Assembly (NCBI GenBank): GCA_026393675.1
Contig: JAPKZQ010000046.1
Coordinates: 62,001 to 126,000 of the forward strand
Source of the DNA: Acidobacteriota bacterium
Lineage (GTDB): Bacteria; Acidobacteriota; Vicinamibacteria; Vicinamibacterales; JAKQTR01
DNA: 64,000 nucleotides
Reading direction: 5' to 3'
This document shows positions 1 through 64,000 of this stretch, piece after piece. The stretch's first letter is position 1. Each line of letters opens with the position of its first letter. Made by a program: the position numbers and the translations under genes. A model generated the notes under the pieces. It was not told where the DNA came from. It made no database searches and saw only the letters and a program-made list of their open reading frames with translations.

Positions 1-329
1 TCGAGCCCGAGCAGGGACGCTTTCTCAACTACGACGTGGTCCTGCCGCCTGCGGGCGAGAATCCGCATCCCATCGAGTGTCTGTCGGGCGCCGAGCGGAC
101 CCGGTCGATCGAGGATCTCGAGCGCCGGATGATGGATCTCAATTACCCCATGGCCTATTTCGCGCCTTTCTTCGATTTGTTCACGTCCCTCGATGGCAAC
201 GGGGGGAAGATCGCGTGTGCCGGCGCGGGTTTCGGAGTGGAGCGGCTGACGTACGCGATTCTGGGGCTCAAGGACATCCACGAGGTCTATCCCTTTCCCC
301 GCATGGCCGAAGGGCGGATCGCCATTTAG
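1..329 (+). CDS. Class II aminoacyl-tRNA synthetase (Asp/Asn/Lys type), C-terminal fragment
   Basis: The reading frame is open from the left window edge to TAG at 327-329, so only about the last 108 residues are visible. It ends with the class II motif 3 pattern GAGFGVERL followed by a DIHEVYPFPR stretch. That closely resembles the end of asparaginyl- and aspartyl-tRNA synthetases (GxGxGxER ... PFPR). The motif 3 arginine binds ATP in this family. Whether it is AsnRS, AspRS or an asparagine-synthetase-like paralogue cannot be decided, because the anticodon-binding domain and motifs 1 and 2 lie outside the window. Confidence 0.7.
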   Translation, partial: EPEQGRFLNYDVVLPPAGENPHPIECLSGAERTRSIEDLERRMMDLNYPMAYFAPFFDLFTSLDGNGGKIACAGAGFGVERLTYAILGLKDIHEVYPFPRMAEGRIAI

Positions 330-385
330 TCTCGCGCAGGATCGGGCGTGACGACGTTGACGAGGCAGCAAGGCCATCGCCCCGG

Positions 386-826
386 CTATTTTCTTGTCGG
401 CGCGAGATGCGCGTCGAGGAACGCGTCGATGTCGGCAAGCGTGCTGTAAGCCAGCGACGTGGCGTGCCGGTGAGAAAGTCCGCTGATCATGCGTGAGATC
501 GCGCCCTGCCGGTCGGCGTGATAGAGCACGTAGGCGCACTGGCCCGACTGCGCCGCACGGCCGAGAATGTAGCCGACCTCGAATCCCACACCGAAGCTGG
601 AGCCCGACGCCTCGGCCACAAGGATGTCGGCGGCGTCGAGCCACTCGACATCCCGCGTGAACACGTGCTCGGCGGTCACACGGCTTTCGACCGCCTCAAC
701 ATCGTCTCGAAGCAGGTGCGACGTCAGCACCTCGTGCCCGAGATGCACGAGCCGATCGTGAATGTGACGCGCCGCCGCAACCGCTCCGCGGTCTCCCCGA
801 ACAGTACACGCCAGGTAGATACGCAT
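386..826 (-). CDS. Nucleoside 2-deoxyribosyltransferase-like protein (DNPH1/Rcl type)
   Basis: The 146-residue protein starts MRIYLACTVRG, the beta-strand and loop typical of the nucleoside 2-deoxyribosyltransferase / 2'-deoxynucleoside 5'-phosphate N-hydrolase fold. It carries EASGSSFGVGFEVGYILG near residues 92-109, which matches the family's phosphate-binding and catalytic-Glu segment. Relatives cleave the N-glycosidic bond of deoxynucleotides in nucleotide clean-up. Length fits DNPH1 (about 150-170 aa). It lies 52 bp downstream of the threonine aldolase on the same strand, so the two may be co-transcribed. Substrate is not readable from the sequence. Confidence 0.75.
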   Translation of the reverse strand: MRIYLACTVRGDRGAVAAARHIHDRLVHLGHEVLTSHLLRDDVEAVESRVTAEHVFTRDVEWLDAADILVAEASGSSFGVGFEVGYILGRAAQSGQCAYVLYHADRQGAISRMISGLSHRHATSLAYSTLADIDAFLDAHLAPTRK

Positions 827-878
827 GCCGGCTCCAGTATTCTCATCCCTTCGACCGCCGACCTCGCCTCACCGTCTG

Positions 879-1943
879 TCAGGGTCGCGCGAGCGCCGCG
901 GCCCAGGGCTGGGCCGTCACGGTCGACCGAATCACGTCGATGGCGCGCTCGATGTCCGGTCTCGTAATGCCGCGGTAGGTCACGAAGCGGACCACCGATC
1001 CCATCCCCGGCAGACCGCGCACGCCCTGCTCGCGCAGGTGGGTCGCGAAGGTTGCGGCATCGATGCCCAACCCCTTGACGTCCACATTGACGATGTTGCT
1101 CTGCACGGCGTGCAGATCGACAGACAAGCCTGGGATTAACGCCACGGCTTGGGCGAACAAGCGGGCGTTGTTGTGATCCTCGGCGAGCCGCCCGATCATG
1201 CTCCGCAGAGCGACGAGTCCGGGCGCGGCAATCACGCCGGCCTGGCGCATCGCAGCGCCGAACGACCGGCGCACCTTGCCGGCTCGCTCGATAAAGGCGC
1301 TCGATCCGGCGAGTACCGACCCCACGGGTGCCGACAGGCCCTTCGACAGACAGAAACTGACGGTATCGACCGAACGGACCAGTTCGCGCGCCTCGACGCC
1401 GAGTGCGACCGCCGCGTTGAAGATGCGCGCGCCGTCGAGATGCACCGAGAGGCCGCACTCGCGACCGATGGAGGCCAGTTCGTCGATCTGCGCCGCCGGC
1501 ATCACCGTGCCGCCAGCGGCATTGTGCGTGTTCTCCAGGCACAGGATGCCGCGCGCCGGGTACATCGTTGCCGCCTTCTTCCCGGCCCACCGCACGCGAT
1601 CCGGATCAGGCGCCCCGTAGTGCCCGCCGACAGGAATCACCAGCAGCCCGCAGGCCGCGGCGACGCCGCTGAATTCCATGCCGTACACGTGCGCGCTCTC
1701 CTCGACGATCGCCGCCGCGCCCGGTTCGGCATGCGTGCGCAGCGCGAGCGTATTCGACATCGTGCCGCTGATGGTGAAGACGGCCGCATCCTTGCCCATC
1801 AACCGGGCCGATTCGGCTTCAAGTTCACGAACCGTGGGATCGCCGTCGCGCGAATCGTCGCCCAGTTTCGCCGTCACCATGCTCTGGAGCATCTCCGGCG
1901 TCGGCAGGGTGAGCGTGTCGCTGCGCAGATCGATGAGTGCCAT
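879..1943 (-). CDS. ltaE: Low-specificity L-threonine aldolase
   Basis: This fold-type I PLP enzyme cleaves L-threonine or L-allo-threonine to glycine and acetaldehyde. The ATG at 1941-1943 gives 354 residues beginning MALIDLRSDTLTLPTPEM, the standard family N-terminus; the frame runs further upstream but that part looks non-coding. GDDSRDGDPTVRELE and HLDGARIFNAAVALG (the aspartate that contacts the PLP ring) are present. FCLSKGLSAPVGS supplies the PLP lysine. Length matches the family (330-360 aa). Confidence 0.92.
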   Translation of the reverse strand: MALIDLRSDTLTLPTPEMLQSMVTAKLGDDSRDGDPTVRELEAESARLMGKDAAVFTISGTMSNTLALRTHAEPGAAAIVEESAHVYGMEFSGVAAACGLLVIPVGGHYGAPDPDRVRWAGKKAATMYPARGILCLENTHNAAGGTVMPAAQIDELASIGRECGLSVHLDGARIFNAAVALGVEARELVRSVDTVSFCLSKGLSAPVGSVLAGSSAFIERAGKVRRSFGAAMRQAGVIAAPGLVALRSMIGRLAEDHNNARLFAQAVALIPGLSVDLHAVQSNIVNVDVKGLGIDAATFATHLREQGVRGLPGMGSVVRFVTYRGITRPDIERAIDVIRSTVTAQPWAAALARP

Positions 1944-2242
1944 ATCGCACGACTCCACATACGGGGCCTGACCGATGATCGTCGCTATTGTATCGCGGGG
2001 GCCCGAACGATGCGTCGACGCGGAAGCCTCGCTGCCCGATGCGCTTGGAGAATTCTGTTGACGCGCACGAGGCCGCGGCGATGACGGCGGGGAGGCCCGG
2101 GCTGAGCGGCCCACTTCCATGGGCTCGGGCAAAAGGTCTAGTCATGATACACGTCCCGGCCCGGCCTCGCGGGGACTCCCCCTGGGGAAGATCCGTCGCC
2201 CAGACCGGCCCTCGTGCAGCCCCCTGCGGTGCAGGCGGGGCG

Positions 2243-2365
2243 TCAGTAATGGGGAAAGAGGATGGCGTTGCGAACCCGCAGGTCGCCGGACAGGTACAGG
2301 TCGCGGAGGGCGGCGTGCTGGGTCTTGCCGTTGTGAGCGTCAACCCTGCAATTGGCGCCGTCCTT
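2243..2365 (-). pseudogene. Possible decayed gene end (40 codons)
   Basis: A minus-strand frame opens after an in-frame TAG at 2366-2368 and ends with TGA at 2243-2245. Its residues (GKTQHAALRDLYLSGDLRV and RNAILFPHY at the C-terminus) read like ordinary globular protein rather than a shadow frame, yet there is no start codon. The sequence upstream is out of frame. I do not recognise the family. It may be the tail of a gene destroyed when the neighbouring cassette or other DNA was inserted. This rests on composition only. Confidence 0.25.
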
Positions 2366-2399
2366 CTATCCACGGATAACTGGGCAATTGACGCCATCC
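2348..2399. repeat. Short direct repeat, 16 bp with two mismatches
   Basis: GCAATTGGCGCCGTCC at 2348-2363 is repeated as GCAATTGACGCCATCC at 2384-2399, ten bases before the GTTAGCC that opens the integron-type cassette. It could be a relic of an earlier insertion or the remains of a recombination site, but it lacks the palindrome of an attC. No function is assigned. Confidence 0.5.
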
Positions 2400-2469
2400 A
2401 TATGTGACGTTAGCCTGCTTGGCATTCCTGGCGAAGACTGGCATCATGAACGCACGCGAGCCGAACTGA

Positions 2470-2712
2470 ATGCCGAAGATCACCAACATCCCGGGCCCGT
2501 ACTGGTTGTTCTTCTACAGCTTCGACTGTAGCGAGCCCATGCACGTGCACGTTCGGCGGGAGAAGAAGACCTGCAAGTTCTGGCTCGCTCCGGTAGAACT
2601 GGCGTGGAATCATGGATTTGCGCCACGGGAACTGAACGACATCCGGGTCCTGATTCAGGAACACGGACAGAACATCATCGAGGCTTGGTATGAGCACTGC
2701 GGTCAGCGTTGA
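2470..2712 (+). CDS. DUF4160 family protein
   Basis: An 80-residue protein, MPKITNIPGPYWLFFYSFD..., with the DUF4160 hallmarks: an N-terminal Y/F-rich strand, the EPMHVHVRREKKTCKFWL histidine/basic segment, and a C-terminal ELNDIRVLIQEH helix. DUF4160 genes are usually followed by a DUF2442 gene, and the pair has been treated as a toxin-antitoxin-like module. The biochemical activity is unknown. The stop overlaps the start of the DUF2442 gene by 23 bp, implying translational coupling. It is the first gene of the integron cassette, 54 bp after its GTTAGCC boundary. Confidence 0.85.
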   Translation: MPKITNIPGPYWLFFYSFDCSEPMHVHVRREKKTCKFWLAPVELAWNHGFAPRELNDIRVLIQEHGQNIIEAWYEHCGQR

Positions 2713-3061
2713 ATCGAGAGTCAGCCGGGTCGAAGTGACCGGCGAAGTCATCACGGCCTACCTGGTGGACGGACGCGTCATCAGCGTTCCGCTTGCTTGG
2801 TCCTGGCGCCTATCCGAGGCGAATCCGGCACAGCGGGCGAATTGGACGCTTATTGGCGATGGTCAGGGAGTGCACTGGCCAGACGTAGACGAGGATCTGA
2901 GTGCCGAGGGCATGCTGCACGGCATTCCCGCTCACCGGCCAGGTACACGCGCCGCAAGTCCTGGTGCGACAACGCCGGCTAACAAGGCGGTGCAGCCGAC
3001 GAGCCGCGCGCGGCAGAGGGCCAACAAGTCGCGACCGGCATCACACGCGGCTCGCGGCTGA
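2690..3061 (+). CDS. DUF2442 family protein with an attC-encoded tail
   Basis: Residues 1 to about 85 match DUF2442: a strand pair VTGEVITAYLVDGRVISVPLAW followed by RANWTLIGDGQGVHWPDVD and EDLSAEGMLHGIP. Family members are 80-100 residues; this one reads on for about 35 residues of low-complexity, Ala/Arg/Ser-rich sequence. That tail is simply the translation of the cassette's attC, and its TGA (3059-3061) falls in the 3' arm of the attC stem. It is coupled to the DUF4160 gene upstream, and the pair may act as a stabilising toxin-antitoxin-like unit, as often found in integron cassettes. Role unproven. Confidence 0.83.
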   Translation: MSTAVSVESRVSRVEVTGEVITAYLVDGRVISVPLAWSWRLSEANPAQRANWTLIGDGQGVHWPDVDEDLSAEGMLHGIPAHRPGTRAASPGATTPANKAVQPTSRARQRANKSRPASHAARG

Positions 3062-3077
3062 CCCCCGGACGTTGGCG
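2977..3077 (+). other. attC recombination site (101 bp)
   Basis: The order of elements is R'' GGCTAAC (2977-2983), L'' arm CAGCCGACGAGCCGCG (2993-3008), a loop of 37 bp, L' arm CGCGGCTCGCGGCTG (3046-3060) and R' GTTGGCG (3071-3077). The two arms pair perfectly over 15 bp except for one unpaired A (2999) in the left arm. Such an extrahelical base in L'' is the strand-discriminating feature of integron attC sites. The R' box departs from GTTRRRY at its sixth position. Confidence 0.82.
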
Positions 3078-3113
3078 GGCAACCGACGACCGGTATTTCA
3101 GGTTCGGGTCAGA

Positions 3114-3476
3114 CTACCGATGCGCGCGCCGCTTGGACCAGTTCTCGACGGCGATCTCTCTGAAGCGAGCGAAGTCCCTGGTGTTCAGGGTGACCAATAC
3201 CAGTTGGTTGACATGGGCGATCGCGGCGATCTGGCCATCGACGAACGGCGCAGTCCGGCCGAGTGCCTCGAGACGTGCTCGCTCATGGCCGTGCCACGTC
3301 GCCGCAAACTCGTCATACGGAAGAATTGGAAACGATATCTGTATGACGTCGTGGAGATAGGTTTCGAGAGCAACTCGGCGCTTGCCTCTTGGCAGCCGAC
3401 GGCAGCCGTACGTGAGCTCGTGCCAGACCGGCGCCGCTCTCCGAACGACCGTTGCCGTACTTCGGAATCGGGGCAC
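3114..3476 (-). pseudogene. Truncated VapC-type PIN-domain toxin
   Basis: The frame encodes the last ~110 residues of a VapC family PIN nuclease: VWHELTYGCRRLPRGKRR, FPILPYDEFAATWHGHERARLEA, GRTAPFVDGQIAAIA and VTLNTRDFARF. PIN toxins cleave RNA using four acidic residues held by Mg2+. The N-terminal strand with the first catalytic Asp (normally within an LLDTN motif) is absent. The only usable start is a GTG that overlaps the stop of the upstream gene, where homology to VapC has already ended. No VapB antitoxin gene is beside it. It is most likely an inactive remnant. Confidence 0.72.
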
Positions 3477-3799
3477 TACGCCTGAAGGAGGCGCCGGAGC
3501 TCGCCTTCGAGGCCTTCGCGGATGCGATTCTCGCCGACGAACATCAAGACGACGCCGGGAATCTCAACGTCCAGCACGAGCGACGTCCCCGACACGGTGA
3601 GGTGGCCGGACACGGCGGCGTTGAAGAAACCGCGCGACGCCAGGAACTTGAAGTCGAGTCTTTCATCGACCCACCGGGCCTCGATGTCGTGCACCTCGAC
3701 TCCGGCGGGCCACTGGCGGCCCACCAGTTCCTTGATGAGATCGTCGAGTCTTCGTTGGACCTCCTCGACCCCGAGCGTGTGCGCCGCTTCGATTCGCAT
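3476..3799 (-). CDS. Polyhydroxyalkanoic acid system family protein (PHA_gran_rgn-like)
   Basis: A small soluble protein of 107 residues from the ATG at 3797-3799 (MRIEAAHTLGVEEVQRRLDD). It resembles the short proteins annotated as polyhydroxyalkanoic acid system proteins: an N-terminal HTLG-x-EEV helix, a central ARWVDERLDFKFLASRGFFNAAVSGHL-type beta-sheet, and a C-terminal REGLEGELRRLL helix. Their role is not established. An alternative ATG at 3839-3841 adds 14 residues but crowds the divergent promoter of the hydrolase gene at 3870. Its TAG overlaps the GTG of the VapC remnant. Confidence 0.65.
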   Translation of the reverse strand: MRIEAAHTLGVEEVQRRLDDLIKELVGRQWPAGVEVHDIEARWVDERLDFKFLASRGFFNAAVSGHLTVSGTSLVLDVEIPGVVLMFVGENRIREGLEGELRRLLQA

Positions 3800-3869
3800 A
3801 AGTGTGCCGGTCTCCGGTTCGTGTTGCCGGAACGATATCATGCGACACGTTTCTGGTAGCATTCCCGGT

Positions 3870-5594
3870 ATGCTTACACGCTCATCCACCCGCCCGCGTC
3901 TGGTTCCGGCGCTGGTCCTGACGGCGCTTGTCGGCAGCCTCGTATCCTTCGGCGCACAAACCTTCCCTCCAGGCTATGACGTCATCATTGCTGGGGGACG
4001 CGTCGTCGATGGCACCGGCGCGCCGTGGTTCATGGCCGACGTGGCCATCAACGGCGATCGCATCGCGGCCGTCGGCGACCTGCGGGACCGATCCGCCAAA
4101 ACGCGCGTCGATGCGACGGGGCTGGTGGTGGCGCCCGGCTTCATCGACATGCTCGGCCAGTCAGAGTTCAACATCCTGGTGGACGGCCGTGCGGCGTCGA
4201 AGATCATGCAGGGGGTGACGACGGAGATTACCGGCGAGGGGACGGCGATTGCGCCTGTCAACGATCGGATGCTCCAGGCCGCGAAGGCCACCTGGGACCA
4301 CTTCAAGGTCGCGCAAGACTTCCACACGCTGGCGGAGTACTTCACGCGTATCGAGACCCGGTCGAAAGCCGCGATCAACGTGGGCACCTTCGTCGGCGTC
4401 GGCGGGGTGCGCGACTATGTGATTGGCCGCGAGAACACACCGGCGACTCCAGCCGCGATGGAACAGATGAAGGCGCTGGTCGCGCAGGCGATGCGCGAGG
4501 GCGCGCTGGGCCTGAGTTCGTCGCTCCAGTACGTGCCGGATCGGTTCGCGACCACCGATGAGATTGTCGAACTGGCCAGGGTCGCGCGCCAGTACGGCGG
4601 CGTCTATCTGACGCATCAGCGTTCGGAAGCGGGCCAGATCTTCGAGTCGATGGACGAGGCCTTCGCGGTGGCGGAGCGGGCCCAGATCCCCACCGAGATC
4701 TGGCACCTGAAGACCGCCTACAAGGCGAACTGGGGCAAGATGCCCGAGGTGTTGCGCCGCATCGAAGCCGCCCGCGCACGCGGGCTCGACGTCACCGCGA
4801 ATCAGTATCCCTACACGCGTGCGTCAAACGATCTGGCGTCGTGCCTGCCCCTGTGGGTGCGCGAAGGGACGGTCGACGCGATGGTGGCGCGGCTCAAGGA
4901 CCTGTCGCTGCGCGATCGCATCAAGAAGGAGATGGATGACCCGTCGGTGACGGCCTGGGAAAACCAGTGGTTCGGGTCGGGCGGTGGCGACGGCGTCATG
5001 GTGTCGTCGGTGCTGAACAAGGACCTGCGCAAGTACGAGGGGATGACGCTGACGCAAATCGGCAAGGTGATGGGCAAGGACCCGCGCGACGCCCTGATGG
5101 ACCTGGTAATAGCCGATCATGGCGAGACGGCGTGCATCATCGCGATTATGACCGAGGAGGACGTGCGGACCGCCCTCAAACACCCGCTGGTCTCCATCGA
5201 CACCGACTCCGGCGCCAAGGCCGAAGACGGCCCGCTCGCGGAATCGAAATCGCATCCGCGCGCCTGGGGCACCTTCGCCCGCATTCTTGGCAAATACGTG
5301 CGCGACGAGAAGCTCCTCACGCTCGAAGAAGCCGTCCGCAAGATGACGTCACGCGCGGCCAGCCGCGTCGGCCTGCAGGATCGCGGCGTGCTGCGACCGG
5401 GCCTGGCGGCCGACATCACGGTGTTCGATCCCGCCACGATTCGCGATATCTCGACGTTCGAGGATCCGACGCATTACTCGGTCGGCGTGAAGTACGTGTT
5501 CGTCAACGGCCGGGCGGTCGTCGCCAACGGAACGATCACCGACGAGCGCCCGGGTCGGCCGCTTCGCGGTCCCGGCTACCGCCCGACAAAGTGA
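3870..5594 (+). CDS. Exported amidohydrolase of the N-acyl-D-amino-acid deacylase type, lacking the HxH motif
   Basis: The 574-residue protein starts at ATG 3870 with a hydrophobic signal peptide (about residues 1-30). It continues with the amidohydrolase opening DVIIAGGRVVDGTGAPWF. Later it has EIWHLKTAYKANWG, a long central alpha/beta barrel, and the closing PGLAADITVFDPATI and FVNGRAVV typical of D-aminoacylase and dihydroorotase relatives. The metal-binding HxH that normally follows PGFID is replaced by PGFIDMLGQSEFN, so the metal centre must differ or be incomplete. Relatives remove acyl groups from N-acyl-D-amino acids; substrate here is unknown. The upstream gene is divergent. Confidence 0.8.
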   Translation: MLTRSSTRPRLVPALVLTALVGSLVSFGAQTFPPGYDVIIAGGRVVDGTGAPWFMADVAINGDRIAAVGDLRDRSAKTRVDATGLVVAPGFIDMLGQSEFNILVDGRAASKIMQGVTTEITGEGTAIAPVNDRMLQAAKATWDHFKVAQDFHTLAEYFTRIETRSKAAINVGTFVGVGGVRDYVIGRENTPATPAAMEQMKALVAQAMREGALGLSSSLQYVPDRFATTDEIVELARVARQYGGVYLTHQRSEAGQIFESMDEAFAVAERAQIPTEIWHLKTAYKANWGKMPEVLRRIEAARARGLDVTANQYPYTRASNDLASCLPLWVREGTVDAMVARLKDLSLRDRIKKEMDDPSVTAWENQWFGSGGGDGVMVSSVLNKDLRKYEGMTLTQIGKVMGKDPRDALMDLVIADHGETACIIAIMTEEDVRTALKHPLVSIDTDSGAKAEDGPLAESKSHPRAWGTFARILGKYVRDEKLLTLEEAVRKMTSRAASRVGLQDRGVLRPGLAADITVFDPATIRDISTFEDPTHYSVGVKYVFVNGRAVVANGTITDERPGRPLRGPGYRPTK

Positions 5595-5600
5595 AAAGGT

Positions 5601-7148
5601 CTATCGCTCGTAGGATTCGCGGCGGCTGGCCTCGGTCAGCCTGATCACGTAGCGCAACGGATCGCGGCGGAAGCGTGTCTTGAACTCGGCCAGGCTCGCC
5701 GCGCCGCCGTAGCTGACGGCCGACGCCAGGTGCTTCATCATGTCGCCGAGCACCGGGCGGACCGATCCGCGCGCCGGCACGCTCACCTCGATCCCTTCGG
5801 CGCCGAGCGCTTCGAGATCGACCTCATCGTCGTCTTCGACATCGAGCCGGTCCTTAATGGCCTGGATCGACGCCATCCCGCGCAACACCTTGAACGGAAC
5901 CTTCACGACTTTCTGTGATTCGGGCAGCAGCACCGACTTCTGCACCACGTCGCCGGGCGTTTCGATCGTGCCAGCGAACGCGCTTCCCAGCATCACCGTA
6001 TCGCCGCCGAAGAGCAGCGCTTCGACAATCGCGCCGTCCCGGCGAATACCGCCATCAGCGATAATGGGAATATCGTCGGCGATGGCTGCCCGGCACTCGA
6101 CGAGCGCCTGCAACTGCGGCACACCGAACGAGGTGGTCAGTCGCGTGCTGCACCCGCCGCCGGGACCGATGCCCACCTTGATTCCGTCGACGCCGAGATC
6201 GGCCAGCGCACGCGCGCCGTCGGCGGTCGCGACGTTGCCGGCCACGACTTCGAAATCGCCGAAGCGCTGCCGGAACGCCTTCATCGCCTTCCGCATCACG
6301 AGGGAATGACCGTGTGCGATGTCGATCACCAGCACATCAACGCCGGCCTTGATGAGCTCCGCCGCGCGCTCCAGGTAGTCGCCCTTGGCCCCGATCGCGG
6401 CCCCGACCAGCAGCCGGCCGTTTTCGTCCCGGGACGCGAACGGCAGGCGCTTCTGGTGCAGGAGGTCTCTGGCCGTGATGAGGCCGACGAGCACGCCCGC
6501 GCGGTCGACCAGCGGCAGCTTCTTCACCTTGCGCTCGATCATCAGGCGTTCGGCCGCGACCATCGAGAGCCGGCCCACGTGCACGATCAGGCGCTCGCGC
6601 GGCGTCATGCGGTCCGCGACGGTCAGTCGTGCGGCATCGGCCCGGCCGTCGACGAACCGGACGTCGCGCTGCGTCAGCAAACCCAGCAGGTGCCGTCCGC
6701 CGTCGACGACCACCAGTGTGCCCACGCCACGCCGCTCCATCACGGCGAGGGCCGCACTGAGCGAGTCGTCCGGGCCGGTGGTCCACGGGTCGGCAATCAC
6801 GAGATGCTGCGTCCGCTTGACCAGTTGCACCTCGCGGACCTGCGGCTCGATGTCTCCCGGCCTGAAGCCCCGGTCGATCACACCCAGGCCGCCTTCTTCC
6901 GCCAGCACCATCGCCATCGGCGCCCGCGTCACCGTGTCCATGTTGGCCGACACGATGGGCCGCCGCAGCGTGATGTGCCGCGAGAAACGGCACGACAGAT
7001 CGATCCCCGCGGGATCCCGGCGTTCGAGCACGCTGTAGTGCGGCGTCAGGAGAAAGTCGTCGAAGGTGCACCCGGCGACCAGGGTCCTGAGCTTCCGCCA
7101 TGCGCCCGCCGTCCGACTGTCCGCCGACCGCCGCTGTTGCCTGGCCAT
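5601..7148 (-). CDS. guaB: IMP dehydrogenase / GMP reductase family protein with CBS pair
   Basis: This TIM-barrel protein (515 aa) opens with TFDDFLLTPHYSVL and PIVSANMDTVT, as in IMP dehydrogenases. Two CBS domains (about residues 115-235) are inserted in the barrel. It then shows VLVIDIAHGHS, VVAGNVATADGARALADLG and the nucleotide-binding IIADGGIRRDG. The catalytic loop reads GIGPGGGCSTRLTTSFGVPQ with Cys333, whereas the classic form is GPGSxCTTR. The flap is short and ends in SYGGA. It most likely oxidises IMP to XMP in GMP synthesis, but GuaB1-type GMP reductase activity is possible. Its start faces speA across 75 bp. Confidence 0.8.
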   Translation of the reverse strand: MARQQRRSADSRTAGAWRKLRTLVAGCTFDDFLLTPHYSVLERRDPAGIDLSCRFSRHITLRRPIVSANMDTVTRAPMAMVLAEEGGLGVIDRGFRPGDIEPQVREVQLVKRTQHLVIADPWTTGPDDSLSAALAVMERRGVGTLVVVDGGRHLLGLLTQRDVRFVDGRADAARLTVADRMTPRERLIVHVGRLSMVAAERLMIERKVKKLPLVDRAGVLVGLITARDLLHQKRLPFASRDENGRLLVGAAIGAKGDYLERAAELIKAGVDVLVIDIAHGHSLVMRKAMKAFRQRFGDFEVVAGNVATADGARALADLGVDGIKVGIGPGGGCSTRLTTSFGVPQLQALVECRAAIADDIPIIADGGIRRDGAIVEALLFGGDTVMLGSAFAGTIETPGDVVQKSVLLPESQKVVKVPFKVLRGMASIQAIKDRLDVEDDDEVDLEALGAEGIEVSVPARGSVRPVLGDMMKHLASAVSYGGAASLAEFKTRFRRDPLRYVIRLTEASRRESYER

Positions 7149-7189
7149 CGTCTGCCTCCGCCTGGAATGTGTCGATCGTCAAATCGTCG

Positions 7190-7217
7190 ATGACACGCGC
7201 GAAAAAATCTGTATCAT
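7190..7217 (+). promoter_or_regulatory. Candidate sigma-70 promoter of speA
   Basis: ATGACA (7190-7195) and TATCAT (7212-7217) are separated by 16 bp. Transcription from this -10 would start at about 7223-7226, at the GTG start codon (7224), and there is no Shine-Dalgarno sequence before that GTG. A leaderless speA mRNA is therefore possible. The call rests on motif inspection alone. Confidence 0.4.
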
Positions 7218-7223
7218 GAAAAC

Positions 7224-9170
7224 GTGAGCATCCCAGCTAGCCGCCTCAACCGATCCTGGCGCTTCGGGGACCCCTGGAGCATCGCCGACGCCACTGAATT
7301 GTACGAGATTGGCCGCTGGGGCCAGGGATACTTTTCGATCGGCGACGATGGCCACGTGCACGTGCATCCGGCCAAGGATCCGCAGAACTCCATCGATCTC
7401 AAGAGCCTCACCGATGACCTGATGCTCCGCGGCATCGACCTGCCCATCCTGATCCGGTTTACCGACATCCTCAAGCACCGGCTGCAGGACATCCACGATG
7501 CCTTCCAGGCGGCCATTGCGCAGCATGGCTACCAGGGCCGGTATGCCTTTGTCTATCCGGTCAAGGTCAACCAGCAGCGACGCGTGGTCGAGGAACTCGT
7601 GAAGTACGGCCGGCCGTTTGGATTCGGCCTGGAGGCCGGGTCGAAACCCGAACTGCTCGCGGTGGCGGCGCTGGCCTCCAACGATATCCCGATCATCTGT
7701 AACGGTTTCAAGGACGCCGAGTTCATCGAGATGGCCATGCTGGCCCAGAAGATCGGGCGCACGATCATCCCTGTCATCGAAAAATACAGCGAACTCGGGA
7801 TGGTGCTCGAGTACGCCGCCAAGGTCGGCGTGCGGCCCAACATCGGCATGCGCGTCAAGCTCGCGTCCCGCGGCAGCGGCAAGTGGCAGTCGTCGGGCGG
7901 CTACCGCTCGAAATTTGGACTGACGGTTGGGGAAATCCTCAAGGGCCTCGAGGAACTGCGCGGCCTCGGCATGCAGGACTGCCTGAAGCTGCTCCACTTC
8001 CACCTCGGCAGCCAGATTCCGAACATCCGGATCGTCAAGGCGGCACTCAACGAGGCGGCGCGCGTCTATGTCGAGTTGGCCAAGAACGGAGCGGGGCTCG
8101 AGTACCTGGACATCGGCGGCGGCCTGGGCGTCGACTACGACGGGTCGCGCACCAACTTCGAATCGAGCGTCAACTATACGATCGAGGAGTACGCGGCCGA
8201 CGTCGTGTATCACGTCCAGACGGTGTGCGACGATGCCGGCGTGAAGCACCCGACCATTGTGTCGGAGAGCGGGCGGGCCATCGCGGCGTATCACAGCGTA
8301 CTGGTGTTCAACGTGCTGGGCGTCACCGGATTCCGCGAGCAGGAGATCCCGCCGGTCGGGCCGAACGAGGAGCTGGAGCAGCCCATCATCGATCTGCGGG
8401 AGACGTTGCAGAACGTCTCGGTCCGGAACGTGCTCGAAAGCTACAACGACGCCCAGCAGGCGCTCGAGATGGCGCTGAATCTGTTTACCGGCGGGTATCT
8501 GCCGCTCGAACAGCGCAGCCATGCCGAATCGCTCTACTGGGCCATCTGTTCGAAGATTCAGCGACTCGTTCAGCAGATGGACGAGGTGCCAGAGGATCTG
8601 CAGGGCCTGGACGAGCAGCTCGCGGACACGTACTTCTGTAACTTCTCGCTCTTCCAGTCGATGCCGGACAGCTGGGCCATCAAGCAGTTGTTCCCGGTGA
8701 TGCCGATTCACATGTTGGAGAAGCCGCCGACCAGCCACGCCGTGATTGGCGATATCACCTGCGACTCGGATGGCAAGATCGATCAGTTTATCGATCGGCG
8801 CGACGTCAAGCGCACGCTTCCGCTCCACGTCGTCAACGGCGAGCCGTACTTCCTGGCCGTGTTTCTGATTGGCGCCTACCAGGAAATCCTCGGCGACATG
8901 CACAACCTCTTCGGGGACACGCACACGGTCCACGTGACGCAGGATGAGCAGGGTGGCGTGGTACTCGACTCGCTCATCAAGGGCGACACCGTCCGCGAGG
9001 TGCTGCAGTACGTGAACTACAACCCCGACAGTCTGGTCAGCAAGCTGCGGTCGGATACTGAAACAGCCGTGCGCGAGGGCAAGCTCTCCTTCGAAGAGTC
9101 TGGACGGCTGCTGAAGTTCTACGAAGAAGGCCTGCAGGGATACACGTACCTCGAGGATCCCAAGGGGTAG
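7224..9170 (+). CDS. speA: Biosynthetic arginine decarboxylase
   Basis: SpeA decarboxylates L-arginine to agmatine, the first step of the agmatine route to putrescine and spermidine. The 648-residue length equals the bacterial biosynthetic enzyme. It begins with WSIADATELYEIGRWGQGYF and has the PLP lysine in YAFVYPVKVNQQ. It also has HFHLGSQIPNIRIVK and the glycine-rich PLP-phosphate site YLDIGGGLGVDYDG. Near the C-terminus, NYNPDSLVSKLR is also typical. Translation starts at GTG 7224, since no in-frame ATG upstream fits; the ATG at 7215 is out of frame. It is divergent from the guaB-like gene. Confidence 0.95.
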   Translation: MSIPASRLNRSWRFGDPWSIADATELYEIGRWGQGYFSIGDDGHVHVHPAKDPQNSIDLKSLTDDLMLRGIDLPILIRFTDILKHRLQDIHDAFQAAIAQHGYQGRYAFVYPVKVNQQRRVVEELVKYGRPFGFGLEAGSKPELLAVAALASNDIPIICNGFKDAEFIEMAMLAQKIGRTIIPVIEKYSELGMVLEYAAKVGVRPNIGMRVKLASRGSGKWQSSGGYRSKFGLTVGEILKGLEELRGLGMQDCLKLLHFHLGSQIPNIRIVKAALNEAARVYVELAKNGAGLEYLDIGGGLGVDYDGSRTNFESSVNYTIEEYAADVVYHVQTVCDDAGVKHPTIVSESGRAIAAYHSVLVFNVLGVTGFREQEIPPVGPNEELEQPIIDLRETLQNVSVRNVLESYNDAQQALEMALNLFTGGYLPLEQRSHAESLYWAICSKIQRLVQQMDEVPEDLQGLDEQLADTYFCNFSLFQSMPDSWAIKQLFPVMPIHMLEKPPTSHAVIGDITCDSDGKIDQFIDRRDVKRTLPLHVVNGEPYFLAVFLIGAYQEILGDMHNLFGDTHTVHVTQDEQGGVVLDSLIKGDTVREVLQYVNYNPDSLVSKLRSDTETAVREGKLSFEESGRLLKFYEEGLQGYTYLEDPKG

Positions 9171-9173
9171 CCG

Positions 9174-9236
9174 CCTTCGTCCTGAGCCCCCCCGACCTTG
9201 CTCGGGACTCCCTGAGTTTGTCGAAGGGCTTCGGCG
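9174..9236. repeat. REP-like intergenic repeat after speA
   Basis: The 86-bp gap between speA and the convergent glycosidase gene holds CCTTCGTCCTGAG (9174-9186) and CTGAGTTTGTCGAAGGG (from 9212), two half-units of a repeat type common in environmental genomes. A small hairpin CCCGA/TCGGG (9191-9206) lies between them. It may serve as a bidirectional terminator. There is no U-tract, so this is tentative. Confidence 0.45.
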
Positions 9237-9256
9237 TGGCTTGAGAGCGTCTATCC

Positions 9257-11116
9257 CTATCCCGCTCCATCGAGCCCCACCCAATCGTAGGTCTGTTCTT
9301 GCCCGATCAGCTTCCACCGCGATGGGTACACCGCGCGCTGCCAGTCGAGCGGCTCGGCGAGCGGATGCGGCGCGGCCGCGAGCGCAAAGGCGGCTTTGAG
9401 ATCGCGCCGTTGGTCCGCCCCAAGCGCGTCCGGCGCGAGCGACACAAACAGCATCGTCCCGCTTCGCGACAGGAGATCAAGCCATTGCCGGTTGAACGAC
9501 CACGGCACCGCCGTCGTGACGCCGACGCAATCAGCATCGGCCACATAGAACGCGCCGTGCTGCGGACCGCGAAAGGCCAGCGTGTTCACGCCCATCTTTC
9601 GCGTGCGCGGCCAGTCGGTGCCGCTCGTGTCGTCGCCGACGCGGCAGATGTCGAAATGTCCGGCGGACAAATGGCTGACGGTGTTGCAGCCGATGATCAG
9701 GCTCTCGCCAGATGCCGCGCGAATCGTGCGATATAACTCGTTGATAACTTCAGCGGTCGTTCGCGAGGCGCCTGCCGCGAACGTCCATCCATCGTTCGTG
9801 AGCGCCGATCCCATTTGATAGCCCCACCGCCCGAACAGATCGAACGTGGTGTAGTCGTGCTTGATCAGCTCGAAGCCCCATTGACGCAGGCGCGCACAAT
9901 CGGCGGAGATTTTGTCGCGCGCCTCCGGCACCGTCGGATCCAAGAACGCCCGCGCACGCGGCAGCCGCCACGCATCAGGTGTGTTCGCGGTGGCCTGGAG
10001 CGGTCGAATCCAGATTCCCGGCCGCGCGCCGGCGCGCTTCACCTCCGCAGCGAGCGCCGGCATGTCCGGAAACTTCTCGTTGCCGCGATCCCACATTCCC
10101 ACGTCGGCTTTGTCTCTGCCGCGCACCGGCTGCCATCCATCGTCGATCACAACGAACGGACGATTGGTCGTTGATGGTGAGAGTTCGACGATGTGCTGGG
10201 CGTCGGAGAGGACGGTGGCGGCGCTGTTCTTGCCGTAGGCCCAGTACCAATCGTTGCTGCCGTACACGGGTTGCGTGGGCAGCCGCGGGTTCGCGCACAT
10301 CTGGCGGCAGAACGCGTGTATCGCGGCGAACGCCGATTCGCCCGGATGGCCGGCTCGCGAGCACACGTCGCAGACGTCGAGGACGCGATCGCCCAACTGC
10401 ACGCCCACGCCGCCGCTCCGCACATCGGCGATGAGACTGATGCCATGCGCGTCAACTTGCCAAAAACACAACGCCCGCGGTCCCGTGCGCACGCCGTGCG
10501 CGTGTGTCACTGAACCCGTGTCGATCGCGACGTACCAGGGCATCACGCGATCCGGCACGATGCCGCGCCACTCGAGGTCGCCGTAGCCGCGTTCCCAGGC
10601 GTCGGCGAGGATCCGGCTGGCATCGCTGACACGGCCGCGCCAACGCAAATGCAAACGCTTGATTGCCGTGGATGGCGCCGACAGCTGAATACGAAGTGCG
10701 CCCGGCACGTCGACGGCCGTGACGGTGACGCCGTCACTGCTCCACCGTCCGGCGGATTGAAGCGCGAGGCGAACGTCGCCATTCGCTGTCAACGCCATCA
10801 CGGCGTCGGGCGGGCGATGAAGAGTGAGGAATCCAGATGGTGATGCGGCGGGTGTTCGTGCCTGACCGGAGGCTGACGCGATCTGGGGAGACAGCGACGC
10901 GCCAACGGCTGCGAGCGCGGCTTGTTCGAGGAAATCGCGGCGAGACGTGGTCACTGATGGTTGCGCCGAGCCGTTCGGCGAGAGAAGCGCAGCAAGAGCC
11001 TGCGGCTTTGCGCGAATACTCTCCGACAACGGCTCCCCGCACTTTGCGCACCACGAATACGAGGAAGAAGCATCGATCGACGCACCGCACTTCGGGCACT
11101 TCGCGATTTCGGTCAT
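9257..11116 (-). CDS. Alpha-galactosidase-like glycoside hydrolase (GH27/GH36 clan) with zinc ribbon and Tat signal
   Basis: The catalytic part has the clan GH-D layout: RPFVVIDDGWQP, GARPGIWIRPL, ELIKHDYTTFDLFGRWG (probable nucleophile Asp), LIIGCNTVSHLSAG and RVGDDTSGTDW (probable acid/base Asp). Such enzymes remove alpha-galactosyl or related residues from glycans, here outside the cytoplasm. A twin-arginine signal TSRRDFLEQAALAAVGASLS lies near residues 57-76. From the ATG at 11116 the protein first encodes a two-CxxC zinc ribbon (CPKCGASID ... CAKCGEPL). A GTG at 10952-10954 would instead start at MTTSRRDFLEQ, a normal Tat leader. The gene lies directly after the attC of the DJ-1 cassette. 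Confidence 0.78.
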   Translation of the reverse strand: MTEIAKCPKCGASIDASSSYSWCAKCGEPLSESIRAKPQALAALLSPNGSAQPSVTTSRRDFLEQAALAAVGASLSPQIASASGQARTPAASPSGFLTLHRPPDAVMALTANGDVRLALQSAGRWSSDGVTVTAVDVPGALRIQLSAPSTAIKRLHLRWRGRVSDASRILADAWERGYGDLEWRGIVPDRVMPWYVAIDTGSVTHAHGVRTGPRALCFWQVDAHGISLIADVRSGGVGVQLGDRVLDVCDVCSRAGHPGESAFAAIHAFCRQMCANPRLPTQPVYGSNDWYWAYGKNSAATVLSDAQHIVELSPSTTNRPFVVIDDGWQPVRGRDKADVGMWDRGNEKFPDMPALAAEVKRAGARPGIWIRPLQATANTPDAWRLPRARAFLDPTVPEARDKISADCARLRQWGFELIKHDYTTFDLFGRWGYQMGSALTNDGWTFAAGASRTTAEVINELYRTIRAASGESLIIGCNTVSHLSAGHFDICRVGDDTSGTDWPRTRKMGVNTLAFRGPQHGAFYVADADCVGVTTAVPWSFNRQWLDLLSRSGTMLFVSLAPDALGADQRRDLKAAFALAAAPHPLAEPLDWQRAVYPSRWKLIGQEQTYDWVGLDGAG

Positions 11117-11152
11117 GCGAATCTCCATTGCGAGAGTTAGTGTCGCGCTGTT

Positions 11153-11220
11153 GGCCAACGTTCGCGCTGAGCCGCGGCGCATCACGACTTACGCGCCGTC
11201 GGCTCCAGTTGATGTTAGCC
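11153..11220 (-). other. attC recombination site (68 bp)
   Basis: On the minus strand the order is R'' GGCTAAC (11220-11214), L'' GAGCCGACGGCGC (11205-11193), a short loop, L' GCGCCGCGGCTC (11180-11169) and R' GTTGGCC (11159-11153). The arms pair over 12 bp with one unpaired A in L'' (T at 11199 on the plus strand). That is the same position within GCCGAC as in the attC at 2977-3077. This size and shape are textbook for integron attC sites. Confidence 0.85.
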
Positions 11221-11805
11221 AGTTCCCGGTAGACGCGCACTCCGAAAGATGGTGGCCCAGGCTGCCCGATCCTCGGCACTGAGGACGCTCAGTTCCTCGA
11301 GGAGTTCACGCGCGAATTCGACGTCGCCCAATCCGCTGGCTGTGATAAGCCCGCGATCTCGCACAGCCGGAACGTCCAGATAGTTCGCCGCCTCGGCGTA
11401 GCCAGGGACGTGTGAACGAAGATACTCAAGGCCGTTGCTGGTGTGCCGGCGTCCTCTCAAGAGGCCCATCCGAGAGATCGCCACGGTGGCCGCGCAGATC
11501 GCTGCGAGCGGAACTTGTTGCGCATCCAGACGCGTCACCAACTGTGCGATCTCCGGTTCGACAGGCGAGTTCTCCCACCGGTCGCCGCCGGGAAGGATGA
11601 ACACCGCAACATCCGCAGGGTCGACCTCGGTCACGGTTGTCGACGGCAGCACACGGATGCCACCCATAGACCGGACAGGAGCCAGCGTCAGGCCGACCGA
11701 CTCTACCCGATACTGGCCGTGACGCCGAAGTTCCGCCACAGCGTGGGCCGGCTCCCAGTCGGCGAACCCTTCGACAACGAGCAAGTAGACGGCTCTCTCA
11801 GGCAT
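11215..11805 (-). CDS. DJ-1/PfpI family protein
   Basis: The 196-residue protein has the class I amidotransferase-like fold of DJ-1/PfpI. It starts AVYLLVVEGFADWEPAHAVAEL, with the family's acidic residue near the start. It has FILPGGDRWE and the nucleophile elbow PLAAICAATVAI (Cys at about residue 104), followed by RHTSNGLEYL. Members include glyoxalase-like, protease-like and regulatory proteins, so the activity cannot be specified. It is carried alone in an integron cassette; its TAA overlaps the attC. Cassette-borne DJ-1 genes could serve in detoxification of reactive carbonyls, but that is only inference. Confidence 0.87.
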   Translation of the reverse strand: MPERAVYLLVVEGFADWEPAHAVAELRRHGQYRVESVGLTLAPVRSMGGIRVLPSTTVTEVDPADVAVFILPGGDRWENSPVEPEIAQLVTRLDAQQVPLAAICAATVAISRMGLLRGRRHTSNGLEYLRSHVPGYAEAANYLDVPAVRDRGLITASGLGDVEFARELLEELSVLSAEDRAAWATIFRSARLPGTG

Positions 11806-11837
11806 ATGGCTGATCGAATCTCGTCGCTTCTGGATCT

Positions 11838-11856
11838 GGCTAACTTGTTATTCCAC
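11838..11856 (-). other. Cassette insertion point, possible attI end
   Basis: On the minus strand the bases before the cassette's GTTAGCC read GGAATAACAA, similar to the AAAACAAA that precedes GTTAGGC in the class 1 attI site. No attC-like palindrome lies upstream, so this junction is either the remains of attI or a secondary insertion site. The match is short and cannot distinguish the two. Confidence 0.35.
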
Positions 11857-12171
11857 CGCGTAGCCACGTGCGCGGACTCCGTCAGGTATGCACCGGACGA
11901 GTGGCACGGTCACCCAACCTCGAAGTCTCACAACGCGTGCATCTTAGCACTACCGGACGTACCCCTGACGCCGACCCATACCCTGCGAACGGGCCGGCAT
12001 GGTTACCTGCGATGACGGCAGACATGACGGCGGCAGAGAAACGCTGGCTTGGCGGGGAACCTCCATTGCCCGAGCTACCTGCGGGCCCCGAACGCCGAAG
12101 ACCAGGAGCCGCATACCTGCGAGATCGGCGTGGTATGTCGTCGGCTACCTCCGGGCCTCGCGTGACGGGCG
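11857..12171. other. Non-coding spacer between cassette and integrase remnant
   Basis: These 315 bp lie between the opening of the DJ-1 cassette and the integrase stop codon. I find no family-like frame on either strand, no second attC palindrome, and no clear promoter. The position is where the attI of a reversed integron would be expected. The length is also compatible with an ORF-less cassette that has lost its site. Confidence 0.5.
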
Positions 12172-12909
12172 CTACAGGCGATCCGCCGGACTTCGAACAG
12201 CCATCGCCCCTCGGCTGAGGACGTGGGTGTAGATCATCGTCGTACTCACGTCGGCGTGGCCCAGCAGTTCCTGAACAGTCCGGATGTCGTAGCCGTCCTC
12301 CAGCAAGTGCGTCGCAAACGAATGTCGAAGCGTGTGGCAACTCGCTCGCTTCGTGAGCTGAGCCCGCCGCACGGCCTCCGTCACCGCCCGCTGAACGGCG
12401 GAATCATGGAGATGGAAACGGGTCGGAGGCCCCCACCGCGGATCGCGACAAAGCCGCCCCGCCGGAAACACGAACTGCCAGGCCCAGGCAGTCGACGCGG
12501 ACGGGTACTTCCGACCGAGCGCCCCGGGGAGGACGACGCGGCCAGAGCCTTCGATCAGATCAGCCTCATGCAGTCGCTTGACGTCTGCCAGGTGGGTGGC
12601 CAGCCGGTCCCGAACCAGCATGGGCAACGGTGTGACCCGATCCTTCTGCCCCTTGCCCCGCCGGATCACAATTTGGTGCCGTTCAACGTCGACGTCCTTG
12701 ACCCGCAGTTCCAGGCACTCGCGCAGTCTCAGTCCACTCCCGTAAAGCAACGCCCCGATGATCCACATCGTTCCCCGCAGCTCCGCAAGCAACCCGCGCA
12801 CCTCGGCCCGGCTGAGAACGACCGGCAGCCGCACCGGTGTCCGCGCACGCACGACGGAGTCGACGGGGCCGAGTGGGACACCGAGAACATCACGGTACAG
12901 GAATAGCAA
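12172..12909 (-). pseudogene. intI: Integron integrase IntI, N-terminally truncated
   Basis: The frame encodes about 245 residues of an integron integrase. It has the catalytic Arg in [15 protein letters not shown], the Lys in [38 protein letters not shown] and the nucleophile Tyr in [11 protein letters not shown], so all tyrosine-recombinase active-site residues remain. The IntI-specific insert, absent from XerC/D, is seen as [20 protein letters not shown] and [15 protein letters not shown]. IntI proteins are about 320-340 aa. Homology begins at [10 protein letters not shown], so roughly the first 85 residues (DNA-binding SAM-like domain) are missing. The only start is a TTG, 27 bp from the mqnC stop. 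Confidence 0.9.
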
Positions 12910-12935
12910 CGAGAAATGAAGTTGTGGACGCCCGC

Positions 12936-14141
12936 CTACTGCGCTCGTCTCTCCCGTTCCGCGCGGCTGCGGGCAGGATAGTTGACGAGTTCGGCAGGAA
13001 CTGAATTGTCGCCATCAGCCCGCGACACGGCCAGCTCCAGCATGCGTGGCACCTGACGTTCGCGGAAGATGGGCCCGCCGAGAATCTCGTAGTGCATGTT
13101 GCGGCGCTTCGCCTCGAACCCGGCATCCTCGATGTTGCGCACGATCTCGATCTCGTCCATGCAATACGCCGCGCCGGCGGCACGGACCACGTTCTCCTCG
13201 ATCATCACGCTGCCCATATCGTTGGCTCCGTAGGTCAGACTCAACTGCCCCACTTTGCCGCCCTGGGTCACCCACGACGCCTGGAGACTCGGGAAGTTGT
13301 CGAGGAACAACCGCGCGGTCGCGAGCGTCCGCAGATACTCGACGCCGGTCGCCTCGACGCCCTGCAGTTCCGTGTGCTCGGGCTGATAGCTCCATGCGAT
13401 AAACGCAGTGAAGCCGCCGGTCTCGTCCTGCAACGCGCGCAGCCGACTCATGTGCTCGATGCGCTCAGCCGGCGTCTCCACAGACCCATACATCATCGTC
13501 GCCGTCGTCTTCAGACCCGCGCGATGCGCGTGGCGCATCACGTCAATCCACTCGTCGGCCGACGCCTTGCTGTCGCAGTGAAGGAGTATTCTGACGCGAT
13601 CGACGAGAATCTCGGCGCCGCCGCCTGGAATACTGTCGAGGCCGGCCGCGACGAGGCGGCGCACCACATCCGGCACGCTAATCTGAGCGAGCCGCGAGAT
13701 GTGCAGCACCTCGGGCGGCGACAGCGCGTGCAGGCGGAAGGTGGGATACCGCGACTTCACCTCCCGAAACAAATCCTCGTACCACTCGATCGGCAGGTCG
13801 GGGTTGTGTCCGCCCTGCAGCAGCAGTTGGCCGCCGCCAAGTGCGATGGTTTCGTCGATCTTCCTGACGATTTCGTCGAAGCCAAGGACGTAGCCCTCCG
13901 GCGAGCCGACGGGACGGTAGAAGGCGCAGAACGAGCAGCGCGCGACGCAGACGTTCGTGTAGTTGACGTTGCGATCGATGATGTAGGTGACGGTGCGATC
14001 GGGATGCCGTCTCTGTCGCACCTCGTTGGCGAGCTGCCCGAGCAGATGCGTGGGCGCGGAGAGGTACATCTCGAGCGCTTCAGCCTCAGTCAGCCGCCCG
14101 CCCGCCCGCACCGTGTCTGCCAACGCGTTGATGGACATCAA
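12936..14141 (-). CDS. mqnC: Cyclic dehypoxanthinyl futalosine synthase
   Basis: MqnC is the radical SAM enzyme that cyclises dehypoxanthine futalosine in the futalosine route to menaquinone. The 401-residue protein has the cluster motif [10 protein letters not shown] (Cys65, Cys69, Cys72) right after [11 protein letters not shown]. It also has [56 protein letters not shown] and [17 protein letters not shown], all characteristic. It lies 9 bp after mqnA and ends a cluster with mqnA, an MqnE-like gene and a UbiD-type decarboxylase. The truncated integrase follows it after 26 bp. Confidence 0.93.
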
Positions 14142-14149
14142 TTCTCGGG

Positions 14150-14941
14150 CTAATAGAACCGAGGCGCACGGAACTCCGGCACGAGACCAAGCTCCGCCGC
14201 CTCGCGATAGAACCGCGTCAGCCCCGCGAGTTGTCGTTCGCCAAACCCGTATTTCACATTATCACGGAGGTAACGCGCGCCACGTTCCACCCAGGCCGGC
14301 ATCGCCGCGAAGTAGGCCTCAGCAATCTTGTCAGGATGATCCGCACCGGCGAGACCCACCTCAACCAGCAGGTCGATGTCCTCCGGCCCGATCGCCCCCT
14401 GGTGGCCCACCCAGAACGCGTACACGAACGGGAGGCCCGAGTAGGCGGTCCACGCCGCGCCCAGGTCGATCTTCTCGACACCGGCCGCCACATGGTCGAA
14501 CAGCAACGCCCTGTCGCCAATGATGAGCGCCGCGTCACACTCGCGGAGCATGTGCTCGGGCTCGGGCAGCATCGGCCGCATCTCGGGCGCAATCTGGAAA
14601 TGATGCTTGCAGAGTATCTGCAGCAGCGCCACCGAGGTGCGCGAACTCGTATCGAGCGCGAGCGTGCGGATGTCGGCAGGCGGACGCCGAGAAAACATCG
14701 CGACCGAGGCAATCGGACCTTCTGACCCGATCGCCACACCCGGCACCGCGAGATACGGGCCGCCTCTCAAGTACTCGATAGAGGGAATGATGCCGAGGTC
14801 GACCTCGCGCGCGTGCAGAAGGGCGGCGCATCTCGACGGCACGTCGAACCGCAGGCTGAACCTCTCGGCGCGCCGTTCGAGACCATACACGAGCGGCCGC
14901 GCGTTCAGATACTCAACCGCGCCCAGGCGAACGACGCTCAT
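14150..14941 (-). CDS. mqnA: Chorismate dehydratase
   Basis: MqnA removes water from chorismate to give 3-enolpyruvylbenzoate, the entry into the futalosine pathway. The 263-residue protein has the family start RLGAVEYLNARPLVYGLE and DLGIIPSIEYLRG. It also has SRTSVALLQIL, DAALIIGDRALLF and GLPFVYAFWVGHQG. The fold is periplasmic-binding-protein-like but there is no signal peptide. It overlaps the upstream MqnE-like gene by 4 bp (ATGA) and is followed by mqnC, so the three are translationally linked. Confidence 0.93.
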   Translation of the reverse strand: MSVVRLGAVEYLNARPLVYGLERRAERFSLRFDVPSRCAALLHAREVDLGIIPSIEYLRGGPYLAVPGVAIGSEGPIASVAMFSRRPPADIRTLALDTSSRTSVALLQILCKHHFQIAPEMRPMLPEPEHMLRECDAALIIGDRALLFDHVAAGVEKIDLGAAWTAYSGLPFVYAFWVGHQGAIGPEDIDLLVEVGLAGADHPDKIAEAYFAAMPAWVERGARYLRDNVKYGFGERQLAGLTRFYREAAELGLVPEFRAPRFY

Positions 14942-15843
14942 GAGATCACCCGGTGGCGAGCGCCGTCCCGCTCGACAGGGACCAGCCCGGCAGCCAGGAT
15001 GTTCCGGCGGACTTCTTCGAGCGGTGACCGTCGACGCCCTTCGCCCGTCTCGTCGAGCGGCGACACGCTATCGATATCGTCGGCTCCGACCGTCAATGCC
15101 ACCTGCGCGAGCTTCGGGCCATACCGCGACCAATCCACCTGGATCGACGCGATGTTGTCGATGAGCAACCGCGCCAGCGCCACCTGCCGCACATCGTCAT
15201 AGCCCGTCGACGGCGAGCCCGGCTTCCACGATCGACCCAGCGGCGCAAAGCTCTCGATCCATCCGAGCGACTGTTGCAGCGAACGGGCACGGATGATGTG
15301 CTCGAGTCTCTCGGTCGTGCTGGCGGTGTGCTGGACCGTCAATCTCGCGAGGCCGAGTCCCGCCTTCCGTACCTGATCGAGCGACATCTCGGCGTGCTGC
15401 AACTGGTCCAACGCCGCATCGGCGACTCGCGCGACGCCCGTATCGCGCACGGCGGCGAGCAGGTCTGCCAACCGACGGCCACTGGCAGCCGCATCCGCTT
15501 CGAGCGCCTCCAGCGAGAATGCGGAGACCGGTATGCCGCCGGCCGCCTCCACCACGCGGCGCACGTGTGGCATCAGCACGTCGAACGAGTCGGCCCGGCC
15601 GCCTATTCTCACTTCTCTGGCCGCAGCCGGGATGTCGATGTGAGCGCCATCAGCGAACGGCACCTGCACGTCCGCCACACGCACGAACGTCGTCTCGGTG
15701 CCGTGCCTGCCTCGTCGTGCCTCGTCGCCCAGCATGCCGAGCGTCAGGATGTCGTTGGTCTCCGCCAGCGCGGCGATATCCGCGTCGGCCAGCGGTTGGC
15801 CCGCACTGATGTGGGCGGCCACCTTCTCCAGTTGTTCCTTCAT
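14938..15843 (-). CDS. MqnE-like protein without radical SAM cysteines
   Basis: The 301-residue protein from ATG 15843 aligns by eye with aminofutalosine synthase MqnE. Its second half has STTERLEHIIRARSLQQ, SFAPLGRSWKPGS, TGYDDVRQVALARLLIDN and KLAQVALTVGADDID, and it ends with AAGLVPVERD, as MqnE does. In MqnE a CxxxCxxC follows the early LG-LAD-R segment. Here that place reads TFVRVADVQVPFADGAHID and the whole protein contains no cysteine. It cannot hold a 4Fe-4S cluster, so it is not a radical SAM enzyme; a structural or regulatory role is possible. ATGA overlaps couple it to genes on both sides. A true MqnE would have to be encoded elsewhere. Confidence 0.75.
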   Translation of the reverse strand: MKEQLEKVAAHISAGQPLADADIAALAETNDILTLGMLGDEARRGRHGTETTFVRVADVQVPFADGAHIDIPAAAREVRIGGRADSFDVLMPHVRRVVEAAGGIPVSAFSLEALEADAAASGRRLADLLAAVRDTGVARVADAALDQLQHAEMSLDQVRKAGLGLARLTVQHTASTTERLEHIIRARSLQQSLGWIESFAPLGRSWKPGSPSTGYDDVRQVALARLLIDNIASIQVDWSRYGPKLAQVALTVGADDIDSVSPLDETGEGRRRSPLEEVRRNILAAGLVPVERDGARHRVIS

Positions 15844-17318
15844 GAGCGACCGTCCCGAGTCTGGCCCTCGTCGGCCCCACCCGCAATCCGGCTCCAAACA
15901 GCCATCGCCCGTTTCCCGGCCGCCTCCGACGTCACAACCCGCGTCGGCCACTCGCGGGTGAATCCTTCGGACGACCACTTCCTCGTCGCGTCTATCCCCA
16001 TCTTGCTGCCATAGGCCGGCAGGTCGGACGCATTCTCCAGGTCGTCCATCGGGCCGCGCGTAAACTGGATGTCCCGCTGCGGATCCATGTGCGTGCCTAC
16101 CACCCAGGCCACTTCCCGCACGTCCTGCACGTTCACGTCCTTGTCGACGACGACAATGACCTTGGAGAACATCAGCTGACCGAGCCCCCAGCAGGCGTTC
16201 ATGATCTTGCGGGCGTGACCCGGATAGCGCTTGTCGATCGAGATGAGGACAAGATTGTGAAAAATGCCTTCGGCCGGAAAGTTCATGTCCACGATCTCTG
16301 GAATCGTCTTGCGGATCAGCGGCAGGAAGATCCGTTCGCTCGCCTTCCCGAGATACACGTCTTCCATCGGCGGAATGCCGACAATGGTCGCGTGGTAGAT
16401 CGGCTTGCGCCGCATTGTCATGGCGGTGAGGTGGAAGACAGGGAAGTCGTCGGCCAGCGAGTAGAAACCCGTGTGGTCGCCGAAGGGTCCTTCGCGACGG
16501 CGCTCGCCCGGGTCGACATAGCCTTCGAGCACGATGTTCGCCTGCGCCGGCACCTCGAGATCAACGGTCCGGCACTTGACCAGTTCGATCCGCCGGCGCG
16601 CCAAAAACCCGGCAAGCTGTAACTCGTCGAGGCCCTCTGGCATTGGCGCCGTCGCCGCATAGCACACCTCAGGTTCCGCACCGAGGGCCACCGCGACCTC
16701 GAGCCGCTTGCCCATCCGCTCCGCGATCCGATAATGCTGCGCGCCGCCCTTGTGCCGCTGCCAGTGCATCCCGGTCGTGCGTCCGTCGAACACCTGCATG
16801 CGATACATGCCGATGTTCCGCACGCCACTTTCGGGGTCCTTCGTGAACACCAGCGGAAATGTGATGTACCGCCCGCCGTCGTCGGGCCAGCACTTCAGGA
16901 TGGGCAGCGCATCGAGCGTGCCGTCGAGCCTGACGACCTCCTGGCACGGACCGTCCTTGACGGTCTTCGGCAGCAGATCGGTCAGGCGCCAGACCATCGG
17001 CAGCATCTTCATCGCGTCGAGGATGCCGGTCGGCGCGTGCGGCGACATCAGCGTCTCAATCTCGCGCGCCAGGGCATCGAGCGACGAGACGTTCAGCGCG
17101 AGGCAGATCCGGTCAAGCGATCCGAACAGGTTCACCGCCACAGGCATGTCGAATCCGGTGGGTTGCTCGAAGATCAGCGCGGGCCCGCCGCCCGGGCGTT
17201 TGCTGGCCAGGTCGGTGACCGCCGTGATGTCGAGGTCCGGGCTCACCGGCTCCTGTACACGCCGCAGCCAGCCGCGTTGCTCCACCTCGTCTATGAAACC
17301 CTTCAGATCCGCGTGCAT
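15840..17318 (-). CDS. UbiD family prenylated-FMN decarboxylase (menaquinone route)
   Basis: The 492-residue length and motifs fit UbiD. It has GGPALIFEQP near the N-terminus, NIGMYRMQVFDGRTTGMHWQRHKGG (prFMN and metal site), EGPFGDHTGFYS, GIPPMEDVYLGKASERIF and the C-terminal GSKMGIDATRKW. UbiD enzymes use prenylated FMN made by UbiX. In the futalosine pathway a UbiD homologue is proposed to decarboxylate the prenylated naphthoate. The position directly upstream of mqnE-like, mqnA and mqnC supports that role (MqnL-type). It overlaps the Gfo/Idh gene upstream by 16 bp and the MqnE-like gene by 4 bp. Confidence 0.88.
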   Translation of the reverse strand: MHADLKGFIDEVEQRGWLRRVQEPVSPDLDITAVTDLASKRPGGGPALIFEQPTGFDMPVAVNLFGSLDRICLALNVSSLDALAREIETLMSPHAPTGILDAMKMLPMVWRLTDLLPKTVKDGPCQEVVRLDGTLDALPILKCWPDDGGRYITFPLVFTKDPESGVRNIGMYRMQVFDGRTTGMHWQRHKGGAQHYRIAERMGKRLEVAVALGAEPEVCYAATAPMPEGLDELQLAGFLARRRIELVKCRTVDLEVPAQANIVLEGYVDPGERRREGPFGDHTGFYSLADDFPVFHLTAMTMRRKPIYHATIVGIPPMEDVYLGKASERIFLPLIRKTIPEIVDMNFPAEGIFHNLVLISIDKRYPGHARKIMNACWGLGQLMFSKVIVVVDKDVNVQDVREVAWVVGTHMDPQRDIQFTRGPMDDLENASDLPAYGSKMGIDATRKWSSEGFTREWPTRVVTSEAAGKRAMAVWSRIAGGADEGQTRDGRS

Positions 17319-18250
17319 GCCGCCATCCGTTCCGTGATCTGTTCGGCCAGTCTCACCGCGTTCCGCCCGTCAGCGCCGCCAACCGCCGGCTGACGCCGCT
17401 CGCGCACGGCCGCGACAAAGTCTTCGAGTTCGTTCCGCAAGGGTTCGCTATCGACGACGGGAATGCTGCCGCCCTCGATCAGCGGCCGCCGGCCCTCCTG
17501 GCGAATCAACCGGTACACTTCGGCTTCTTTCGCGCCGCAATCAATCGAGATGTAGGCGTCGCGCTGGAAGAAGCGGATCTTGCGGACGCGCTCGCGGCTG
17601 ATCCGGCTGGCCGTGATGTTGGCGACACAGCCCGACTCGAATCTGATGCGCGCATTGGCGATGTCGGCGCGATCGGTCAGGACGGGCACGCCGACGGCCT
17701 CGATGGCCACGATCGGCGACGGCACGATCGACAGCACCAGATCCAGATCGTGGATCATGAGATCGAACACGACATCGATATCGAGGCTGCGCTCCGGAAA
17801 GGTCCCAAGGCGGTGAATCTCGATGAAGCCCGGCTTGTTCACCGCGGGGCGGGCCGCCATCACCGCGGGATTGAATCGCTCGGTGTGACCGACGGCGAGA
17901 ATCGCGCCTGTTCGAGCCGAGGCCTCGATGATCGCATCGCATTCCTCAACCGATCGGGCCAGCGGCTTCTCCACCAGCACGGGAATGCCGCGCGCCAGAC
18001 AGAGGCCAGCGACCTCCCCATGCACGTCGGTCGGTGTCGCAATCGAGACCAGATCGACGTCGTCGAGAATCTCCCGCACATCGGTCACGGCACGCGCGCC
18101 GGACGACGCCGCAATCTCGCGAGCTCGCTGGCCGTTGATATCCACGACTCCGGTCAACGCCACGCCTGGCATCGATCCGAGGATTCGCGCGTGGTGACGG
18201 CCGAGGTGCCCCACGCCCACCACCGCCGCTCTCAAGATCCGCTCGCTCAC
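17303..18250 (-). CDS. Gfo/Idh/MocA family oxidoreductase, possibly GnnA-like
   Basis: An NAD(P)-binding Rossmann fold opens the 315-residue protein ([17 protein letters not shown]). The family signature [15 protein letters not shown] (EKP motif) and GHTERFNP follow, then the C-terminal alpha/beta domain with [10 protein letters not shown]. It is coupled to lpxI upstream (4-bp overlap) in a lipid A gene cluster. GnnA, a UDP-GlcNAc 3-dehydrogenase of this family, sits with lpxA in organisms that make 3-amino lipid A. The partner aminotransferase GnnB is not here, so that role is only a suggestion. Confidence 0.82.
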
Positions 18251-19089
18251 GCCGGCCTCCCCGATGGCTTGTTGGCTGGCCGGCCCACGATCGCGATGCC
18301 TGCCGCATCGGCCGCCCGTACGACCGCGTCGCCATCAATCAGCAACGTCCGCCCGGCATCAATCGACAGCGCCGTGGCGCCGGCCTCGCGCATCGATTCG
18401 ATCGTCGCCACGCCAACCACCGGCACGTCGAATCGCATGTCCTGATTGGGTTTTGCCACTTTGATCACGCTCGCGCCTGGGCCCGCCAGTCGGCCCGCAC
18501 GGGCGATCACCGCGTCAGTCCCTTCCATAGCCTCGACCGCCACGACGGCCGCACTCTTGACCACAATCGTCTGGCCAATGTCGAGCGCCGCGATGCGATC
18601 GGCCATCCCGTACCCGAACTCGACGTCGTGTTGTTCCTCACCGGTCAGCGGCCGCGCCGTCAGCACGCCCGCCTTCGCGACCAGGGGCGCGAGGTAGGCG
18701 GTCGAATCGAGCAACTCGACGCCGTGGTCGCGCATCACCTGCGCCACAGCCGCGATGAGCGAGTCGGTGTTCCGCGCACGCAACTTCATCAGGACCGACA
18801 GCAACAGACGGTCGGGCACGATGCCGGAGAAAATTTTGACGTGCTTGACCTGGCCGGCCATCACGGCCTGGCTCACGCCGGCCCCACGCAGGATCTCGAT
18901 GGCCCGGCTGAGTTGTCCGAGTGACACCCAGTGGAGGTCGGCGCGCGGTTCGCGCGCCGCCGCCGCGACCAGATCTGGTGAGGCTTCTTCCTCAATGGCC
19001 AGGATGGTGACGGCGTGGCCCAGCGTTCGCGCAGCGTCCAGTACCAGAAACGGAAAACGCCCGTTGCCGGCTATCAGACCCACACGCAT
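18247..19089 (-). CDS. lpxI: UDP-2,3-diacylglucosamine pyrophosphatase LpxI
   Basis: LpxI hydrolyses UDP-2,3-diacylglucosamine to lipid X in lipid A synthesis, replacing LpxH. The ATG at 19087-19089 gives [20 protein letters not shown], the usual DUF1009 start. [13 protein letters not shown] and [29 protein letters not shown] follow, then [17 protein letters not shown] near the C-terminus, with a conserved Asp. The 280-residue length is normal. It follows the fabZ-lpxA fusion by 10 bp, consistent with one operon for outer-membrane assembly. Confidence 0.92.
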
Positions 19090-19099
19090 GAGGTATTCC

Positions 19100-20374
19100 T
19101 CACTGGTCGGCGGACGATTCGCCGGATCGCGTGCGTCCCCGCTTGAGCACGACGCCGCGCTTCGCGCCACGGACGAACTCCACCAGGTAGCGGACCTCCG
19201 GGCAGTCCAACCCTGGATCGTCGCAGATGCGCGTCACGGCCTCGGTCGTGTTGAGATTCGACTGGAGCAACAACCGGTACGCGGCCTTGAGCTTGCGGAT
19301 GGTATCCGGTGTGAACCCGCGCCGCACCAGGCCAATCGTATTCATCCCGTAGATGAGCGCCCGGTTGCCGACGGTCTTCGAAAACGGCAGAACGTCCTTC
19401 GTGCAGGCCGAGAACCCGCCGATGAAGGCGTGCTTGCCGACGCGGCAGAACTGATGAATCCCGACGTAGCCGCCGAGCGTGGCGAAATCATCCACGTCGA
19501 CGTGGCCGCCGAGCGTGGTCCCATGCGAAAGAATCGTGTCGTTGCCGACAAGGCAGTCGTGCGCGATGTGGCCGTACGCCATCAGGTAGTTGCGGTGCCC
19601 GATGCGCGTGGCGCCCCGCCCTGTCACCGTGCCCCGATGCACGGTCACGAACTCCCGAAACACATTCTGATTGCCGATCACGAGCGCGGTCGGCTCTCCC
19701 TTGTACTTCAGGTCCTGCGGCGGCAGACCGAACGACCCGAACGGGTAGAGCACATTGTCGTCGCCGATCTCGGTACGCCCGTCGATGATGCAGGAGGCGC
19801 CGATCCGGTTATTGCGGCCGATCCGCACGTGGGCACCGATGCTCGCGCCGGCTCCGACGATGGTACCGTCGCCCAGCACCGCGCCGGGATGGATCCGCGC
19901 GGTCGGGTGGACCGACGCGGTCCCCGGAGCCACGGCCAGGACGAAGCCGGTCTCGGTCACCACCTGCCCGTCGACCCGTGCGACGGCACCGATGCGGGCC
20001 AGCGGCCCTCGCCGTTGCCGCACCTCGACGTCGAGCATCACCCGGTCGCCAGGCACGACTTGACGGCGGAACTTCGTGCCGGTCACGCTGCGCAACGAGA
20101 CCCGCGCGTTGCGGATCTCGTCACCATCGTGCAGCAGCAGAAGCGTCGCCGACTGGACGAGCGCCTCGATCATGAGCACGCCCGGCATCAACGGCACGTC
20201 CGGGAAGTGACCCGCGAAGAAGTGCTCGTTCGCCGTGACGTTCTTGATCGCCACCAGACGCCGCCCCGGTTCGATTTCGGCAACCGCGTCCACCAATCCC
20301 GAGGGATAGCGGTGACAGAGCCGTTCGAGCACCGACGCGACGTCGATGAACTGGACCGAGGCGGTGGCGGCCAC
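19100..20374 (-). CDS. lpxA: FabZ-LpxA fusion: 3-hydroxyacyl-ACP dehydratase and UDP-GlcNAc acyltransferase
   Basis: From the GTG at 20374, two bases after the ompH stop, the product has 424 residues. Residues 1 to about 145 are Fab[17 protein letters not shown], then [20 protein letters not shown] with the catalytic His. From about 150 on it is LpxA: hexapeptide repeats ([20 protein letters not shown]), the catalytic His in [11 protein letters not shown], and [16 protein letters not shown]. LpxA transfers 3-hydroxyacyl groups to UDP-GlcNAc, starting lipid A; FabZ consumes the same 3-hydroxyacyl-ACP for fatty acids. No lpxD lies in between, unlike the proteobacterial bamA-skp-lpxD-fabZ-lpxA order. 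Confidence 0.92.
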
Positions 20375-20375
20375 C

Positions 20376-21074
20376 TTACTTCTTGATCGGCGCGGGCGTC
20401 GCCGGCGGCTTCGCGGCCGCCGTGACGGCGTCAAACCGGCGAATGACCTCGGCGGTCAGATCCAGACCGGCATCCGCCCACACCAGGCCGGAGTCGCCCT
20501 GACTGAACAGCATCTGGACGGACTTCTCCGTGGCCACCTGCTGGATAATCGGCGCGACCTTGCGCTGGAACTCCAACTGCAGCTCGTTCTGCATGTCCTG
20601 AAGCTCCTGCTGCGCATCCTGGGTCATCCGCTGGATCTCGACCTGCAGCTTGTCGATATCACGCTGCACCTGCGCCCGGGCATCGTCGCTCATGACGCTG
20701 CTCTTCTGCTTGGCCTGCAGCGCCTCGACCTGCTTGTTCCTGTCGTTGAGGTCGCTGGCCTTCTTCGCCCGGAGCTGTTCGAGCCGTGCGCTCGACGCCT
20801 TGCCTTCGACCGACTCGCCCGCAATCCGCTGAATGTTGAGGTACGCGAACCTGGCGCCGTCCGGGAACTTCACCTCCGGAGCTGGCGTGGCGGCCGCGGC
20901 AGCCGGCTTGGCTGGCGGCTGGGGAGCCGTCGCGACCGGCGGCTTGGCCGGCGGCTGGGGAGCCGTCGCGACCGGCGGCTTGGCCGGCGGCTGTTGAACC
21001 GGAGGCTGCTGGGCCCAGGCGATGCCCGCGACCAGAACGCCTACTACTACTGCGGCAACCATAAACGCTTTCAT
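20376..21074 (-). CDS. OmpH/Skp family periplasmic chaperone
   Basis: Skp-type chaperones hold unfolded outer-membrane proteins on their way to BamA. The 232-residue protein has an N-terminal signal peptide ending near AWAQ. A proline/alanine-rich linker with repeated QPPAKPPVATAP units follows. Then come FAYLNIQRIAGESVEGKA and a long Gln/Lys/Glu-rich coiled coil (about residues 95-175), the Skp tentacle arms. The linker makes it longer than typical Skp (160-180 aa). It follows bamA by 84 bp and precedes fabZ-lpxA by one base, the usual neighbourhood. Confidence 0.88.
   Translation of the reverse strand: MKAFMVAAVVVGVLVAGIAWAQQPPVQQPPAKPPVATAPQPPAKPPVATAPQPPAKPAAAAATPAPEVKFPDGARFAYLNIQRIAGESVEGKASSARLEQLRAKKASDLNDRNKQVEALQAKQKSSVMSDDARAQVQRDIDKLQVEIQRMTQDAQQELQDMQNELQLEFQRKVAPIIQQVATEKSVQMLFSQGDSGLVWADAGLDLTAEVIRRFDAVTAAAKPPATPAPIKK
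20905..20993. repeat. 36-bp tandem repeat inside ompH
   Basis: A 36-bp unit beginning GGCTTGGCCGGCGGCTGGGG occurs at 20905-20940 (one mismatch) and 20941-20976, with a partial third copy to 20993. It encodes the 12-residue Pro/Ala linker repeat of the Skp-like chaperone. Copy number is likely to vary between strains. Confidence 0.9.
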
Positions 21075-21158
21075 TCGTCCTGTCCCTTTCCCAAGAAGTA
21101 ACGCCCGCGTGTATCCAGGCCGCCCGCTGAACAGCGGCGCCGCCGGATTCCTCTTATC

Positions 21159-23795
21159 CTAGAACGTCGTTCCGACCGCAAACCGGAAGGTGAAGGCCTT
21201 CGCCAGCTGGAGTTGATTATCGAGCACGCCTGCACGCTGCGGGTTGTAGGCCGCGATCAGACGGAACGGCACGTTCAGCACCGGCATGAAGAACCGGATC
21301 TCGGCGCCGGTCGACGTCTTGAAATCGCCCAGCGTCATCCGCTGCCCCGTGTCGGTGACCTGGCCCGCATCATAGAACAACACGAGTCGCACGGGTCCCG
21401 CAACCTGTATCAGGTACTCGGCGTTGAAGAGCAGGCTCTTGACGCCGCCGACCACAACGCCGGAGATCGGATCGCGTGGGCCAATGCTGCGCAGATCGAA
21501 CCCGCGGACACTGTATTCGCCGCCGAGGTACAGCCGCTCGAAGATCGGGAGCGTGGTCGTGCCGCCGGTCGGGGTAATCGAAATCCACTGGCCGCGGACG
21601 CCCAGCGAGAACCGCCGCGACTGCTGCAAGTACCAGACAGCCTCGAGCGTAGGCTTGAGGTAGCTGGTGTCCCCTCCGATACCCGCGACATCCAGCGCGG
21701 CCGTCAAGCGCTTGCCGGCCGCGGGAAAGATCGGGTTGTCGACCGAGTTATACACGTAACTCGGGGTCACCTTGCTGATCGTCCGCTTTCCGCCCTGGTT
21801 CAGGAGCAGCAAGTCTGCCATGTACGGGTTGGACGGCGCCAACTCGCCATTCGATGGAATAAACGGCGAGCGCTCCAGCCCCACCGATGAATACACGTCT
21901 GACGGCGTGAAGAAGAGCTGCGGCTGCGGCAGGTAGGTCGGATAGATGTCGGAGACGCGAATCTGGTCGAGGCTGTATGTCCCAAAGACCCGCGCATAGG
22001 CGCCGACCTGGAACCCGACCGTGGCCGCGCCGCCTGTGTTGTTCTGCGTATAGGCGTACGGATAGATGATCGACTGCTTGTGGACATCGCCGCCCACCGT
22101 GATCGGCCGGTCGAACAGGAACGGCTCCGAGAAGCTGATCTGGTAGTTTTTCGCCCGCGACCCCTTCTGCGCCGACACGCTCAACGTCTCGCCCTTTCCC
22201 AGGAAGTTCGACGTCTGGAACGTCAACTGGCCGAACACGCCTTCGTACTGCGACACGCCGGCACCAAAGGTAATCTGGTTCCGGTTCTGTTCTTCGAGCT
22301 TCAGCTTGACATCGACCTTGTTGTCGGTGCCAGGCGTCTTGTCGACCGACATGTCTTTGCCACCGTCGAGCTGCTTGAAGTAGCCGAGCTGGTTCAGACG
22401 CTTGACGCTGTACTTCAAGGCCTCGGTGTTGAAGACGCCACCCTCGAACAGCCTGATCTCCCGGCGGATGACGTTGTCGCGCGTGTGCGTATTGCCGGTG
22501 AAGATGATCCGGTTGACGAAGTACTGCTTGCCCTCCTGAATCCGCATCGTCACGTCGATAGTGGGCGGACCGGCAGGTTTGGCGGCCGGCTTCGGCGGCG
22601 CAAGCGGATTGTCCGCATCCTCGCCTGGCGCCGGAACGCCCCGGGGCTTGACGTCCGGGTAGGCTGTGAACTCATAGTAGCCCACCGACCCGTACAGCTC
22701 GCGGGCCTTGTCCATCGCCTTCCGGATTTTCTTCTCGCTGTAGTAATCGCCACCCTTGACGTTAAAGATTTCCTTGAGGCCTTCGCTCTTGACGACCGTG
22801 TTGCCGTCGAACGCGAAGTCGCCGACCCGGTACCGTTCACCTTCCTGGACGGGAATCCGCAGCGCAACGTACCGGGTGGTCTTGTCGGTCGAATCCTCGA
22901 TGAATTTCAGGCTGGGCTGGCCCACCCGGGCCATGACATACCCCAGATTGCGGTAGTACTCGACGACCTTGTCGGCGTCTTCCTCGAATTTCGCCGCCTG
23001 GTACGTGCCGCCGCTGGTGATCCACGAGAACATCCACACCTTGCGGTTGTTCTTCATCTGCCGGGCGAGCGCGCCGCTGGAGACCGCCTTGTTCCCGACG
23101 AATTCGACGCTGTGAATCCGCACGCGCGGACCTTCGTCCATGACGAACGACACGTTGACCAGTTTCGGACCCCCGGCGACTTCCTTGATGACGTGATCGA
23201 CCTTGGCGAACTGGTAGCCCTTCTCCGCGAACATGTCGCGGATGATCCCTTCGACGCGGCGGATGAGCGCCGGATCGATAAACGAGTCCAGGCGGATCTG
23301 GATGTTCTCGTCGCGCAGCTTTTCCTCGATCTTGGACTGCTCGATCTTTCTGGAACCGACGTAGTCGACGATCTTGACGCGTTGCCGTTCTTCGAGATTG
23401 AAGACCACGCGTTTGCCGACGACCCCGTTCTCATAGGGCGCATCGTTGACCTCAACCCAGATGTTGTCGAGGAAGTTGGTCGCCCAGAGTCGTTTGAAAT
23501 CCTCGAGGATGGCCTTCTCGTCAAACGGTGTCCAGACGCCGTCACTCGACCGGCTGGGCCGCGTCTCTATGTAGTACAGGTACGTCTGCGGCTCGATCAC
23601 CGACAGATTGCCCTGCGTCGGAAACCGCAATTCGATGGAGCGCAGCAGCGCGGGGGAATCGGCGGGGGGCAGCTTCGGCCCTGGCTGGGCCTGCGGCGCG
23701 GTCGGCACTCCGGCAGCCGGCGGCTGCGCGCCAGCCGGACTGGCCCCCAGAACGCCCACCACGGCGGCCGCAACCAAATACGTCCGAATCGACAT
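21159..23795 (-). CDS. bamA: Outer membrane protein assembly factor BamA
   Basis: BamA inserts beta-barrel proteins into the outer membrane. From ATG 23795 (MSIRTYLVAAAVVG) it has a signal peptide, a Pro-rich linker and POTRA domains up to about residue 500. These include VVFNLEERQRVKIVDYVG, IHSVEFVGNKAVSSGAL and VNRIIFTGNTHTRDNVIRRE. The Omp85 barrel follows, with LYLGGEYSVRGFD (the conserved VRGF of loop 6) and a terminal aromatic Phe (FAVGTTF). At 878 residues it is longer than E. coli BamA because of a Pro/Ala insert between POTRA 4 and 5. It heads the bamA-ompH-fabZ/lpxA-lpxI cluster. Confidence 0.94.
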   Translation of the reverse strand: MSIRTYLVAAAVVGVLGASPAGAQPPAAGVPTAPQAQPGPKLPPADSPALLRSIELRFPTQGNLSVIEPQTYLYYIETRPSRSSDGVWTPFDEKAILEDFKRLWATNFLDNIWVEVNDAPYENGVVGKRVVFNLEERQRVKIVDYVGSRKIEQSKIEEKLRDENIQIRLDSFIDPALIRRVEGIIRDMFAEKGYQFAKVDHVIKEVAGGPKLVNVSFVMDEGPRVRIHSVEFVGNKAVSSGALARQMKNNRKVWMFSWITSGGTYQAAKFEEDADKVVEYYRNLGYVMARVGQPSLKFIEDSTDKTTRYVALRIPVQEGERYRVGDFAFDGNTVVKSEGLKEIFNVKGGDYYSEKKIRKAMDKARELYGSVGYYEFTAYPDVKPRGVPAPGEDADNPLAPPKPAAKPAGPPTIDVTMRIQEGKQYFVNRIIFTGNTHTRDNVIRREIRLFEGGVFNTEALKYSVKRLNQLGYFKQLDGGKDMSVDKTPGTDNKVDVKLKLEEQNRNQITFGAGVSQYEGVFGQLTFQTSNFLGKGETLSVSAQKGSRAKNYQISFSEPFLFDRPITVGGDVHKQSIIYPYAYTQNNTGGAATVGFQVGAYARVFGTYSLDQIRVSDIYPTYLPQPQLFFTPSDVYSSVGLERSPFIPSNGELAPSNPYMADLLLLNQGGKRTISKVTPSYVYNSVDNPIFPAAGKRLTAALDVAGIGGDTSYLKPTLEAVWYLQQSRRFSLGVRGQWISITPTGGTTTLPIFERLYLGGEYSVRGFDLRSIGPRDPISGVVVGGVKSLLFNAEYLIQVAGPVRLVLFYDAGQVTDTGQRMTLGDFKTSTGAEIRFFMPVLNVPFRLIAAYNPQRAGVLDNQLQLAKAFTFRFAVGTTF

Positions 23796-23934
23796 TACAC
23801 CGCTTTCCTGGCGCCGGGGCGACTCGATCTCACGCTCCGCCCGGGCGCCGTGGGGTTGGTCGCGAGGCGGCCTCTCCCACACCCGGGCAGGCCTGCCCGA
23901 CGCGATCAGTCTAGTTTACTAGGTTTAAGACGTT
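23796..23934 (-). promoter_or_regulatory. bamA upstream region with palindrome
   Basis: The 139 bp between the clpC stop and the bamA start contain a perfect 14-bp palindrome GGGCAGGCCTGCCC (23885-23898) and a small inverted repeat CTAGTTTACTAG (from 23912) just after clpC. The first could be an operator. The second is too short and AT-poor for a strong terminator. No clear promoter hexamers could be assigned. Confidence 0.35.
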
Positions 23935-26352
23935 TCAGGCCAGCGGGCGGCCGGTGTCGGCCGTGCCCGCGGGCCGGTAGCGCAGGGTATCCCCGTCGAG
24001 GAAGACCTCGATCTCGCCTCCCCGCAGGTGTCCCCGAATCAGTTCCTCCGAGAGCGGATCCTCGATATACCGCTGGATCGCGCGCCGGAGCGGCCTCGCA
24101 CCGTAGGAGCGGTCCTTGCACGTCACATCAATGATCCAGTCGGCCACTTCCGGCTGCAACCGGATCCGGAGCCGTCGGTCGAGCAGGTGCGCGTTCAACT
24201 GGTCAACCAGCAGCATCAGAATCTTCCGGAGGTCATCATCCGACAGCGCGTCGAACACGATAATCTCGTCGATCCGGTTGATGAACTCCGGGTTGAAGGT
24301 GCGCCGCACCTCGCTCAGGACCATGTCCGACACGTTCTTGTTCACCTCCTGCTGATCGGGCAACTGGAACCCCATCGAGCCCTTCTTCTGGATGAAGCGG
24401 GCACCGATGTTCGACGTCATGATGATGATGGTGTTCTTGAAGTTGATCCGATTGCCGAGCCCGTCGGTCAGGTTGCCGTCCTCGAACACCTGCAGCAGGA
24501 TATTGAACAAGTCGGGATGCGCCTTTTCGACCTCGTCGAACAGGACGACCGAATAGGGATTGCGCTTGATCCGCTCAGTCAGCTGGCCGCCCTCGTCGTG
24601 CCCGACGTAGCCGGGAGGCGATCCGATCAACTTCGACACCGAGTGCTTTTCCATGTACTCCGACATGTCGAATCGGACCAGCGCGGCATCGCTGCCAAAC
24701 AGGAACGCCGCCAGCGCCCGGGCCAGCTCCGTCTTGCCGACGCCGGTCGGCCCGAGGAAGATGAAGCTCCCGACGGGCCGGTTCGGATTCTTCAGGCCGG
24801 CCCGCGAACGACGGATGGCGCGTGACAACGCGGAGATGGCCTTCTCCTGGCTGATCACCCGTGTGTGCAGTTCGTCTTCCATCCGCAGGAGTTTGTCGCT
24901 CTCATCCTGGTTGATCGAGGCGAGCGGGATGCCCGTCCACTTCGACACGACCTCGTCGATGTCCTGCTTGCCGACGATGATGCGCCGCCCGGCAGGCCGG
25001 GCGTCTGCCCGCTCGGGTCCATTCCCGCCGCCGTCGCGGAACGACTGGGCGTGGTCGTACTCCTGCACGGCCACGGCCGCCATGTTGGCTTGATCCACCG
25101 CCATCCGCACCGTTCGGGGAGCCGCCGCGCCGTGCTCGCCCGACGCGGCATCGCGCAGCTTCGCCCGCGCGCCGGACTCGTCAACCAGGTCGATGGCCTT
25201 GTCGGGCAGGAACCGATCGGTGATGTAACGGCTCGACTGATAGACCGCGGCCTCGATGGCTTCTCGCGTGTATTCCACGTTGTGAAACGTCTCGTACCGG
25301 TCCTTGACGCCGACCAGGATTTCGATGGTCTGCTGTTCGTCCGGCGGGTCCACCTTGATCGCCTGGAACCGCCGCTCGAGCGATCGGTCCTTCTCGATGT
25401 ACTTCCGGTACTCGGCCGGCGTGGTGGCGCCAATGCACCGGATTTCGCCGCGCGACAAGGCTGGCTTGAGGATGTTGGCCGCATCGAGCGACCCTTCGGC
25501 CGAACCGGCTCCGACCAGCGTGTGCAGCTCGTCGATGAAGACGATGATGTTCGAGCTCTCGGTGAGCTCCTTCATAATCGCCTTGAGGCGCTCTTCGAAC
25601 TGACCCCGGTACTTCGTGCCGGCAACGACCAGCGAAATGTCCAGCGCCAGGATGCGCTTGTCGGCCAGATAGCTCGGCACCTCGTGGGCCACGATCTTCT
25701 GGGCCAGGCCTTCGACGATCGCCGTCTTGCCGACCCCCGGCTCGCCGATCAGGACGGCGTTGTTCTTGGTGCGCCGGCAGAGCACCTGTTGAACACGTTC
25801 GATCTCTTCGTCGCGCCCGACGAGCGGATCGAGCAGGTTCTTCGACGCGGCCTCTGTCAGATCGCGGCTGAACTCGGCCAGCAGCGGTGTCTCCTTGGGC
25901 CTCGGCACCGTTGGTTTCTCATTGAGCAGCGCCACGATGTCGTCGCGCACGACGCCCAGGCGCATGCCCTTGTCAACGAGGATGGAGGCGGCCAGCGAGC
26001 GCTCTTCGCGCAGGATCCCCAGCACGAGGTGTTCAGTGCCAATGTAGTTGTGCAGAAGGCGATCGGCTTCCTCGGCCGCGAACTGCAGGGTCCGCTTCGT
26101 TTCGGCGCTGAACGGGATCTCGACCGAGGTCGACACCTTCTCGCGAAACACGGTCCGGCCCTCAATCTCCTTCCGGATGGTGTCGAGCGACACGTGGGCA
26201 CGGGAGAAGAGGCGGCTGGTGAGACCTTTGCCCTCGCGGATCAGCCCTAGCAGCAGGTGTTCGGTCTCAATGGAGACACTGCCAAGCTGGCTCGCCTCGT
26301 AGCGGGCGAAAAACAGCACCCGCCGGGCTCTCTCTGTGTATCGTTCGAACAT
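23935..26352 (-). CDS. clpC: ATP-dependent Clp protease ATP-binding subunit ClpC
   Basis: ClpC is the AAA+ unfoldase that feeds ClpP. From ATG 26352 the protein (805 aa) has the double Clp-N domain starting [23 protein letters not shown] module 1 has Walker [15 protein letters not shown] middle domain follows (about residues 410-475). AAA module 2 has [14 protein letters not shown] and the [21 protein letters not shown] sensor region. The C-terminal D2-small domain has [22 protein letters not shown]. The ClpP-binding loop normally follows [15 protein letters not shown] in module 2. Two copies of a palindrome upstream may control it. Confidence 0.93.
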
Positions 26353-26368
26353 CCGGACACCTGCGTGA

Positions 26369-26418
26369 CCACTCCCGGAGTGATTATCGGTGGTGGTAAT
26401 CACTCCAGGATTGATTAT
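26369..26418 (-). promoter_or_regulatory. Two imperfect 19-bp operator-like palindromes before clpC
   Basis: On the minus strand the clpC leader holds AATCAATCCTGGAGTGATT (centre about 26407) and AATCACTCCGGGAGTGGTC (centre about 26376), 31 bp apart, roughly three helical turns. The same palindrome occurs twice without mismatch at 61687-61753. It differs from the CIRCE element and from the HspR HAIR consensus. A dimeric regulator binding here is inferred. Confidence 0.55.
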
Positions 26419-26485
26419 ACGGCAAACTCCCGCCAAGGCCGGCCGCGCCGGCTCAAAGCCGGACCCTGTCTCCCGCGATGCCGGG

Positions 26486-27160
26486 TTATGCGGGAGACAG
26501 GCGGCCGTCGGCGAGGCGCCAGACACGATCACAGCACGCCGCCAGCCGGGGATTGTGCGTCGCCAGCACGGAGGTCAGGCCGTACTCGCGGTGCATGTCG
26601 CGCAGCAGCACATGCAACGCGTCGGCCGTGAGTTCGTCGAGGTCGCCGGTGGGCTCGTCGGCCAGGAGCAGCGCCGGACGCGTCACCAGCGCTCGGGCAA
26701 TCGCGACGCGTTGCTGCTCGCCGCCCGACAGCGTGCCAGGCCGATGCCGGAGCCGATCGGCCAGACCCACCTTGCCTAGCAGGTCTCGAGCCCGCGCCCG
26801 CGCGACGCCTGGCTCGGTGCGCCCGATCCGCAGCGGCATCTCGGTGTTTTCGAGCGCATCGAACTCCGGGAGCAGATGATGAAACTGGAAGACGAATCCC
26901 ACGTGCTGATTGCGGAACGTGACCCGCGCCTGGTCGGACAGGTCGCTCAGCACGGTCTCACCGATGCACACGCATCCCTGCTCCCAGTGGTCCAGGCCCC
27001 CCAGCGCGTGGAGCAACGTGCTCTTGCCCACGCCCGATACCCCGATGATGGCCACCATCTCTCCGGCCTCGACATTCAGATTGAGACCACGCAGGACATG
27101 GAGACGTTCCTGTCCCACGGTGTAGCTCTTGTGGAGATCGGTGACGGCAAGAAAGGACAT
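26486..27160 (-). CDS. lolD: Lipoprotein-releasing ABC transporter ATPase LolD
   Basis: LolD powers release of outer-membrane lipoproteins from the inner membrane with LolC/E. The 224-residue ABC ATPase has Walker A GVSGVGKSTLLH, Q-loop VFQFHHLLPEFDALEN, signature LSGGEQQRVAIARAL, Walker B LLLADEPTGDLD and the H-loop VLATHN. The FHHLLPEF segment is typical for LolD rather than MacB. It follows the LolC/E permease gene by 6 bp. Confidence 0.9.
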   Translation of the reverse strand: MSFLAVTDLHKSYTVGQERLHVLRGLNLNVEAGEMVAIIGVSGVGKSTLLHALGGLDHWEQGCVCIGETVLSDLSDQARVTFRNQHVGFVFQFHHLLPEFDALENTEMPLRIGRTEPGVARARARDLLGKVGLADRLRHRPGTLSGGEQQRVAIARALVTRPALLLADEPTGDLDELTADALHVLLRDMHREYGLTSVLATHNPRLAACCDRVWRLADGRLSPA

Positions 27161-27166
27161 GATCGC

Positions 27167-28396
27167 CTATCCGAATCTCAGCGCCTCGGCCGGATCCAGC
27201 TTGGCGGCCTGCCGCGATGGATAAATCGTGGCGACAAAGCAGATGACCATCGCCGACCCGACCACCACCGCGAGATCCATAGGCTGCAGCACGAACGGGA
27301 TGTAGGCGATCTGGTACACGTCAATCGGGACGTGAATCAGCCGGTACCGGTCCAGGATCGTCGCCAGCCCGTAGCCGCCAACCGTGCCGACCAGCGTGCC
27401 CACCGTCCCAATCAACAGCCCCTGGATCATGAAGATGCTCATGATGCTCCGCGCCGACGCGCCCATCGTCTTCAGAATAGCGATGTCGGGGCTCTTCTCC
27501 ATCACCAGCAACACGAGTGACGCCACGATGTTGAGCGCGGCGACCATGACGATGAGGCCGATCGTGATGGAGATGGCCATCTTCTCCAGCCACAGCGCCG
27601 AGAAGAGCGCCTGATTCAGGTCGGCCCAGGTCTGCGTGATGTACTTGGCGTTCAACTGCTCGCGGATCCCGCGGGCGACCTCGGGGGCGGCGTAGATGTC
27701 GTCCACGCGCAGTTCGATGAGCTCGATCGTGTCGCGGTCCAGGAGCCGGCGAGCCAGCGGCAGGCTGACAAACCCGTACGCCGAATCGAACTCGAACAGG
27801 CCCAGCGAGAACTGTCCCACCACCCGCACACGCCGCGATCGGGGATACACCCCCATCGGCGTGAGCGAGCCCTGCGTCGTCAGCAGCGTCACCTCATCGC
27901 CATCGACCACTCCAAGCCTGCGAGCCAGATCGGCCCCGATGACGATCCCAGGACGCTCGTCGGCGGCGCTGCTGATCAGCGCGTCGAGCCGCCCGCTCTT
28001 CATCGCGCTGGCGATGTCGGTGACGCTGGTCTCGAGCGCGGGATCGATCCCTTTGAGCGTGATGAACGCATCGCCGCGGCCGGTGGAGATCAGCGCTTTG
28101 CCGAGGATCGCTGGCGCCGCTCCCGTCACGCGCGGCACGGATAGGAGCGCCGCCGCTTCCGACTGGTAGTCGACGATCCCGCCCTGCTTGTAGACGAAGA
28201 TGTGGGCGGTGGCCCCCAGGATGCGGCTGCGCAGCTCCTGCTGCAGCCCCGTCATCAACGCGAGCGCCAGGATGAGCGCCATGACGCCGACCACGACACC
28301 AAGCGTCGACACGAGGGAGATGACGGAGATGAACGCCTGCTTGCGACGCGCCAGCAGATACCGAAGCGCGATGTGGACCTCGTAGGGCAGCGTCAC
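27167..28396 (-). CDS. lolC: Lipoprotein-releasing system permease (LolC/LolE family)
   Basis: The 409-residue protein has the LolC/E layout. An N-terminal [31 protein letters not shown] membrane segment is followed by a periplasmic MacB-type core domain (about residues 45-265). Three C-terminal membrane helices follow, with [22 protein letters not shown] between helices, the coupling region that contacts LolD. It ends [11 protein letters not shown]. Only one such permease gene is present, so it may work as a homodimer (LolF-like). It overlaps lysS by 4 bp. Confidence 0.88.
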
Positions 28397-29901
28397 GTCG
28401 CGCAGGCCTGGGGACGCATTTGCGGGAAGAGGATCACGTCGCGGATCGACGGGCTCCCGGTGAGCACCATGACGAGACGATCGATGCCGATGCCCTCGCC
28501 GCCCGCCGGCGGCATCCCGAACTCGAGCGCCCGGATGTAGTCCTCGTCCATCCCATGCGCTTCCTCGTCGCCTCGCTGCCGATCGGCAAGCTGCTGTTCG
28601 AATCGCCGGCGCTGCTCGGCCGGGTCGTTGAGCTCGCTGAACGCATTGGCGACCTCGAACGCCCCGATGTACAACTCGAACCGCTCGACGGTATCCGGGT
28701 CATCGGCCCGCTGCTTCGAGAGCGGCGACACCTCGGTCGGGAAGTCGTAGACGAATGTGGGTTGGATGAGCGAACTCTCGCACAGGGCCTCGAACAGCTC
28801 CGTCGCGATCTTGCCGGGACCGCCACCCGGCGTCACCGGGATGCCGAGCCGTTCGGCCAGGCTCGCGGCCCGGCCGCCGTCGCGCAGGTCCCCCTCGGCC
28901 ACCGCCTCACCGAGCCGCCGCGACGCCTCTTCCCGGACCGCTTCGCGCAGCGAGACGCGCCGGTACGGCGCCGCCAGCGAGATCTCATGGCCGCCGAACG
29001 TGCAGGTGTCGGCCCCGATCGCATCGCGTGCGACCGTCGAGATGAGCTGCTCGGTCATGTCCATCAGTTCACGGTAGTCGCTGTAGGCCTGGTAGAACTC
29101 CAGCATTGTGAATTCGGGGTTGTGCTGGGTGGAGATGCCCTCGTTGCGGAAATTCCGGTTGATCTCGTAGACCCGCTCGATGCCGCCCACCGTGAGACGC
29201 TTGAGGTAGAGCTCGGGTGCGATGCGCAGGTAGAGATCGATATCCAGCGCGTTGTGATGCGTGACAAACGGCCGGGCGAGCGCGCCGCCGGCCATCGGTT
29301 GCATCATCGGTGTCTCGACTTCGAGGAAGCCGCGCCCATCGAGGAAGCGCCGGATCCCGGCCATCACGCGGCTGCGGACTTCGAACACGCGACGCGAATC
29401 CGGGTTGACGATCAGGTCCAGGTACCGCTGCCGGTAGCGAATCTCGATGTCCTGCAGCCCATGCCATTTCTCCGGCAGCGGCCGGAGGCACTTGGCGAGG
29501 AATTCGATGTGCGAGGCCCAGATCGTCAACTCGTTGGTCCTGGTCCGGAACACCCGACCTGCCACACCCACGAAGTCGCCGAAATCGAGCAACTTGAAGA
29601 GTGCGAAATCCCGTTCCGGAAGCGCGTCCTGCCGGATGTACGCCTGGATGCGGGCGCGGCCGTCGGTCAGCACCAGGAAGTTGGCCTTGCCAAAGCTCCG
29701 GATGGCGAGAATGCGGCCGCTGGTAATCGTCTCGGGCCGTAATGTCTCGAGATCGTCGTGCGTGCGGGATCCCTGAGCGTTGGCCAGTGCCTCGATCGTG
29801 TCGGTACGCTCGAACGACCTCGGGTAGATCTCGATTCCGAGTTCCTGGATCTGCGCCAGGTTGGCCCGGCGCTGCTGGATGAGTTCGTTGTCGTCAGACA
29901 T
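28393..29901 (-). CDS. lysS: Lysyl-tRNA synthetase, class II
   Basis: This 502-residue enzyme charges tRNA-Lys. It has an N-terminal OB-fold ([20 protein letters not shown], residues about 60-150). Class II motifs follow: [16 protein letters not shown] with motif 1, [20 protein letters not shown] (motif 2), and [17 protein letters not shown] (motif 3). FLEVETPMM and [14 protein letters not shown]-like sequence complete the family pattern. The start overlaps the nusB stop by 8 bp and its stop overlaps lolC by 4 bp. Confidence 0.94.
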
Positions 29902-30358
29902 ACGGGGTTCTGCCTGGCTCTACGGGCGCTGCCTCTGGCAGGCTCTTGTACACCGCGTCGAGCACGCCGTTGACGAAGCGCAGGGCCTCCTCTTCGCTGA
30001 AGGTCCGCGCCAGTTCAATCGCCTCGTCTATCACGACGCTCGGCGGCGTGTCCGGCGCGTGCAGCAGTTCGAAGATGGCCAGCCTCAGAATCAGCCGATC
30101 GACAATCGCGATGCGTTCGATCCGCCAGTGCTGGGCATGGCTGCCGATGAGCGCATCGATCTCCGCGACGTGCGCCACGGTGCCCGCCACCAGCGACTCG
30201 GCAAATCGGCGGTTCGCCAGGGTGAGCGGCTTGACCCCCTCCTGCTCGATCGTCTCGTAGTCGGCTGCGACCGTCTCGGGTGCGGTCCGGCCGACCTCCC
30301 ATTGATAGAGCATCTGGAAGGCCGATTCGCGCGCGCGGTGCCGGCTCCCGGTGTTCAC
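29894..30358 (-). CDS. nusB: Transcription antitermination factor NusB
   Basis: NusB joins NusE, NusA and NusG in antitermination of rRNA transcription. The 154-residue all-helical protein begins [18 protein letters not shown], and later has [31 protein letters not shown] and [32 protein letters not shown]. These are the standard NusB features. It overlaps ribH upstream (4 bp) and lysS downstream; ribH-nusB pairing is common in bacteria. Confidence 0.93.
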
Positions 30359-30843
30359 CGCGACGCCGTGCCCGACGACGCCGCGCGAACGGCCCGTCGT
30401 AGAGTCGCCATTTCCACGGCGGCGATCGCCGCTTCCCAGCCCTTGTTCGCGGTACCCGGAACGGCTCGCGCCAGGGCCTGCTCGGCAGACTCGGTCGTCA
30501 GCACGCCGAAACTCATCGGCACCCCGGTCGTCATCGAGGCCTGCATGATCCCGTGCGCGACAGACGACGAGATGTAGTCGAAGTGCGGCGTCTCACCGCG
30601 AATCAGGCAGCCGAGACACACGACCGCGTCGTAGCGCCCCGTGAGGGCGGCGATATGCGCGGCCTGCGGAATCTCGTACGCGCCAGGCACGTCGAGCACG
30701 TCAATGTCGTGGTCGGCGGCGCCCGCGCCGCGCAAGGCTTCGATCGCACCTTCCCGGAGGCGGTCGGTGACGAAGTCGTTGTAGCGCGACGCCACGATGG
30801 CGATGCGAAGATCCCGTGCGTCTGTCGTGCCCTTGAACACCAT
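30355..30843 (-). CDS. ribH: 6,7-dimethyl-8-ribityllumazine synthase
   Basis: RibH condenses 5-amino-6-ribitylaminouracil with dihydroxybutanone phosphate, the penultimate step of riboflavin synthesis. From ATG 30843 (MVFKGTTDARDLRIAIVASR) it has 162 residues. Motifs are ASRYNDFVTDRLREGA, DVPGAYEIPQAA, VVCLGCLIRGETPHFDYI with the catalytic His, and PMSFGVLTTE. A second ATG at 30861 would add six residues. It assembles as an icosahedral or pentameric cage in the family. nusB follows with a 4-bp overlap. Confidence 0.93.
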   Translation of the reverse strand: MVFKGTTDARDLRIAIVASRYNDFVTDRLREGAIEALRGAGAADHDIDVLDVPGAYEIPQAAHIAALTGRYDAVVCLGCLIRGETPHFDYISSSVAHGIMQASMTTGVPMSFGVLTTESAEQALARAVPGTANKGWEAAIAAVEMATLRRAVRAASSGTASR

Positions 30844-30915
30844 GGCGTCCCGATTCCGCATGGCAGCCCGCGGTGCACGTCCGTCTGCATTCGACCGGCG
30901 CTGCATCCCGGACTG

Positions 30916-31698
30916 CTACCGTCCCGTGAAGGTGGCTTTCCGCTTCTCGACAAACGCCCGCGTACCCTCGCGCATGTCGTCGGTCGAGGCCACCAGGCCA
31001 AACAGTGTCGCCTCGAGCACGCACCCATCGGCGACCGTCATCTCGAGGCCGCGATTCATGGCCTCCATGGCGTGCCGAAGCGCGACCGGTGCGCTCGCCG
31101 CCAGCGCCTGAGCCAGCGTCCGAGCCTCGGTCATCAGCGCCGCCGCCGGCACGACGCGATTGACGAGACCGATGCGGTACGCTTCGGCCGCATCAATGGT
31201 CGCGCCCGTCAGAATCAGTTCCATCGCGCGGCCCTTGCCGACCAGGCGCGGCAATCGCTGCGTCCCGCCAAACCCAGGGATCACGCCGAGTTTGACCTCG
31301 GGCTGACCGAACTTGGCCGTCTCGGATGCCAGCCGGATCGTACAGGCCATCGCCAGTTCGCATCCACCGCCAAGCGCGTAGCCGTTGATGGCCGCCACAA
31401 CCGGCTTGCCGAGCTGCTCAATCTGGTCGACGATGCGCTGCCCCGCTGCCGCGTAGGCCTTGCCCGCAACCGGCGTCAATTCGGCCAGTTCCTTGATGTC
31501 GGCGCCGGCGACGAACGCTTTCTCGCCGGCCCCCGTCAGAACGACCGCCCTGACCCCGTCGTCGTCGCGCAACTCGGTCATCGCGCGATCGAGATCGCGC
31601 AGCATCGCCATGTTCAGTGCGTTCAGCACGGCCGGCCGGTTCAGCGTCACGATGGCCACGCCGGCATCTCGCTCGAGGATCAGATAGTCATACGCCAT
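30916..31698 (-). CDS. Enoyl-CoA hydratase/isomerase (crotonase)
   Basis: The 260-residue crotonase has the CoA-binding oxyanion segment AFVAGADIKELAEL and both catalytic glutamates in GYALGGGCELAMAC and FGQPEVKLGVIPGFGGTQRL, so hydratase activity is expected. Substrate could be short-chain enoyl-CoA in fatty acid or amino acid breakdown. Acyl-CoA dehydrogenase and methylmalonyl-CoA genes occur 5 kb away on the same strand. It overlaps the VanZ-like gene by 11 bp. Confidence 0.92.
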   Translation of the reverse strand: MAYDYLILERDAGVAIVTLNRPAVLNALNMAMLRDLDRAMTELRDDDGVRAVVLTGAGEKAFVAGADIKELAELTPVAGKAYAAAGQRIVDQIEQLGKPVVAAINGYALGGGCELAMACTIRLASETAKFGQPEVKLGVIPGFGGTQRLPRLVGKGRAMELILTGATIDAAEAYRIGLVNRVVPAAALMTEARTLAQALAASAPVALRHAMEAMNRGLEMTVADGCVLEATLFGLVASTDDMREGTRAFVEKRKATFTGR

Positions 31699-32140
31699 GG
31701 ATTCGACTGCTCCCGCGCAAAAGTATACTCCACGCCCACGCCAGCCCCGCCGCCAGCGCGGCCCCGGTGGTGTCGGCCGCCCAGTCCATCAGGTCGTACG
31801 AGCGATTGGGCACGAAGAGCTGATGGTACTCGTCCGAATAGCCGTAGGCCGACGAGATCACGATGGCGATGATGACGGTCCGACACGTGACCGATCGCCA
31901 CTGGCCAGCGGCCACCGCCCAGACCACGAGCAACGACAGCACGCCATAGGCGGTGAAATGCTCCAGCTTGTCGGATGGGGCACCGGGCAGTACTGGAAGC
32001 GTCGACTGCGCTGACAGGAAGAACAGCACGCCCAGGTAGCCGACCACGGCCAGCCAGCGCCACCAGCGCCAGCGCTCCTCGACGGCGCGAGACGACTGAC
32101 CCGGTTCGACGGGCAGGTGTTCCGGTACAGGTGAGGACAC
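31688..32140 (-). CDS. VanZ-like membrane protein
   Basis: The 150-residue protein has four probable membrane helices: WLAVVGYLGVLFFLSAQS, FTAYGVLSLLVVWAVAAG, TVIIAIVISSAYGYSDEYHQ and TTGAALAAGLAWAWSILL. The DKLEHFTAYGVLS and SDEYHQLFVPNRSYDLMDWAADTTGA motifs define the VanZ-like family. VanZ contributes to low-level teicoplanin resistance, but most members have no known role. It overlaps the crotonase gene. Confidence 0.85.
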   Translation of the reverse strand: MSSPVPEHLPVEPGQSSRAVEERWRWWRWLAVVGYLGVLFFLSAQSTLPVLPGAPSDKLEHFTAYGVLSLLVVWAVAAGQWRSVTCRTVIIAIVISSAYGYSDEYHQLFVPNRSYDLMDWAADTTGAALAAGLAWAWSILLRGSSRIHGV

Positions 32141-32153
32141 GACTGAGGAATCT

Positions 32154-32333
32154 CTACAGTGGAAGGAAGTACAGCAGCCACCCGATGACGAACGCCGCGC
32201 CGAGCAGGCTCACGAGAATAGTCGCCCCGGCCCGAACCTGCTCACGCGGCGCGTCCCGCATAAGCACGCCGCCGACCAGGGCCACGAACGCGGCGAAGAC
32301 CGCCATCAGCAAGACGTGACTGTGAATGGCCAT
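32154..32333 (-). CDS. Small two-helix membrane protein (59 aa)
   Basis: An ATG at 32331-32333 opens a 59-codon frame ending at TAG 32154. It encodes MAIHSHVLLMAVFAAFVALV, a short charged loop (RDAPREQVRAG), then TILVSLLGAAFVIGWLLYFL and a stop. Two hydrophobic helices separated by a polar turn, and tight packing between neighbours on the same strand (13 and 7 bp gaps), argue for a real gene. I do not recognise a family. Confidence 0.7.
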   Translation of the reverse strand: MAIHSHVLLMAVFAAFVALVGGVLMRDAPREQVRAGATILVSLLGAAFVIGWLLYFLPL

Positions 32334-32340
32334 GGGTGTG

Positions 32341-32748
32341 CTACTTCCGGCCGACCGCGATGTCGTGGGCGTCGATGATGACCAACGCGTTCAACAGGCC
32401 GGCCGTGATCACAAAAGCGTTTCCGTACTCGTACGTCACGGCACTGGCCAGACCGAGACCAAGTCCGAACATCCGGGCGACCAGGTACGGCAGGCCGGAA
32501 CCGACATCGGCGATCGCCGCGAGTGCCACGAGCGGCTCGGACAACTCGAACGGGAACAACCGTCCCTCGAGCGCCAGCCCGACCGCGAACATCATTGGCA
32601 ACGCGATGAGGAAGGCGACGCCCTTCTGCCGGCGGCCGAGCCACAGGTGGCCTCCGCCGGGAATCAGCCACGACACGAGATAAATCAGCCACAGGGGTTT
32701 CGCGGGACGCGCCGGGGCCTGAGACTTCGCCTTCGAACCAGTCGCCAT
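32341..32748 (-). CDS. DUF6677-like membrane protein
   Basis: From ATG 32748 the 135-residue protein starts with a polar segment (MATGSKAKSQAPARPAKP). Helix LWLIYLVSWLIPGGGHLWLG follows, ending in the GxGHxxLGRRQKG motif that also marks TM2-type proteins. Two or three further helices follow. The layout agrees with the family called DUF6677 in Acidobacteriota. Function unknown. Longer upstream starts are in non-coding-like sequence overlapping the next gene. Confidence 0.65.
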   Translation of the reverse strand: MATGSKAKSQAPARPAKPLWLIYLVSWLIPGGGHLWLGRRQKGVAFLIALPMMFAVGLALEGRLFPFELSEPLVALAAIADVGSGLPYLVARMFGLGLGLASAVTYEYGNAFVITAGLLNALVIIDAHDIAVGRK

Positions 32749-32753
32749 GATGG

Positions 32754-33269
32754 TCAGTGTATCGCACGCTCCGCGTTGTCGTCGAACGGCACGCCGCCGA
32801 CCCACGCCACGACGAACCCGGCCACCGCCGCCCCGAGTGGCACCGCGCCGGCACATCGCACGACGTTCGAGATGTCGAGGCCGACGATGTGTTCGAGCGC
32901 CCACAGCGCGACGGTCGGGACAGCCGCGCCCAGCAGGACCCTGCGCAAGTTCGTCTGCAGCACCGACGATCCATCCGCGCGGCGCGATCGCCGGCGCATC
33001 CAGCCCAGCCCGATGATGGCGCCAACCGCCGCACCGCCGTACAGCCCTACGCAGCGGGCACACACGGGAGTCTGCACGTCACCAACGTGGAAGGATCGGT
33101 CAGCGTGTTGGTGACAGATGAGTGAGCCCGCCCGATACGTCGCCGCCACGGCGACCAGCGTCGCACCACTCGGGCTGGCGGCCGCCACCACGGGAGTCGC
33201 GACCAGCCATGCAGCCCACACCACAGTGAGACTGGTCAGGCCGACCGCCGCGAGGGCTCGTCCGTTCAT
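32754..33269 (-). CDS. DUF2085 family membrane protein
   Basis: The 171-residue protein has four or five hydrophobic helices. It has the DUF2085 signature ICHQHADRSFHVGDVQTPVCARCVGLYGGA, where conserved Cys and His residues could bind a metal. ATG 33269 is chosen because the frame upstream has unusual composition and overlaps the PfkB gene, whose stop lies at 33274. The function of DUF2085 proteins is unknown. Confidence 0.78.
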   Translation of the reverse strand: MNGRALAAVGLTSLTVVWAAWLVATPVVAAASPSGATLVAVAATYRAGSLICHQHADRSFHVGDVQTPVCARCVGLYGGAAVGAIIGLGWMRRRSRRADGSSVLQTNLRRVLLGAAVPTVALWALEHIVGLDISNVVRCAGAVPLGAAVAGFVVAWVGGVPFDDNAERAIH

Positions 33270-33273
33270 CTCC

Positions 33274-34221
33274 TCAGCTTTGCGACGGCAGGCGCAGCGG
33301 GCCGAAGTTCGCTTGGTAGCGGGCCACGAAGTCGGGCCACGTGTAGTGGTGGCTGGACCCGCCCAGGTGCTCCAGCGCGTAGGCTGCCGCCACGCTGCCC
33401 AGCCGCCCGCACACATCGTAGCCGGCGCCCGAGGCGAGCCCCTTCATGAACCCGCCGCGGAACGCGTCGCCCACGCCGGTCGGGTCGGCAATGCACGCAG
33501 GAGGCACGGCCGGGATGTCAATCACGGAATCGCGCAACATCACGCTGGCGCCCTTTTCCCCCTTCGTCACGACCACGGCGTCGGCATGCTGGAGCAACGC
33601 CTGCTCATCGAGCCCGGTCTTCTCGCGGATGATCTCGAATTCGTAGTCGTTCGAGATGACGATGCGCGCGCCGGTAAGACCGCGCTTCAATTCGTCGCCC
33701 GCCATCCGCGCCACCTGCTGGCTTGGGTCGAAGATGTACGGCACGCCAATCGCCCGGCACTCCTCCGCGTAATTGACCATGGCGGTCGGATCGTTGGGCG
33801 AGATGATCACGAGATCGCCTCCCCCCGCCCTGGCGATCGACAGTTCGGCGGCATGGGCCATCGCGCCGGTATAGAACAAGGCGATTTGATTGCCGTGATG
33901 ATCGGTGCTGCAAAAGAACGAGGCGGTGAACTTGCCCTCGATCTCCTTCACCAGCGACGTATCCACGCCGGCCGCCTCGAGCCACGTGCGGTATTCGCCA
34001 AAATCCTGCCCGGCCGTCCCCATAAGCCGAGGCCGCTCGCCCAGCAGCGCCAGCGAGTACGCGATATTGGGCGCGCACCCGCCGCGGCGCTTGTCCATCG
34101 TGTCGACCAGGAAGCTCAAGCTCACGCGATGGAGGTGATCGGGTAACAGGTGCTCGGTGAAGCTGCCGGGAAACGACATCAGGTAGTCGTACGCGATCGA
34201 ACCAGTGACGATGATGTTCAT
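33274..34221 (-). CDS. PfkB family carbohydrate/nucleoside kinase
   Basis: The ribokinase-fold protein (315 aa, ATG 34221) has [21 protein letters not shown] near the start, the substrate-side glycine motif. The catalytic signature [18 protein letters not shown] with the base Asp lies near residue 255. The nearest described proteins are adenosine kinase-like PfkB members. The 4-bp overlap with mtnP suggests purine nucleoside metabolism, where MtnP releases adenine, but the substrate is not proven. Confidence 0.85.
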
Positions 34222-35084
34222 GATGCTGTGATGTACCTGCCGATGATGGGAGCCAGTTCCCGCTTTGTCTGAGCCGGGATGTGCTCCGGCCTTGTGATGA
34301 TGGCGGTCTCGAGAGCTCGACCGCACGCGCATGTCCGTTTCGCCGGCATGTGCCCGACCGTCTCGGCGATGATCGTCTGCGCCATGGCCGCGTTCTGCGT
34401 CAGATTGCTGATGATCATCTCGACGCTCACCGAATCGTGATCCTGGTGCCAGCAGTCGTAGTCGGTCACCAGCGCGATCGTCGAGTAGCAGATCTCGGCC
34501 TCGCGCGCGAGCTTGGCCTCCTGCAGGTTCGTCATCCCGATGATGTCCATCCCCCACGAGCGATAGAGCGTCGACTCGGCCAGCGTCGAGAACTGCGGCC
34601 CCTCCATGCACACGTAGGTGCCGCGGGCGTGAACGGTCGCGCCGACCGACGTCGCGGCATGGCAGACCAGGCGGCCCAGTTCGCCGCAGACCGGATGGGC
34701 GAACCCGACGTGGGCGGCCAGCCCGCGTCCGAAAAACGTGCTGATGCGGCCACTGGTGCGATCGAGGAACTGGTCCGGAATGACGATGTCGAGCGGCTTG
34801 TAGTCCTCGCGCAGACTGCCCACGGCGCTGGCCGAGAGGATGCGCTCGACCCCGAGCAACTTGAACCCGAAGATGTTGGCGCGGAAGTTGAGTTCGGACG
34901 GCAGGATGCGATGCCCGGCCCCGTGACGCGCGAGAAACGCCACGCGCCGGCCGTGCAGCATCGCGGTGACGTACGGCCCAGACGGTGCCCCAAACGGCGT
35001 CGTCAGCGTCACGTCCTCACGCTGGGTGAGGTCGGCCATGTCGTACAGGCCACTGCCTCCGATGATGCCAATCTCGATAGCCAT
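34218..35084 (-). CDS. mtnP: S-methyl-5'-thioadenosine phosphorylase
   Basis: MtnP splits methylthioadenosine with phosphate into adenine and methylthioribose-1-phosphate, recycling the by-product of polyamine synthesis; this fits the presence of speA. The 288-residue protein starts [15 protein letters not shown]. It has [36 protein letters not shown] and [18 protein letters not shown], the purine-binding and phosphate-binding motifs of the family. It is followed by the PfkB kinase with an ATGA overlap. Confidence 0.92.
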
Positions 35085-35087
35085 GCG

Positions 35088-36470
35088 TCAGTCCTTCACG
35101 ACCTGTGTGAGTTCGACGAGCACCCCGTGGGCGCTCGAGGGATGGATGAAGGCCACCAGCGCGCCCTCGGCGCCGGTGCGCGGCTCGTTGTCGATCAGCC
35201 GGACGCCGCGTGCCTTGAGGCGCGCCAGCGCCGCGCGGATGTCGTCGACCCGCAACGTGATGTGGTGCACGCCGGGTCCGCGCTTCTCGACGAACTTCGC
35301 AATCGGCGAGTCCGCGGTCGTCGCCTCCAGCAATTCGAGCGACGACTCCCCCACCGGCACGAAGTGGGCGCGCACGCGCTCGGCGGCAACCTCTTCGGTC
35401 GAGACGACCTCGAGCCCAAGTGCATCGCGGTAGAACGCGATCGCCTCGGCGATCTCCCGGACGGCGATGCCGATGTGGTCCAGCGTGATCGGCCGCGATT
35501 CGCCCCGGCCAAGCGCCCTGCCGAGAATCCCGGCCGCGGCCGAGTACGGATCCAGCGTGCGTTCGGCGATCTGATCAAGCGTCGCCGCGAGTTCGCCTGA
35601 TCGAAACACCTCGGCTTCGACGTGATCCATGAAGCGGCTCGCGAGCAGCTCTCGCAATCGAAACTCGTCCCGCACGCGCCGCCGGGACATGTGCTCGGTG
35701 GTCGAATGAGCCCGGAAGGCATCAATGGCCGCGGCCAGTTCGGCAACGCCCGCGCCCGTGGTGGCCTGGGTCCGCACGACGGGCGGCCGCCACTGGTCGG
35801 GCCCGAACTCCTCGATCGCCAGCATCGACTCGATCGACGCCACCAGGCGGTCGGCGCCCTCGCGATCCGTCTTGTTGACGACGAACACGTCGGCGATTTC
35901 CATGATGCCGGCCTTCAGGGCCTGCACGTCGTCGCCGGCGCCAGGCACCAGTGTCACGATAGAAATGTCCGCGGTGCGGACAATATCCACTTCGTCCTGG
36001 CCGACGCCGACCGTTTCGATGATGACCCAGTCGTAGCCTGCCGCATCGAGCACCTGCGCGGCTTCGTGGGTCGCCCGTGCGAGCCCGCCCAGCTGGCCGC
36101 GTGTGGCCATGCTCCGGATGAACACGCCGGCGTCCCCGGCGTGGGCCTGCATGCGCACGCGATCGCCGAGGATGGCGCCGCCGGTGTAGGGACTGGTGGG
36201 ATCGACGGCAATCACGCCAACCGTCTCGTCGCCCTGGCGGAGTTGGGCCGTCAGCCGGTCCACCAGCGTGCTCTTGCCGGCGCCCGGCGGCCCCGTGATG
36301 CCGACCAGATACGCGCCGCCGGTATGAGGAAACAAGGCGCGCACGAGCTCCGCGGCCTGCGGCGCGTCATCTTCGATCAGGGAAATGGCGCGCGCGATGG
36401 CGCGCGGCTCGCCCTCGAGGACGCACTCACTCAACCGACGCGGCTTCCCTGACGTCGTCAACTCGCTCAT
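35088..36470 (-). CDS. Fusion of MeaB-type GTPase and methylmalonyl-CoA epimerase
   Basis: From ATG 36470 the product has 460 residues. Residues 1 to about 320 are MeaB/ArgK: Walker A GITGPPGAGKSTLVDRL, DPTSPYTGGAILGDRVRM, IIETVGVGQDEVDI and VVNKTDREGADRL. This G-protein chaperone protects and loads B12-dependent methylmalonyl-CoA mutase. Residues from about 325 on form a VOC-fold epimerase: ITLDHIGIAVREIAEAIAFY, GVHHITLRVDDI and GVLVEL, with metal ligands His, His and Glu. The two act in the same propionyl-CoA to succinyl-CoA route. The mutase is not in the window. Confidence 0.92.
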   Translation of the reverse strand: MSELTTSGKPRRLSECVLEGEPRAIARAISLIEDDAPQAAELVRALFPHTGGAYLVGITGPPGAGKSTLVDRLTAQLRQGDETVGVIAVDPTSPYTGGAILGDRVRMQAHAGDAGVFIRSMATRGQLGGLARATHEAAQVLDAAGYDWVIIETVGVGQDEVDIVRTADISIVTLVPGAGDDVQALKAGIMEIADVFVVNKTDREGADRLVASIESMLAIEEFGPDQWRPPVVRTQATTGAGVAELAAAIDAFRAHSTTEHMSRRRVRDEFRLRELLASRFMDHVEAEVFRSGELAATLDQIAERTLDPYSAAAGILGRALGRGESRPITLDHIGIAVREIAEAIAFYRDALGLEVVSTEEVAAERVRAHFVPVGESSLELLEATTADSPIAKFVEKRGPGVHHITLRVDDIRAALARLKARGVRLIDNEPRTGAEGALVAFIHPSSAHGVLVELTQVVKD

Positions 36471-36475
36471 CGGGG

Positions 36476-37624
36476 TCAGGCCGACGCCGCCAGCAACTGC
36501 CGGGCGATCACGAGCCGCTGGATCTCGCTGGTGCCTTCGCCAATCGTCGTCAGTTTCACATCGCGGAAGAATTTCTCGGCTGGATAGTCCTTCACGAATC
36601 CGTAGCCACCATGAATCTGGACACACTCTTCCGACGCCCGGACGGCCACCTCGCTCGACATCAGCTTGGCCATGGCCGACTCGCGCGACGTGCGCACACC
36701 CTTGTCCTTCAGGTAGGCCGCCCGGTAGGTGAGCAGTCTTGCGGCTTCGATGCGTGTGGCCAGGTCCACCAGTTTCCACTGAATCGCCTGGAACGATGCG
36801 ATCGGCTGGCCGAACTGCACGCGTTCGAGCGCATAGCGCCGTGCGGTCTCGTACGCGCCCTGCGCCAGGCCGACCGCCAGGGCGGCGATGCCGATGCGCC
36901 CGGCGTCAAGCACCTGCAGCGTGTTGATGAAGCCGGCGTTCTCGGCCCCCAGCAGCGCCTCGGCGCCCACGCGGCAGTCGCGGAAGATCAGCTCGCTGGT
37001 GTCGCTGGCGCGCATCCCGAGCTTGTCCTCGTGCCGGCCCGCGGCCATCCCAGGGTTCCCGCGCTCGACGATGAAGGCCGAGATGCCGTGCGGGCCTTTC
37101 GCCTTGTTGGTGATGGCCATGACGACGCACACTTCGCCGATGCTGCCGTGGGTGATGAAGGCTTTGGCGCCATTGATCACCCAGCCCGCGCCGTCGCGCA
37201 CCGCGGTTGTCCTGAGTCGGGCCGCGTCCGATCCCGCCGTCGGCTCGGTCAGCGCCCAGGCGCCAATCCACTCGCCCTTCGCCAGCGGCACGAGGTACTG
37301 CTGCTTCTGTGCCTCGGTGCCGAACATCGCGATGTGCGCGGAGCAGAGTCCGTTGTGGGCCGCGACCGACAGCGACACGGCGGGATCAATGCGCGCCAGT
37401 TCTTCGACGCAGATGCAGTAGTCAATCGCGGACATCGCCGCCCCGCCGTATTCCTCGGGGAACTGGATCCCCATCAGACCAAGCGCCGCCATCTTCGCCA
37501 CGAGCGATCGGGGAAACGCCTGCGCCTCGTCCCACTCGCGGACGTACGGTCGGATTTCGGTCTCGGCGAACTCGCGAACGACGCGCCGTAACAGGTTCTG
37601 CTGGTCGGTTGGGCGGAAGTCCAT
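36476..37624 (-). CDS. Acyl-CoA dehydrogenase
   Basis: The 382-residue flavoprotein follows the family outline. It starts [20 protein letters not shown], has [20 protein letters not shown], and FAD-binding [39 protein letters not shown] and [18 protein letters not shown] come later. The C-terminal [20 protein letters not shown] and [18 protein letters not shown] include the catalytic-base region. It likely oxidises short or branched acyl-CoA. It is 5 bp upstream of the MeaB-epimerase fusion, which fits a branched-chain amino acid or odd-chain degradation unit. Confidence 0.93.
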
Positions 37625-37637
37625 CGGATCTGGAACC

Positions 37638-38312
37638 CTAGTAGTAAATCGTCACGCGCCAGTTCCCGGTGTTGTCTCGGAGATTGTCATCATTGATCCC
37701 CAGGAACAGCCGGCCGGTCCCCCGCACGCGGATGGCCCCCTGCTCGTCGCCAATGAAGAACGGGTCGCTCGAGCGTTCGCCGACCTTGCCGATCAGCCCC
37801 GCGCCGGGCCGATTCGGGATCGGGCGGCCGGCATTGAACGGCGAGTTCTTCTCGCCTTCGGGTCCGTCCTTCCGCCCCTTGCCCCACGTCACCTGCCCGA
37901 CCGCCCTGAAGAAGATCCGCTGGCCGTCACGCACCTCGATACCGGCGTCGACCCAAGGCACATTGGCCGAGACGACGACCTGATGCTCGCGCATGCCGGG
38001 GGCCGGACCGTCGTTCGGATCGCGGCGGGTATCCTGGGGCTGGGGACCGCGGGTTTCATCGGGTCGATTGCCGCGGTTCCCAAGCTCGTCGTCGAAATCG
38101 ATCCGCTGAACCTCGCGCAGATTCACGCGGATGGTCCGCGAGTTAAATCCGCGCTCCTCCCGGAATTCGACCTCACCGTTCCGGATCGCGACCAATTGCC
38201 CGCGCACCTGATCACCGTTGCGCATGACCATGGTGTCGGCTGCGATGGCCGCACCCGCTGCGACCACGAAAGCCAGTGCCAGCCAGATGGATGATGTTCG
38301 CCTGATCGCCAT
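37638..38312 (-). CDS. Exported protein with LecA/PA-IL-like domain
   Basis: From ATG 38312 the 224-residue protein has a signal peptide ending near AAIAAD. A short beta domain [23 protein letters not shown] follows, then an Asp/Pro/Arg-rich linker. The C-terminal domain reads [39 protein letters not shown] and [15 protein letters not shown]. That pattern is like the PA-IL (LecA) galactose-binding lectin fold, which uses Ca2+ and Asp/Asn ligands. Binding is unproven. It lies between the acyl-CoA dehydrogenase and a divergent barrel protein. Confidence 0.68.
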
Positions 38313-38388
38313 GTCTTCCCCCCGAAGGATTCGGTCTGGTATTCTGTCCCCAGGGCCAATATTACCACCGGTCAAGGAGTGCACCGCG

Positions 38389-38877
38389 ATGACCTTCCGA
38401 CGCGCGACTACTGTTGTTCTCGGGGTTGGGGCGATGGTGCTCCTGCCGTCTCTCGCCCAGGCCGACATCACGGCCTTTCTCGGATCACTCAGGACGGCGG
38501 TCCCGCAAACGGTGCGTGGCGTCGCGGCGGGAGGCACGCTGATTGTGGTGGGCGTCGAGCTCGAGTACGCGAACGGGCCGGAGGACGTGGCGACGGCGAC
38601 GCCCGGGCTCTCGACCGGCACGATCAGCGCCCTTGTGCGGACGCCGACCGGGCGGATTCAGTTTTACGGGGCGGTGGGCGTGGGCCTGTACCGCCAGACG
38701 CTGGGCACGCAGACCAACACGAACACGACCGCCTGCGTGGGGGGCGGGGTCACGATTGGCTTAGCCGGTCCGCTCGGCGTACGGGTCGACTATCGCATCA
38801 TCACGCTCAGGAACCCGATGCACGCCGACGCGTCGACCCGCCAGCGCATCTACGCGGGAGTCAACTTCAAGTTCTGA
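38389..38877 (+). CDS. Small outer-membrane beta-barrel-like protein
   Basis: The 162-residue protein from ATG 38389 (AAGGAG 11 bp upstream) has a signal peptide ending LAQAD. Alternating hydrophobic strands follow: GGTLIVVGVELEYANG, GRIQFYGAVGVGLYRQ, CVGGGVTIGLAGPLGVRVDY. It ends RQRIYAGVNFKF, with a terminal Phe as needed for BamA-dependent insertion. It resembles OmpW/OmpA-like eight-stranded barrels found in Acidobacteriota. Function unknown. It is divergent from the lectin-like gene and followed by a strong hairpin. Confidence 0.72.
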   Translation: MTFRRATTVVLGVGAMVLLPSLAQADITAFLGSLRTAVPQTVRGVAAGGTLIVVGVELEYANGPEDVATATPGLSTGTISALVRTPTGRIQFYGAVGVGLYRQTLGTQTNTNTTACVGGGVTIGLAGPLGVRVDYRIITLRNPMHADASTRQRIYAGVNFKF

Positions 38878-38895
38878 TGTCGGGGAGAAAGCCGT

Positions 38896-38921
38896 GACGG
38901 GGCGCCTTGCAGCGCCCCGTC
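38896..38921. terminator. Bidirectional hairpin between convergent genes
   Basis: GACGGGGCGC (38896-38905) pairs perfectly with GCGCCCCGTC (38912-38921) around a 6-base loop. It sits between the stop of the barrel protein (38877, plus) and that of the exported protein (38932, minus), the usual place for a shared terminator. A clear U-tract is missing on both sides. Confidence 0.65.
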
Positions 38922-38931
38922 GGCCGGACGT

Positions 38932-39492
38932 CTACTTCTTGTCGGGGGGCTTCGGGTCAACAGGCTTCATGTCGGCAACTAGTTTGTGGTTCTGTAGCGT
39001 CACGCCGCCTGCGAACGATGCGCTGTAGATCTTGAATAGCTCTTGGACTTTTTCCGGGAAGACGTCATTCAGGATCTTCGACGGGCTGTAGTCGGCACCC
39101 TTCACAACCGGGTCGATCACGAAGACGTAGAGAATGTTGCCGCTCGCAATCGGCTCAGTACTCTTGTAGACGCGCCAACCCTTGGCCATCGCCTTGTGCA
39201 CCGGGTCTTTGCTCGCGGCAAGTGCGTCCTTCAGGTTTGCAATGACCTTTTCAAAGTCCTCAGCTCTATCAGGCTTGATCACGTTGAACATCATGCCAAC
39301 ATCGCCGGTGAACACTCGGGCGGCCGACGCCGCAGCCTGGGCCGGTGCTGCCGCGGCCTGCGGGGCGGCAGCCGCCTTCGGCGTTGCGACCACGGCCTGC
39401 TGGGCGGCAGCCGCCTGCACGGGTTTCAGGGCGGCCGACGTGCACCAAGACACGGCCACCAGCATCCCAATGATCCCTGGTGCAGCCCTCAT
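38932..39492 (-). CDS. Exported protein of unknown function, paralogue A
   Basis: The start at ATG 39492 is favoured over 39507 because GGAGG lies 8 bases before it. The 186-residue protein has a signal peptide, an Ala-rich linker and a domain reading RVFTGDVGMMFNVIKPDRAEDF, GWRVYKSTEP, YVFVIDPVVKGADYSPSKIL. It ends in a short charged Lys/Pro tail. The gene at 40097-40618 encodes the same architecture with about half of the domain residues identical. I recognise no named family. The alpha/beta domain, rich in Val/Phe strands, could be dimeric. Confidence 0.75.
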   Translation of the reverse strand: MRAAPGIIGMLVAVSWCTSAALKPVQAAAAQQAVVATPKAAAAPQAAAAPAQAAASAARVFTGDVGMMFNVIKPDRAEDFEKVIANLKDALAASKDPVHKAMAKGWRVYKSTEPIASGNILYVFVIDPVVKGADYSPSKILNDVFPEKVQELFKIYSASFAGGVTLQNHKLVADMKPVDPKPPDKK

Positions 39493-40096
39493 CAGTTTGA
39501 CCTCCATCTGACGGGCGCGATGCGCGTCCGCATGCGACCATGATAGCTGAATCCATCACGGGCGGTTCCCTCGCGCGCGCCCCGTGGGGGTTATCGGACG
39601 CCTGGTCACTCCCAAACCCGATCTGTCTGCGAACAGGAAGGTACGGCTCGGAAGGCCACCCTAAAGCACCATCGGCACGATGCGAACGTCTCGCAAGGGG
39701 GCGCGGCCGTTTTCGGGTGAAGGAGCGGGCGGAGCACAGCGGGCTGAACGACGACGTCGTGGAGAGAACCGTCGTCGACCAGTAGAACCTGGTTCAACGT
39801 CCCCGCCATCTGACGCGCGGGTTGACAAGTCGACGCATGGCGCAACCCTTCCGTATCGAAAACGTTGGGGCAATTCCCGGGGGAGCTGAACGGCGGGGCT
39901 ATTCCAGTCCCGGATCCGATCGCGACGGTAGGCTCGAGGAGCGAGCTGTCGCTGGCAAGTCAAGATGACCGGTTGGCCTTATCAATATCTGAGGCGGGAA
40001 CCGGAAGACGCACGACCTACAGAAAATGGGAGCGGGCGCTGAACCCAAAGGGCAGCGCCCACTCCCAACAATTCGGCTAAACGGAAAACGTGCTGA
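39493..40096. other. 604-bp intergenic region between paralogues
   Basis: This stretch between the two paralogous exported-protein genes has open frames on both strands, but none shows a recognisable motif or a start with a ribosome binding site. The promoter of paralogue A should lie just above 39500. A strong hairpin (40028-40066) terminates paralogue B. Nothing else is supported. Confidence 0.5.
40028..40066 (-). terminator. Rho-independent-like terminator of paralogue B
   Basis: On the minus strand GGGAGTGGGCGCTG pairs with CAGCGCCCGCTCCC (one mismatch in 14) across an 11-base loop, and the sequence continues ATTTTCTG. It begins 31 bp after the stop of the gene at 40097-40618. Stem strength and the following T-run support termination on that strand. 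Confidence 0.75.
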
Positions 40097-40618
40097 CTAC
40101 TTTCCGAAGTTGCCCACCAGTTGATAGTTCAGGTATTGGACTCCGGCCAAGCAATTCTTGATCGAATCGTAGATCGCTTGCGTCTCGGTAGGGAGACCTT
40201 CATAGAGAATCTTCGACATCGTGTAGTCGGCATCCTTCACGACAGGGTCAATGAGGAACGCATACACAACAGTACCATCGGTGCGTACCTCTGGCGACTT
40301 AAGGACACGCCAGCCTGCCGCCTGAGCCTTTCGCTCTGGCTTGTCACTCTTGGTCAACACATCCTTCAGCTTAGCGACCAGTCCCTCAAACTCGGCCGTC
40401 TTGTCACCCTTGACGATGTTCACGATGAGGCCGACGTCTCCCGTGAACACTCGGGTGGCCGGCGGTGCAGCCTGGGCCGGTGCGGCCGGAGCCTGCGGTG
40501 CGGCCGCCGTCTGGGCCTGCGCTACGCCAACCGAAACCGCCAGGGCGGCCAGGGTCAGCGCCAATCCAACTACAATGCGCCGCCATCCGGCAGCACGTGG
40601 CATCCACGTCGAGAGCAT
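40097..40618 (-). CDS. Exported protein of unknown function, paralogue B
   Basis: The ATG at 40618 gives 173 residues with a Tat-free signal peptide (RRIVVGLALTLAALAVSVGVAQAQ) and an Ala/Pro linker. The same domain as paralogue A follows: RVFTGDVGLIVNIVKGDKTAEF, GWRVLKSPEV, YAFLIDPVVKDADYTMSKIL. It lacks the charged C-terminal tail of paralogue A. The pair looks like a local duplication. A strong hairpin terminator follows. Longer upstream starts fall into sequence without coding character. Function unknown. Confidence 0.77.
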   Translation of the reverse strand: MLSTWMPRAAGWRRIVVGLALTLAALAVSVGVAQAQTAAAPQAPAAPAQAAPPATRVFTGDVGLIVNIVKGDKTAEFEGLVAKLKDVLTKSDKPERKAQAAGWRVLKSPEVRTDGTVVYAFLIDPVVKDADYTMSKILYEGLPTETQAIYDSIKNCLAGVQYLNYQLVGNFGK

Positions 40619-40685
40619 TTCTGAGCCTCCTTGGCGATAGGCGTGTTGTAACGTGCGAGTCAGGATACTGTAGCGTACCGCCCGC

Positions 40686-41828
40686 CTAGATGAAAACCGC
40701 AAGTACCTCGTTGGCCAGCAACATCCCCTGCCGGCTGAGATAAAGTCGACCCTCCTCGTGCCGAAGGAGGCCCGCCTCCAGATATGGCTGAAGATGATCG
40801 CCATATCTGGCCCAGATATCAAGTCCGTATTTCCGGAGCAGGTCGTCGACCCCCACGCCCTCCACCAACCGGAGGCCGGTGATGAGGGCTTCCTGCCAGC
40901 GATCCTCGGGCGAGAGCACCCGCCGATCTGTTTGGACGTCGGACCCGGCTTCGATGGCGGAGACGAACTGCTCGGTCGCCGACACGGCCTTCCAGCGGAC
41001 TCCACCGACGGTGGAATGCGCGCCGGGACCGAACCCGAACCACTCGCCGTCCATCCAGTACTTCAGATTGTGTGTCGACTCATACCCCGGCCGCGCGACA
41101 TTCGAGATCTCATACTGCGCGAGCCCCACCGCCCCCGCCATCTCCATGGCCAGCTCGTACATATCGGCTGCGTCATCATCCGGCGCCTGTGACACATGCG
41201 CGCGGGCCATCTCCTCATGCAAGGGGGCGTTGGGATACAACTCGAGCATATACAGAGACGCATGGTCCGGCGCCACGGAGACGAGCCCCTCGATCGACTG
41301 TCTCCAGTCGGCGAGGCTCTGCCCTGGCAGCCACATCATCAGGTCGATGCTCACGTTGTCGAACCCGGCTGTCCTGGCGTCGCCGACCGCACGGCGCGCG
41401 CGCGCCTGGTCGTGGATCCGTCCCAGCCGCATCAGCTCATCGTCTCGAAACGACTGCACGCCGATGCTCAGGCGATTGACGCCAGCGTCGCGAAATCCCG
41501 ACAACGCCTCCGGTGAGGCTGTTTCGGGATTCACTTCCATCGTGACTTCCGCGTCAGCCGCGACGTCGAAGGCCTGCCGACAGCTGTCGATGATGGCCGC
41601 GATCTCGGCCGGCGTGAGCAGCGACGGGGTGCCGCCGCCGAAGTAGATCGTGTCGGCTGCCCGCGGTGCCGCATGAGGGATGCTGCCCGCCACGCGCTCG
41701 ATGTGTGCCCGCACGGCTGCGACGTACCGGGCTTTGAGCGGGTCGTCGAGGAGGCCGCGGTTGAAGTTGCAGTACTTGCAGATGCGGCTGCAGAACGGCA
41801 CGTGGATGTAGAGACCGAGCGGCGCCAT
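40686..41828 (-). CDS. hemW: Radical SAM heme chaperone HemW
   Basis: HemW, often misnamed coproporphyrinogen III oxidase, binds heme and a 4Fe-4S cluster and delivers heme to respiratory proteins. The 380-residue protein begins LGLYIHVPFCSRICKYCNF, the CxxxCxxC (Cys13, Cys17, Cys20). It lacks the extra Cys of true HemN (CxxxCxxCxC). TIYFGGGTPSLL, VNRLSIGVQSFRDDEL and the C-terminal HemN-type domain (EALITGLRLVEGV) are present. It closes the dnaK-dnaJ-hspR-dnaC-like run, 12 bp after the DnaC-like gene. Confidence 0.9.
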   Translation of the reverse strand: MAPLGLYIHVPFCSRICKYCNFNRGLLDDPLKARYVAAVRAHIERVAGSIPHAAPRAADTIYFGGGTPSLLTPAEIAAIIDSCRQAFDVAADAEVTMEVNPETASPEALSGFRDAGVNRLSIGVQSFRDDELMRLGRIHDQARARRAVGDARTAGFDNVSIDLMMWLPGQSLADWRQSIEGLVSVAPDHASLYMLELYPNAPLHEEMARAHVSQAPDDDAADMYELAMEMAGAVGLAQYEISNVARPGYESTHNLKYWMDGEWFGFGPGAHSTVGGVRWKAVSATEQFVSAIEAGSDVQTDRRVLSPEDRWQEALITGLRLVEGVGVDDLLRKYGLDIWARYGDHLQPYLEAGLLRHEEGRLYLSRQGMLLANEVLAVFI

Positions 41829-41840
41829 CGCGGCCCGAGG

Positions 41841-42683
41841 CTAGGACGTCCCGGCTCGGCCGCCGGGCCATTTGAGGTCGGCTTTCGAATCGCGCAACTG
41901 CGCCCGGGCAGGCGTCGGACGGACGGCCGCCACGCGACCTCTCTTGCCCTGGCGCTTCAGCTTCCACTTCGCGACCAGATCCTCGTCGCTGTACTCTGCG
42001 CCCTCGTCGCGGTAATCGGCGGCATCGAGCGCCACGAACTCGCACATCTCGTGCAGCCGCGAGTACATCCGGAAGCCAATCCGGCAGAGCAGCGAATTCG
42101 GGTCGGTATCGTCGGGCTGGGCCTCGTAGTTCGACGTGAAGATGGTGGCCCGCCGCTCGTTATAGCGCGTATTGACGATGAGCGAGAGGGTCTCTTCAAC
42201 CCACTCCGAGGTCTTCTCGGCGCCCAGATCGTCAAGCACCAGCAGTTCGGCGGTCATCACCGGGCGCAGCACTTCGATCTCGGTGGTGCGCACCACCGGA
42301 TCGTATGTGCTGCGGATCACGCGCAGCAGGTCGCGCGTGTCGTAATACAGGCCTCTCGCCCCACGCGTCGCCACGATCTGGCGCAGCACGGCCACGGCGA
42401 GGTGGGTCTTGCCGACGCCGGGCGGGCCCTCAAGAAACAAGCCCCGATCGACCACCGGAAACGCCTCGGCCAGCTTGACGGCCAGGGTCCTCGCGCGGCT
42501 GAGCGACTCGTTGTACGCCCGGAAATTTCCGAGATCACAGTGCTGATACCGTCGGGGAATGCGCGCGTCGGCAAACAGACGCGATGTCATCTGATCGCGC
42601 CAGCAGTCGCAGCGCGTCGCGCGCCGCACGCCGTCGCGTTCCACCATCTTCCAGCCGGTACCGTCGCAAACAGGGCAGCTCAT
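41841..42683 (-). CDS. DnaC/DnaI-like ATP-binding helicase loader
   Basis: The 280-residue AAA+ protein has an N-terminal zinc ribbon (SCPVCDGTGWK ... RCDCWRD), Walker A GLFLEGPPGVGKTHLA and Walker B AELLVLDDLGAEKTSEW. An arginine-finger region IGFRMYSRLHEMCEF completes the fold. This is the pattern of DnaC/DnaI-type loaders that place replicative helicase on DNA. IstB transposition proteins are related, but no transposase gene is nearby. The zinc ribbon favours a DnaI-like role. It sits between hspR and hemW. Confidence 0.82.
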   Translation of the reverse strand: MSCPVCDGTGWKMVERDGVRRATRCDCWRDQMTSRLFADARIPRRYQHCDLGNFRAYNESLSRARTLAVKLAEAFPVVDRGLFLEGPPGVGKTHLAVAVLRQIVATRGARGLYYDTRDLLRVIRSTYDPVVRTTEIEVLRPVMTAELLVLDDLGAEKTSEWVEETLSLIVNTRYNERRATIFTSNYEAQPDDTDPNSLLCRIGFRMYSRLHEMCEFVALDAADYRDEGAEYSDEDLVAKWKLKRQGKRGRVAAVRPTPARAQLRDSKADLKWPGGRAGTS

Positions 42684-42807
42684 CCGGGATCAGTCACACA
42701 CGGCGCCGGTGGTCAGAAGCAAGAATCAGGAAGCCAGAAGCAAGAGAACAATACTACAAGATCTGCGGACGATTCGTTTGCCGTTCCTGCTCCGTAAGGT
42801 TTGCTTC
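42684..42807. repeat. Short intergenic repeat AGAAGCAAGA
   Basis: The 124 bp between hspR and the DnaC-like gene contain the degenerate tandem AGAAGCAAGAATCAGGAAGC and CAGAAGCAAGAGAAC at about 42715-42750. Such simple purine-rich repeats recur in many genomes. No terminator is seen, so read-through is likely. Confidence 0.4.
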
Positions 42808-43245
42808 TTACTCGCCGGGCTTGACAGCAGGCGCGGCAGCCGGCGACACCGTCGCGCTGCGCACGATATCGGCAGGCGTCGAACGCACGAGGGCGGTATT
42901 GAGCCGCTGTTCCCAATCGCCAAGGCCGCGGGCGAGTTCGCGCTTGACGTACTCCATGAACTCGTTGACCTCGTGTTGCATGTCCTCCATCTTCTGCCGC
43001 ATGTTGAGGATGATCTCGACGCCGGCCAGGTTCACGCCCAGGTCGCGCGTCAGCGACAGGATGGTCTCGAGGCGCTGAAGATCGTCATCCGAATACAGGC
43101 GGGTGTTGCCGTCGGTGCGCGACGGCTTGAGGAGGCCTTCCCGCTCGTACAACCGCAGCGTCTGTGGATGAATGCTGTACTTCTGGGCCACCGCGCTGAT
43201 CATGTAATAGGCCTTGCCGGCGCCGAAGCTCTTCCTGGTGGCCAT
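42808..43245 (-). CDS. hspR: MerR-family heat-shock regulator HspR
   Basis: The 145-residue protein has a MerR winged helix: YYMISAVAQKYSIHPQTLRLYEREGLLKPSRTDGNTR is condensed here to its key parts ISAVAQ, HPQTLRLYEREGL and NTRLYSDDDLQRLE. A coiled-coil dimer helix follows (EIILNMRQKMEDMQHE). Its place after dnaK and dnaJ matches HspR of actinobacteria and relatives, which represses the dnaK operon with DnaK as co-repressor. I found no clear HAIR element before dnaK, so autoregulation is likely but unproven. Confidence 0.85.
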   Translation of the reverse strand: MATRKSFGAGKAYYMISAVAQKYSIHPQTLRLYEREGLLKPSRTDGNTRLYSDDDLQRLETILSLTRDLGVNLAGVEIILNMRQKMEDMQHEVNEFMEYVKRELARGLGDWEQRLNTALVRSTPADIVRSATVSPAAAPAVKPGE

Positions 43246-43281
43246 CGTCGTCTCCCTTCATCCGCGATCCGATTGCCTGGG

Positions 43282-44394
43282 CTACGACGCTGACGCGTCA
43301 CGCCAGAGGCCCGCGCGAACATCCTCGATATTGACAAGCCCGAATTCGTGCAGCAGTTCTCTCGACCGCTGATCCAGCACCGACGGCAGCACGATCCTGA
43401 TTTCCACGATCAGATCGCCGCGCCGGCCTGTGCGAAGCCCCGGCACGCCCCGGTCGCGAAGCCGGAACCGCTGTCCCGATTGGCTGCCCGGGGGCACCCG
43501 CAGCCGCGCCGGCCCGTCGAGGGTCGGAATGTCAAAGCGGGCGCCCAACGCCGCCTCGTGCACCGCCACCGGAACCGTCACAAACAGGTCGTCGCCCTCA
43601 CGCCTGAACACCGGGTGCGGCGCCACCTGCACGGTCACACACAGGTCACCAGGCGCGGCGCCGCGCGTGCCCGCGTGCCCCAGGCCCGGCACGCGCATCT
43701 GCTCGCCCGGGCTCACCCCAGGCGGAATCGTCAGCGTCGTGGTCTCGCTGCGCGATTCGACGCCCAGGCCATTGCACCCGCCGCAGGTGGCATGACGAAG
43801 CAGACCGCTTCCCCCGCACCGGCCGCAGGTCTTCGTGAACATCATGTGGCCGCGGGCCGTGCGAACCGTGCCCGCGCCCCGGCACGAGGAGCACGTCGCT
43901 TCGGCCACGGGTTGTACGCCGCGGCCCCGACAGCCGCGACACACGTCGCGGCGGACGACGGTCAGGGCCTTCTCGGCGCCCCGGACCGCCTCCTCGAACC
44001 CGATCGACACAGTCAGATACAAGTCCGCGCCCGGCGTCGGCGTCTCAGCCGAGCCGCTCACGGCGTCGTGGATCACATCGGCGAACAGATCGCCAAACGT
44101 CGACGCCGCCGAACCGTCCGCCGCGTGCACCGAGAAATCAAACCCATCGAACCCGAACGTCGCCGCCGACTCGAGCACGACCCCCGCGCTGCCGAGCAGG
44201 TCGTATTCCCGTCGGCGGTCCGGATCGGTCAGCACCTCGTACGCGTCGGCGACGGCCCGGAAGTGCGCCACCGCCGTCCGGTCCCCCGGATTGATGTCCG
44301 GGTGGTACCGGCGCGCCAGCCGCCGGTACGCCCGCTTGATCTCGTCAAGACCAGCGGTCGGCGGCACGCCGAGCAGTTCGTACAAGTCCATCAC
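43282..44394 (-). CDS. dnaJ: Chaperone protein DnaJ
   Basis: DnaJ stimulates the DnaK ATPase and presents substrates. The 370-residue protein has the J domain with the HPD motif (LYELLGVPPTAG ... RRYHPDINPGDR). A short Gly/Phe stretch (FGFDGFDF) follows, then a zinc-finger domain with four CxxCxGxG-like units (CRGCRGRG, CSSCRGAG, CGRCGGSG, CGGCNGLG). C-terminal substrate-binding domains include GDLCVTVQVAPHPVF and PLDGPARLRVP-like sequence. It follows dnaK by 14 bp. Confidence 0.94.
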   Translation of the reverse strand: MMDLYELLGVPPTAGLDEIKRAYRRLARRYHPDINPGDRTAVAHFRAVADAYEVLTDPDRRREYDLLGSAGVVLESAATFGFDGFDFSVHAADGSAASTFGDLFADVIHDAVSGSAETPTPGADLYLTVSIGFEEAVRGAEKALTVVRRDVCRGCRGRGVQPVAEATCSSCRGAGTVRTARGHMMFTKTCGRCGGSGLLRHATCGGCNGLGVESRSETTTLTIPPGVSPGEQMRVPGLGHAGTRGAAPGDLCVTVQVAPHPVFRREGDDLFVTVPVAVHEAALGARFDIPTLDGPARLRVPPGSQSGQRFRLRDRGVPGLRTGRRGDLIVEIRIVLPSVLDQRSRELLHEFGLVNIEDVRAGLWRDASAS

Positions 44395-44408
44395 ACCGGA
44401 ACCGACCC

Positions 44409-46319
44409 TTATTTCTTCCCGTCATCCACGACTTCGGCATCGATGACGTCGCTCTTCGGCGGTTCAGGCCCCGGCGCCGCCCCGCCGTCTGAGGTCGGCC
44501 CGGTCCCCGGTGCCGCCTGCTTGTAGAGCACCTCGGCGAGCTTGTGCTGCGCGCTGGTCAGCCGCTCCATCGCGCTCTTGATGGCGGCTGCGTCGTTTTT
44601 CTCGAGCGCCTTCTTCACCTCATCCATCGCGGATTCAACGGGCTGCTTGTCGGAGGCGCTGATCTTGTCGCCGGTCTCCTTGAGCATCTTCTCAGCCGCG
44701 TACACCGCCTGGTCCGCCTGATTGCGCGACTCGATCTCCTCTTTGCGCTTCTTGTCCTCGGCGGCGTTCGCCTCGGCCTCGCGCATCATGCGATCGACCT
44801 CGTCTTTGCTCAAGCCGCTCGACGAGGTAATCGTGATCTTCTGTTCCTTGCCCGTGCCCTTGTCCTTGGCCGACGCGTTGACCATGCCGTTGGCGTCGAT
44901 ATCGAAGGTGACTTCGATCTGCGGAACACCGCGCGGCGCGAGCGGAATGCCGTCGAGGTGGAACCGCCCGAGCGTGCGGTTGTCGCGCGCCATCGGCCGC
45001 TCCCCCTGCAGCACGTGAACCTCGACGCTCGACTGACTGTCGGCCGCGGTGGAGAACACCTCGCTCTTGCGCGTCGGAATCGTCGTGTTGCGCGGAATCA
45101 GCGTCGTCATCACGCCGCCCAGCGTTTCAATGCCCAGCGACAGCGGCGTGACGTCGAGCAGGAGCAGGTCCTTCACCTCGCCGGCCAGCACGCCAGCCTG
45201 GATGGCCGCGCCCACCGCGACCACCTCGTCAGGATTGACGCCCTTGTGCGGCTCCTTGCCGAACACGTCGCGCACGATCTGCTGCACGCGCGGAATGCGG
45301 GTGGACCCGCCAACCAGCACCACCTCGTCAATCTGCGACGGCTGCACCCCGGCGTCGGCCAATGCCTGCTTGGCCGGTCCAACCGTCTTCTGCAGCAGGT
45401 CTTCGACCAACTGCTCGAACTTCGCCCGGGTGAGCTTCATCTGCAGGTGCTTGGGGCCTGTCGCATCGGCGGTGATGAAGGGCAGGTTGATTTCGCTCTC
45501 CATCACGGTCGACAGTTCCATCTTGGCCTTCTCGGCGGCCTCGCGGAGCCGCTGCAGCGCCATTCGGTCTTTCGTCAGGTCGATCCCGTCGCTCCTTCTG
45601 AATTCGGCCGCCACCCACTCGATGATGCGCTGGTCGAGATTGTCGCCGCCAAGATGCGTGTCGCCGTTGGTCGACTTCACTTCGACCACGCCCTCGCCGA
45701 CTTCCAGGATCGAGATGTCGAAGGTGCCACCGCCGAAGTCGTACACCGCGATCGTCTCGTCCTTCTTCTTGTCGAGCCCGTAGGCCAGCGCCGCCGCCGT
45801 GGGCTCGTTGACGATGCGCATCACCTCGAGGCCGGCAATCGCACCTGCCTCCTTGGTGGCCTGACGCTGCGCGTCGTTGAAGTACGCCGGGACGGTGATG
45901 ACGGCCTGGGTAACCGGCTGACCCAGATACTCCTCGGCTGCCTGCTTCAGCTTCTGCAGCACCATGGCCGACACCTGCGCCGGCGCGAAGCGCTCCTCCT
46001 TGCCAGAGGCCTGCACCTGCACGACCACGTGGTCCCCGTCGCGCACCACGCGGAACGGCACCATCTTCATTTCTTCACTGACTTCCTCGAAGCGTCGTCC
46101 CATGAACCGCTTGATCGAGAACACGGTGTTCTCCGGGTTGGTCACGGCCTGCCGCTTGGCGACCTGCCCGACGAGGCGCTCGCCGGTCTTGCTGAACCCG
46201 ACGACGCTTGGCGTCAGCCTGCCGCCTTCGGGGTTCGTGATGACGACTGGCTCCCCGCCTTCCATGACAGCGACGACGGAGTTGGTGGTCCCGAGATCGA
46301 TTCCGATAATCTTGCTCAT
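44409..46319 (-). CDS. dnaK: Chaperone protein DnaK (Hsp70)
   Basis: The 636-residue Hsp70 starts at ATG 46319 with [20 protein letters not shown]. It has [38 protein letters not shown] and [15 protein letters not shown] in the ATPase domain. The linker is [16 protein letters not shown], and the substrate-binding domain has [15 protein letters not shown]. It ends [13 protein letters not shown], close to the GrpE/DnaJ-typical EVVD-like tail. dnaJ and hspR follow, forming a stress operon. A consensus promoter lies 83 bp upstream. Confidence 0.95.
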
Positions 46320-46350
46320 GTTGATATCCTCGGCCTGAGATTGAGGGATA

Positions 46351-46379
46351 GAACCCTCAGGGTTCCAAGCAAAGCTTGG
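46351..46379 (-). promoter_or_regulatory. Two hairpins in the dnaK leader
   Basis: GAACCCTCAGGGTTC (46351-46365) is a near-perfect palindrome with 7-bp arms. Directly beside it CCAAGCAAAGCTTGG (46365-46379) has 6-bp arms and an AAA loop. Both would form in the 5' untranslated region of dnaK. They could be protein operators or RNA hairpins. They do not match CIRCE or HAIR. Confidence 0.4.
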
Positions 46380-46401
46380 CTCCACATGTTAGGTATTCAT
46401 A

Positions 46402-46430
46402 ATCATAAAATCTTAGCGTTGGCGTGTCAA
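46402..46430 (-). promoter_or_regulatory. Consensus sigma-70 promoter of dnaK
   Basis: On the minus strand TTGACA (46430-46425) and TATGAT (46407-46402) are 17 bp apart, a near-ideal housekeeping promoter. The predicted start is near 46395, giving a leader of about 75 bases that contains the two hairpins. Heat control would then depend on repression rather than a special sigma factor. Confidence 0.7.
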
Positions 46431-46476
46431 TGCTTTCCTTGAACCGACGAGTCACAGAATCCGTAAACTCCTGTCG

Positions 46477-46506
46477 TTGATAACGTTGCCACCGCTGTGC
46501 TATCAT
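46477..46506 (+). promoter_or_regulatory. Candidate promoter of the DUF6600 gene
   Basis: TTGATA (46477-46482) and TATCAT (46501-46506) with an 18-bp spacer precede the plus-strand gene at 46575. The arrangement makes 46320-46574 a divergent promoter region shared with dnaK. Confidence 0.45.
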
Positions 46507-46574
46507 GATTCTGCCTGCCTACAGACCGGGAATCTCATCTCGCCCTGGGATTCCGGCGCATCCTTGAGGGTCAC

Positions 46575-48458
46575 ATGACCAGGTTCCTGCGCGTTTGTCT
46601 GTGGGTATTTCTTCTCGCACTCATCAGTGCGCCGGCCCTGCTCGCGCAGTCGGCGCCGGCACCCGAGGCCACTCCTCCTCCGGCTCATCTATCGCTTGTC
46701 GAGGGACAGGTGTTTCTCGATCGCGAGGGTCGCTCGGAGTCCGCTGTCGAAAACGTCCCACTGCTTGATGGGGATCGGATCCGCACTGAGCGCGGACGCG
46801 CCGAGATTATGCTCGGCGATGGCTCACTCCTCCATCTTGACCAAGGCACCACGGCTGACGTCCTCGCCGGCGATCTGATCCGCCTGCTCCAGGGTCGCAT
46901 CAACATCGTGGTGATCGGTGCGCGTGATCCGTCGCGCGCGGTGCGGTACCAGGTTGATGCACCCGCGGCCTCGGCCCAGAGCAATGGGCCTGGCGAGTAT
47001 CGCGTGACCGTGAACAACTCCACCGGCGGGCGCAACACAGAACTCGCCGTCGTGCGCGGCGACGCCACATTTGGCAACGACGCCGGTTCGGTCGACGTGC
47101 GCGCTGGCGAGCGGTCCGTGGCGCGTGACGGCGAAGCGCCCAGCCGGCCGCAGTATTTCAACTCGGCCCGATGGGACGAGTTCGACCGATGGAGCGCGGC
47201 CAGGCGCGACGCCCAGATCGGCACGACCTCGGCCCGCTACCTGCCACAGGATCTCGAACCCTACTCGGGGACGTTCGATCGGTACGGCACGTGGCGCAAC
47301 GAAGCGTCCAACGGCTACGTGTGGTTCCCAACCGTCTCGGCCGACTGGCGCCCCTATTCGGTGGGCTACTGGCGCCAATACGATCAGTGGGATTCGTTCT
47401 GGATCGCGGGCGACCCGTGGGGGTGGCCGACGCATCACTACGGGCGCTGGGGATTCTCGGTGGGCCTCGGCTGGTACTGGATGCCGGCGCGCTCGTGGGC
47501 GGCGTCCTTTGTCTACTGGGCGTTCGGCGGCGACTACGTCAGTTGGTGCCCGCTTGGGTGGAACGACTATCCGGTGTTCGGCAACTGGGGCGTGCGCGGC
47601 GTGTACGTCGGCCTGCACGATGGGTGGCACGGATGGACGGTGATTCCGCGACGCCATTTCGGCTCTGCCGTCTTCGCGTCGCATGTGGCCATCGACGGCC
47701 GCCGCATCGATAGCCGGACGCGTTCCGCCTTCGTCGCCAGCCGCCGCTCACCGGTGGTTGGGCACGCGGTGCCTCGCGGACAAGGCATCACGGCCACGTC
47801 GCGAACCGGGGCCGTTCCCCGATCGAGCGACGCTCGCGGAGTTGGTGTGCCGGGGCGGGGCGACCGGATACAGCAGCGCTCAGCCGCGTCGGAAACGCCG
47901 CGGGCCATGATGCGCGGGCAGACGGAACGCACGCAGCAGGCAGAGGCACGATCACCGCGGGCCGCGTCGACGCCAGTACGCTATGACCGGCGTACGGTCC
48001 CGGGCGCTCCGGCGGGCGGCGGGCCGGACAACGGCGTCTCGGCAACTGAACGACAGGCACAGCGAAGCGGCTGGAGTTCAGGCCGACGATCCGACCCCAC
48101 GGCCGAGTCGGGCAATGCCGGGGGGATGGGCCGACGCTCGTTGCCCGAGGCCACGCCTCGCGTTTCCACCTCACAATCTCCTCGCGCCGAACCCCGGCCG
48201 TCGCCGCGCGAGCGCTCGTGGGGCACATCGTCGGCCGGCGCTGACGAGCGCAGGTCGTCCCGTCCGACGGGTCGGTCGGCTCCCGATATCGGTTCGCGCG
48301 CTGAGCGCAGCTCAACGGCGACGCCGAGACGCGGGTTCTCGTCGGACAGCGGGTCGTCTTCCCCGTCTTCGCGATACAATTCCGGATCAGCCACGCAGCG
48401 GTCGCCGAGCCGGGGCACATCGTCCCCACGCCGCGGCCGCGGCGGTGCTCCGGAGTAA
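46575..48458 (+). CDS. Exported FecR-like/DUF6600 protein
   Basis: The 627-residue protein has a signal peptide (CLWVFLLALISAPALLAQ). A FecR-like beta domain follows (SLVEGQVFLDREGR ... DGDRIRTERGRAEIMLGDGS, residues about 38-190). Then come aromatic repeats of the DUF6600 type: SGTFDRYGTWRNEASNGYVW, FPTVSADWRPYSVGYW and WGWPTHHYGRWGFSVGLGWY (about 225-330). From about 400 on it is Arg/Ser/Pro-rich and low complexity. It is probably a cell-surface or envelope protein. Its stop abuts the PBP gene start (48459), so the two are likely co-transcribed. Confidence 0.78.
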   Translation: MTRFLRVCLWVFLLALISAPALLAQSAPAPEATPPPAHLSLVEGQVFLDREGRSESAVENVPLLDGDRIRTERGRAEIMLGDGSLLHLDQGTTADVLAGDLIRLLQGRINIVVIGARDPSRAVRYQVDAPAASAQSNGPGEYRVTVNNSTGGRNTELAVVRGDATFGNDAGSVDVRAGERSVARDGEAPSRPQYFNSARWDEFDRWSAARRDAQIGTTSARYLPQDLEPYSGTFDRYGTWRNEASNGYVWFPTVSADWRPYSVGYWRQYDQWDSFWIAGDPWGWPTHHYGRWGFSVGLGWYWMPARSWAASFVYWAFGGDYVSWCPLGWNDYPVFGNWGVRGVYVGLHDGWHGWTVIPRRHFGSAVFASHVAIDGRRIDSRTRSAFVASRRSPVVGHAVPRGQGITATSRTGAVPRSSDARGVGVPGRGDRIQQRSAASETPRAMMRGQTERTQQAEARSPRAASTPVRYDRRTVPGAPAGGGPDNGVSATERQAQRSGWSSGRRSDPTAESGNAGGMGRRSLPEATPRVSTSQSPRAEPRPSPRERSWGTSSAGADERRSSRPTGRSAPDIGSRAERSSTATPRRGFSSDSGSSSPSSRYNSGSATQRSPSRGTSSPRRGRGGAPE

Positions 48459-50810
48459 ATGGCTCGAACCACACCTGCCAGGGCGCCTGAGCGCCCGTCG
48501 CTCGCCCGACAAGCTGGCATCGCCGCGCTCTTCGTGATCGCGGCGGTGCTCGGCATCGTGACCGGACTGGTCGCCGCCTATTCGGGCGATCTGCCTCAAG
48601 TCTCCGCGCTCGACGGGTACAGCCCAGGCACCATCACCCGCATCTACGCATCAGACAACCGACTGATTGGCGAGTTCGCCACACAGCGGCGCGTGATGGT
48701 GAGGTACGACGAGATTCCTCCGCTGTTGCGCCAGGCAATTCTCTCGGCTGAGGACGCGGATTTCGACAAACACTTCGGCATCAACTTCACCCGCCTCTTC
48801 GTCACGGTCTTCCAGAACATTGTGATGCGGCGGACCTACGGCGCCAGCACCCTGACGCAGCAACTGGCCCGCAAGCTCTTCCTCAAGCCGGAAAAGTCAA
48901 TCGAACGAAAGGTCAAGGAGGCGCTGCTCGCCATCCAGATTGAGAAGCGATACACGAAGCACGAGATCTTCACGATGTACTGCAATCAGATGAATCTGGG
49001 CCACGGCGCGTATGGTGTCGAGGCGGCATCGAGGCTGTACTTCGGGAAACCCATCAAGGACTTGAAACTCGAGGAGGCGGCGCTCATCGCCGGCATTTTG
49101 CAGTCGCCCGAGCGCCAGAGTCCGTATGTCAACGAAAAGAGGGCGATGCAGCGGCGCAACTACGCGCTACAGCGCATGGCTGGCGAAAGCTACATCACGC
49201 AGGCCGAAGCCGACGCCGCCATGGCGAAGCCCATCGTCGTCGTTCCGATGGCCACCGCGGGCACCGCGACCGCCCCGTACTTTGTCGAAGAGGTCCGCAA
49301 GTACCTTGAACACCGGTACGGCGCCCGCGAACTGTACGAAGCCGGCATGTCCGTCTACACGACGCTTGACGCCGATCTGCAGAAGGCGGCGGCGCGCGCA
49401 CTCGACCGGGGCCTTCGTCACGTAGACAAGCGCCGAGGCTTCCGGAAGCCAGCTCGCAACCTCGCGGCCGAACACATCGATCTTGGCACCTATCGAGACC
49501 GGAGATGGGATCGACCCATTCAGGCGGGAGACATCGTCCCAGCGCTCGTCGTCGGCGCCGGCGATGGTCGCGATCGCGTACCGGTCAAGCGCAAGCGGGC
49601 CGACGCCGAACCGTCGCCTGCTGGCGGCCCGATGCGTGTCCGTGTCGGACGGTACGAGGCCGATCTCACGCGGACGTCGATTCAATGGACTGGCCGCACA
49701 CGCGCGGCTGATCTGGTGCGCACTGGCGATCTCATCGAGGTCGAGGTCCTCACCGTCGACCAACCGCGCGGCCTATTGACAGTCCGGCTCGAGCAGTTCC
49801 CGATCGTCGAAGGCGCGGTGCTCGCCATCGATAATCGGACGGGCCAGATCAAGGCGATGATCGGCGGATCCGACTTTGCGAGAACCAAGTTCAATCGTGC
49901 CGTCCAGGCGCCGCGACAGATCGGCTCGGCGTTCAAGCCCATCGTCTTCACCGCGGCCATCGACCGCGGCTACACCGCGTCGAGCCTCCTGCTCGACGCC
50001 CCCGTCTCCTACAATGCGGGCCCCGGACAGCCGCCGTATGCTCCGCGCAATTACGATCGGAAGTACGAAGGATCGGTGACGCTGAGGCATACGCTCGAGG
50101 ACTCGCGCAACGTGCCGACCGTGCGGATGATGGAGCAGCTGACACCCGATCAGGTGATCAGCTACGCCCGCCGACTTGGATTCCAGTCGCCGATCCGGCC
50201 GTATCTATCGTCGGCGCTCGGCGCGTCGGAAGCCACGCTGCTCGAGGTGACGAGCGCCTACTCGGCGTTCCCAAACCAGGGCGTGCGAATGCAGCCGTTC
50301 CAGATCCTGAAGATCGTCGAGCGGGACGGCACGTTGATCGAGGAACACCAACCGCAGCCGACTGAGGGCATCCGCGCCGACACGGCATTTGTGATGGTCA
50401 ACCTGCTGCGCGGCGTCGTCCAGCGCGGCACCGGCGCAAAAGCCGCCGAACTCGACTGGCCGCTCGCCGGCAAGACCGGAACGGTCGACGACTACACCGA
50501 CGCGTGGTTCGTGGGCTTCGACCCGAATCTCACGATTGGCGTATGGGTGGGCCTTGACGAGAAGAAGCCGCTCGGCGCCAACGAGACCGGCGCCGTCGCG
50601 GCGCTGCCCATCTGGATGGAGATCTTCAAGTCCTACATCGATCGGCGGGGTGATCGAACCAACCCGCCGCGCTTCGAACCGCCCGGCAACATTGTGTTCA
50701 TGGCGGTCGACCATGCCACCGGGATGCCGGTGAACCCGGACACGCCTGGCGCGGTCAACGAGGCCTACATCGCGGGTACGCAGCCGGGAATCGGGTTTCC
50801 GAAGCAGTAG
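48459..50810 (+). CDS. Class A penicillin-binding protein (PBP1A family)
   Basis: The 783-residue bifunctional enzyme polymerises and cross-links peptidoglycan. A membrane anchor (IAALFVIAAVLGIVTGLVAAY) precedes the GT51 glycosyltransferase domain. There the catalytic Glu lies in ILSAEDADFDKHFGIN, followed by GASTLTQQLARKLFL and IFTMYCNQMNLGHGAYGVEAA. The transpeptidase domain has the Ser-x-x-Lys in IGSAFKPIVFTAA, SRN in LEDSRNVPTVRM and LAGKTGTVDDYTDAWFVGF. An OB-like insert (about 330-440) is also present in PBP1A. Confidence 0.93.
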   Translation: MARTTPARAPERPSLARQAGIAALFVIAAVLGIVTGLVAAYSGDLPQVSALDGYSPGTITRIYASDNRLIGEFATQRRVMVRYDEIPPLLRQAILSAEDADFDKHFGINFTRLFVTVFQNIVMRRTYGASTLTQQLARKLFLKPEKSIERKVKEALLAIQIEKRYTKHEIFTMYCNQMNLGHGAYGVEAASRLYFGKPIKDLKLEEAALIAGILQSPERQSPYVNEKRAMQRRNYALQRMAGESYITQAEADAAMAKPIVVVPMATAGTATAPYFVEEVRKYLEHRYGARELYEAGMSVYTTLDADLQKAAARALDRGLRHVDKRRGFRKPARNLAAEHIDLGTYRDRRWDRPIQAGDIVPALVVGAGDGRDRVPVKRKRADAEPSPAGGPMRVRVGRYEADLTRTSIQWTGRTRAADLVRTGDLIEVEVLTVDQPRGLLTVRLEQFPIVEGAVLAIDNRTGQIKAMIGGSDFARTKFNRAVQAPRQIGSAFKPIVFTAAIDRGYTASSLLLDAPVSYNAGPGQPPYAPRNYDRKYEGSVTLRHTLEDSRNVPTVRMMEQLTPDQVISYARRLGFQSPIRPYLSSALGASEATLLEVTSAYSAFPNQGVRMQPFQILKIVERDGTLIEEHQPQPTEGIRADTAFVMVNLLRGVVQRGTGAKAAELDWPLAGKTGTVDDYTDAWFVGFDPNLTIGVWVGLDEKKPLGANETGAVAALPIWMEIFKSYIDRRGDRTNPPRFEPPGNIVFMAVDHATGMPVNPDTPGAVNEAYIAGTQPGIGFPKQ

Positions 50811-50816
50811 CCTGCG

Positions 50817-51951
50817 CTACTCATCCTCGACCGCCGCCTGTCCGAGCGTGCCGGCGGCCTTGGCCTTGAGATAGGACTTGATGAAGCCGTCGATGTCGCC
50901 GTCGAGCACCCGGTTGACGTCGCCGACCTGCTCCTTGGTCCGGTGGTCCTTGATCATCTGGTAGGGATGCAGGACGTAGCTGCGGATCTGGCTGCCGAAG
51001 GCGATGTCCTTCTTCTCGCCGCCCAGTTTCTCGAGCCTCGCCTGTTGCTCCTTGATCTTCATGTCGAACAGACGGGACTTCAGCACCTTCATCGCCGCAT
51101 CGCGATTGCGGATCTGGGACCGTTCGTTCTGGCACGACACCACGACGTTGGTAGGCAGATGCGTGATGCGGACCGCGGAATAGGTCGTATTGACCCCCTG
51201 CCCGCCAGGCCCGCTCGCGCAGAACGTGTCGATGCGGATGTCCTTCTCGTCGACGACAATCTCGACGTCGTTTTCAAGTTCGGGCCACACGTAGACCGAC
51301 GCGAAAGAGGTGTGCCGCCTGGCTGCCTGGTCGAACGGTGAGATGCGCACGAGCCGATGGACGCCCGCCTCCGACAGCATCAGCCCGTACGCGTACTCGC
51401 CCGTGATCATCAGCGTGGCGCTTTTGAGGCCCGCTTCGTCGCCCGGCTGGTAGTCGACGACCTCGCGTTTGAAGCCACGGCGCTCAGTCCATCGCAGGTA
51501 CATGCGGAGCAGCATGTCCGCCCAGTCCTGCGACTCGGTGCCGCCGGCGCCTGGATGGATCGTCACGATCGCGTTGGCGCGGTCGTGCTCGCCGCCGAGG
51601 ATGCGCCTGGTTTCGGTGGCCTCGATGTCGGCGTCGAGGCGATCGAGACCAGTGGCAATCTCAGCGGTGACATCCTCGCCAACTTGGGCCCATTCGACCA
51701 GCACGCCGAGATCGTCTTGTTGCTTGGAGAGGGATTCGATCAGATCGACTTCGTCCTGAAGCCGCTTTCGGCGCTGGAGGGTTCGCTGGGCCTCCGCCTG
51801 ATCACTCCAGAATGCTGGCTGGGAGATGCGCGCCTCGAGCTTGACGACTTCTTCCCGCGGCCGTCCAGCCTCAAAGATAACTCCTGAGCTCGGCGGCCCG
51901 CTTCAGCAGATCCTGGTAACGACGGACGAGATCATCAAGCTCGAGTGCCAT
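50817..51951 (-). CDS. prfB: Peptide chain release factor 2 (programmed frameshift)
   Basis: RF2 ends translation at UGA and UAA. The gene begins at ATG 51951 with 26 codons (MALELDDLVRRYQDLLKRAA ...) ending CTT-TGA at 51876-51871. A +1 shift over one T continues as GAG GCT GGA in the frame that runs to 50817, giving about 377 residues. The main frame has the anticodon-like SPF in VRISPFDQAARRH and the peptidyl-release GGQ in SGPGGQGVNTTYSAVR. The UGA makes synthesis self-regulating: low RF2 favours the shift. Confidence 0.94.
51871..51885 (-). promoter_or_regulatory. RF2 +1 programmed frameshift site
   Basis: The minus strand reads AGGAGTTATCTTTGA: an internal Shine-Dalgarno-like AGGAG, three bases of spacing to the slippery CTT, then TGA. 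This matches the classic prfB recoding signal (AGGGGGTATCTTTGA in E. coli) closely. The start of the gene before this site would otherwise encode only 26 residues. Confidence 0.95.
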
Positions 51952-51974
51952 AGTTGCGTCTCCAAGGCCTCATC

Positions 51975-52035
51975 GAAAATGAGACTGACATGAGAAAATG
52001 GGTCTGACCCCAAAGTACGCAGAAAATGCGTACTT
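51975..52035. repeat. REP-like repeat with hairpin between lnt and prfB
   Basis: The gap contains GGGTCTGACCCC (from 52000), the palindromic core of a repeat often linked to REP-associated transposases. Directly after it AAGTACGCA (52013-52021) pairs perfectly with TGCGTACTT (52027-52035) around GAAAA. On the minus strand this hairpin follows the end of lnt and could act as its terminator. No transposase gene is in the window. Confidence 0.5.
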
Positions 52036-52088
52036 CTGATCGGGGTACACCCGGGATTGACCTGTTTCGAGGACAAGCCCTATTGATT

Positions 52089-53564
52089 CTACCGCGGATG
52101 GGGGGCGGCGCGCCGCCACGTGGCGACCAGGGCGAGCAGCGTCAGGAGCGCACAGGCCAGGGCAAACGCGTCGCCGGTTCGGCCATAGATGGTTCGCCCG
52201 TTGAGGAACCTGACGTCGCCGGTGACGACGGTCCGTTCGAAGATGGGCGACGCGGCGACGACCCGCCCGTAAGGATCCACGATCCCGCTGATGCCGGTGT
52301 TGGCGGCGCGGATGAGGTACCTTCCCTGCTCCACGGCGCGAAGCGCGGCCTGTTCGAAGTGCTGGTACGGCGCCGACGAAGAGCCATACCAGGCGTCGTT
52401 GGTAATCGTCGTCAGCAGTTGGCTGCCTCGCTGCACGAAGTCGGCGACCAGATCCGGATAGACGACCTCGTAACAAATCGCCGTCGAGAGCGTGTGGCTC
52501 CCGATCGACATCACGACCGCCTGCTCGCCCGGGGAAAAGTCGGAGACGGCATCAACCAGCGGTGCCGCGAAGAACAGCAGGCGCTTCAGCGGCACGTATT
52601 CCCCAAATGGCACCAGGTGCATCTTCTTGTAGACGCCGGCGATGGCTCCGGCCGGGTTCAGCAGGAACGCGGAATTGAAGTACCGCGGAGGCGTCCCCGG
52701 CTCGAATTGATCGCTGCCGAAGAGCAGGTGGATGTCGCGGCTCCGCACGACCTCGCTGATGACGGCCCGACCGCCCGCGTCGTGTTCGAACAGAAATGGC
52801 GTCGCCGATTCGGGCCAGACCACGAGCCTGGCGCCCTGATCGGCGGCCTGCATCGTCAACTTCAAATAGATGTCGAGGATCTGCGCCGCCGAGGCCTGGC
52901 TCCACTTCTCTTCCTGCCTGATATTCCCCTGGACCAGCGCGACCCGGATGGGGTCGCCGTTCCTGAGCAGGCTCCCCTCCTGCACTCTCCACTGCCCCCA
53001 CGCGGCGAGCCCGCCGATGATCGCGAGAGCGCAGACCGGCACCACGACCCGGTCACGCCCGCGTCCCACAGCAGCCATCACCGCCGCCACCGACCCCAGC
53101 GCGACGAGCGCGGAGAGTCCGTAGACGCCTGCCAGGCTCGCGGTCTGGGCAATCGGCGTCGCGGTCGCCTGGCTCGCACCGAGCAGGACCCACGGGAAGC
53201 CGCCCAGCACGTAGCGACGCGCCAACTCGGTCGCCACCCACACCGCCGGGGCCAACACCAGTCCGCGCGCTCCCAGCGCCCGGACCAGTTGCGCGACGAT
53301 CACGGCAAACACGCCCGGGAAGAGCGCGAGATACGCGACGAGCAGGCCTCCGACCACGACGGCCAAGGGCCAGTTCAGGCCGCCAAACGTCTGCATCACC
53401 GCCGGCGTCCAATACACCGTGCCGCCGAAGTAGCCGGCACCGGCCACCAGACCAAGCAGGAACGCATGGCGCGTGCGGATCTCGGGATGCCGGACCAGCG
53501 CGAGCAGCAGCGGCGCGAGCCCGATCCACGCCACGGCAGAGTGTCCGTACCGCGGAAAGCTCAC
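52089..53564 (-). CDS. lnt: Apolipoprotein N-acyltransferase
   Basis: Lnt adds the third acyl chain to lipoproteins in the inner membrane, which makes them Lol substrates; this fits lolC/D in the window. The 491-residue protein has several N-terminal helices and a nitrilase domain. The catalytic triad is Glu in LVVWPESATPFLF, Lys in YKKMHLVPFGEYVP and Cys in TAICYEVVYPDLV. The listed start is GTG 53564. However, the conserved N-terminus LAILSGVLLAVSFPRYG is readable in frame further upstream, to about 53600, where no ATG, GTG or TTG occurs. The true start is uncertain and overlaps the SPOR gene. Confidence 0.9.
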   Translation of the reverse strand: MSFPRYGHSAVAWIGLAPLLLALVRHPEIRTRHAFLLGLVAGAGYFGGTVYWTPAVMQTFGGLNWPLAVVVGGLLVAYLALFPGVFAVIVAQLVRALGARGLVLAPAVWVATELARRYVLGGFPWVLLGASQATATPIAQTASLAGVYGLSALVALGSVAAVMAAVGRGRDRVVVPVCALAIIGGLAAWGQWRVQEGSLLRNGDPIRVALVQGNIRQEEKWSQASAAQILDIYLKLTMQAADQGARLVVWPESATPFLFEHDAGGRAVISEVVRSRDIHLLFGSDQFEPGTPPRYFNSAFLLNPAGAIAGVYKKMHLVPFGEYVPLKRLLFFAAPLVDAVSDFSPGEQAVVMSIGSHTLSTAICYEVVYPDLVADFVQRGSQLLTTITNDAWYGSSSAPYQHFEQAALRAVEQGRYLIRAANTGISGIVDPYGRVVAASPIFERTVVTGDVRFLNGRTIYGRTGDAFALACALLTLLALVATWRRAAPHPR

Positions 53565-53590
53565 TGCGAGCAGGACGCCGGAGAGGATAG

Positions 53591-54256
53591 CTAGCGGGTA
53601 ACCCAGGGCTTGTACTGTCCTTCGCTCTCGATCTTGCGGGCCACGGCATCGGCGTCGTGCCTGGTCTTGTAGGTGCCGACCTTCACGCGGAACACGCCGG
53701 TCCGATCGCCGGCTTCCGGCGCGACCACGCGGGCCTCGTAGCCTTTGGCCTTCAGCCGCTTGACAACGACATCCGCATCGCTGCGTTTCTTGACGGCGGC
53801 AACCTGGACCGTGAAGGGACCGGTCGCCGTGGCCTCGGCCCGACCCGCAGCCGGCGAATCGTCGGGCGCATCGGGCGGCGGCTGCGGCAAGTCAGTGGAG
53901 ATCGTCCCTCCTGCCGGAGTCGCAGCCGTCGTCGGCGCTTTGAGCGGCTCGGCAGGCGCTTCCGGCTGCGACAGGCGCTTCGCGTACGAAAAGTCGTCAG
54001 TCTGCGATCCGGTGGGTTTCGCGCCCGCCGCGTCGGCAGCGGGCTGGGAATCCGGCACGGCCTGCGGCGCGCTCATCATCGCGCCTTCGGCGACCGGGCC
54101 GCGCTCGGCTTGGACACCACGGCCGACCAGGACGCCAAACAGGAACATGACGCCGCAGATCACACCAGCCGCCATCAGCGCGAAGACGAGCTGCTTCTCG
54201 TTGAGGTGCACGCCGCGTGTGGTGTCGTCGGCCATCGTCAGTGCGGTGCGGTCCAT
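53591..54256 (-). CDS. SPOR-domain membrane protein
   Basis: The 221-residue protein has one membrane helix (LVFALMAAGVICGVMFLFGVLVG), a Pro/Ala-rich periplasmic linker and a C-terminal SPOR domain. That domain reads GPFTVQVAAVKKRSDADVVV, RLKAKGYEARVV and FRVKVGTYKTRHDADAVARKI. SPOR domains bind denuded glycan strands at division sites. Two ATG starts (54256, 54235) are possible. The stop lies inside the 5' end of lnt, so the two are coupled. The architecture is like FtsN or DedD, but identity is not certain. Confidence 0.85.
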   Translation of the reverse strand: MDRTALTMADDTTRGVHLNEKQLVFALMAAGVICGVMFLFGVLVGRGVQAERGPVAEGAMMSAPQAVPDSQPAADAAGAKPTGSQTDDFSYAKRLSQPEAPAEPLKAPTTAATPAGGTISTDLPQPPPDAPDDSPAAGRAEATATGPFTVQVAAVKKRSDADVVVKRLKAKGYEARVVAPEAGDRTGVFRVKVGTYKTRHDADAVARKIESEGQYKPWVTR

Positions 54257-54360
54257 CTACCCTTCGACCCGAGTTGTGTTGCGCCCCACACGGCCTGTTC
54301 GCCGCCGTGAAACGGGGCGCGATGATCCGCCGCCGTCCGCCATCCACGTGAGCTCGGGGT

Positions 54361-55110
54361 TTAGGGCCTGTTCAGAATCCCCCGGAGCAGATCGATTGGC
54401 AGCGGGAAGATGATTGTCGAGTTCTTCTCGGCCGCGATCTCGGTCAACGTCTGCAGGTAGCGGAGCGTCATAGCCTCCGGCCCGCTGGCAATCACATGAG
54501 CGGCCTGCGCCAGTTTCTCCGAAGCTTCGAGTTCGCCCGCGGCGTGAATGATCTTAGCACGCTTCTCGCGCTCGGCCTCGGCCTGCCGCGCCATCGCGCG
54601 CTGCATGTTCTCCGGCAGATCGACGTGCTTCACTTCGACCGACGAGACCTTGATGCCCCACGGATCGGTGTGCTGATCGAGGATTTTCTGGAGCGTGGAG
54701 TTCAGCCGTTCGCGATCAGACAGCAGGCCGTCAAGATCCACCTGCCCGAGTACGCTGCGCAGCGTGGTCTGCGCCAACTGCGACGTGGCGTAATGATAAT
54801 TCTCCACCTGCACGATCGCCCGGAGCGGATCCACCACGCGGAAATAGACGACCGCGTTGACCTTGACCGACACGTTGTCGCGCGTGATGACATCCTGCGG
54901 CGGCACGTCCATAACGACCGTGCGCAGGCCGACACGGACCATGCGATCGATTGGAGCGAAGACAAGAATCACGCCGGGACCCTTTGGTTCCGGCAGCAGC
55001 TTGCCCAGCCGGAAGATCACGCCCCGCTCATACTCCGCCAGCACCTTGATGGAGCTGACCACGTACAACACCAGCAGCAAGGGAAACAGAAGAATTGGAT
55101 ATTCGATCAT
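54361..55110 (-). CDS. Slipin (SPFH/band 7 stomatin-like protein)
   Basis: The 249-residue protein has an N-terminal hydrophobic anchor ([17 protein letters not shown]). The SPFH domain follows: [30 protein letters not shown]-like sequence ([14 protein letters not shown]) and [21 protein letters not shown] helical segment [19 protein letters not shown] ends it. Slipins form oligomeric membrane scaffolds, and their genes pair with NfeD-type proteases. Here the NfeD gene lies upstream with a 4-bp overlap, supporting a joint role in membrane protein quality control. Confidence 0.92.
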
Positions 55111-56543
55111 GAGCGCAACTCCTTGTTCACACCATCACGGCTCACCGTCGCGGTGAGCCCGTTGATTCCCGTGACACACACGTGTTCCCCGGCCTCGATC
55201 GCCTCGCTGGCGTGCGCAGTCCAGGTTTCGCCGTGCACCGCTATCTGACCTTCACCACCGGCTGGAATCGGCGTCAGGGCCCTGCCGCGCTCACCGATCA
55301 TGCCGGCCGCGCCGGTCACCGACCGCCGTCGTTGCGAGATCACCGCGAGGCGTACGAGGAACAGCAGAATGGCCGACAGCGCGAGGACCACCGGCACGAT
55401 CAGGCCCAGGCTGACGCGTAGCTCCGGCGTGGGCGCATCGATCAGGATCATCGAGCCCAGCAGCAGGCTGACGATGCCCCCAACAGCCAGCACGCCGTAG
55501 CTGGTGACTTTGATTTCGAGCACGAGCAAGACGAGGCCGAACAGGATCAGCAGCGCGCCCGCGTAGTTGATGGGAAGCACCTGAAACGTGAAAAACGCGA
55601 GGAGCAGGCAGATGCCCCCGACCACGCCTGGCAGCACCGCACCAGGCGACCACAGTTCGATGGTGAGGCCAAGGACGCCGAGGCTGAGCAGGATGTACGC
55701 GATGTTCGGATGCGCCAGCGTGCCAAGGACCCGCTGGCGGAACGACATGTCGATCACCTCCACGCGCGCGCCGGCCACCTGCAGCCGTTGTGCGCGGGCG
55801 CGGTCGAATCGCTGGACCTCGCGGCCATCCAGCTTCCGCAGCAGATCGGGCACGTCGGTGGCGATCAGGTCGATGAGCGCGGGCACGGCGTTGAGCGCCT
55901 CCGATTCGGTGAACGCCCGACTGTCGGTGACCGCCTGTTCCGACAACTGCACGTTGCGGCCACGGCCCGCAGCGAGCGTTCGCGCGTAGGCGGCCACATC
56001 CGACGCCGCCTTCTTCGCGACCGTCTCGTCCATCTTCTCGCCCTGCCCCGACACCGGATGCGCCGCCCCGATATGCGTGCCGGGCGCCATCACCGCGACA
56101 TCCGCGGCAATGGTGATGAGGAACCCCGCCGACGCCGCTCGCGCGCCAGACGGCGCCACGAACACCACGATCGGCGTCTTCGCCGCGAGCATCCTGGTGA
56201 TGATCGTGCGCGTGGAATCGACCAGTCCGCCCGGCGTTTCGAGGGTGAAGATCAGAAGCGCCGCCCCCTGCTCGTCGGCCCGCGAGATCGCCTCGACCAT
56301 GAACTCGGCCGACACGGGGTGGATGAGGGCGTCAACGTGGGCGACCAGCACGAGCGGACTGCTCGACGACGGTCTGCCTGTTTCACCCTGGATGCCGGCT
56401 TTCGCCGGCATGACGCCACCAGGTGATTGGGCGACGGCGTGGGTGGGCTGCCAGGGGACGCTGGCAAGCGCCAGCAAGACGCCCAACCAACAGGCGCCGC
56501 GGATGGCGTACCGACGGGCTTCGAACCGGGCAGATGCAGACAT
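55107..56543 (-). CDS. NfeD-family membrane serine protease (ClpP class)
   Basis: The 478-residue protein has a signal peptide and a ClpP-class protease domain: [15 protein letters not shown], then the nucleophile Ser in [35 protein letters not shown] follows, with the catalytic Lys probably in [14 protein letters not shown]. Four or five membrane helices come next (about residues 285-395), then a C-terminal NfeD OB domain ([19 protein letters not shown]). It cleaves the slipin C-terminus in homologues. Its N-terminal linker contains VMPAKAGIQ, the translation of a REP-type palindrome. Confidence 0.9.
56389..56414. repeat. REP-type palindrome inside the NfeD gene
   Basis: ATGCCGGCTTTCGCCGGCAT and flanks form a hairpin (ATGCCGGC/GCCGGCAT) that is among the most common dispersed palindromes of GC-rich bacteria. 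Here it lies in frame in the coding sequence and yields the residues MPAKAGIQ between the signal peptide and the protease domain. Confidence 0.8.
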
Positions 56544-56581
56544 GACGCGCGCTCCAGTCAGACGCGCGCTGATTATATCCC

Positions 56582-56705
56582 CTTAGTGCTTCGACTCGTA
56601 GCTACAGTGGCGTATTCTCGCGGGGCGATCTGGTCAACAAACTCGCTCAGCACTAAGTCCTGAGGGAATACGTTCGTCACCGAACGTATGAATCGAAGGA
56701 CTTAG
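56582..56705 (-). terminator. Nested inverted repeats after the TPR gene
   Basis: On the minus strand CTAAGTCCT (from 56705) pairs with AGGACTTAG (56661-56653). It encloses a second perfect hairpin ATACGTTCG/CGAACGTAT (56668-56689) with a TCAC-type loop. The outer stem contains the TAA of the TPR gene. A further pair, CTTAGTGCT (56582-56590) and AGCACTAAG (56649-56657), overlaps it, so alternative folds are possible. It probably terminates the TPR transcript and separates it from the NfeD promoter. Confidence 0.55.
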
Positions 56706-58930
56706 GCGGACATCCCGGGGCCTCGCTTCAGCCGTTCGAGCAACTGCTGCGCCTGCGTGGATGCCGGATCGAGTGCCAAGGCCCGCTCCGCTTCACTGCG
56801 GGCGAGGTCCAGGGTCTTGGCCTCGAGATACCCTTCGGCGAGCCCCAGGTGCGCGGCGGCGGTCTCCTGGCTCCAGAGCGAGATCTTGAAGGCCTCGATC
56901 GCCTCCCGCAACCGCCCTGTCCGCAGGCAGATCCGGCCGACCAGCAGGTTGGCCTCCGCGTCGTAGGGCGCCAGGTACAGGGCCCGCTTCAATTCAGGTT
57001 CGGCCTCGCGGTCGTTGTCCTGATCGAAGAAGCGGCGGCCACGGTCCAGGTAGAACACGGCCAGCTCGCGCTGATCGCGCTGGCCAATCATCTCCACGGT
57101 TGCATCGACGCGCTCGGCTCGCGGTGGCTCGATCGCCTCTTTGAGCCGCTCCTGGCCGCGGGCCGGACTCGCCGCCGCAGTTTTGAGGTCGAGCATGTCG
57201 TACGAGGACGAGAGCCGTTGGGCAAGCGAGAGTTCACGGGTCGCCTCGGCGCTCTGACCGGCCGCCTGCAACACCGTGGCGAGCAGCGCGTGGGCGGCGC
57301 CATCGGCCGGACTCAGGCGCACCGCCTCGCGCAGCCACGAGGCCGCCGCCTGGGCGTCACCATCGAGCCACGTCGCGTAGCCCAGGTTGAAGACGTAGTC
57401 CGGATCAAGCTGGTCCAGGGTGCGCGCGTCCGAAAAGTACGTTGCCGCCCGGGCTGCCTCAGCCGGCAGGGTCGTCGCTCGCAGACGTACGACGCCCAGG
57501 TTGTTCTGGATAATCGCGGACGGCGCGCGCTGCCGCAGACCGGTCAGCAGTCGATAGGCGTCCGCGTACTCGCCGACGTGAATGTGGGAGACCGACGCCA
57601 GGAATCGGGCCTCCACGGCCACCGGCGAGGTGTCCGGCACGGCCCGCACGGCCTCGAGCGCGGCCCGATGTTCACCCGCCGCCGTATGCGCCTGCCACAG
57701 CGCGATGCGCGCGACGTCGTAGCTCGGGGCTGCCTGCAGCGCGGTGTGCAGGAATCTCACTTGCGCCGCCGGCGTCTGCGCGAGCAACCCTTTGATGTAG
57801 GCCTCAAAGGCGGCCAACGGAGGTGGCGAAGACCCGAGTGCCGGCCGCTCCGTATCGGAGACGGCCGATGACGATGCCATGCCCGCCGCCAGCCGGTCGA
57901 CAATCGCGAACAACTCCTGGAGCTTCCCGCGAACGACAACCGGCGGATCGAGCCGGCCCTGCCACAAGCGAAGCCGGCGCGCGGTGAAGACCAGCGCATC
58001 GCCTTCCGACGTCACCGAGCCAATCACGATATCGGTAGCCCCCACCAACTGTCCGATGCGCACGACCGTCGCCCGGCTGAGCGCCGCGAACGGCGGCACC
58101 TGCAATCGCTCGAAGGCGCGCAAGCGTTCGTACCGAACCATGGCGTCGACGCCGGCGCCCCGCAGGCGCTCGGTCAACAGGACGGCCGACGCTTCTCCGA
58201 GCCAGGAGAACCGCGGATCGCGCGTTGCATTCTCGAACGGCATCACCAGCACGCGTTCGCGCGACGCGGCCACAGGCGCGGCGGTCTGAGCGTGCAACAA
58301 CCCAGGCATCAGCACACACACCATCGCGAGCAACGGCACGACGATCGACACCACCTGCCGCGGCCTGATGGGACCAACCGTCACAGCGCACTGTCCATCT
58401 CCTCGAGCCTGGCACTGCTCAACCGCGACGTCGACTTCCACGTCCAGCGCCTGAGCCATGCCGCGGGCAACGGCGGCGTAGTACACGCAGAGCGCGGTAG
58501 CCGACGCGGCTCGCACGTCACAGAAGAGCGACCGCTGGAGCACGAATATGCCACGTCCGCCCTTCCACCGCATCGACGCCCGCGTTTCCTGCCACGTGTC
58601 GACAGCGATGCGCCGCGCCAGCCGGCCAGCGGCGCGCACCCGTAGACGCCACGGCAGTCGCCGCAGCCAGGCCCGCCGGAGCGGCGTCAGTTCATCGATG
58701 GTCCATTGCGCCGTCAATTCTCCTGCTCGCGTCATCACGGCGTTGTATACATCGTCTTCCTGCCTGAGGAAACTGAAGACCGCGCGCATCGCGCCGAGGG
58801 TGACGCGCCTCGACCGCATCCGCCGGGAATTGATCCACGACTCGTAGAACTCGAGCCGCATCGGCAGCCGTTCCGAAATGGCCTGATGGAGGCTGGCGAC
58901 GAGCATCCGACCGATTACCGTCTCACTCAT
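56702..58930 (-). CDS. V4R-like / FlgO-like / TPR membrane protein
   Basis: The 742-residue protein has three parts. Residues 1 to about 190 look like a V4R (4-vinyl reductase type) ligand-binding domain, ending VEQCQARGDGQCAVTVGP with the typical Cys pair. A membrane segment follows (VVSIVVPLLAMVCVLMPGLL). Residues about 225-330 resemble the FlgO/TolB-like domain (VLVMPFENATRDPRFSWLGE ... VGATDIVIGSV). From about 370 to the end are TPR repeats (NNLGVVRLRA, AYDVF-like NLGYATWLDGDAQAAASWLR, AHLGLAEGYLEAKTL). It could pass a cytoplasmic signal to periplasmic partners. Function unknown. Confidence 0.7.
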   Translation of the reverse strand: MSETVIGRMLVASLHQAISERLPMRLEFYESWINSRRMRSRRVTLGAMRAVFSFLRQEDDVYNAVMTRAGELTAQWTIDELTPLRRAWLRRLPWRLRVRAAGRLARRIAVDTWQETRASMRWKGGRGIFVLQRSLFCDVRAASATALCVYYAAVARGMAQALDVEVDVAVEQCQARGDGQCAVTVGPIRPRQVVSIVVPLLAMVCVLMPGLLHAQTAAPVAASRERVLVMPFENATRDPRFSWLGEASAVLLTERLRGAGVDAMVRYERLRAFERLQVPPFAALSRATVVRIGQLVGATDIVIGSVTSEGDALVFTARRLRLWQGRLDPPVVVRGKLQELFAIVDRLAAGMASSSAVSDTERPALGSSPPPLAAFEAYIKGLLAQTPAAQVRFLHTALQAAPSYDVARIALWQAHTAAGEHRAALEAVRAVPDTSPVAVEARFLASVSHIHVGEYADAYRLLTGLRQRAPSAIIQNNLGVVRLRATTLPAEAARAATYFSDARTLDQLDPDYVFNLGYATWLDGDAQAAASWLREAVRLSPADGAAHALLATVLQAAGQSAEATRELSLAQRLSSSYDMLDLKTAAASPARGQERLKEAIEPPRAERVDATVEMIGQRDQRELAVFYLDRGRRFFDQDNDREAEPELKRALYLAPYDAEANLLVGRICLRTGRLREAIEAFKISLWSQETAAAHLGLAEGYLEAKTLDLARSEAERALALDPASTQAQQLLERLKRGPGMSA

Positions 58931-58977
58931 TTTTCTGCTAACGTAACGGCTTGGTACCCGGTGTGCCGGGGCGCCAT

Positions 58978-59568
58978 ATGTCCACTGCAGCGATTCTTGC
59001 CGGAGGCCGAGCCCGCCGCCTGGGCGGCCGGGACAAAAGCCAACTCGTCATTGACGGCCAGACGATTCTCGACCGCCAACTGCATGTGCTGCGCCGCTGC
59101 GCCGACCGCGTGGTCATTATCGCCGACGATCTGGCCCGCTTCGCGGACATCGGCGTGCCCGTCTTCGGAGATCTCGTGCCTGACGCCGGAGCCCTCGGCG
59201 GCATTTACACGGCTCTGGCCATCGCGAAAGAACCCGTGCTGGTCATCGCGTGCGACATGCCCTATCTCACCGCACCGTTTCTGACCCGCGTAATGGAAGC
59301 CGCGCAGGATGCCGATGTCGCCGTGCCCCACGCCGCCGACGGGTACCACCCGCTCTGCGCGTGCTACACCCAGGCGTGTGCCGAGCCCATTCGGCAACGC
59401 CTGGACGCTGGAGTGCTGAAAGTGCTCGATCTGTTTCGCGATGTGCACGTGCGAACCATCGACCCGATTGAGATCGCCGCCTTCGATCCGGACGGCCTTC
59501 TGTTGCTCAATATCAATACACCCGACGACCTGGCCCGCGCCGAACGTGGTCATGGTCGATTGGCGTGA
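58978..59568 (+). CDS. mobA: Molybdenum cofactor guanylyltransferase
   Basis: MobA joins GMP to molybdopterin to make the MGD cofactor. From ATG 58978 the 196-residue protein has the nucleotidyltransferase signature AAILAGGRARRLGGRDKSQL with the conserved Lys. It also has LGGIYTALAIAKEPVLVIACDMPYL (metal-binding Asp) and a C-terminal LLNINTPDDLARAE, as in MobA. An earlier ATG at 58951 would add nine residues. It is divergent from the TPR gene and precedes argS by 60 bp. Confidence 0.88.
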   Translation: MSTAAILAGGRARRLGGRDKSQLVIDGQTILDRQLHVLRRCADRVVIIADDLARFADIGVPVFGDLVPDAGALGGIYTALAIAKEPVLVIACDMPYLTAPFLTRVMEAAQDADVAVPHAADGYHPLCACYTQACAEPIRQRLDAGVLKVLDLFRDVHVRTIDPIEIAAFDPDGLLLLNINTPDDLARAERGHGRLA

Positions 59569-59628
59569 CATCAGTCATCGTAGATTCAGGATCCCAAGCG
59601 AGTCAACGAGGCCCGAGATGAACCGCAC

Positions 59629-61668
59629 ATGATTTTGTCGATTCAGGACACGATTCGGACCCGCGTCATCGCCGCCGTCAAGCAATTGTACGGCCTTTCG
59701 CCATCAGATCTGCCTTATGTGGCGTTAGCGGGAACGCCCAACCGCGCGCTGGGCGATCTGGCGGTGCCGCTGGCCTTCGAGTTGGCCCGTCGCCTTCGAA
59801 AAGCCCCGAAGCTCATCGGTCAGGAGATCGCGGCCACGCTTGGGGCGATTCCGGGCATCGCCCGCGTGGACTGCGCGGCCAACGGGTATCTGAACTTCTA
59901 CTTCGATCGCGTCTCGTACCTGACGGATCGGTTGTCCGGGCGCGTGTCGGCAGCCGTCGCCGCCCAGGCACCGGCGAAGACGATCGTCGAACACACGGCG
60001 ATCAACCCCAACAAGGCCGCGCACATCGGCCACCTGCGCAACGCCGCCCTGGGCGACACGCTGGTGCGTGCGCTCAGGTTCCTCGGGAACCCGGTCGAAA
60101 TCCAGAACTACATCGACGACACCGGAGTCCAGGTCGCCGACGTCGTTGTGGGATTTCAGCAACTCGAGCACCAGACGCTTGCCGATGTTGAAGCCATCGC
60201 CTCGCGGCCGCGTTTCGACTACTACTGTTGGGATCTTTACGCCCGGGTGACCGAGTGGTACGCCGGCGACAAGGAGCGACTGGCGATCCGCGCACGAACG
60301 CTGCACGATCTCGAGCGCGGCGAAGGTGAGGCTGCCGCCATCGCCGCCTTCGTCGCCGATCGCATCGTCGGCTGCCACTTGAAAACGATGGCCCGGCTCA
60401 ACGTCCAGTACGACCTGCTCACGTGGGAGGGCGACATCCTGCGGCTCCACTTCTGGAACCGCGCGTTCGAGACGTTGAAGGCGCAGGGCACGGTCTACTT
60501 CCAGCCAACTGGCCGACTCGCGGGATGCTGGGTGATGCGGATCGAAGACGAGACCTCCGCCGCGGTGGAGGTTGAAGGCGAATTGTCAGGCGACGCGCCT
60601 GGCGATGCGGCGACAGACGAGGGCGATCAGGCCGAGAAGGTTATCGTGCGATCCAACGGGACGGTGACCTACGTCGGTAAGGACATGGCGTACCAGTTCT
60701 GGAAGTTCGGACTGCTCGACCGGGACTTCCACTATCGCCTTTTTGGCGCACCAGGCAAGGACGGTCCTCTGTGGGCCACGTCGTCATCGCCGACATCCGA
60801 TGAGGCGTCGAGGCCGGCGTTTGGCAAGGGTCACACGGTTTACAACGTGATTGACGTGCGGCAGTCTTACCTGCAGAAACTGCTGAAGCAGGCACTGGCC
60901 GCCGCCGGTCATCCTGGCGAAGCGGAACGTTCCGTGCACTTCTCGTACGAAATGGTGGCGCTCTCACACCAGACGGCGCGGCAGCTTGGGTACGATGCCG
61001 AAGCGAACGATACGACGAAACCGTTTGTCGAGGTGTCCGGCCGGAAGGGCCTGGGCGTCAAGGCCGACGACCTGATCGACACGCTCATCGCGAAGGCCCG
61101 CGGCGAAGTCGCCAAGCGCAATGCGGAACTCCCGCCTGCCGAGCAGCAGCGGACGGCCGAAATTATCGCCGTCGCGGCGGTGCGGTATTTTCTCGTGCGG
61201 TTCTCGCGAGGCAAGGTCATCGCCTTCGATATCGATGAGGCGCTGAGCTTCGAGGGCGAGAGCGGCCCCTACCTGCAGTACGCCGTGGTGCGCGCAAACA
61301 ACATTTTCCAGAAGCTGAGCGAGCGCGACGGCCTGGACACGGCGCAGGTGACGGCCCGGTTGGCCACGACCGACTCGGCCGAACTGCGCGACAGCCTGGA
61401 CGACCATGGACTCTGGGCACTGGTGCTCGAGAGTTCGCGACTCGACGATATCGCGCAGCAATCGGTGCGCGGCCTGGAGTTCTCGGTGCTGGCCAAGTGG
61501 GCGTTCGGGCTGGCGCAGATGTTCAACGGGTACTATCATCGCTATCCCGTCCTGAACGAGGAGCGGGGCGACGCGAAGATCTGGCGGGCGGCGGGCGTCG
61601 CGTACTTCCGCACGCAGATGACGCGGGCATTGGATCTGATGGGCATCGAGGTGCCAGCCCGGATGTAG
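59629..61668 (+). CDS. argS: Arginyl-tRNA synthetase
   Basis: The 679-residue class I enzyme charges tRNA-Arg. It has the N-terminal Add-1 domain (LGDLAVPLAFELARRLRKAP). The HIGH motif lies in INPNKAAHIGHLRNAALGD, with NYIDDTGVQVADVV after it. The KMSKS equivalent appears as VSGRKGLGVKADDLID, a divergent form in which the first Lys-Met is lost. C-terminal anticodon helices include SYLQYAVVRAN-like GPYLQYAVVRANNIF and LAQMFNGYYHRYPVL. It is about 100 residues longer than E. coli ArgS, partly through an insert around residues 320-345. Confidence 0.94.
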   Translation: MILSIQDTIRTRVIAAVKQLYGLSPSDLPYVALAGTPNRALGDLAVPLAFELARRLRKAPKLIGQEIAATLGAIPGIARVDCAANGYLNFYFDRVSYLTDRLSGRVSAAVAAQAPAKTIVEHTAINPNKAAHIGHLRNAALGDTLVRALRFLGNPVEIQNYIDDTGVQVADVVVGFQQLEHQTLADVEAIASRPRFDYYCWDLYARVTEWYAGDKERLAIRARTLHDLERGEGEAAAIAAFVADRIVGCHLKTMARLNVQYDLLTWEGDILRLHFWNRAFETLKAQGTVYFQPTGRLAGCWVMRIEDETSAAVEVEGELSGDAPGDAATDEGDQAEKVIVRSNGTVTYVGKDMAYQFWKFGLLDRDFHYRLFGAPGKDGPLWATSSSPTSDEASRPAFGKGHTVYNVIDVRQSYLQKLLKQALAAAGHPGEAERSVHFSYEMVALSHQTARQLGYDAEANDTTKPFVEVSGRKGLGVKADDLIDTLIAKARGEVAKRNAELPPAEQQRTAEIIAVAAVRYFLVRFSRGKVIAFDIDEALSFEGESGPYLQYAVVRANNIFQKLSERDGLDTAQVTARLATTDSAELRDSLDDHGLWALVLESSRLDDIAQQSVRGLEFSVLAKWAFGLAQMFNGYYHRYPVLNEERGDAKIWRAAGVAYFRTQMTRALDLMGIEVPARM

Positions 61669-61686
61669 CGTCCGGATGACGCAGGT

Positions 61687-61753
61687 AATCACTCCGGGAG
61701 TGATTGTGTCAACGCGAGGATTGTGCCAAGAGGCAATCACTCCGGGAGTGATT
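61687..61753. promoter_or_regulatory. Two perfect 19-bp palindromes before the amidotransferase gene
   Basis: AATCACTCCGGGAGTGATT occurs at 61687-61705 and again at 61735-61753, 48 bp centre to centre, each followed by GTGTC. They lie between the argS stop (61668) and the start at 61774. Two imperfect copies lie before clpC (26369-26418). Perfect dyad symmetry and repetition suggest a dimeric DNA-binding regulator. Confidence 0.65.
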
Positions 61754-61773
61754 GTGTCGGAAGAGAATGAGTC

Positions 61774-62457
61774 ATGCAGCCACTGATTGCGGTCAGCCCT
61801 TGCCGAGCGCTTCCCGACTACCAGGAGTCCATCCGCCGGGCGGGTGGCGAGCCTCGCGTGCTGGACCCGAGCGTCGATTGCGCCGACGAGGTCGTGACCT
61901 GGTGCCGCGGCTTGCTGCTGACCGGCGGCCCGGACGTCGATCCGGCGCGCTACGGCGAGCCGCGACATTCGTCCGTGTCCGAAATTGACAGCGCCCGCGA
62001 CGAGTACGAGATTGGCCTGATCAGCAAGGCGCTCGCGGCAGACGTCCCCGTCCTGGCGATCTGCCGTGGGATGCAGGTGATGAACGTGGCGTGCGGCGGC
62101 ACGCTGGTGCAGGACATCCCGTCGCAGGTCTTTGGCGCCCTGGAACACGCGATGAAGACGCCGCTCTTTGGCCTCGCCCATGAAGTGTGGGTGGTGCGCG
62201 GGAGCATCCTGTGGACGTTGATGCAGAACGAACTGAAGGACGCCGAGGCGCTCGACGTCAACAGCCGCCATCACCAGAGCGTCAAGCGCGTGGCCGAGGG
62301 GTTCGACCAGTCGGCAACGGCTCCTGATGGCGTGATCGAGGGCATGGAGCGCAGGGGCGCGACGTTCTGTGTGGGTGTGCAGTGGCACCCGGAGAACTTC
62401 TGGCGCACCGGCGAGTTCAGGCCTCTTTTCGACGGCTTCATCGCCGCCGCTCAGTAG
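61774..62457 (+). CDS. Class I glutamine amidotransferase, PuuD-like
   Basis: The 227-residue protein matches gamma-glutamyl-gamma-aminobutyrate hydrolases. It has LLLTGGPDVDPARYGEP, the nucleophile elbow PVLAICRGMQVMNVACGG with Cys, GTLVQDIPSQ, and the catalytic His and Glu in VGVQWHPENFW. VNSRHHQSVKRVAEGF is also typical. PuuD acts in putrescine breakdown; with speA in the window a polyamine link is tempting but unproven. Two perfect palindromes lie in its leader and may control it. Confidence 0.86.
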   Translation: MQPLIAVSPCRALPDYQESIRRAGGEPRVLDPSVDCADEVVTWCRGLLLTGGPDVDPARYGEPRHSSVSEIDSARDEYEIGLISKALAADVPVLAICRGMQVMNVACGGTLVQDIPSQVFGALEHAMKTPLFGLAHEVWVVRGSILWTLMQNELKDAEALDVNSRHHQSVKRVAEGFDQSATAPDGVIEGMERRGATFCVGVQWHPENFWRTGEFRPLFDGFIAAAQ

Positions 62458-62460
62458 CAG

Positions 62461-63759
62461 TCAGCGGACCAGCACGGCGAGGACTTCGACGTGGGCCGTG
62501 GTCGGGAACAAGTCGAATCCTTGAATGGCGTGCAGGTGGTAGCCCGCGTCCACGAACCGGCGCACGTCACGGGCGAAGGTCGCCACATCACACGACACGA
62601 AGACGACGCGATCGGCGCCAAGCCCGAGCGCGCCCGCCATCGCCTCGCGTGACATCCCGGTGCGGGGCGGGTCGAGGATGAGCGTACCGGGGCCGACCCC
62701 GGTCCTCTCCTGGACGAAACGCTCGACCGAGGTGTGACGCACCATAATGGACCGGCTGTAGGGTTGCGCGTTGACCTTCAAGTCGGCCGCCGAGGCCGGA
62801 TGCCCCTCAACCGCGGTGACCGCGTGCCGCCCTGTGGCCGCCAGGCACACACCAAACAGGCCGACACCGGCGTACAGATCAACGACTGGGCCGGCCGGAC
62901 ACGCGGCGACGACCGACGCAACCAACTGATCCAGGAGGAAGCGGTTGCCCTGGAAGAACGCCCGCACGTGTCGGCGAAACCTGATCGGTGTGACGGCAGA
63001 CGCGTCGGCACAACCGGAAAGTTGGAGGGCGTCCTCTACGAATGGACTTCCAGACACGATGCGCTCCGCCCGCATGGCGGGGTGGGACCACGACAGGCCG
63101 GTGACGCCAGGCACAGGGCCGAGTTCCTCGGGGAGCTCAAGCCGTGCGTCAGGTGCCAGGTCGATGTGCACCGCGCGCATGTCGCCGCTGCGGTTCTCAG
63201 AGACGTCGAGGTCGGCTGCCCCGGTCAACCCTGCCTCGCGGAGCATCTCTGCGACGGCATCAAGCGCGAGCGCCGTCTCTGGAAGCAGTTGTCCGGACTC
63301 CCGCACGTCGCAGATGCGATGCGTGTTCTCGAGAAAGAACCCGATGCGCCCGTTGCGCACGTGCACCCGGGCCCGCATGCGGTAGCCGCGCTCGGGCGAC
63401 GGCATCACGGCGATCACGTCGGGTGGATCGAGCCGCGCCAGCCTCTTGAGCCCGTCGCGGATGATCTCGCCCTTCAGACGCGTCTGCTCGGGATACTCGA
63501 TGTGCGCGTAGACAGCTCCTCCACAACGCGGATCGTCGGTCACCGTTCGTCGAGCGAGATGCGGCTCGAGGGCCTCTTCGACCACGGCGTAGGCCATTGA
63601 TCGCTCCACCCGTTCGATACGCACCCGCGCCAACTCGCCGGGTATGGCCCCGGCCACGAGCAGCACACAGCCGTCGTGACGCGCAATCATGCGACCGCCC
63701 GCCACCGGTTTTTCCGGCGTCACCGTCACGAGGTCTCCGACCTTCAGCGCATCGGCCAC
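62461..63759 (-). CDS. TrmA/RlmD-family RNA (uracil-5-)-methyltransferase
   Basis: The 432-residue protein has an N-terminal TRAM domain (GDLVTVTPEKPVAGGRMIARH). A central RNA-binding part and a C-terminal Rossmann methyltransferase follow. SAM is bound at PVVDLYAGVGLFGVCL, the substrate site is TLILDPPRTGMSREAM, and the nucleophile Cys is in VVFVSCDVATFARDV. It methylates C5 of a uridine in rRNA or tRNA. Of the four Cys that hold the 4Fe-4S cluster in RlmD, only one (DDPRCGGAVY) is left, so this is a cluster-free type. It is convergent with the amidotransferase gene. Confidence 0.87.
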   Translation of the reverse strand: MADALKVGDLVTVTPEKPVAGGRMIARHDGCVLLVAGAIPGELARVRIERVERSMAYAVVEEALEPHLARRTVTDDPRCGGAVYAHIEYPEQTRLKGEIIRDGLKRLARLDPPDVIAVMPSPERGYRMRARVHVRNGRIGFFLENTHRICDVRESGQLLPETALALDAVAEMLREAGLTGAADLDVSENRSGDMRAVHIDLAPDARLELPEELGPVPGVTGLSWSHPAMRAERIVSGSPFVEDALQLSGCADASAVTPIRFRRHVRAFFQGNRFLLDQLVASVVAACPAGPVVDLYAGVGLFGVCLAATGRHAVTAVEGHPASAADLKVNAQPYSRSIMVRHTSVERFVQERTGVGPGTLILDPPRTGMSREAMAGALGLGADRVVFVSCDVATFARDVRRFVDAGYHLHAIQGFDLFPTTAHVEVLAVLVR

Positions 63760-63760
63760 G

Positions 63761-64000
63761 TCAGTCGGTGGTGAGGACGGGCAGCGCGAGGCGTTCGCGC
63801 AGGATTCGGTCGGTGCAGCGCTGGTGCGCCGCCCGGTAGGCCTCGGAGGTCATGCGGCCGCGAAACGGTTCGAGTTCGCCATCGGCCTCGCGCGCAATGT
63901 CAGCGGCGGCCGATTCGCCCACCGTCGCCCGCGCCACCTCGATGAGTCTGGCATCGAGCGCGGCCAGCTCGGCCACCACCGCGTCGCGAGCCGCGCCGCG
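63761..64000 (-). CDS. Hypothetical protein, C-terminal part, cut by window edge
   Basis: A minus-strand frame is open from the window edge to TGA at 63761-63763. About 79 residues are visible, all predicted helical and rich in Ala, Arg and Glu (LAALDARLIEVARATVGESA, READGELEPFRGRMTSEAYR). The stop lies one base before the start of the methyltransferase gene, so they probably form one operon. I do not recognise the family. Confidence 0.6.
   Translation of the reverse strand, partial: RGAARDAVVAELAALDARLIEVARATVGESAAADIAREADGELEPFRGRMTSEAYRAAHQRCTDRILRERLALPVLTTD

Follow-up and report, generated by a model that had tools for sequence, protein, structure and literature searches.

A DJ-1/PfpI gene cassette in the probable remnant of an inverted chromosomal integron of an Acidobacteriota bacterium

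The DJ-1/PfpI gene found in the window (the whole stretch of 64,000 nucleotides that was analysed) is very probably the only cassette in what is left of an inverted chromosomal integron, in a bacterium whose closest named relatives belong to Acidobacteriota; we put the probability of this reading at about 0.93. On the minus strand, mqnC is followed by a truncated integron integrase gene, an interval of 328 bp, the attI core, a cassette of 685 bp, and a melibiase-like gene, in this order. The original prediction that the DJ-1/PfpI gene is carried as an integron cassette is borne out by the attC score, the exact boundaries, and the non-vertical distribution of the gene. The cassette adds one more example to a well-known kind of element, and the additional value lies in a pair of attI sites and in a decay series of attCs. 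What is known about integrons is drawn mostly from proteobacterial resistance cassettes. In the present case, a gene for a stress-type enzyme seems to move between two soil phyla as a cassette; two platform copies in one genome act as a natural experiment that locates, to the base, the attI crossover of an inverted, Acidobacteriota-type integron; and the DJ-1 relatives form a series that leads from the mobile cassette to the ordinary chromosomal gene through attC decay.

Boundaries of the cassette, attC and attI

The integrated cassette occupies positions 11159..11843 on the minus strand (685 bp); it starts with TTAGCC and ends with ...CGAACG. It had been placed at 11153-11844: the cassette itself stands, while its extent is corrected to 11159-11843. 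It contains a single ORF (11805-11215), which terminates inside the attC. The attC (11153..11220, minus strand; 68 bp), delineated by a covariance model and by folding of both strands, encloses the stop codon and consists of four boxes on the same strand: R'' (GGCTAAC, 11220-11214), L'' (GAGCCG-A-CGGCGC, 11205-11193), L' (GCGCCGCGGCTC, 11180-11169), which pairs with L'', and R' (GTTGGCC, 11159-11153). The L'' and L' arms form 12 pairs with one extrahelical A (11199), and the TAA stop of the DJ-1 ORF (11217-11215) sits within R''. At the 5' boundary, GTTAGCC (11844-11838) is the exact reverse complement of R'' (11220-11214) and fits the G/TTRRRY rule (the slash marks the crossover) in being complementary to the cassette's own R''. 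The 5' TTAGCC pairs with this R'' and not with R'; the imperfect match between R' and R'' is as expected, because the last six bases of R' come from the next stretch. The letters on which the original prediction relied (both heptamers, the 68-bp attC, its 12-bp arms, the extrahelical A, and the stop codon inside) were thereby confirmed base for base. A circular form of the cassette would be expected to have the junction ...CGAACG/TTAGCCAGATCC.

Home-made pattern scans for attCs were sensitive and unspecific, giving weaker matches in shuffled windows, and they were replaced by a covariance model (R1) trained on 16 integron attCs from other genomes of the order, with the window excluded. With the filters off, 52.7 bits were obtained for 11153-11220 (E 5.1e-11, the E-values of this home-built model being rough). 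The next matches in the window were at 24.8 bits (the attC of a second cassette, described below), 18.5 bits (the opposite strand of 11153-11220), and 14.1 bits. As positive controls, class 1 attCs on an integron plasmid gave 33.7, 32.3, and 25.6 bits with the same model, and those of a Gemmatirosa replicon array gave up to 46 bits. Over some 218 kb of loci chosen as negative controls, no match exceeded 22.9 bits, except in one locus (L119) that has an attC pair of its own. The covariance search, which had been proposed as a check, thus placed the site far above the threshold and yielded no refutation. The proposed folding check was carried out on both strands and was less decisive: the fold energies of the attC strands are modestly better than those of shuffled sequences (z −1.9 and −2.5), which is a moderate advantage. 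In an Rfam scan, nothing reached the gathering score.

The attI core, AATAACAAG, lies at 11844..11852 on the minus strand, with G 11844 and T 11843 on either side of the crossover; the site, AATAACAAG/TT, is located 328 bp past the intI stop. The flank that leads from the intI stop to attI (11853..12171, minus strand) has a homologue with 76% identity at positions 5483-5857 of C46, on the same contig and 68 kb off; the match covers about 376 bp. The homology of this second platform spans the region from the last eight codons of intI to the attI core. When the two platforms are compared without gaps, 82 of the 100 positions before the predicted crossover are identical, and 22 of the 100 positions after the shared TTAGCC. 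The second platform has a different first cassette after attI, in an array with six attCs. The junction following the integrase, which had been described as possibly attI-like, is therefore upheld: the second platform matches it as far as the crossover, after which another cassette stands. Judged from this comparison, the two platforms are an alternate occupancy of homologous attI sites in one genome, by which the crossover is fixed. The empty attI would be expected to read AATAACAAG/TTGGCCAACAG; in the sister species G001, the empty site was not found as a simple join, speA and mqnC being on different contigs with the synteny broken at both edges. The platform flank was sought in 60 relatives and was found in no other one. 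In relatives with the same gene order, GTTAG follows intI at a comparable distance.

Within the flank, TGCTAAGAT (11949-11941, minus strand) is conserved and is a candidate for the extended −10 element of the cassette promoter Pc. In four of the relatives with the same gene order (L044, L045, L047, and L048), TGyTAAsAT takes the corresponding position, about 100 bp ahead of attI. Because a sigma-70 scan of the platform found no site, Pc in the intI-attI interval is put forward as a candidate, and the cassette gene would probably be transcribed from such a Pc-like promoter. Both platforms also carry two copies of the repeat TACCTGCGA...CGGC with a spacing of 110 bp (12004-12019 and 12114-12129 in the window; 5664-5682 and 5774-5792 in L088), and similar repeats, GGTTACCTGCG, follow intI in L039. 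The TACCTGCGA...CGGC repeats are possibly accessory integrase sites or regulator sites.

The truncated integrase and its surroundings

The integron integrase gene (12172..12909, minus strand) is truncated at its 5' end: 245 residues remain, and about 75 N-terminal residues are gone. It matches TIGR02249 with 336.5 bits (cut-off 265) at profile positions 71-315 only. In the alignment with IntI1 and relatives, the homology begins at LLFLYR, about 15-30 nt past the mqnC stop, with no in-frame replacement of the N-terminus. The catalytic residues R, K, HxxR, H, and Y are retained, and the region of the IntI-specific additional motif, which ends with WQFVFP, is present. From the structure of tyrosine recombinases, an integrase lacking its N-terminal part should not work. 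The integrase of the platform is truncated, and therefore cassette movement would need an integrase supplied in trans. No full-length integrase is encoded at the platform, and intI of the second inverted platform (C46) is also 5'-deleted. An intact intI open frame exists on contig C16, with a close orthologue in G001 (G001:C36), and its attI-like site is on the divergent side. In the source genome, the integrase is thus lost at both of the inverted platforms found and kept at one place elsewhere.

A course of events can be proposed from these structures. The boundaries suggest that an integron integrase, acting on the folded attC, brought the DJ-1 cassette into attI as a circle. A later rearrangement would have cut intI from its 5' end, as seen in the truncation, and placed it beside mqnC. 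The cassette would now be mobile only in trans, possibly via the C16 integrase, whose frame is intact and whose activity is presumed. The remnant may instead be a dead relic, in which the cassette is immobile and the DJ-1 gene is turning into an ordinary chromosomal gene. The truncation of its own integrase speaks for this, as does the attC decay in related copies, such as those of G102, where one attC is eroded and one deleted. The attC of the present cassette is, however, well preserved (52.7 bits, with all boxes intact), and an intact integrase gene is available on C16; we regard the dead relic as somewhat less likely than not.

The intI gene and the cassette are co-directional, which is the arrangement of an inverted integron. 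The original prediction omitted the truncation of intI, the inverted orientation, and the second cassette at 2410-3071. In Treponema (T. denticola type), the integrons are likewise inverted, with intI transcribed toward attI and attI located 3' of intI (PMC3607928), and the "inverted IntIs" form a subclade of the soil/freshwater IntIs (PMC8352920). The direction of intI toward the cassettes is shared with these inverted chromosomal integrons; the differences are that only a single cassette is present here, that intI is 5'-deleted, and that a separate intI (C16) with a divergent-side attI-like site exists. Inverted integrons are common in this taxonomic order: the arrangement was also found in seven genomes (G005, G018, G019, G033, G038, G056, and G057) and in the Gemmatirosa replicon, and attCs on the divergent side were found in G001:C36 and G050. 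Orientation type was tried as a marker of IntI clades and rejected: in a tree of 22 sequences, the inverted and divergent types were not cleanly separated and few forks were supported. In L014 and L046, the inverted repeat CCTGTCTAGTACTGACAGG lies 3' of intI, between intI and a MerR-like reading frame (the conserved integron of the genus); this repeat could be an operator.

Integrons have been recorded in Acidobacteriota and Gemmatimonadota (PMC8618304), and the attCs of Acidobacteria are numerous enough for taxon-level modelling (PMC8352920). Compared with the attCs of Acidobacteriota integrons, the present one is of a 68-bp form with GAGCCG/CGGCTC arms. With the class 1 system (IntI1), it shares the boxes R''-L''-L'-R', the one extrahelical base, and the G/TT crossover, and the integrase is 49% identical to IntI1; in contrast, the intI orientation, the chromosomal setting, and the non-resistance cargo differ.

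The gene mqnC (12936-14141, minus strand; TIGR03699, 482.8 bits) is native to the genome, being 89% identical to that of G001. Other genes, including menaquinone-pathway-like ones (named by eye from the translations), come after mqnC in G001 and G008. The collinearity with G001 stops at speA (position 9170 of the window) and restarts at mqnC (12952), these being on separate contigs in G001. Since the synteny is broken at both edges, the segment is a remnant at a rearrangement point. The same break could be read differently: the cassette would be real, and the joining of mqnC to the truncated intI would be a chimera of the metagenome assembly, with the true integron complete elsewhere. Besides the synteny breaks at both segment edges, the fragmentation of the source genome, with integron arrays at contig ends, is in favour of this. 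The source genome (G000) is, however, 98.6% complete in 46 contigs, and mqnC is native to it; the segment lies inside a 188-kb contig with no misleading repeat at the mqnC-intI junction, the synteny with G001 is also broken elsewhere (position 5605 of the window), and the second inverted platform also has a 5'-deleted intI, so that the intI loss looks biological. We consider such a chimera unlikely.

Downstream of the cassette, the window contains a melibiase-like glycoside hydrolase gene with an N-terminal zinc ribbon (9257..11116, minus strand), which scores 25.3 bits with PF02065, just under the cut-off. Relatives were found in 3 of 60 genomes; the one with 67% identity (G053) aligns from residue 53 only, without the zinc ribbon. 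The contig of this relative carries attCs (3093-3165 and 2366-2449 of L119). The covariance model detected no attC in the window after the stop of the melibiase-like gene that would make it a second cassette, and a search with the zinc-ribbon N-terminus gave weak matches only, apparently generic zinc ribbons. The gene may have arisen by fusion with the beginning of a former second cassette.

A second, solitary cassette was found at 2410..3071 on the plus strand, with the 5' boundary GTTAGCC at 2409-2415 and an attC at 2977-3077. It carries a DUF4160 ORF (2470-2712; PF13711, 64 bits) and a DUF2442 ORF (2690-3061; PF10387, 68 bits) on the same strand. Its attC scores 24.8-27.6 bits and is 77% identical to an attC in the C2 array of the genome. 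The truncated intI lies on the other strand, at a distance of about 9 kb from this cassette, and the DUF2442 frame continues through the attC. Genome-wide, about 38 attC matches were obtained, with arrays at contig ends (C46:1-5000, C10, C2, C37, and C41; L088-L093). The C37 array includes a reverse transcriptase-like ORF (3125-4165 of L091), which is perhaps a group II intron.

The DJ-1/PfpI gene and its relatives

The ORF of the cassette (11215..11805, minus strand) encodes a DJ-1/PfpI family protein of 196 residues, in which Glu (ADWE), Cys (AAIC), and His (HTSN) are conserved; it scores 98.7 bits with PF01965 (cut-off 26.6). The Cys and Glu are invariant in the clade members covering these positions (alignment with 26 relatives). 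The nearest solved structures are PDB 3efe, 2fex, and 3f5d, with about 98 bits to 3efe and 2fex. The ADWE, AAIC, and HTSN motifs are common to these YdeA-kind proteins, while the cassette clade is separate from them (support 99/99). Against the named NCBIfam subfamilies, the protein scores far below their cut-offs. The product is predicted to be a small cysteine-dependent DJ-1/PfpI enzyme, and a guess from the family is that it detoxifies reactive electrophiles or has another stress function. The dN/dS values relative to the closest clade members (about 0.10-0.14) show that the gene is under purifying selection. It was fairly, if weakly, stated in the original prediction that DJ-1-type genes are not among the usual cassette functions, since most chromosomal cassettes carry unusual genes. 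In the literature searched on Acidobacteriota integrons, no cassette with a DJ-1 gene was found, and of the papers yielded by a full-text search on integron cassettes and PfpI, none apparently deals with one.

The clade consists of 10 members, the window gene and nine others with 66-83% identity; the identity to relatives outside the clade is at most about 42%. The members are scattered over Acidobacteriota (several families of the order, as well as gp1-labelled MAGs), and two MAGs binned as Gemmatimonadetes also have the gene; no close relatives were found in viral contigs. Family-level matches exist in 6 of the 162 genomes of the order and, at a stricter limit, in 5 of the 396 genomes of the phylum. 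Conservation by vertical descent had been named as a possible refutation, and the gene is instead sporadic; its distribution, as these counts indicate, is not that of vertical descent.

Several of the relatives retain traces of cassettes. The copy of a Gemmatimonadetes MAG (L120) has attCs before and after it (31.7 and 37.5 bits). In G007, a 41.1-bit attC ends 10 bp upstream of the gene; 50 kb away there is an integron whose intI is broken, with further attCs. In L122 and L123, short attC-like matches of 20.9 and 18.1 bits extend from the stop codon on. G102 has two copies (L143 on C167 and L145 on C10) with the same downstream gene; the attC is eroded at L143 (12 bits) and deleted at the other copy. 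An R''-like heptamer is found at the stop codon in 6 of the 10 clade members as compared with 70 of 2063 ORFs generally, the independence of the former being lowered by shared descent. That the window gene is a native chromosomal gene with a chance 3' hairpin, such as a terminator, beside an unrelated recombinase agrees with the presence of a single cassette without an adjoining intact integrase and with the fact that simple attC-like patterns arise in shuffled DNA, but it is extremely improbable given the 52.7-bit attC, the exact complementarity of the 5' boundary, and the sporadic distribution, and the alternate occupancy of homologous attI sites together with the attC-flanked relatives already refutes it.

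With the gene taken as a cassette, the relatives suggest that lineages keeping the gene tend to lose the attC, by which the gene would be fixed in the chromosome. We consider it fairly probable that integron cassettes are the main form in which this DJ-1/PfpI subfamily exists, that it is passed between Acidobacteriota and Gemmatimonadota, and that it becomes fixed on attC decay. The window would then hold a copy that is still at attI and has its attC intact, and the relatives would represent the stages of loss: attCs on both sides, an attC on one side, a short or mutated attC, R'' only, and none. Fragments of the gene occur in the sister species G001 as well: L017 (G001:C40) contains three pieces of it, at 818-881, 2111-2182, and 5424-5484. 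Two of them start at one and the same internal base (GTGACGCG), each immediately after a different attC and at the place where the R' of that attC should be.
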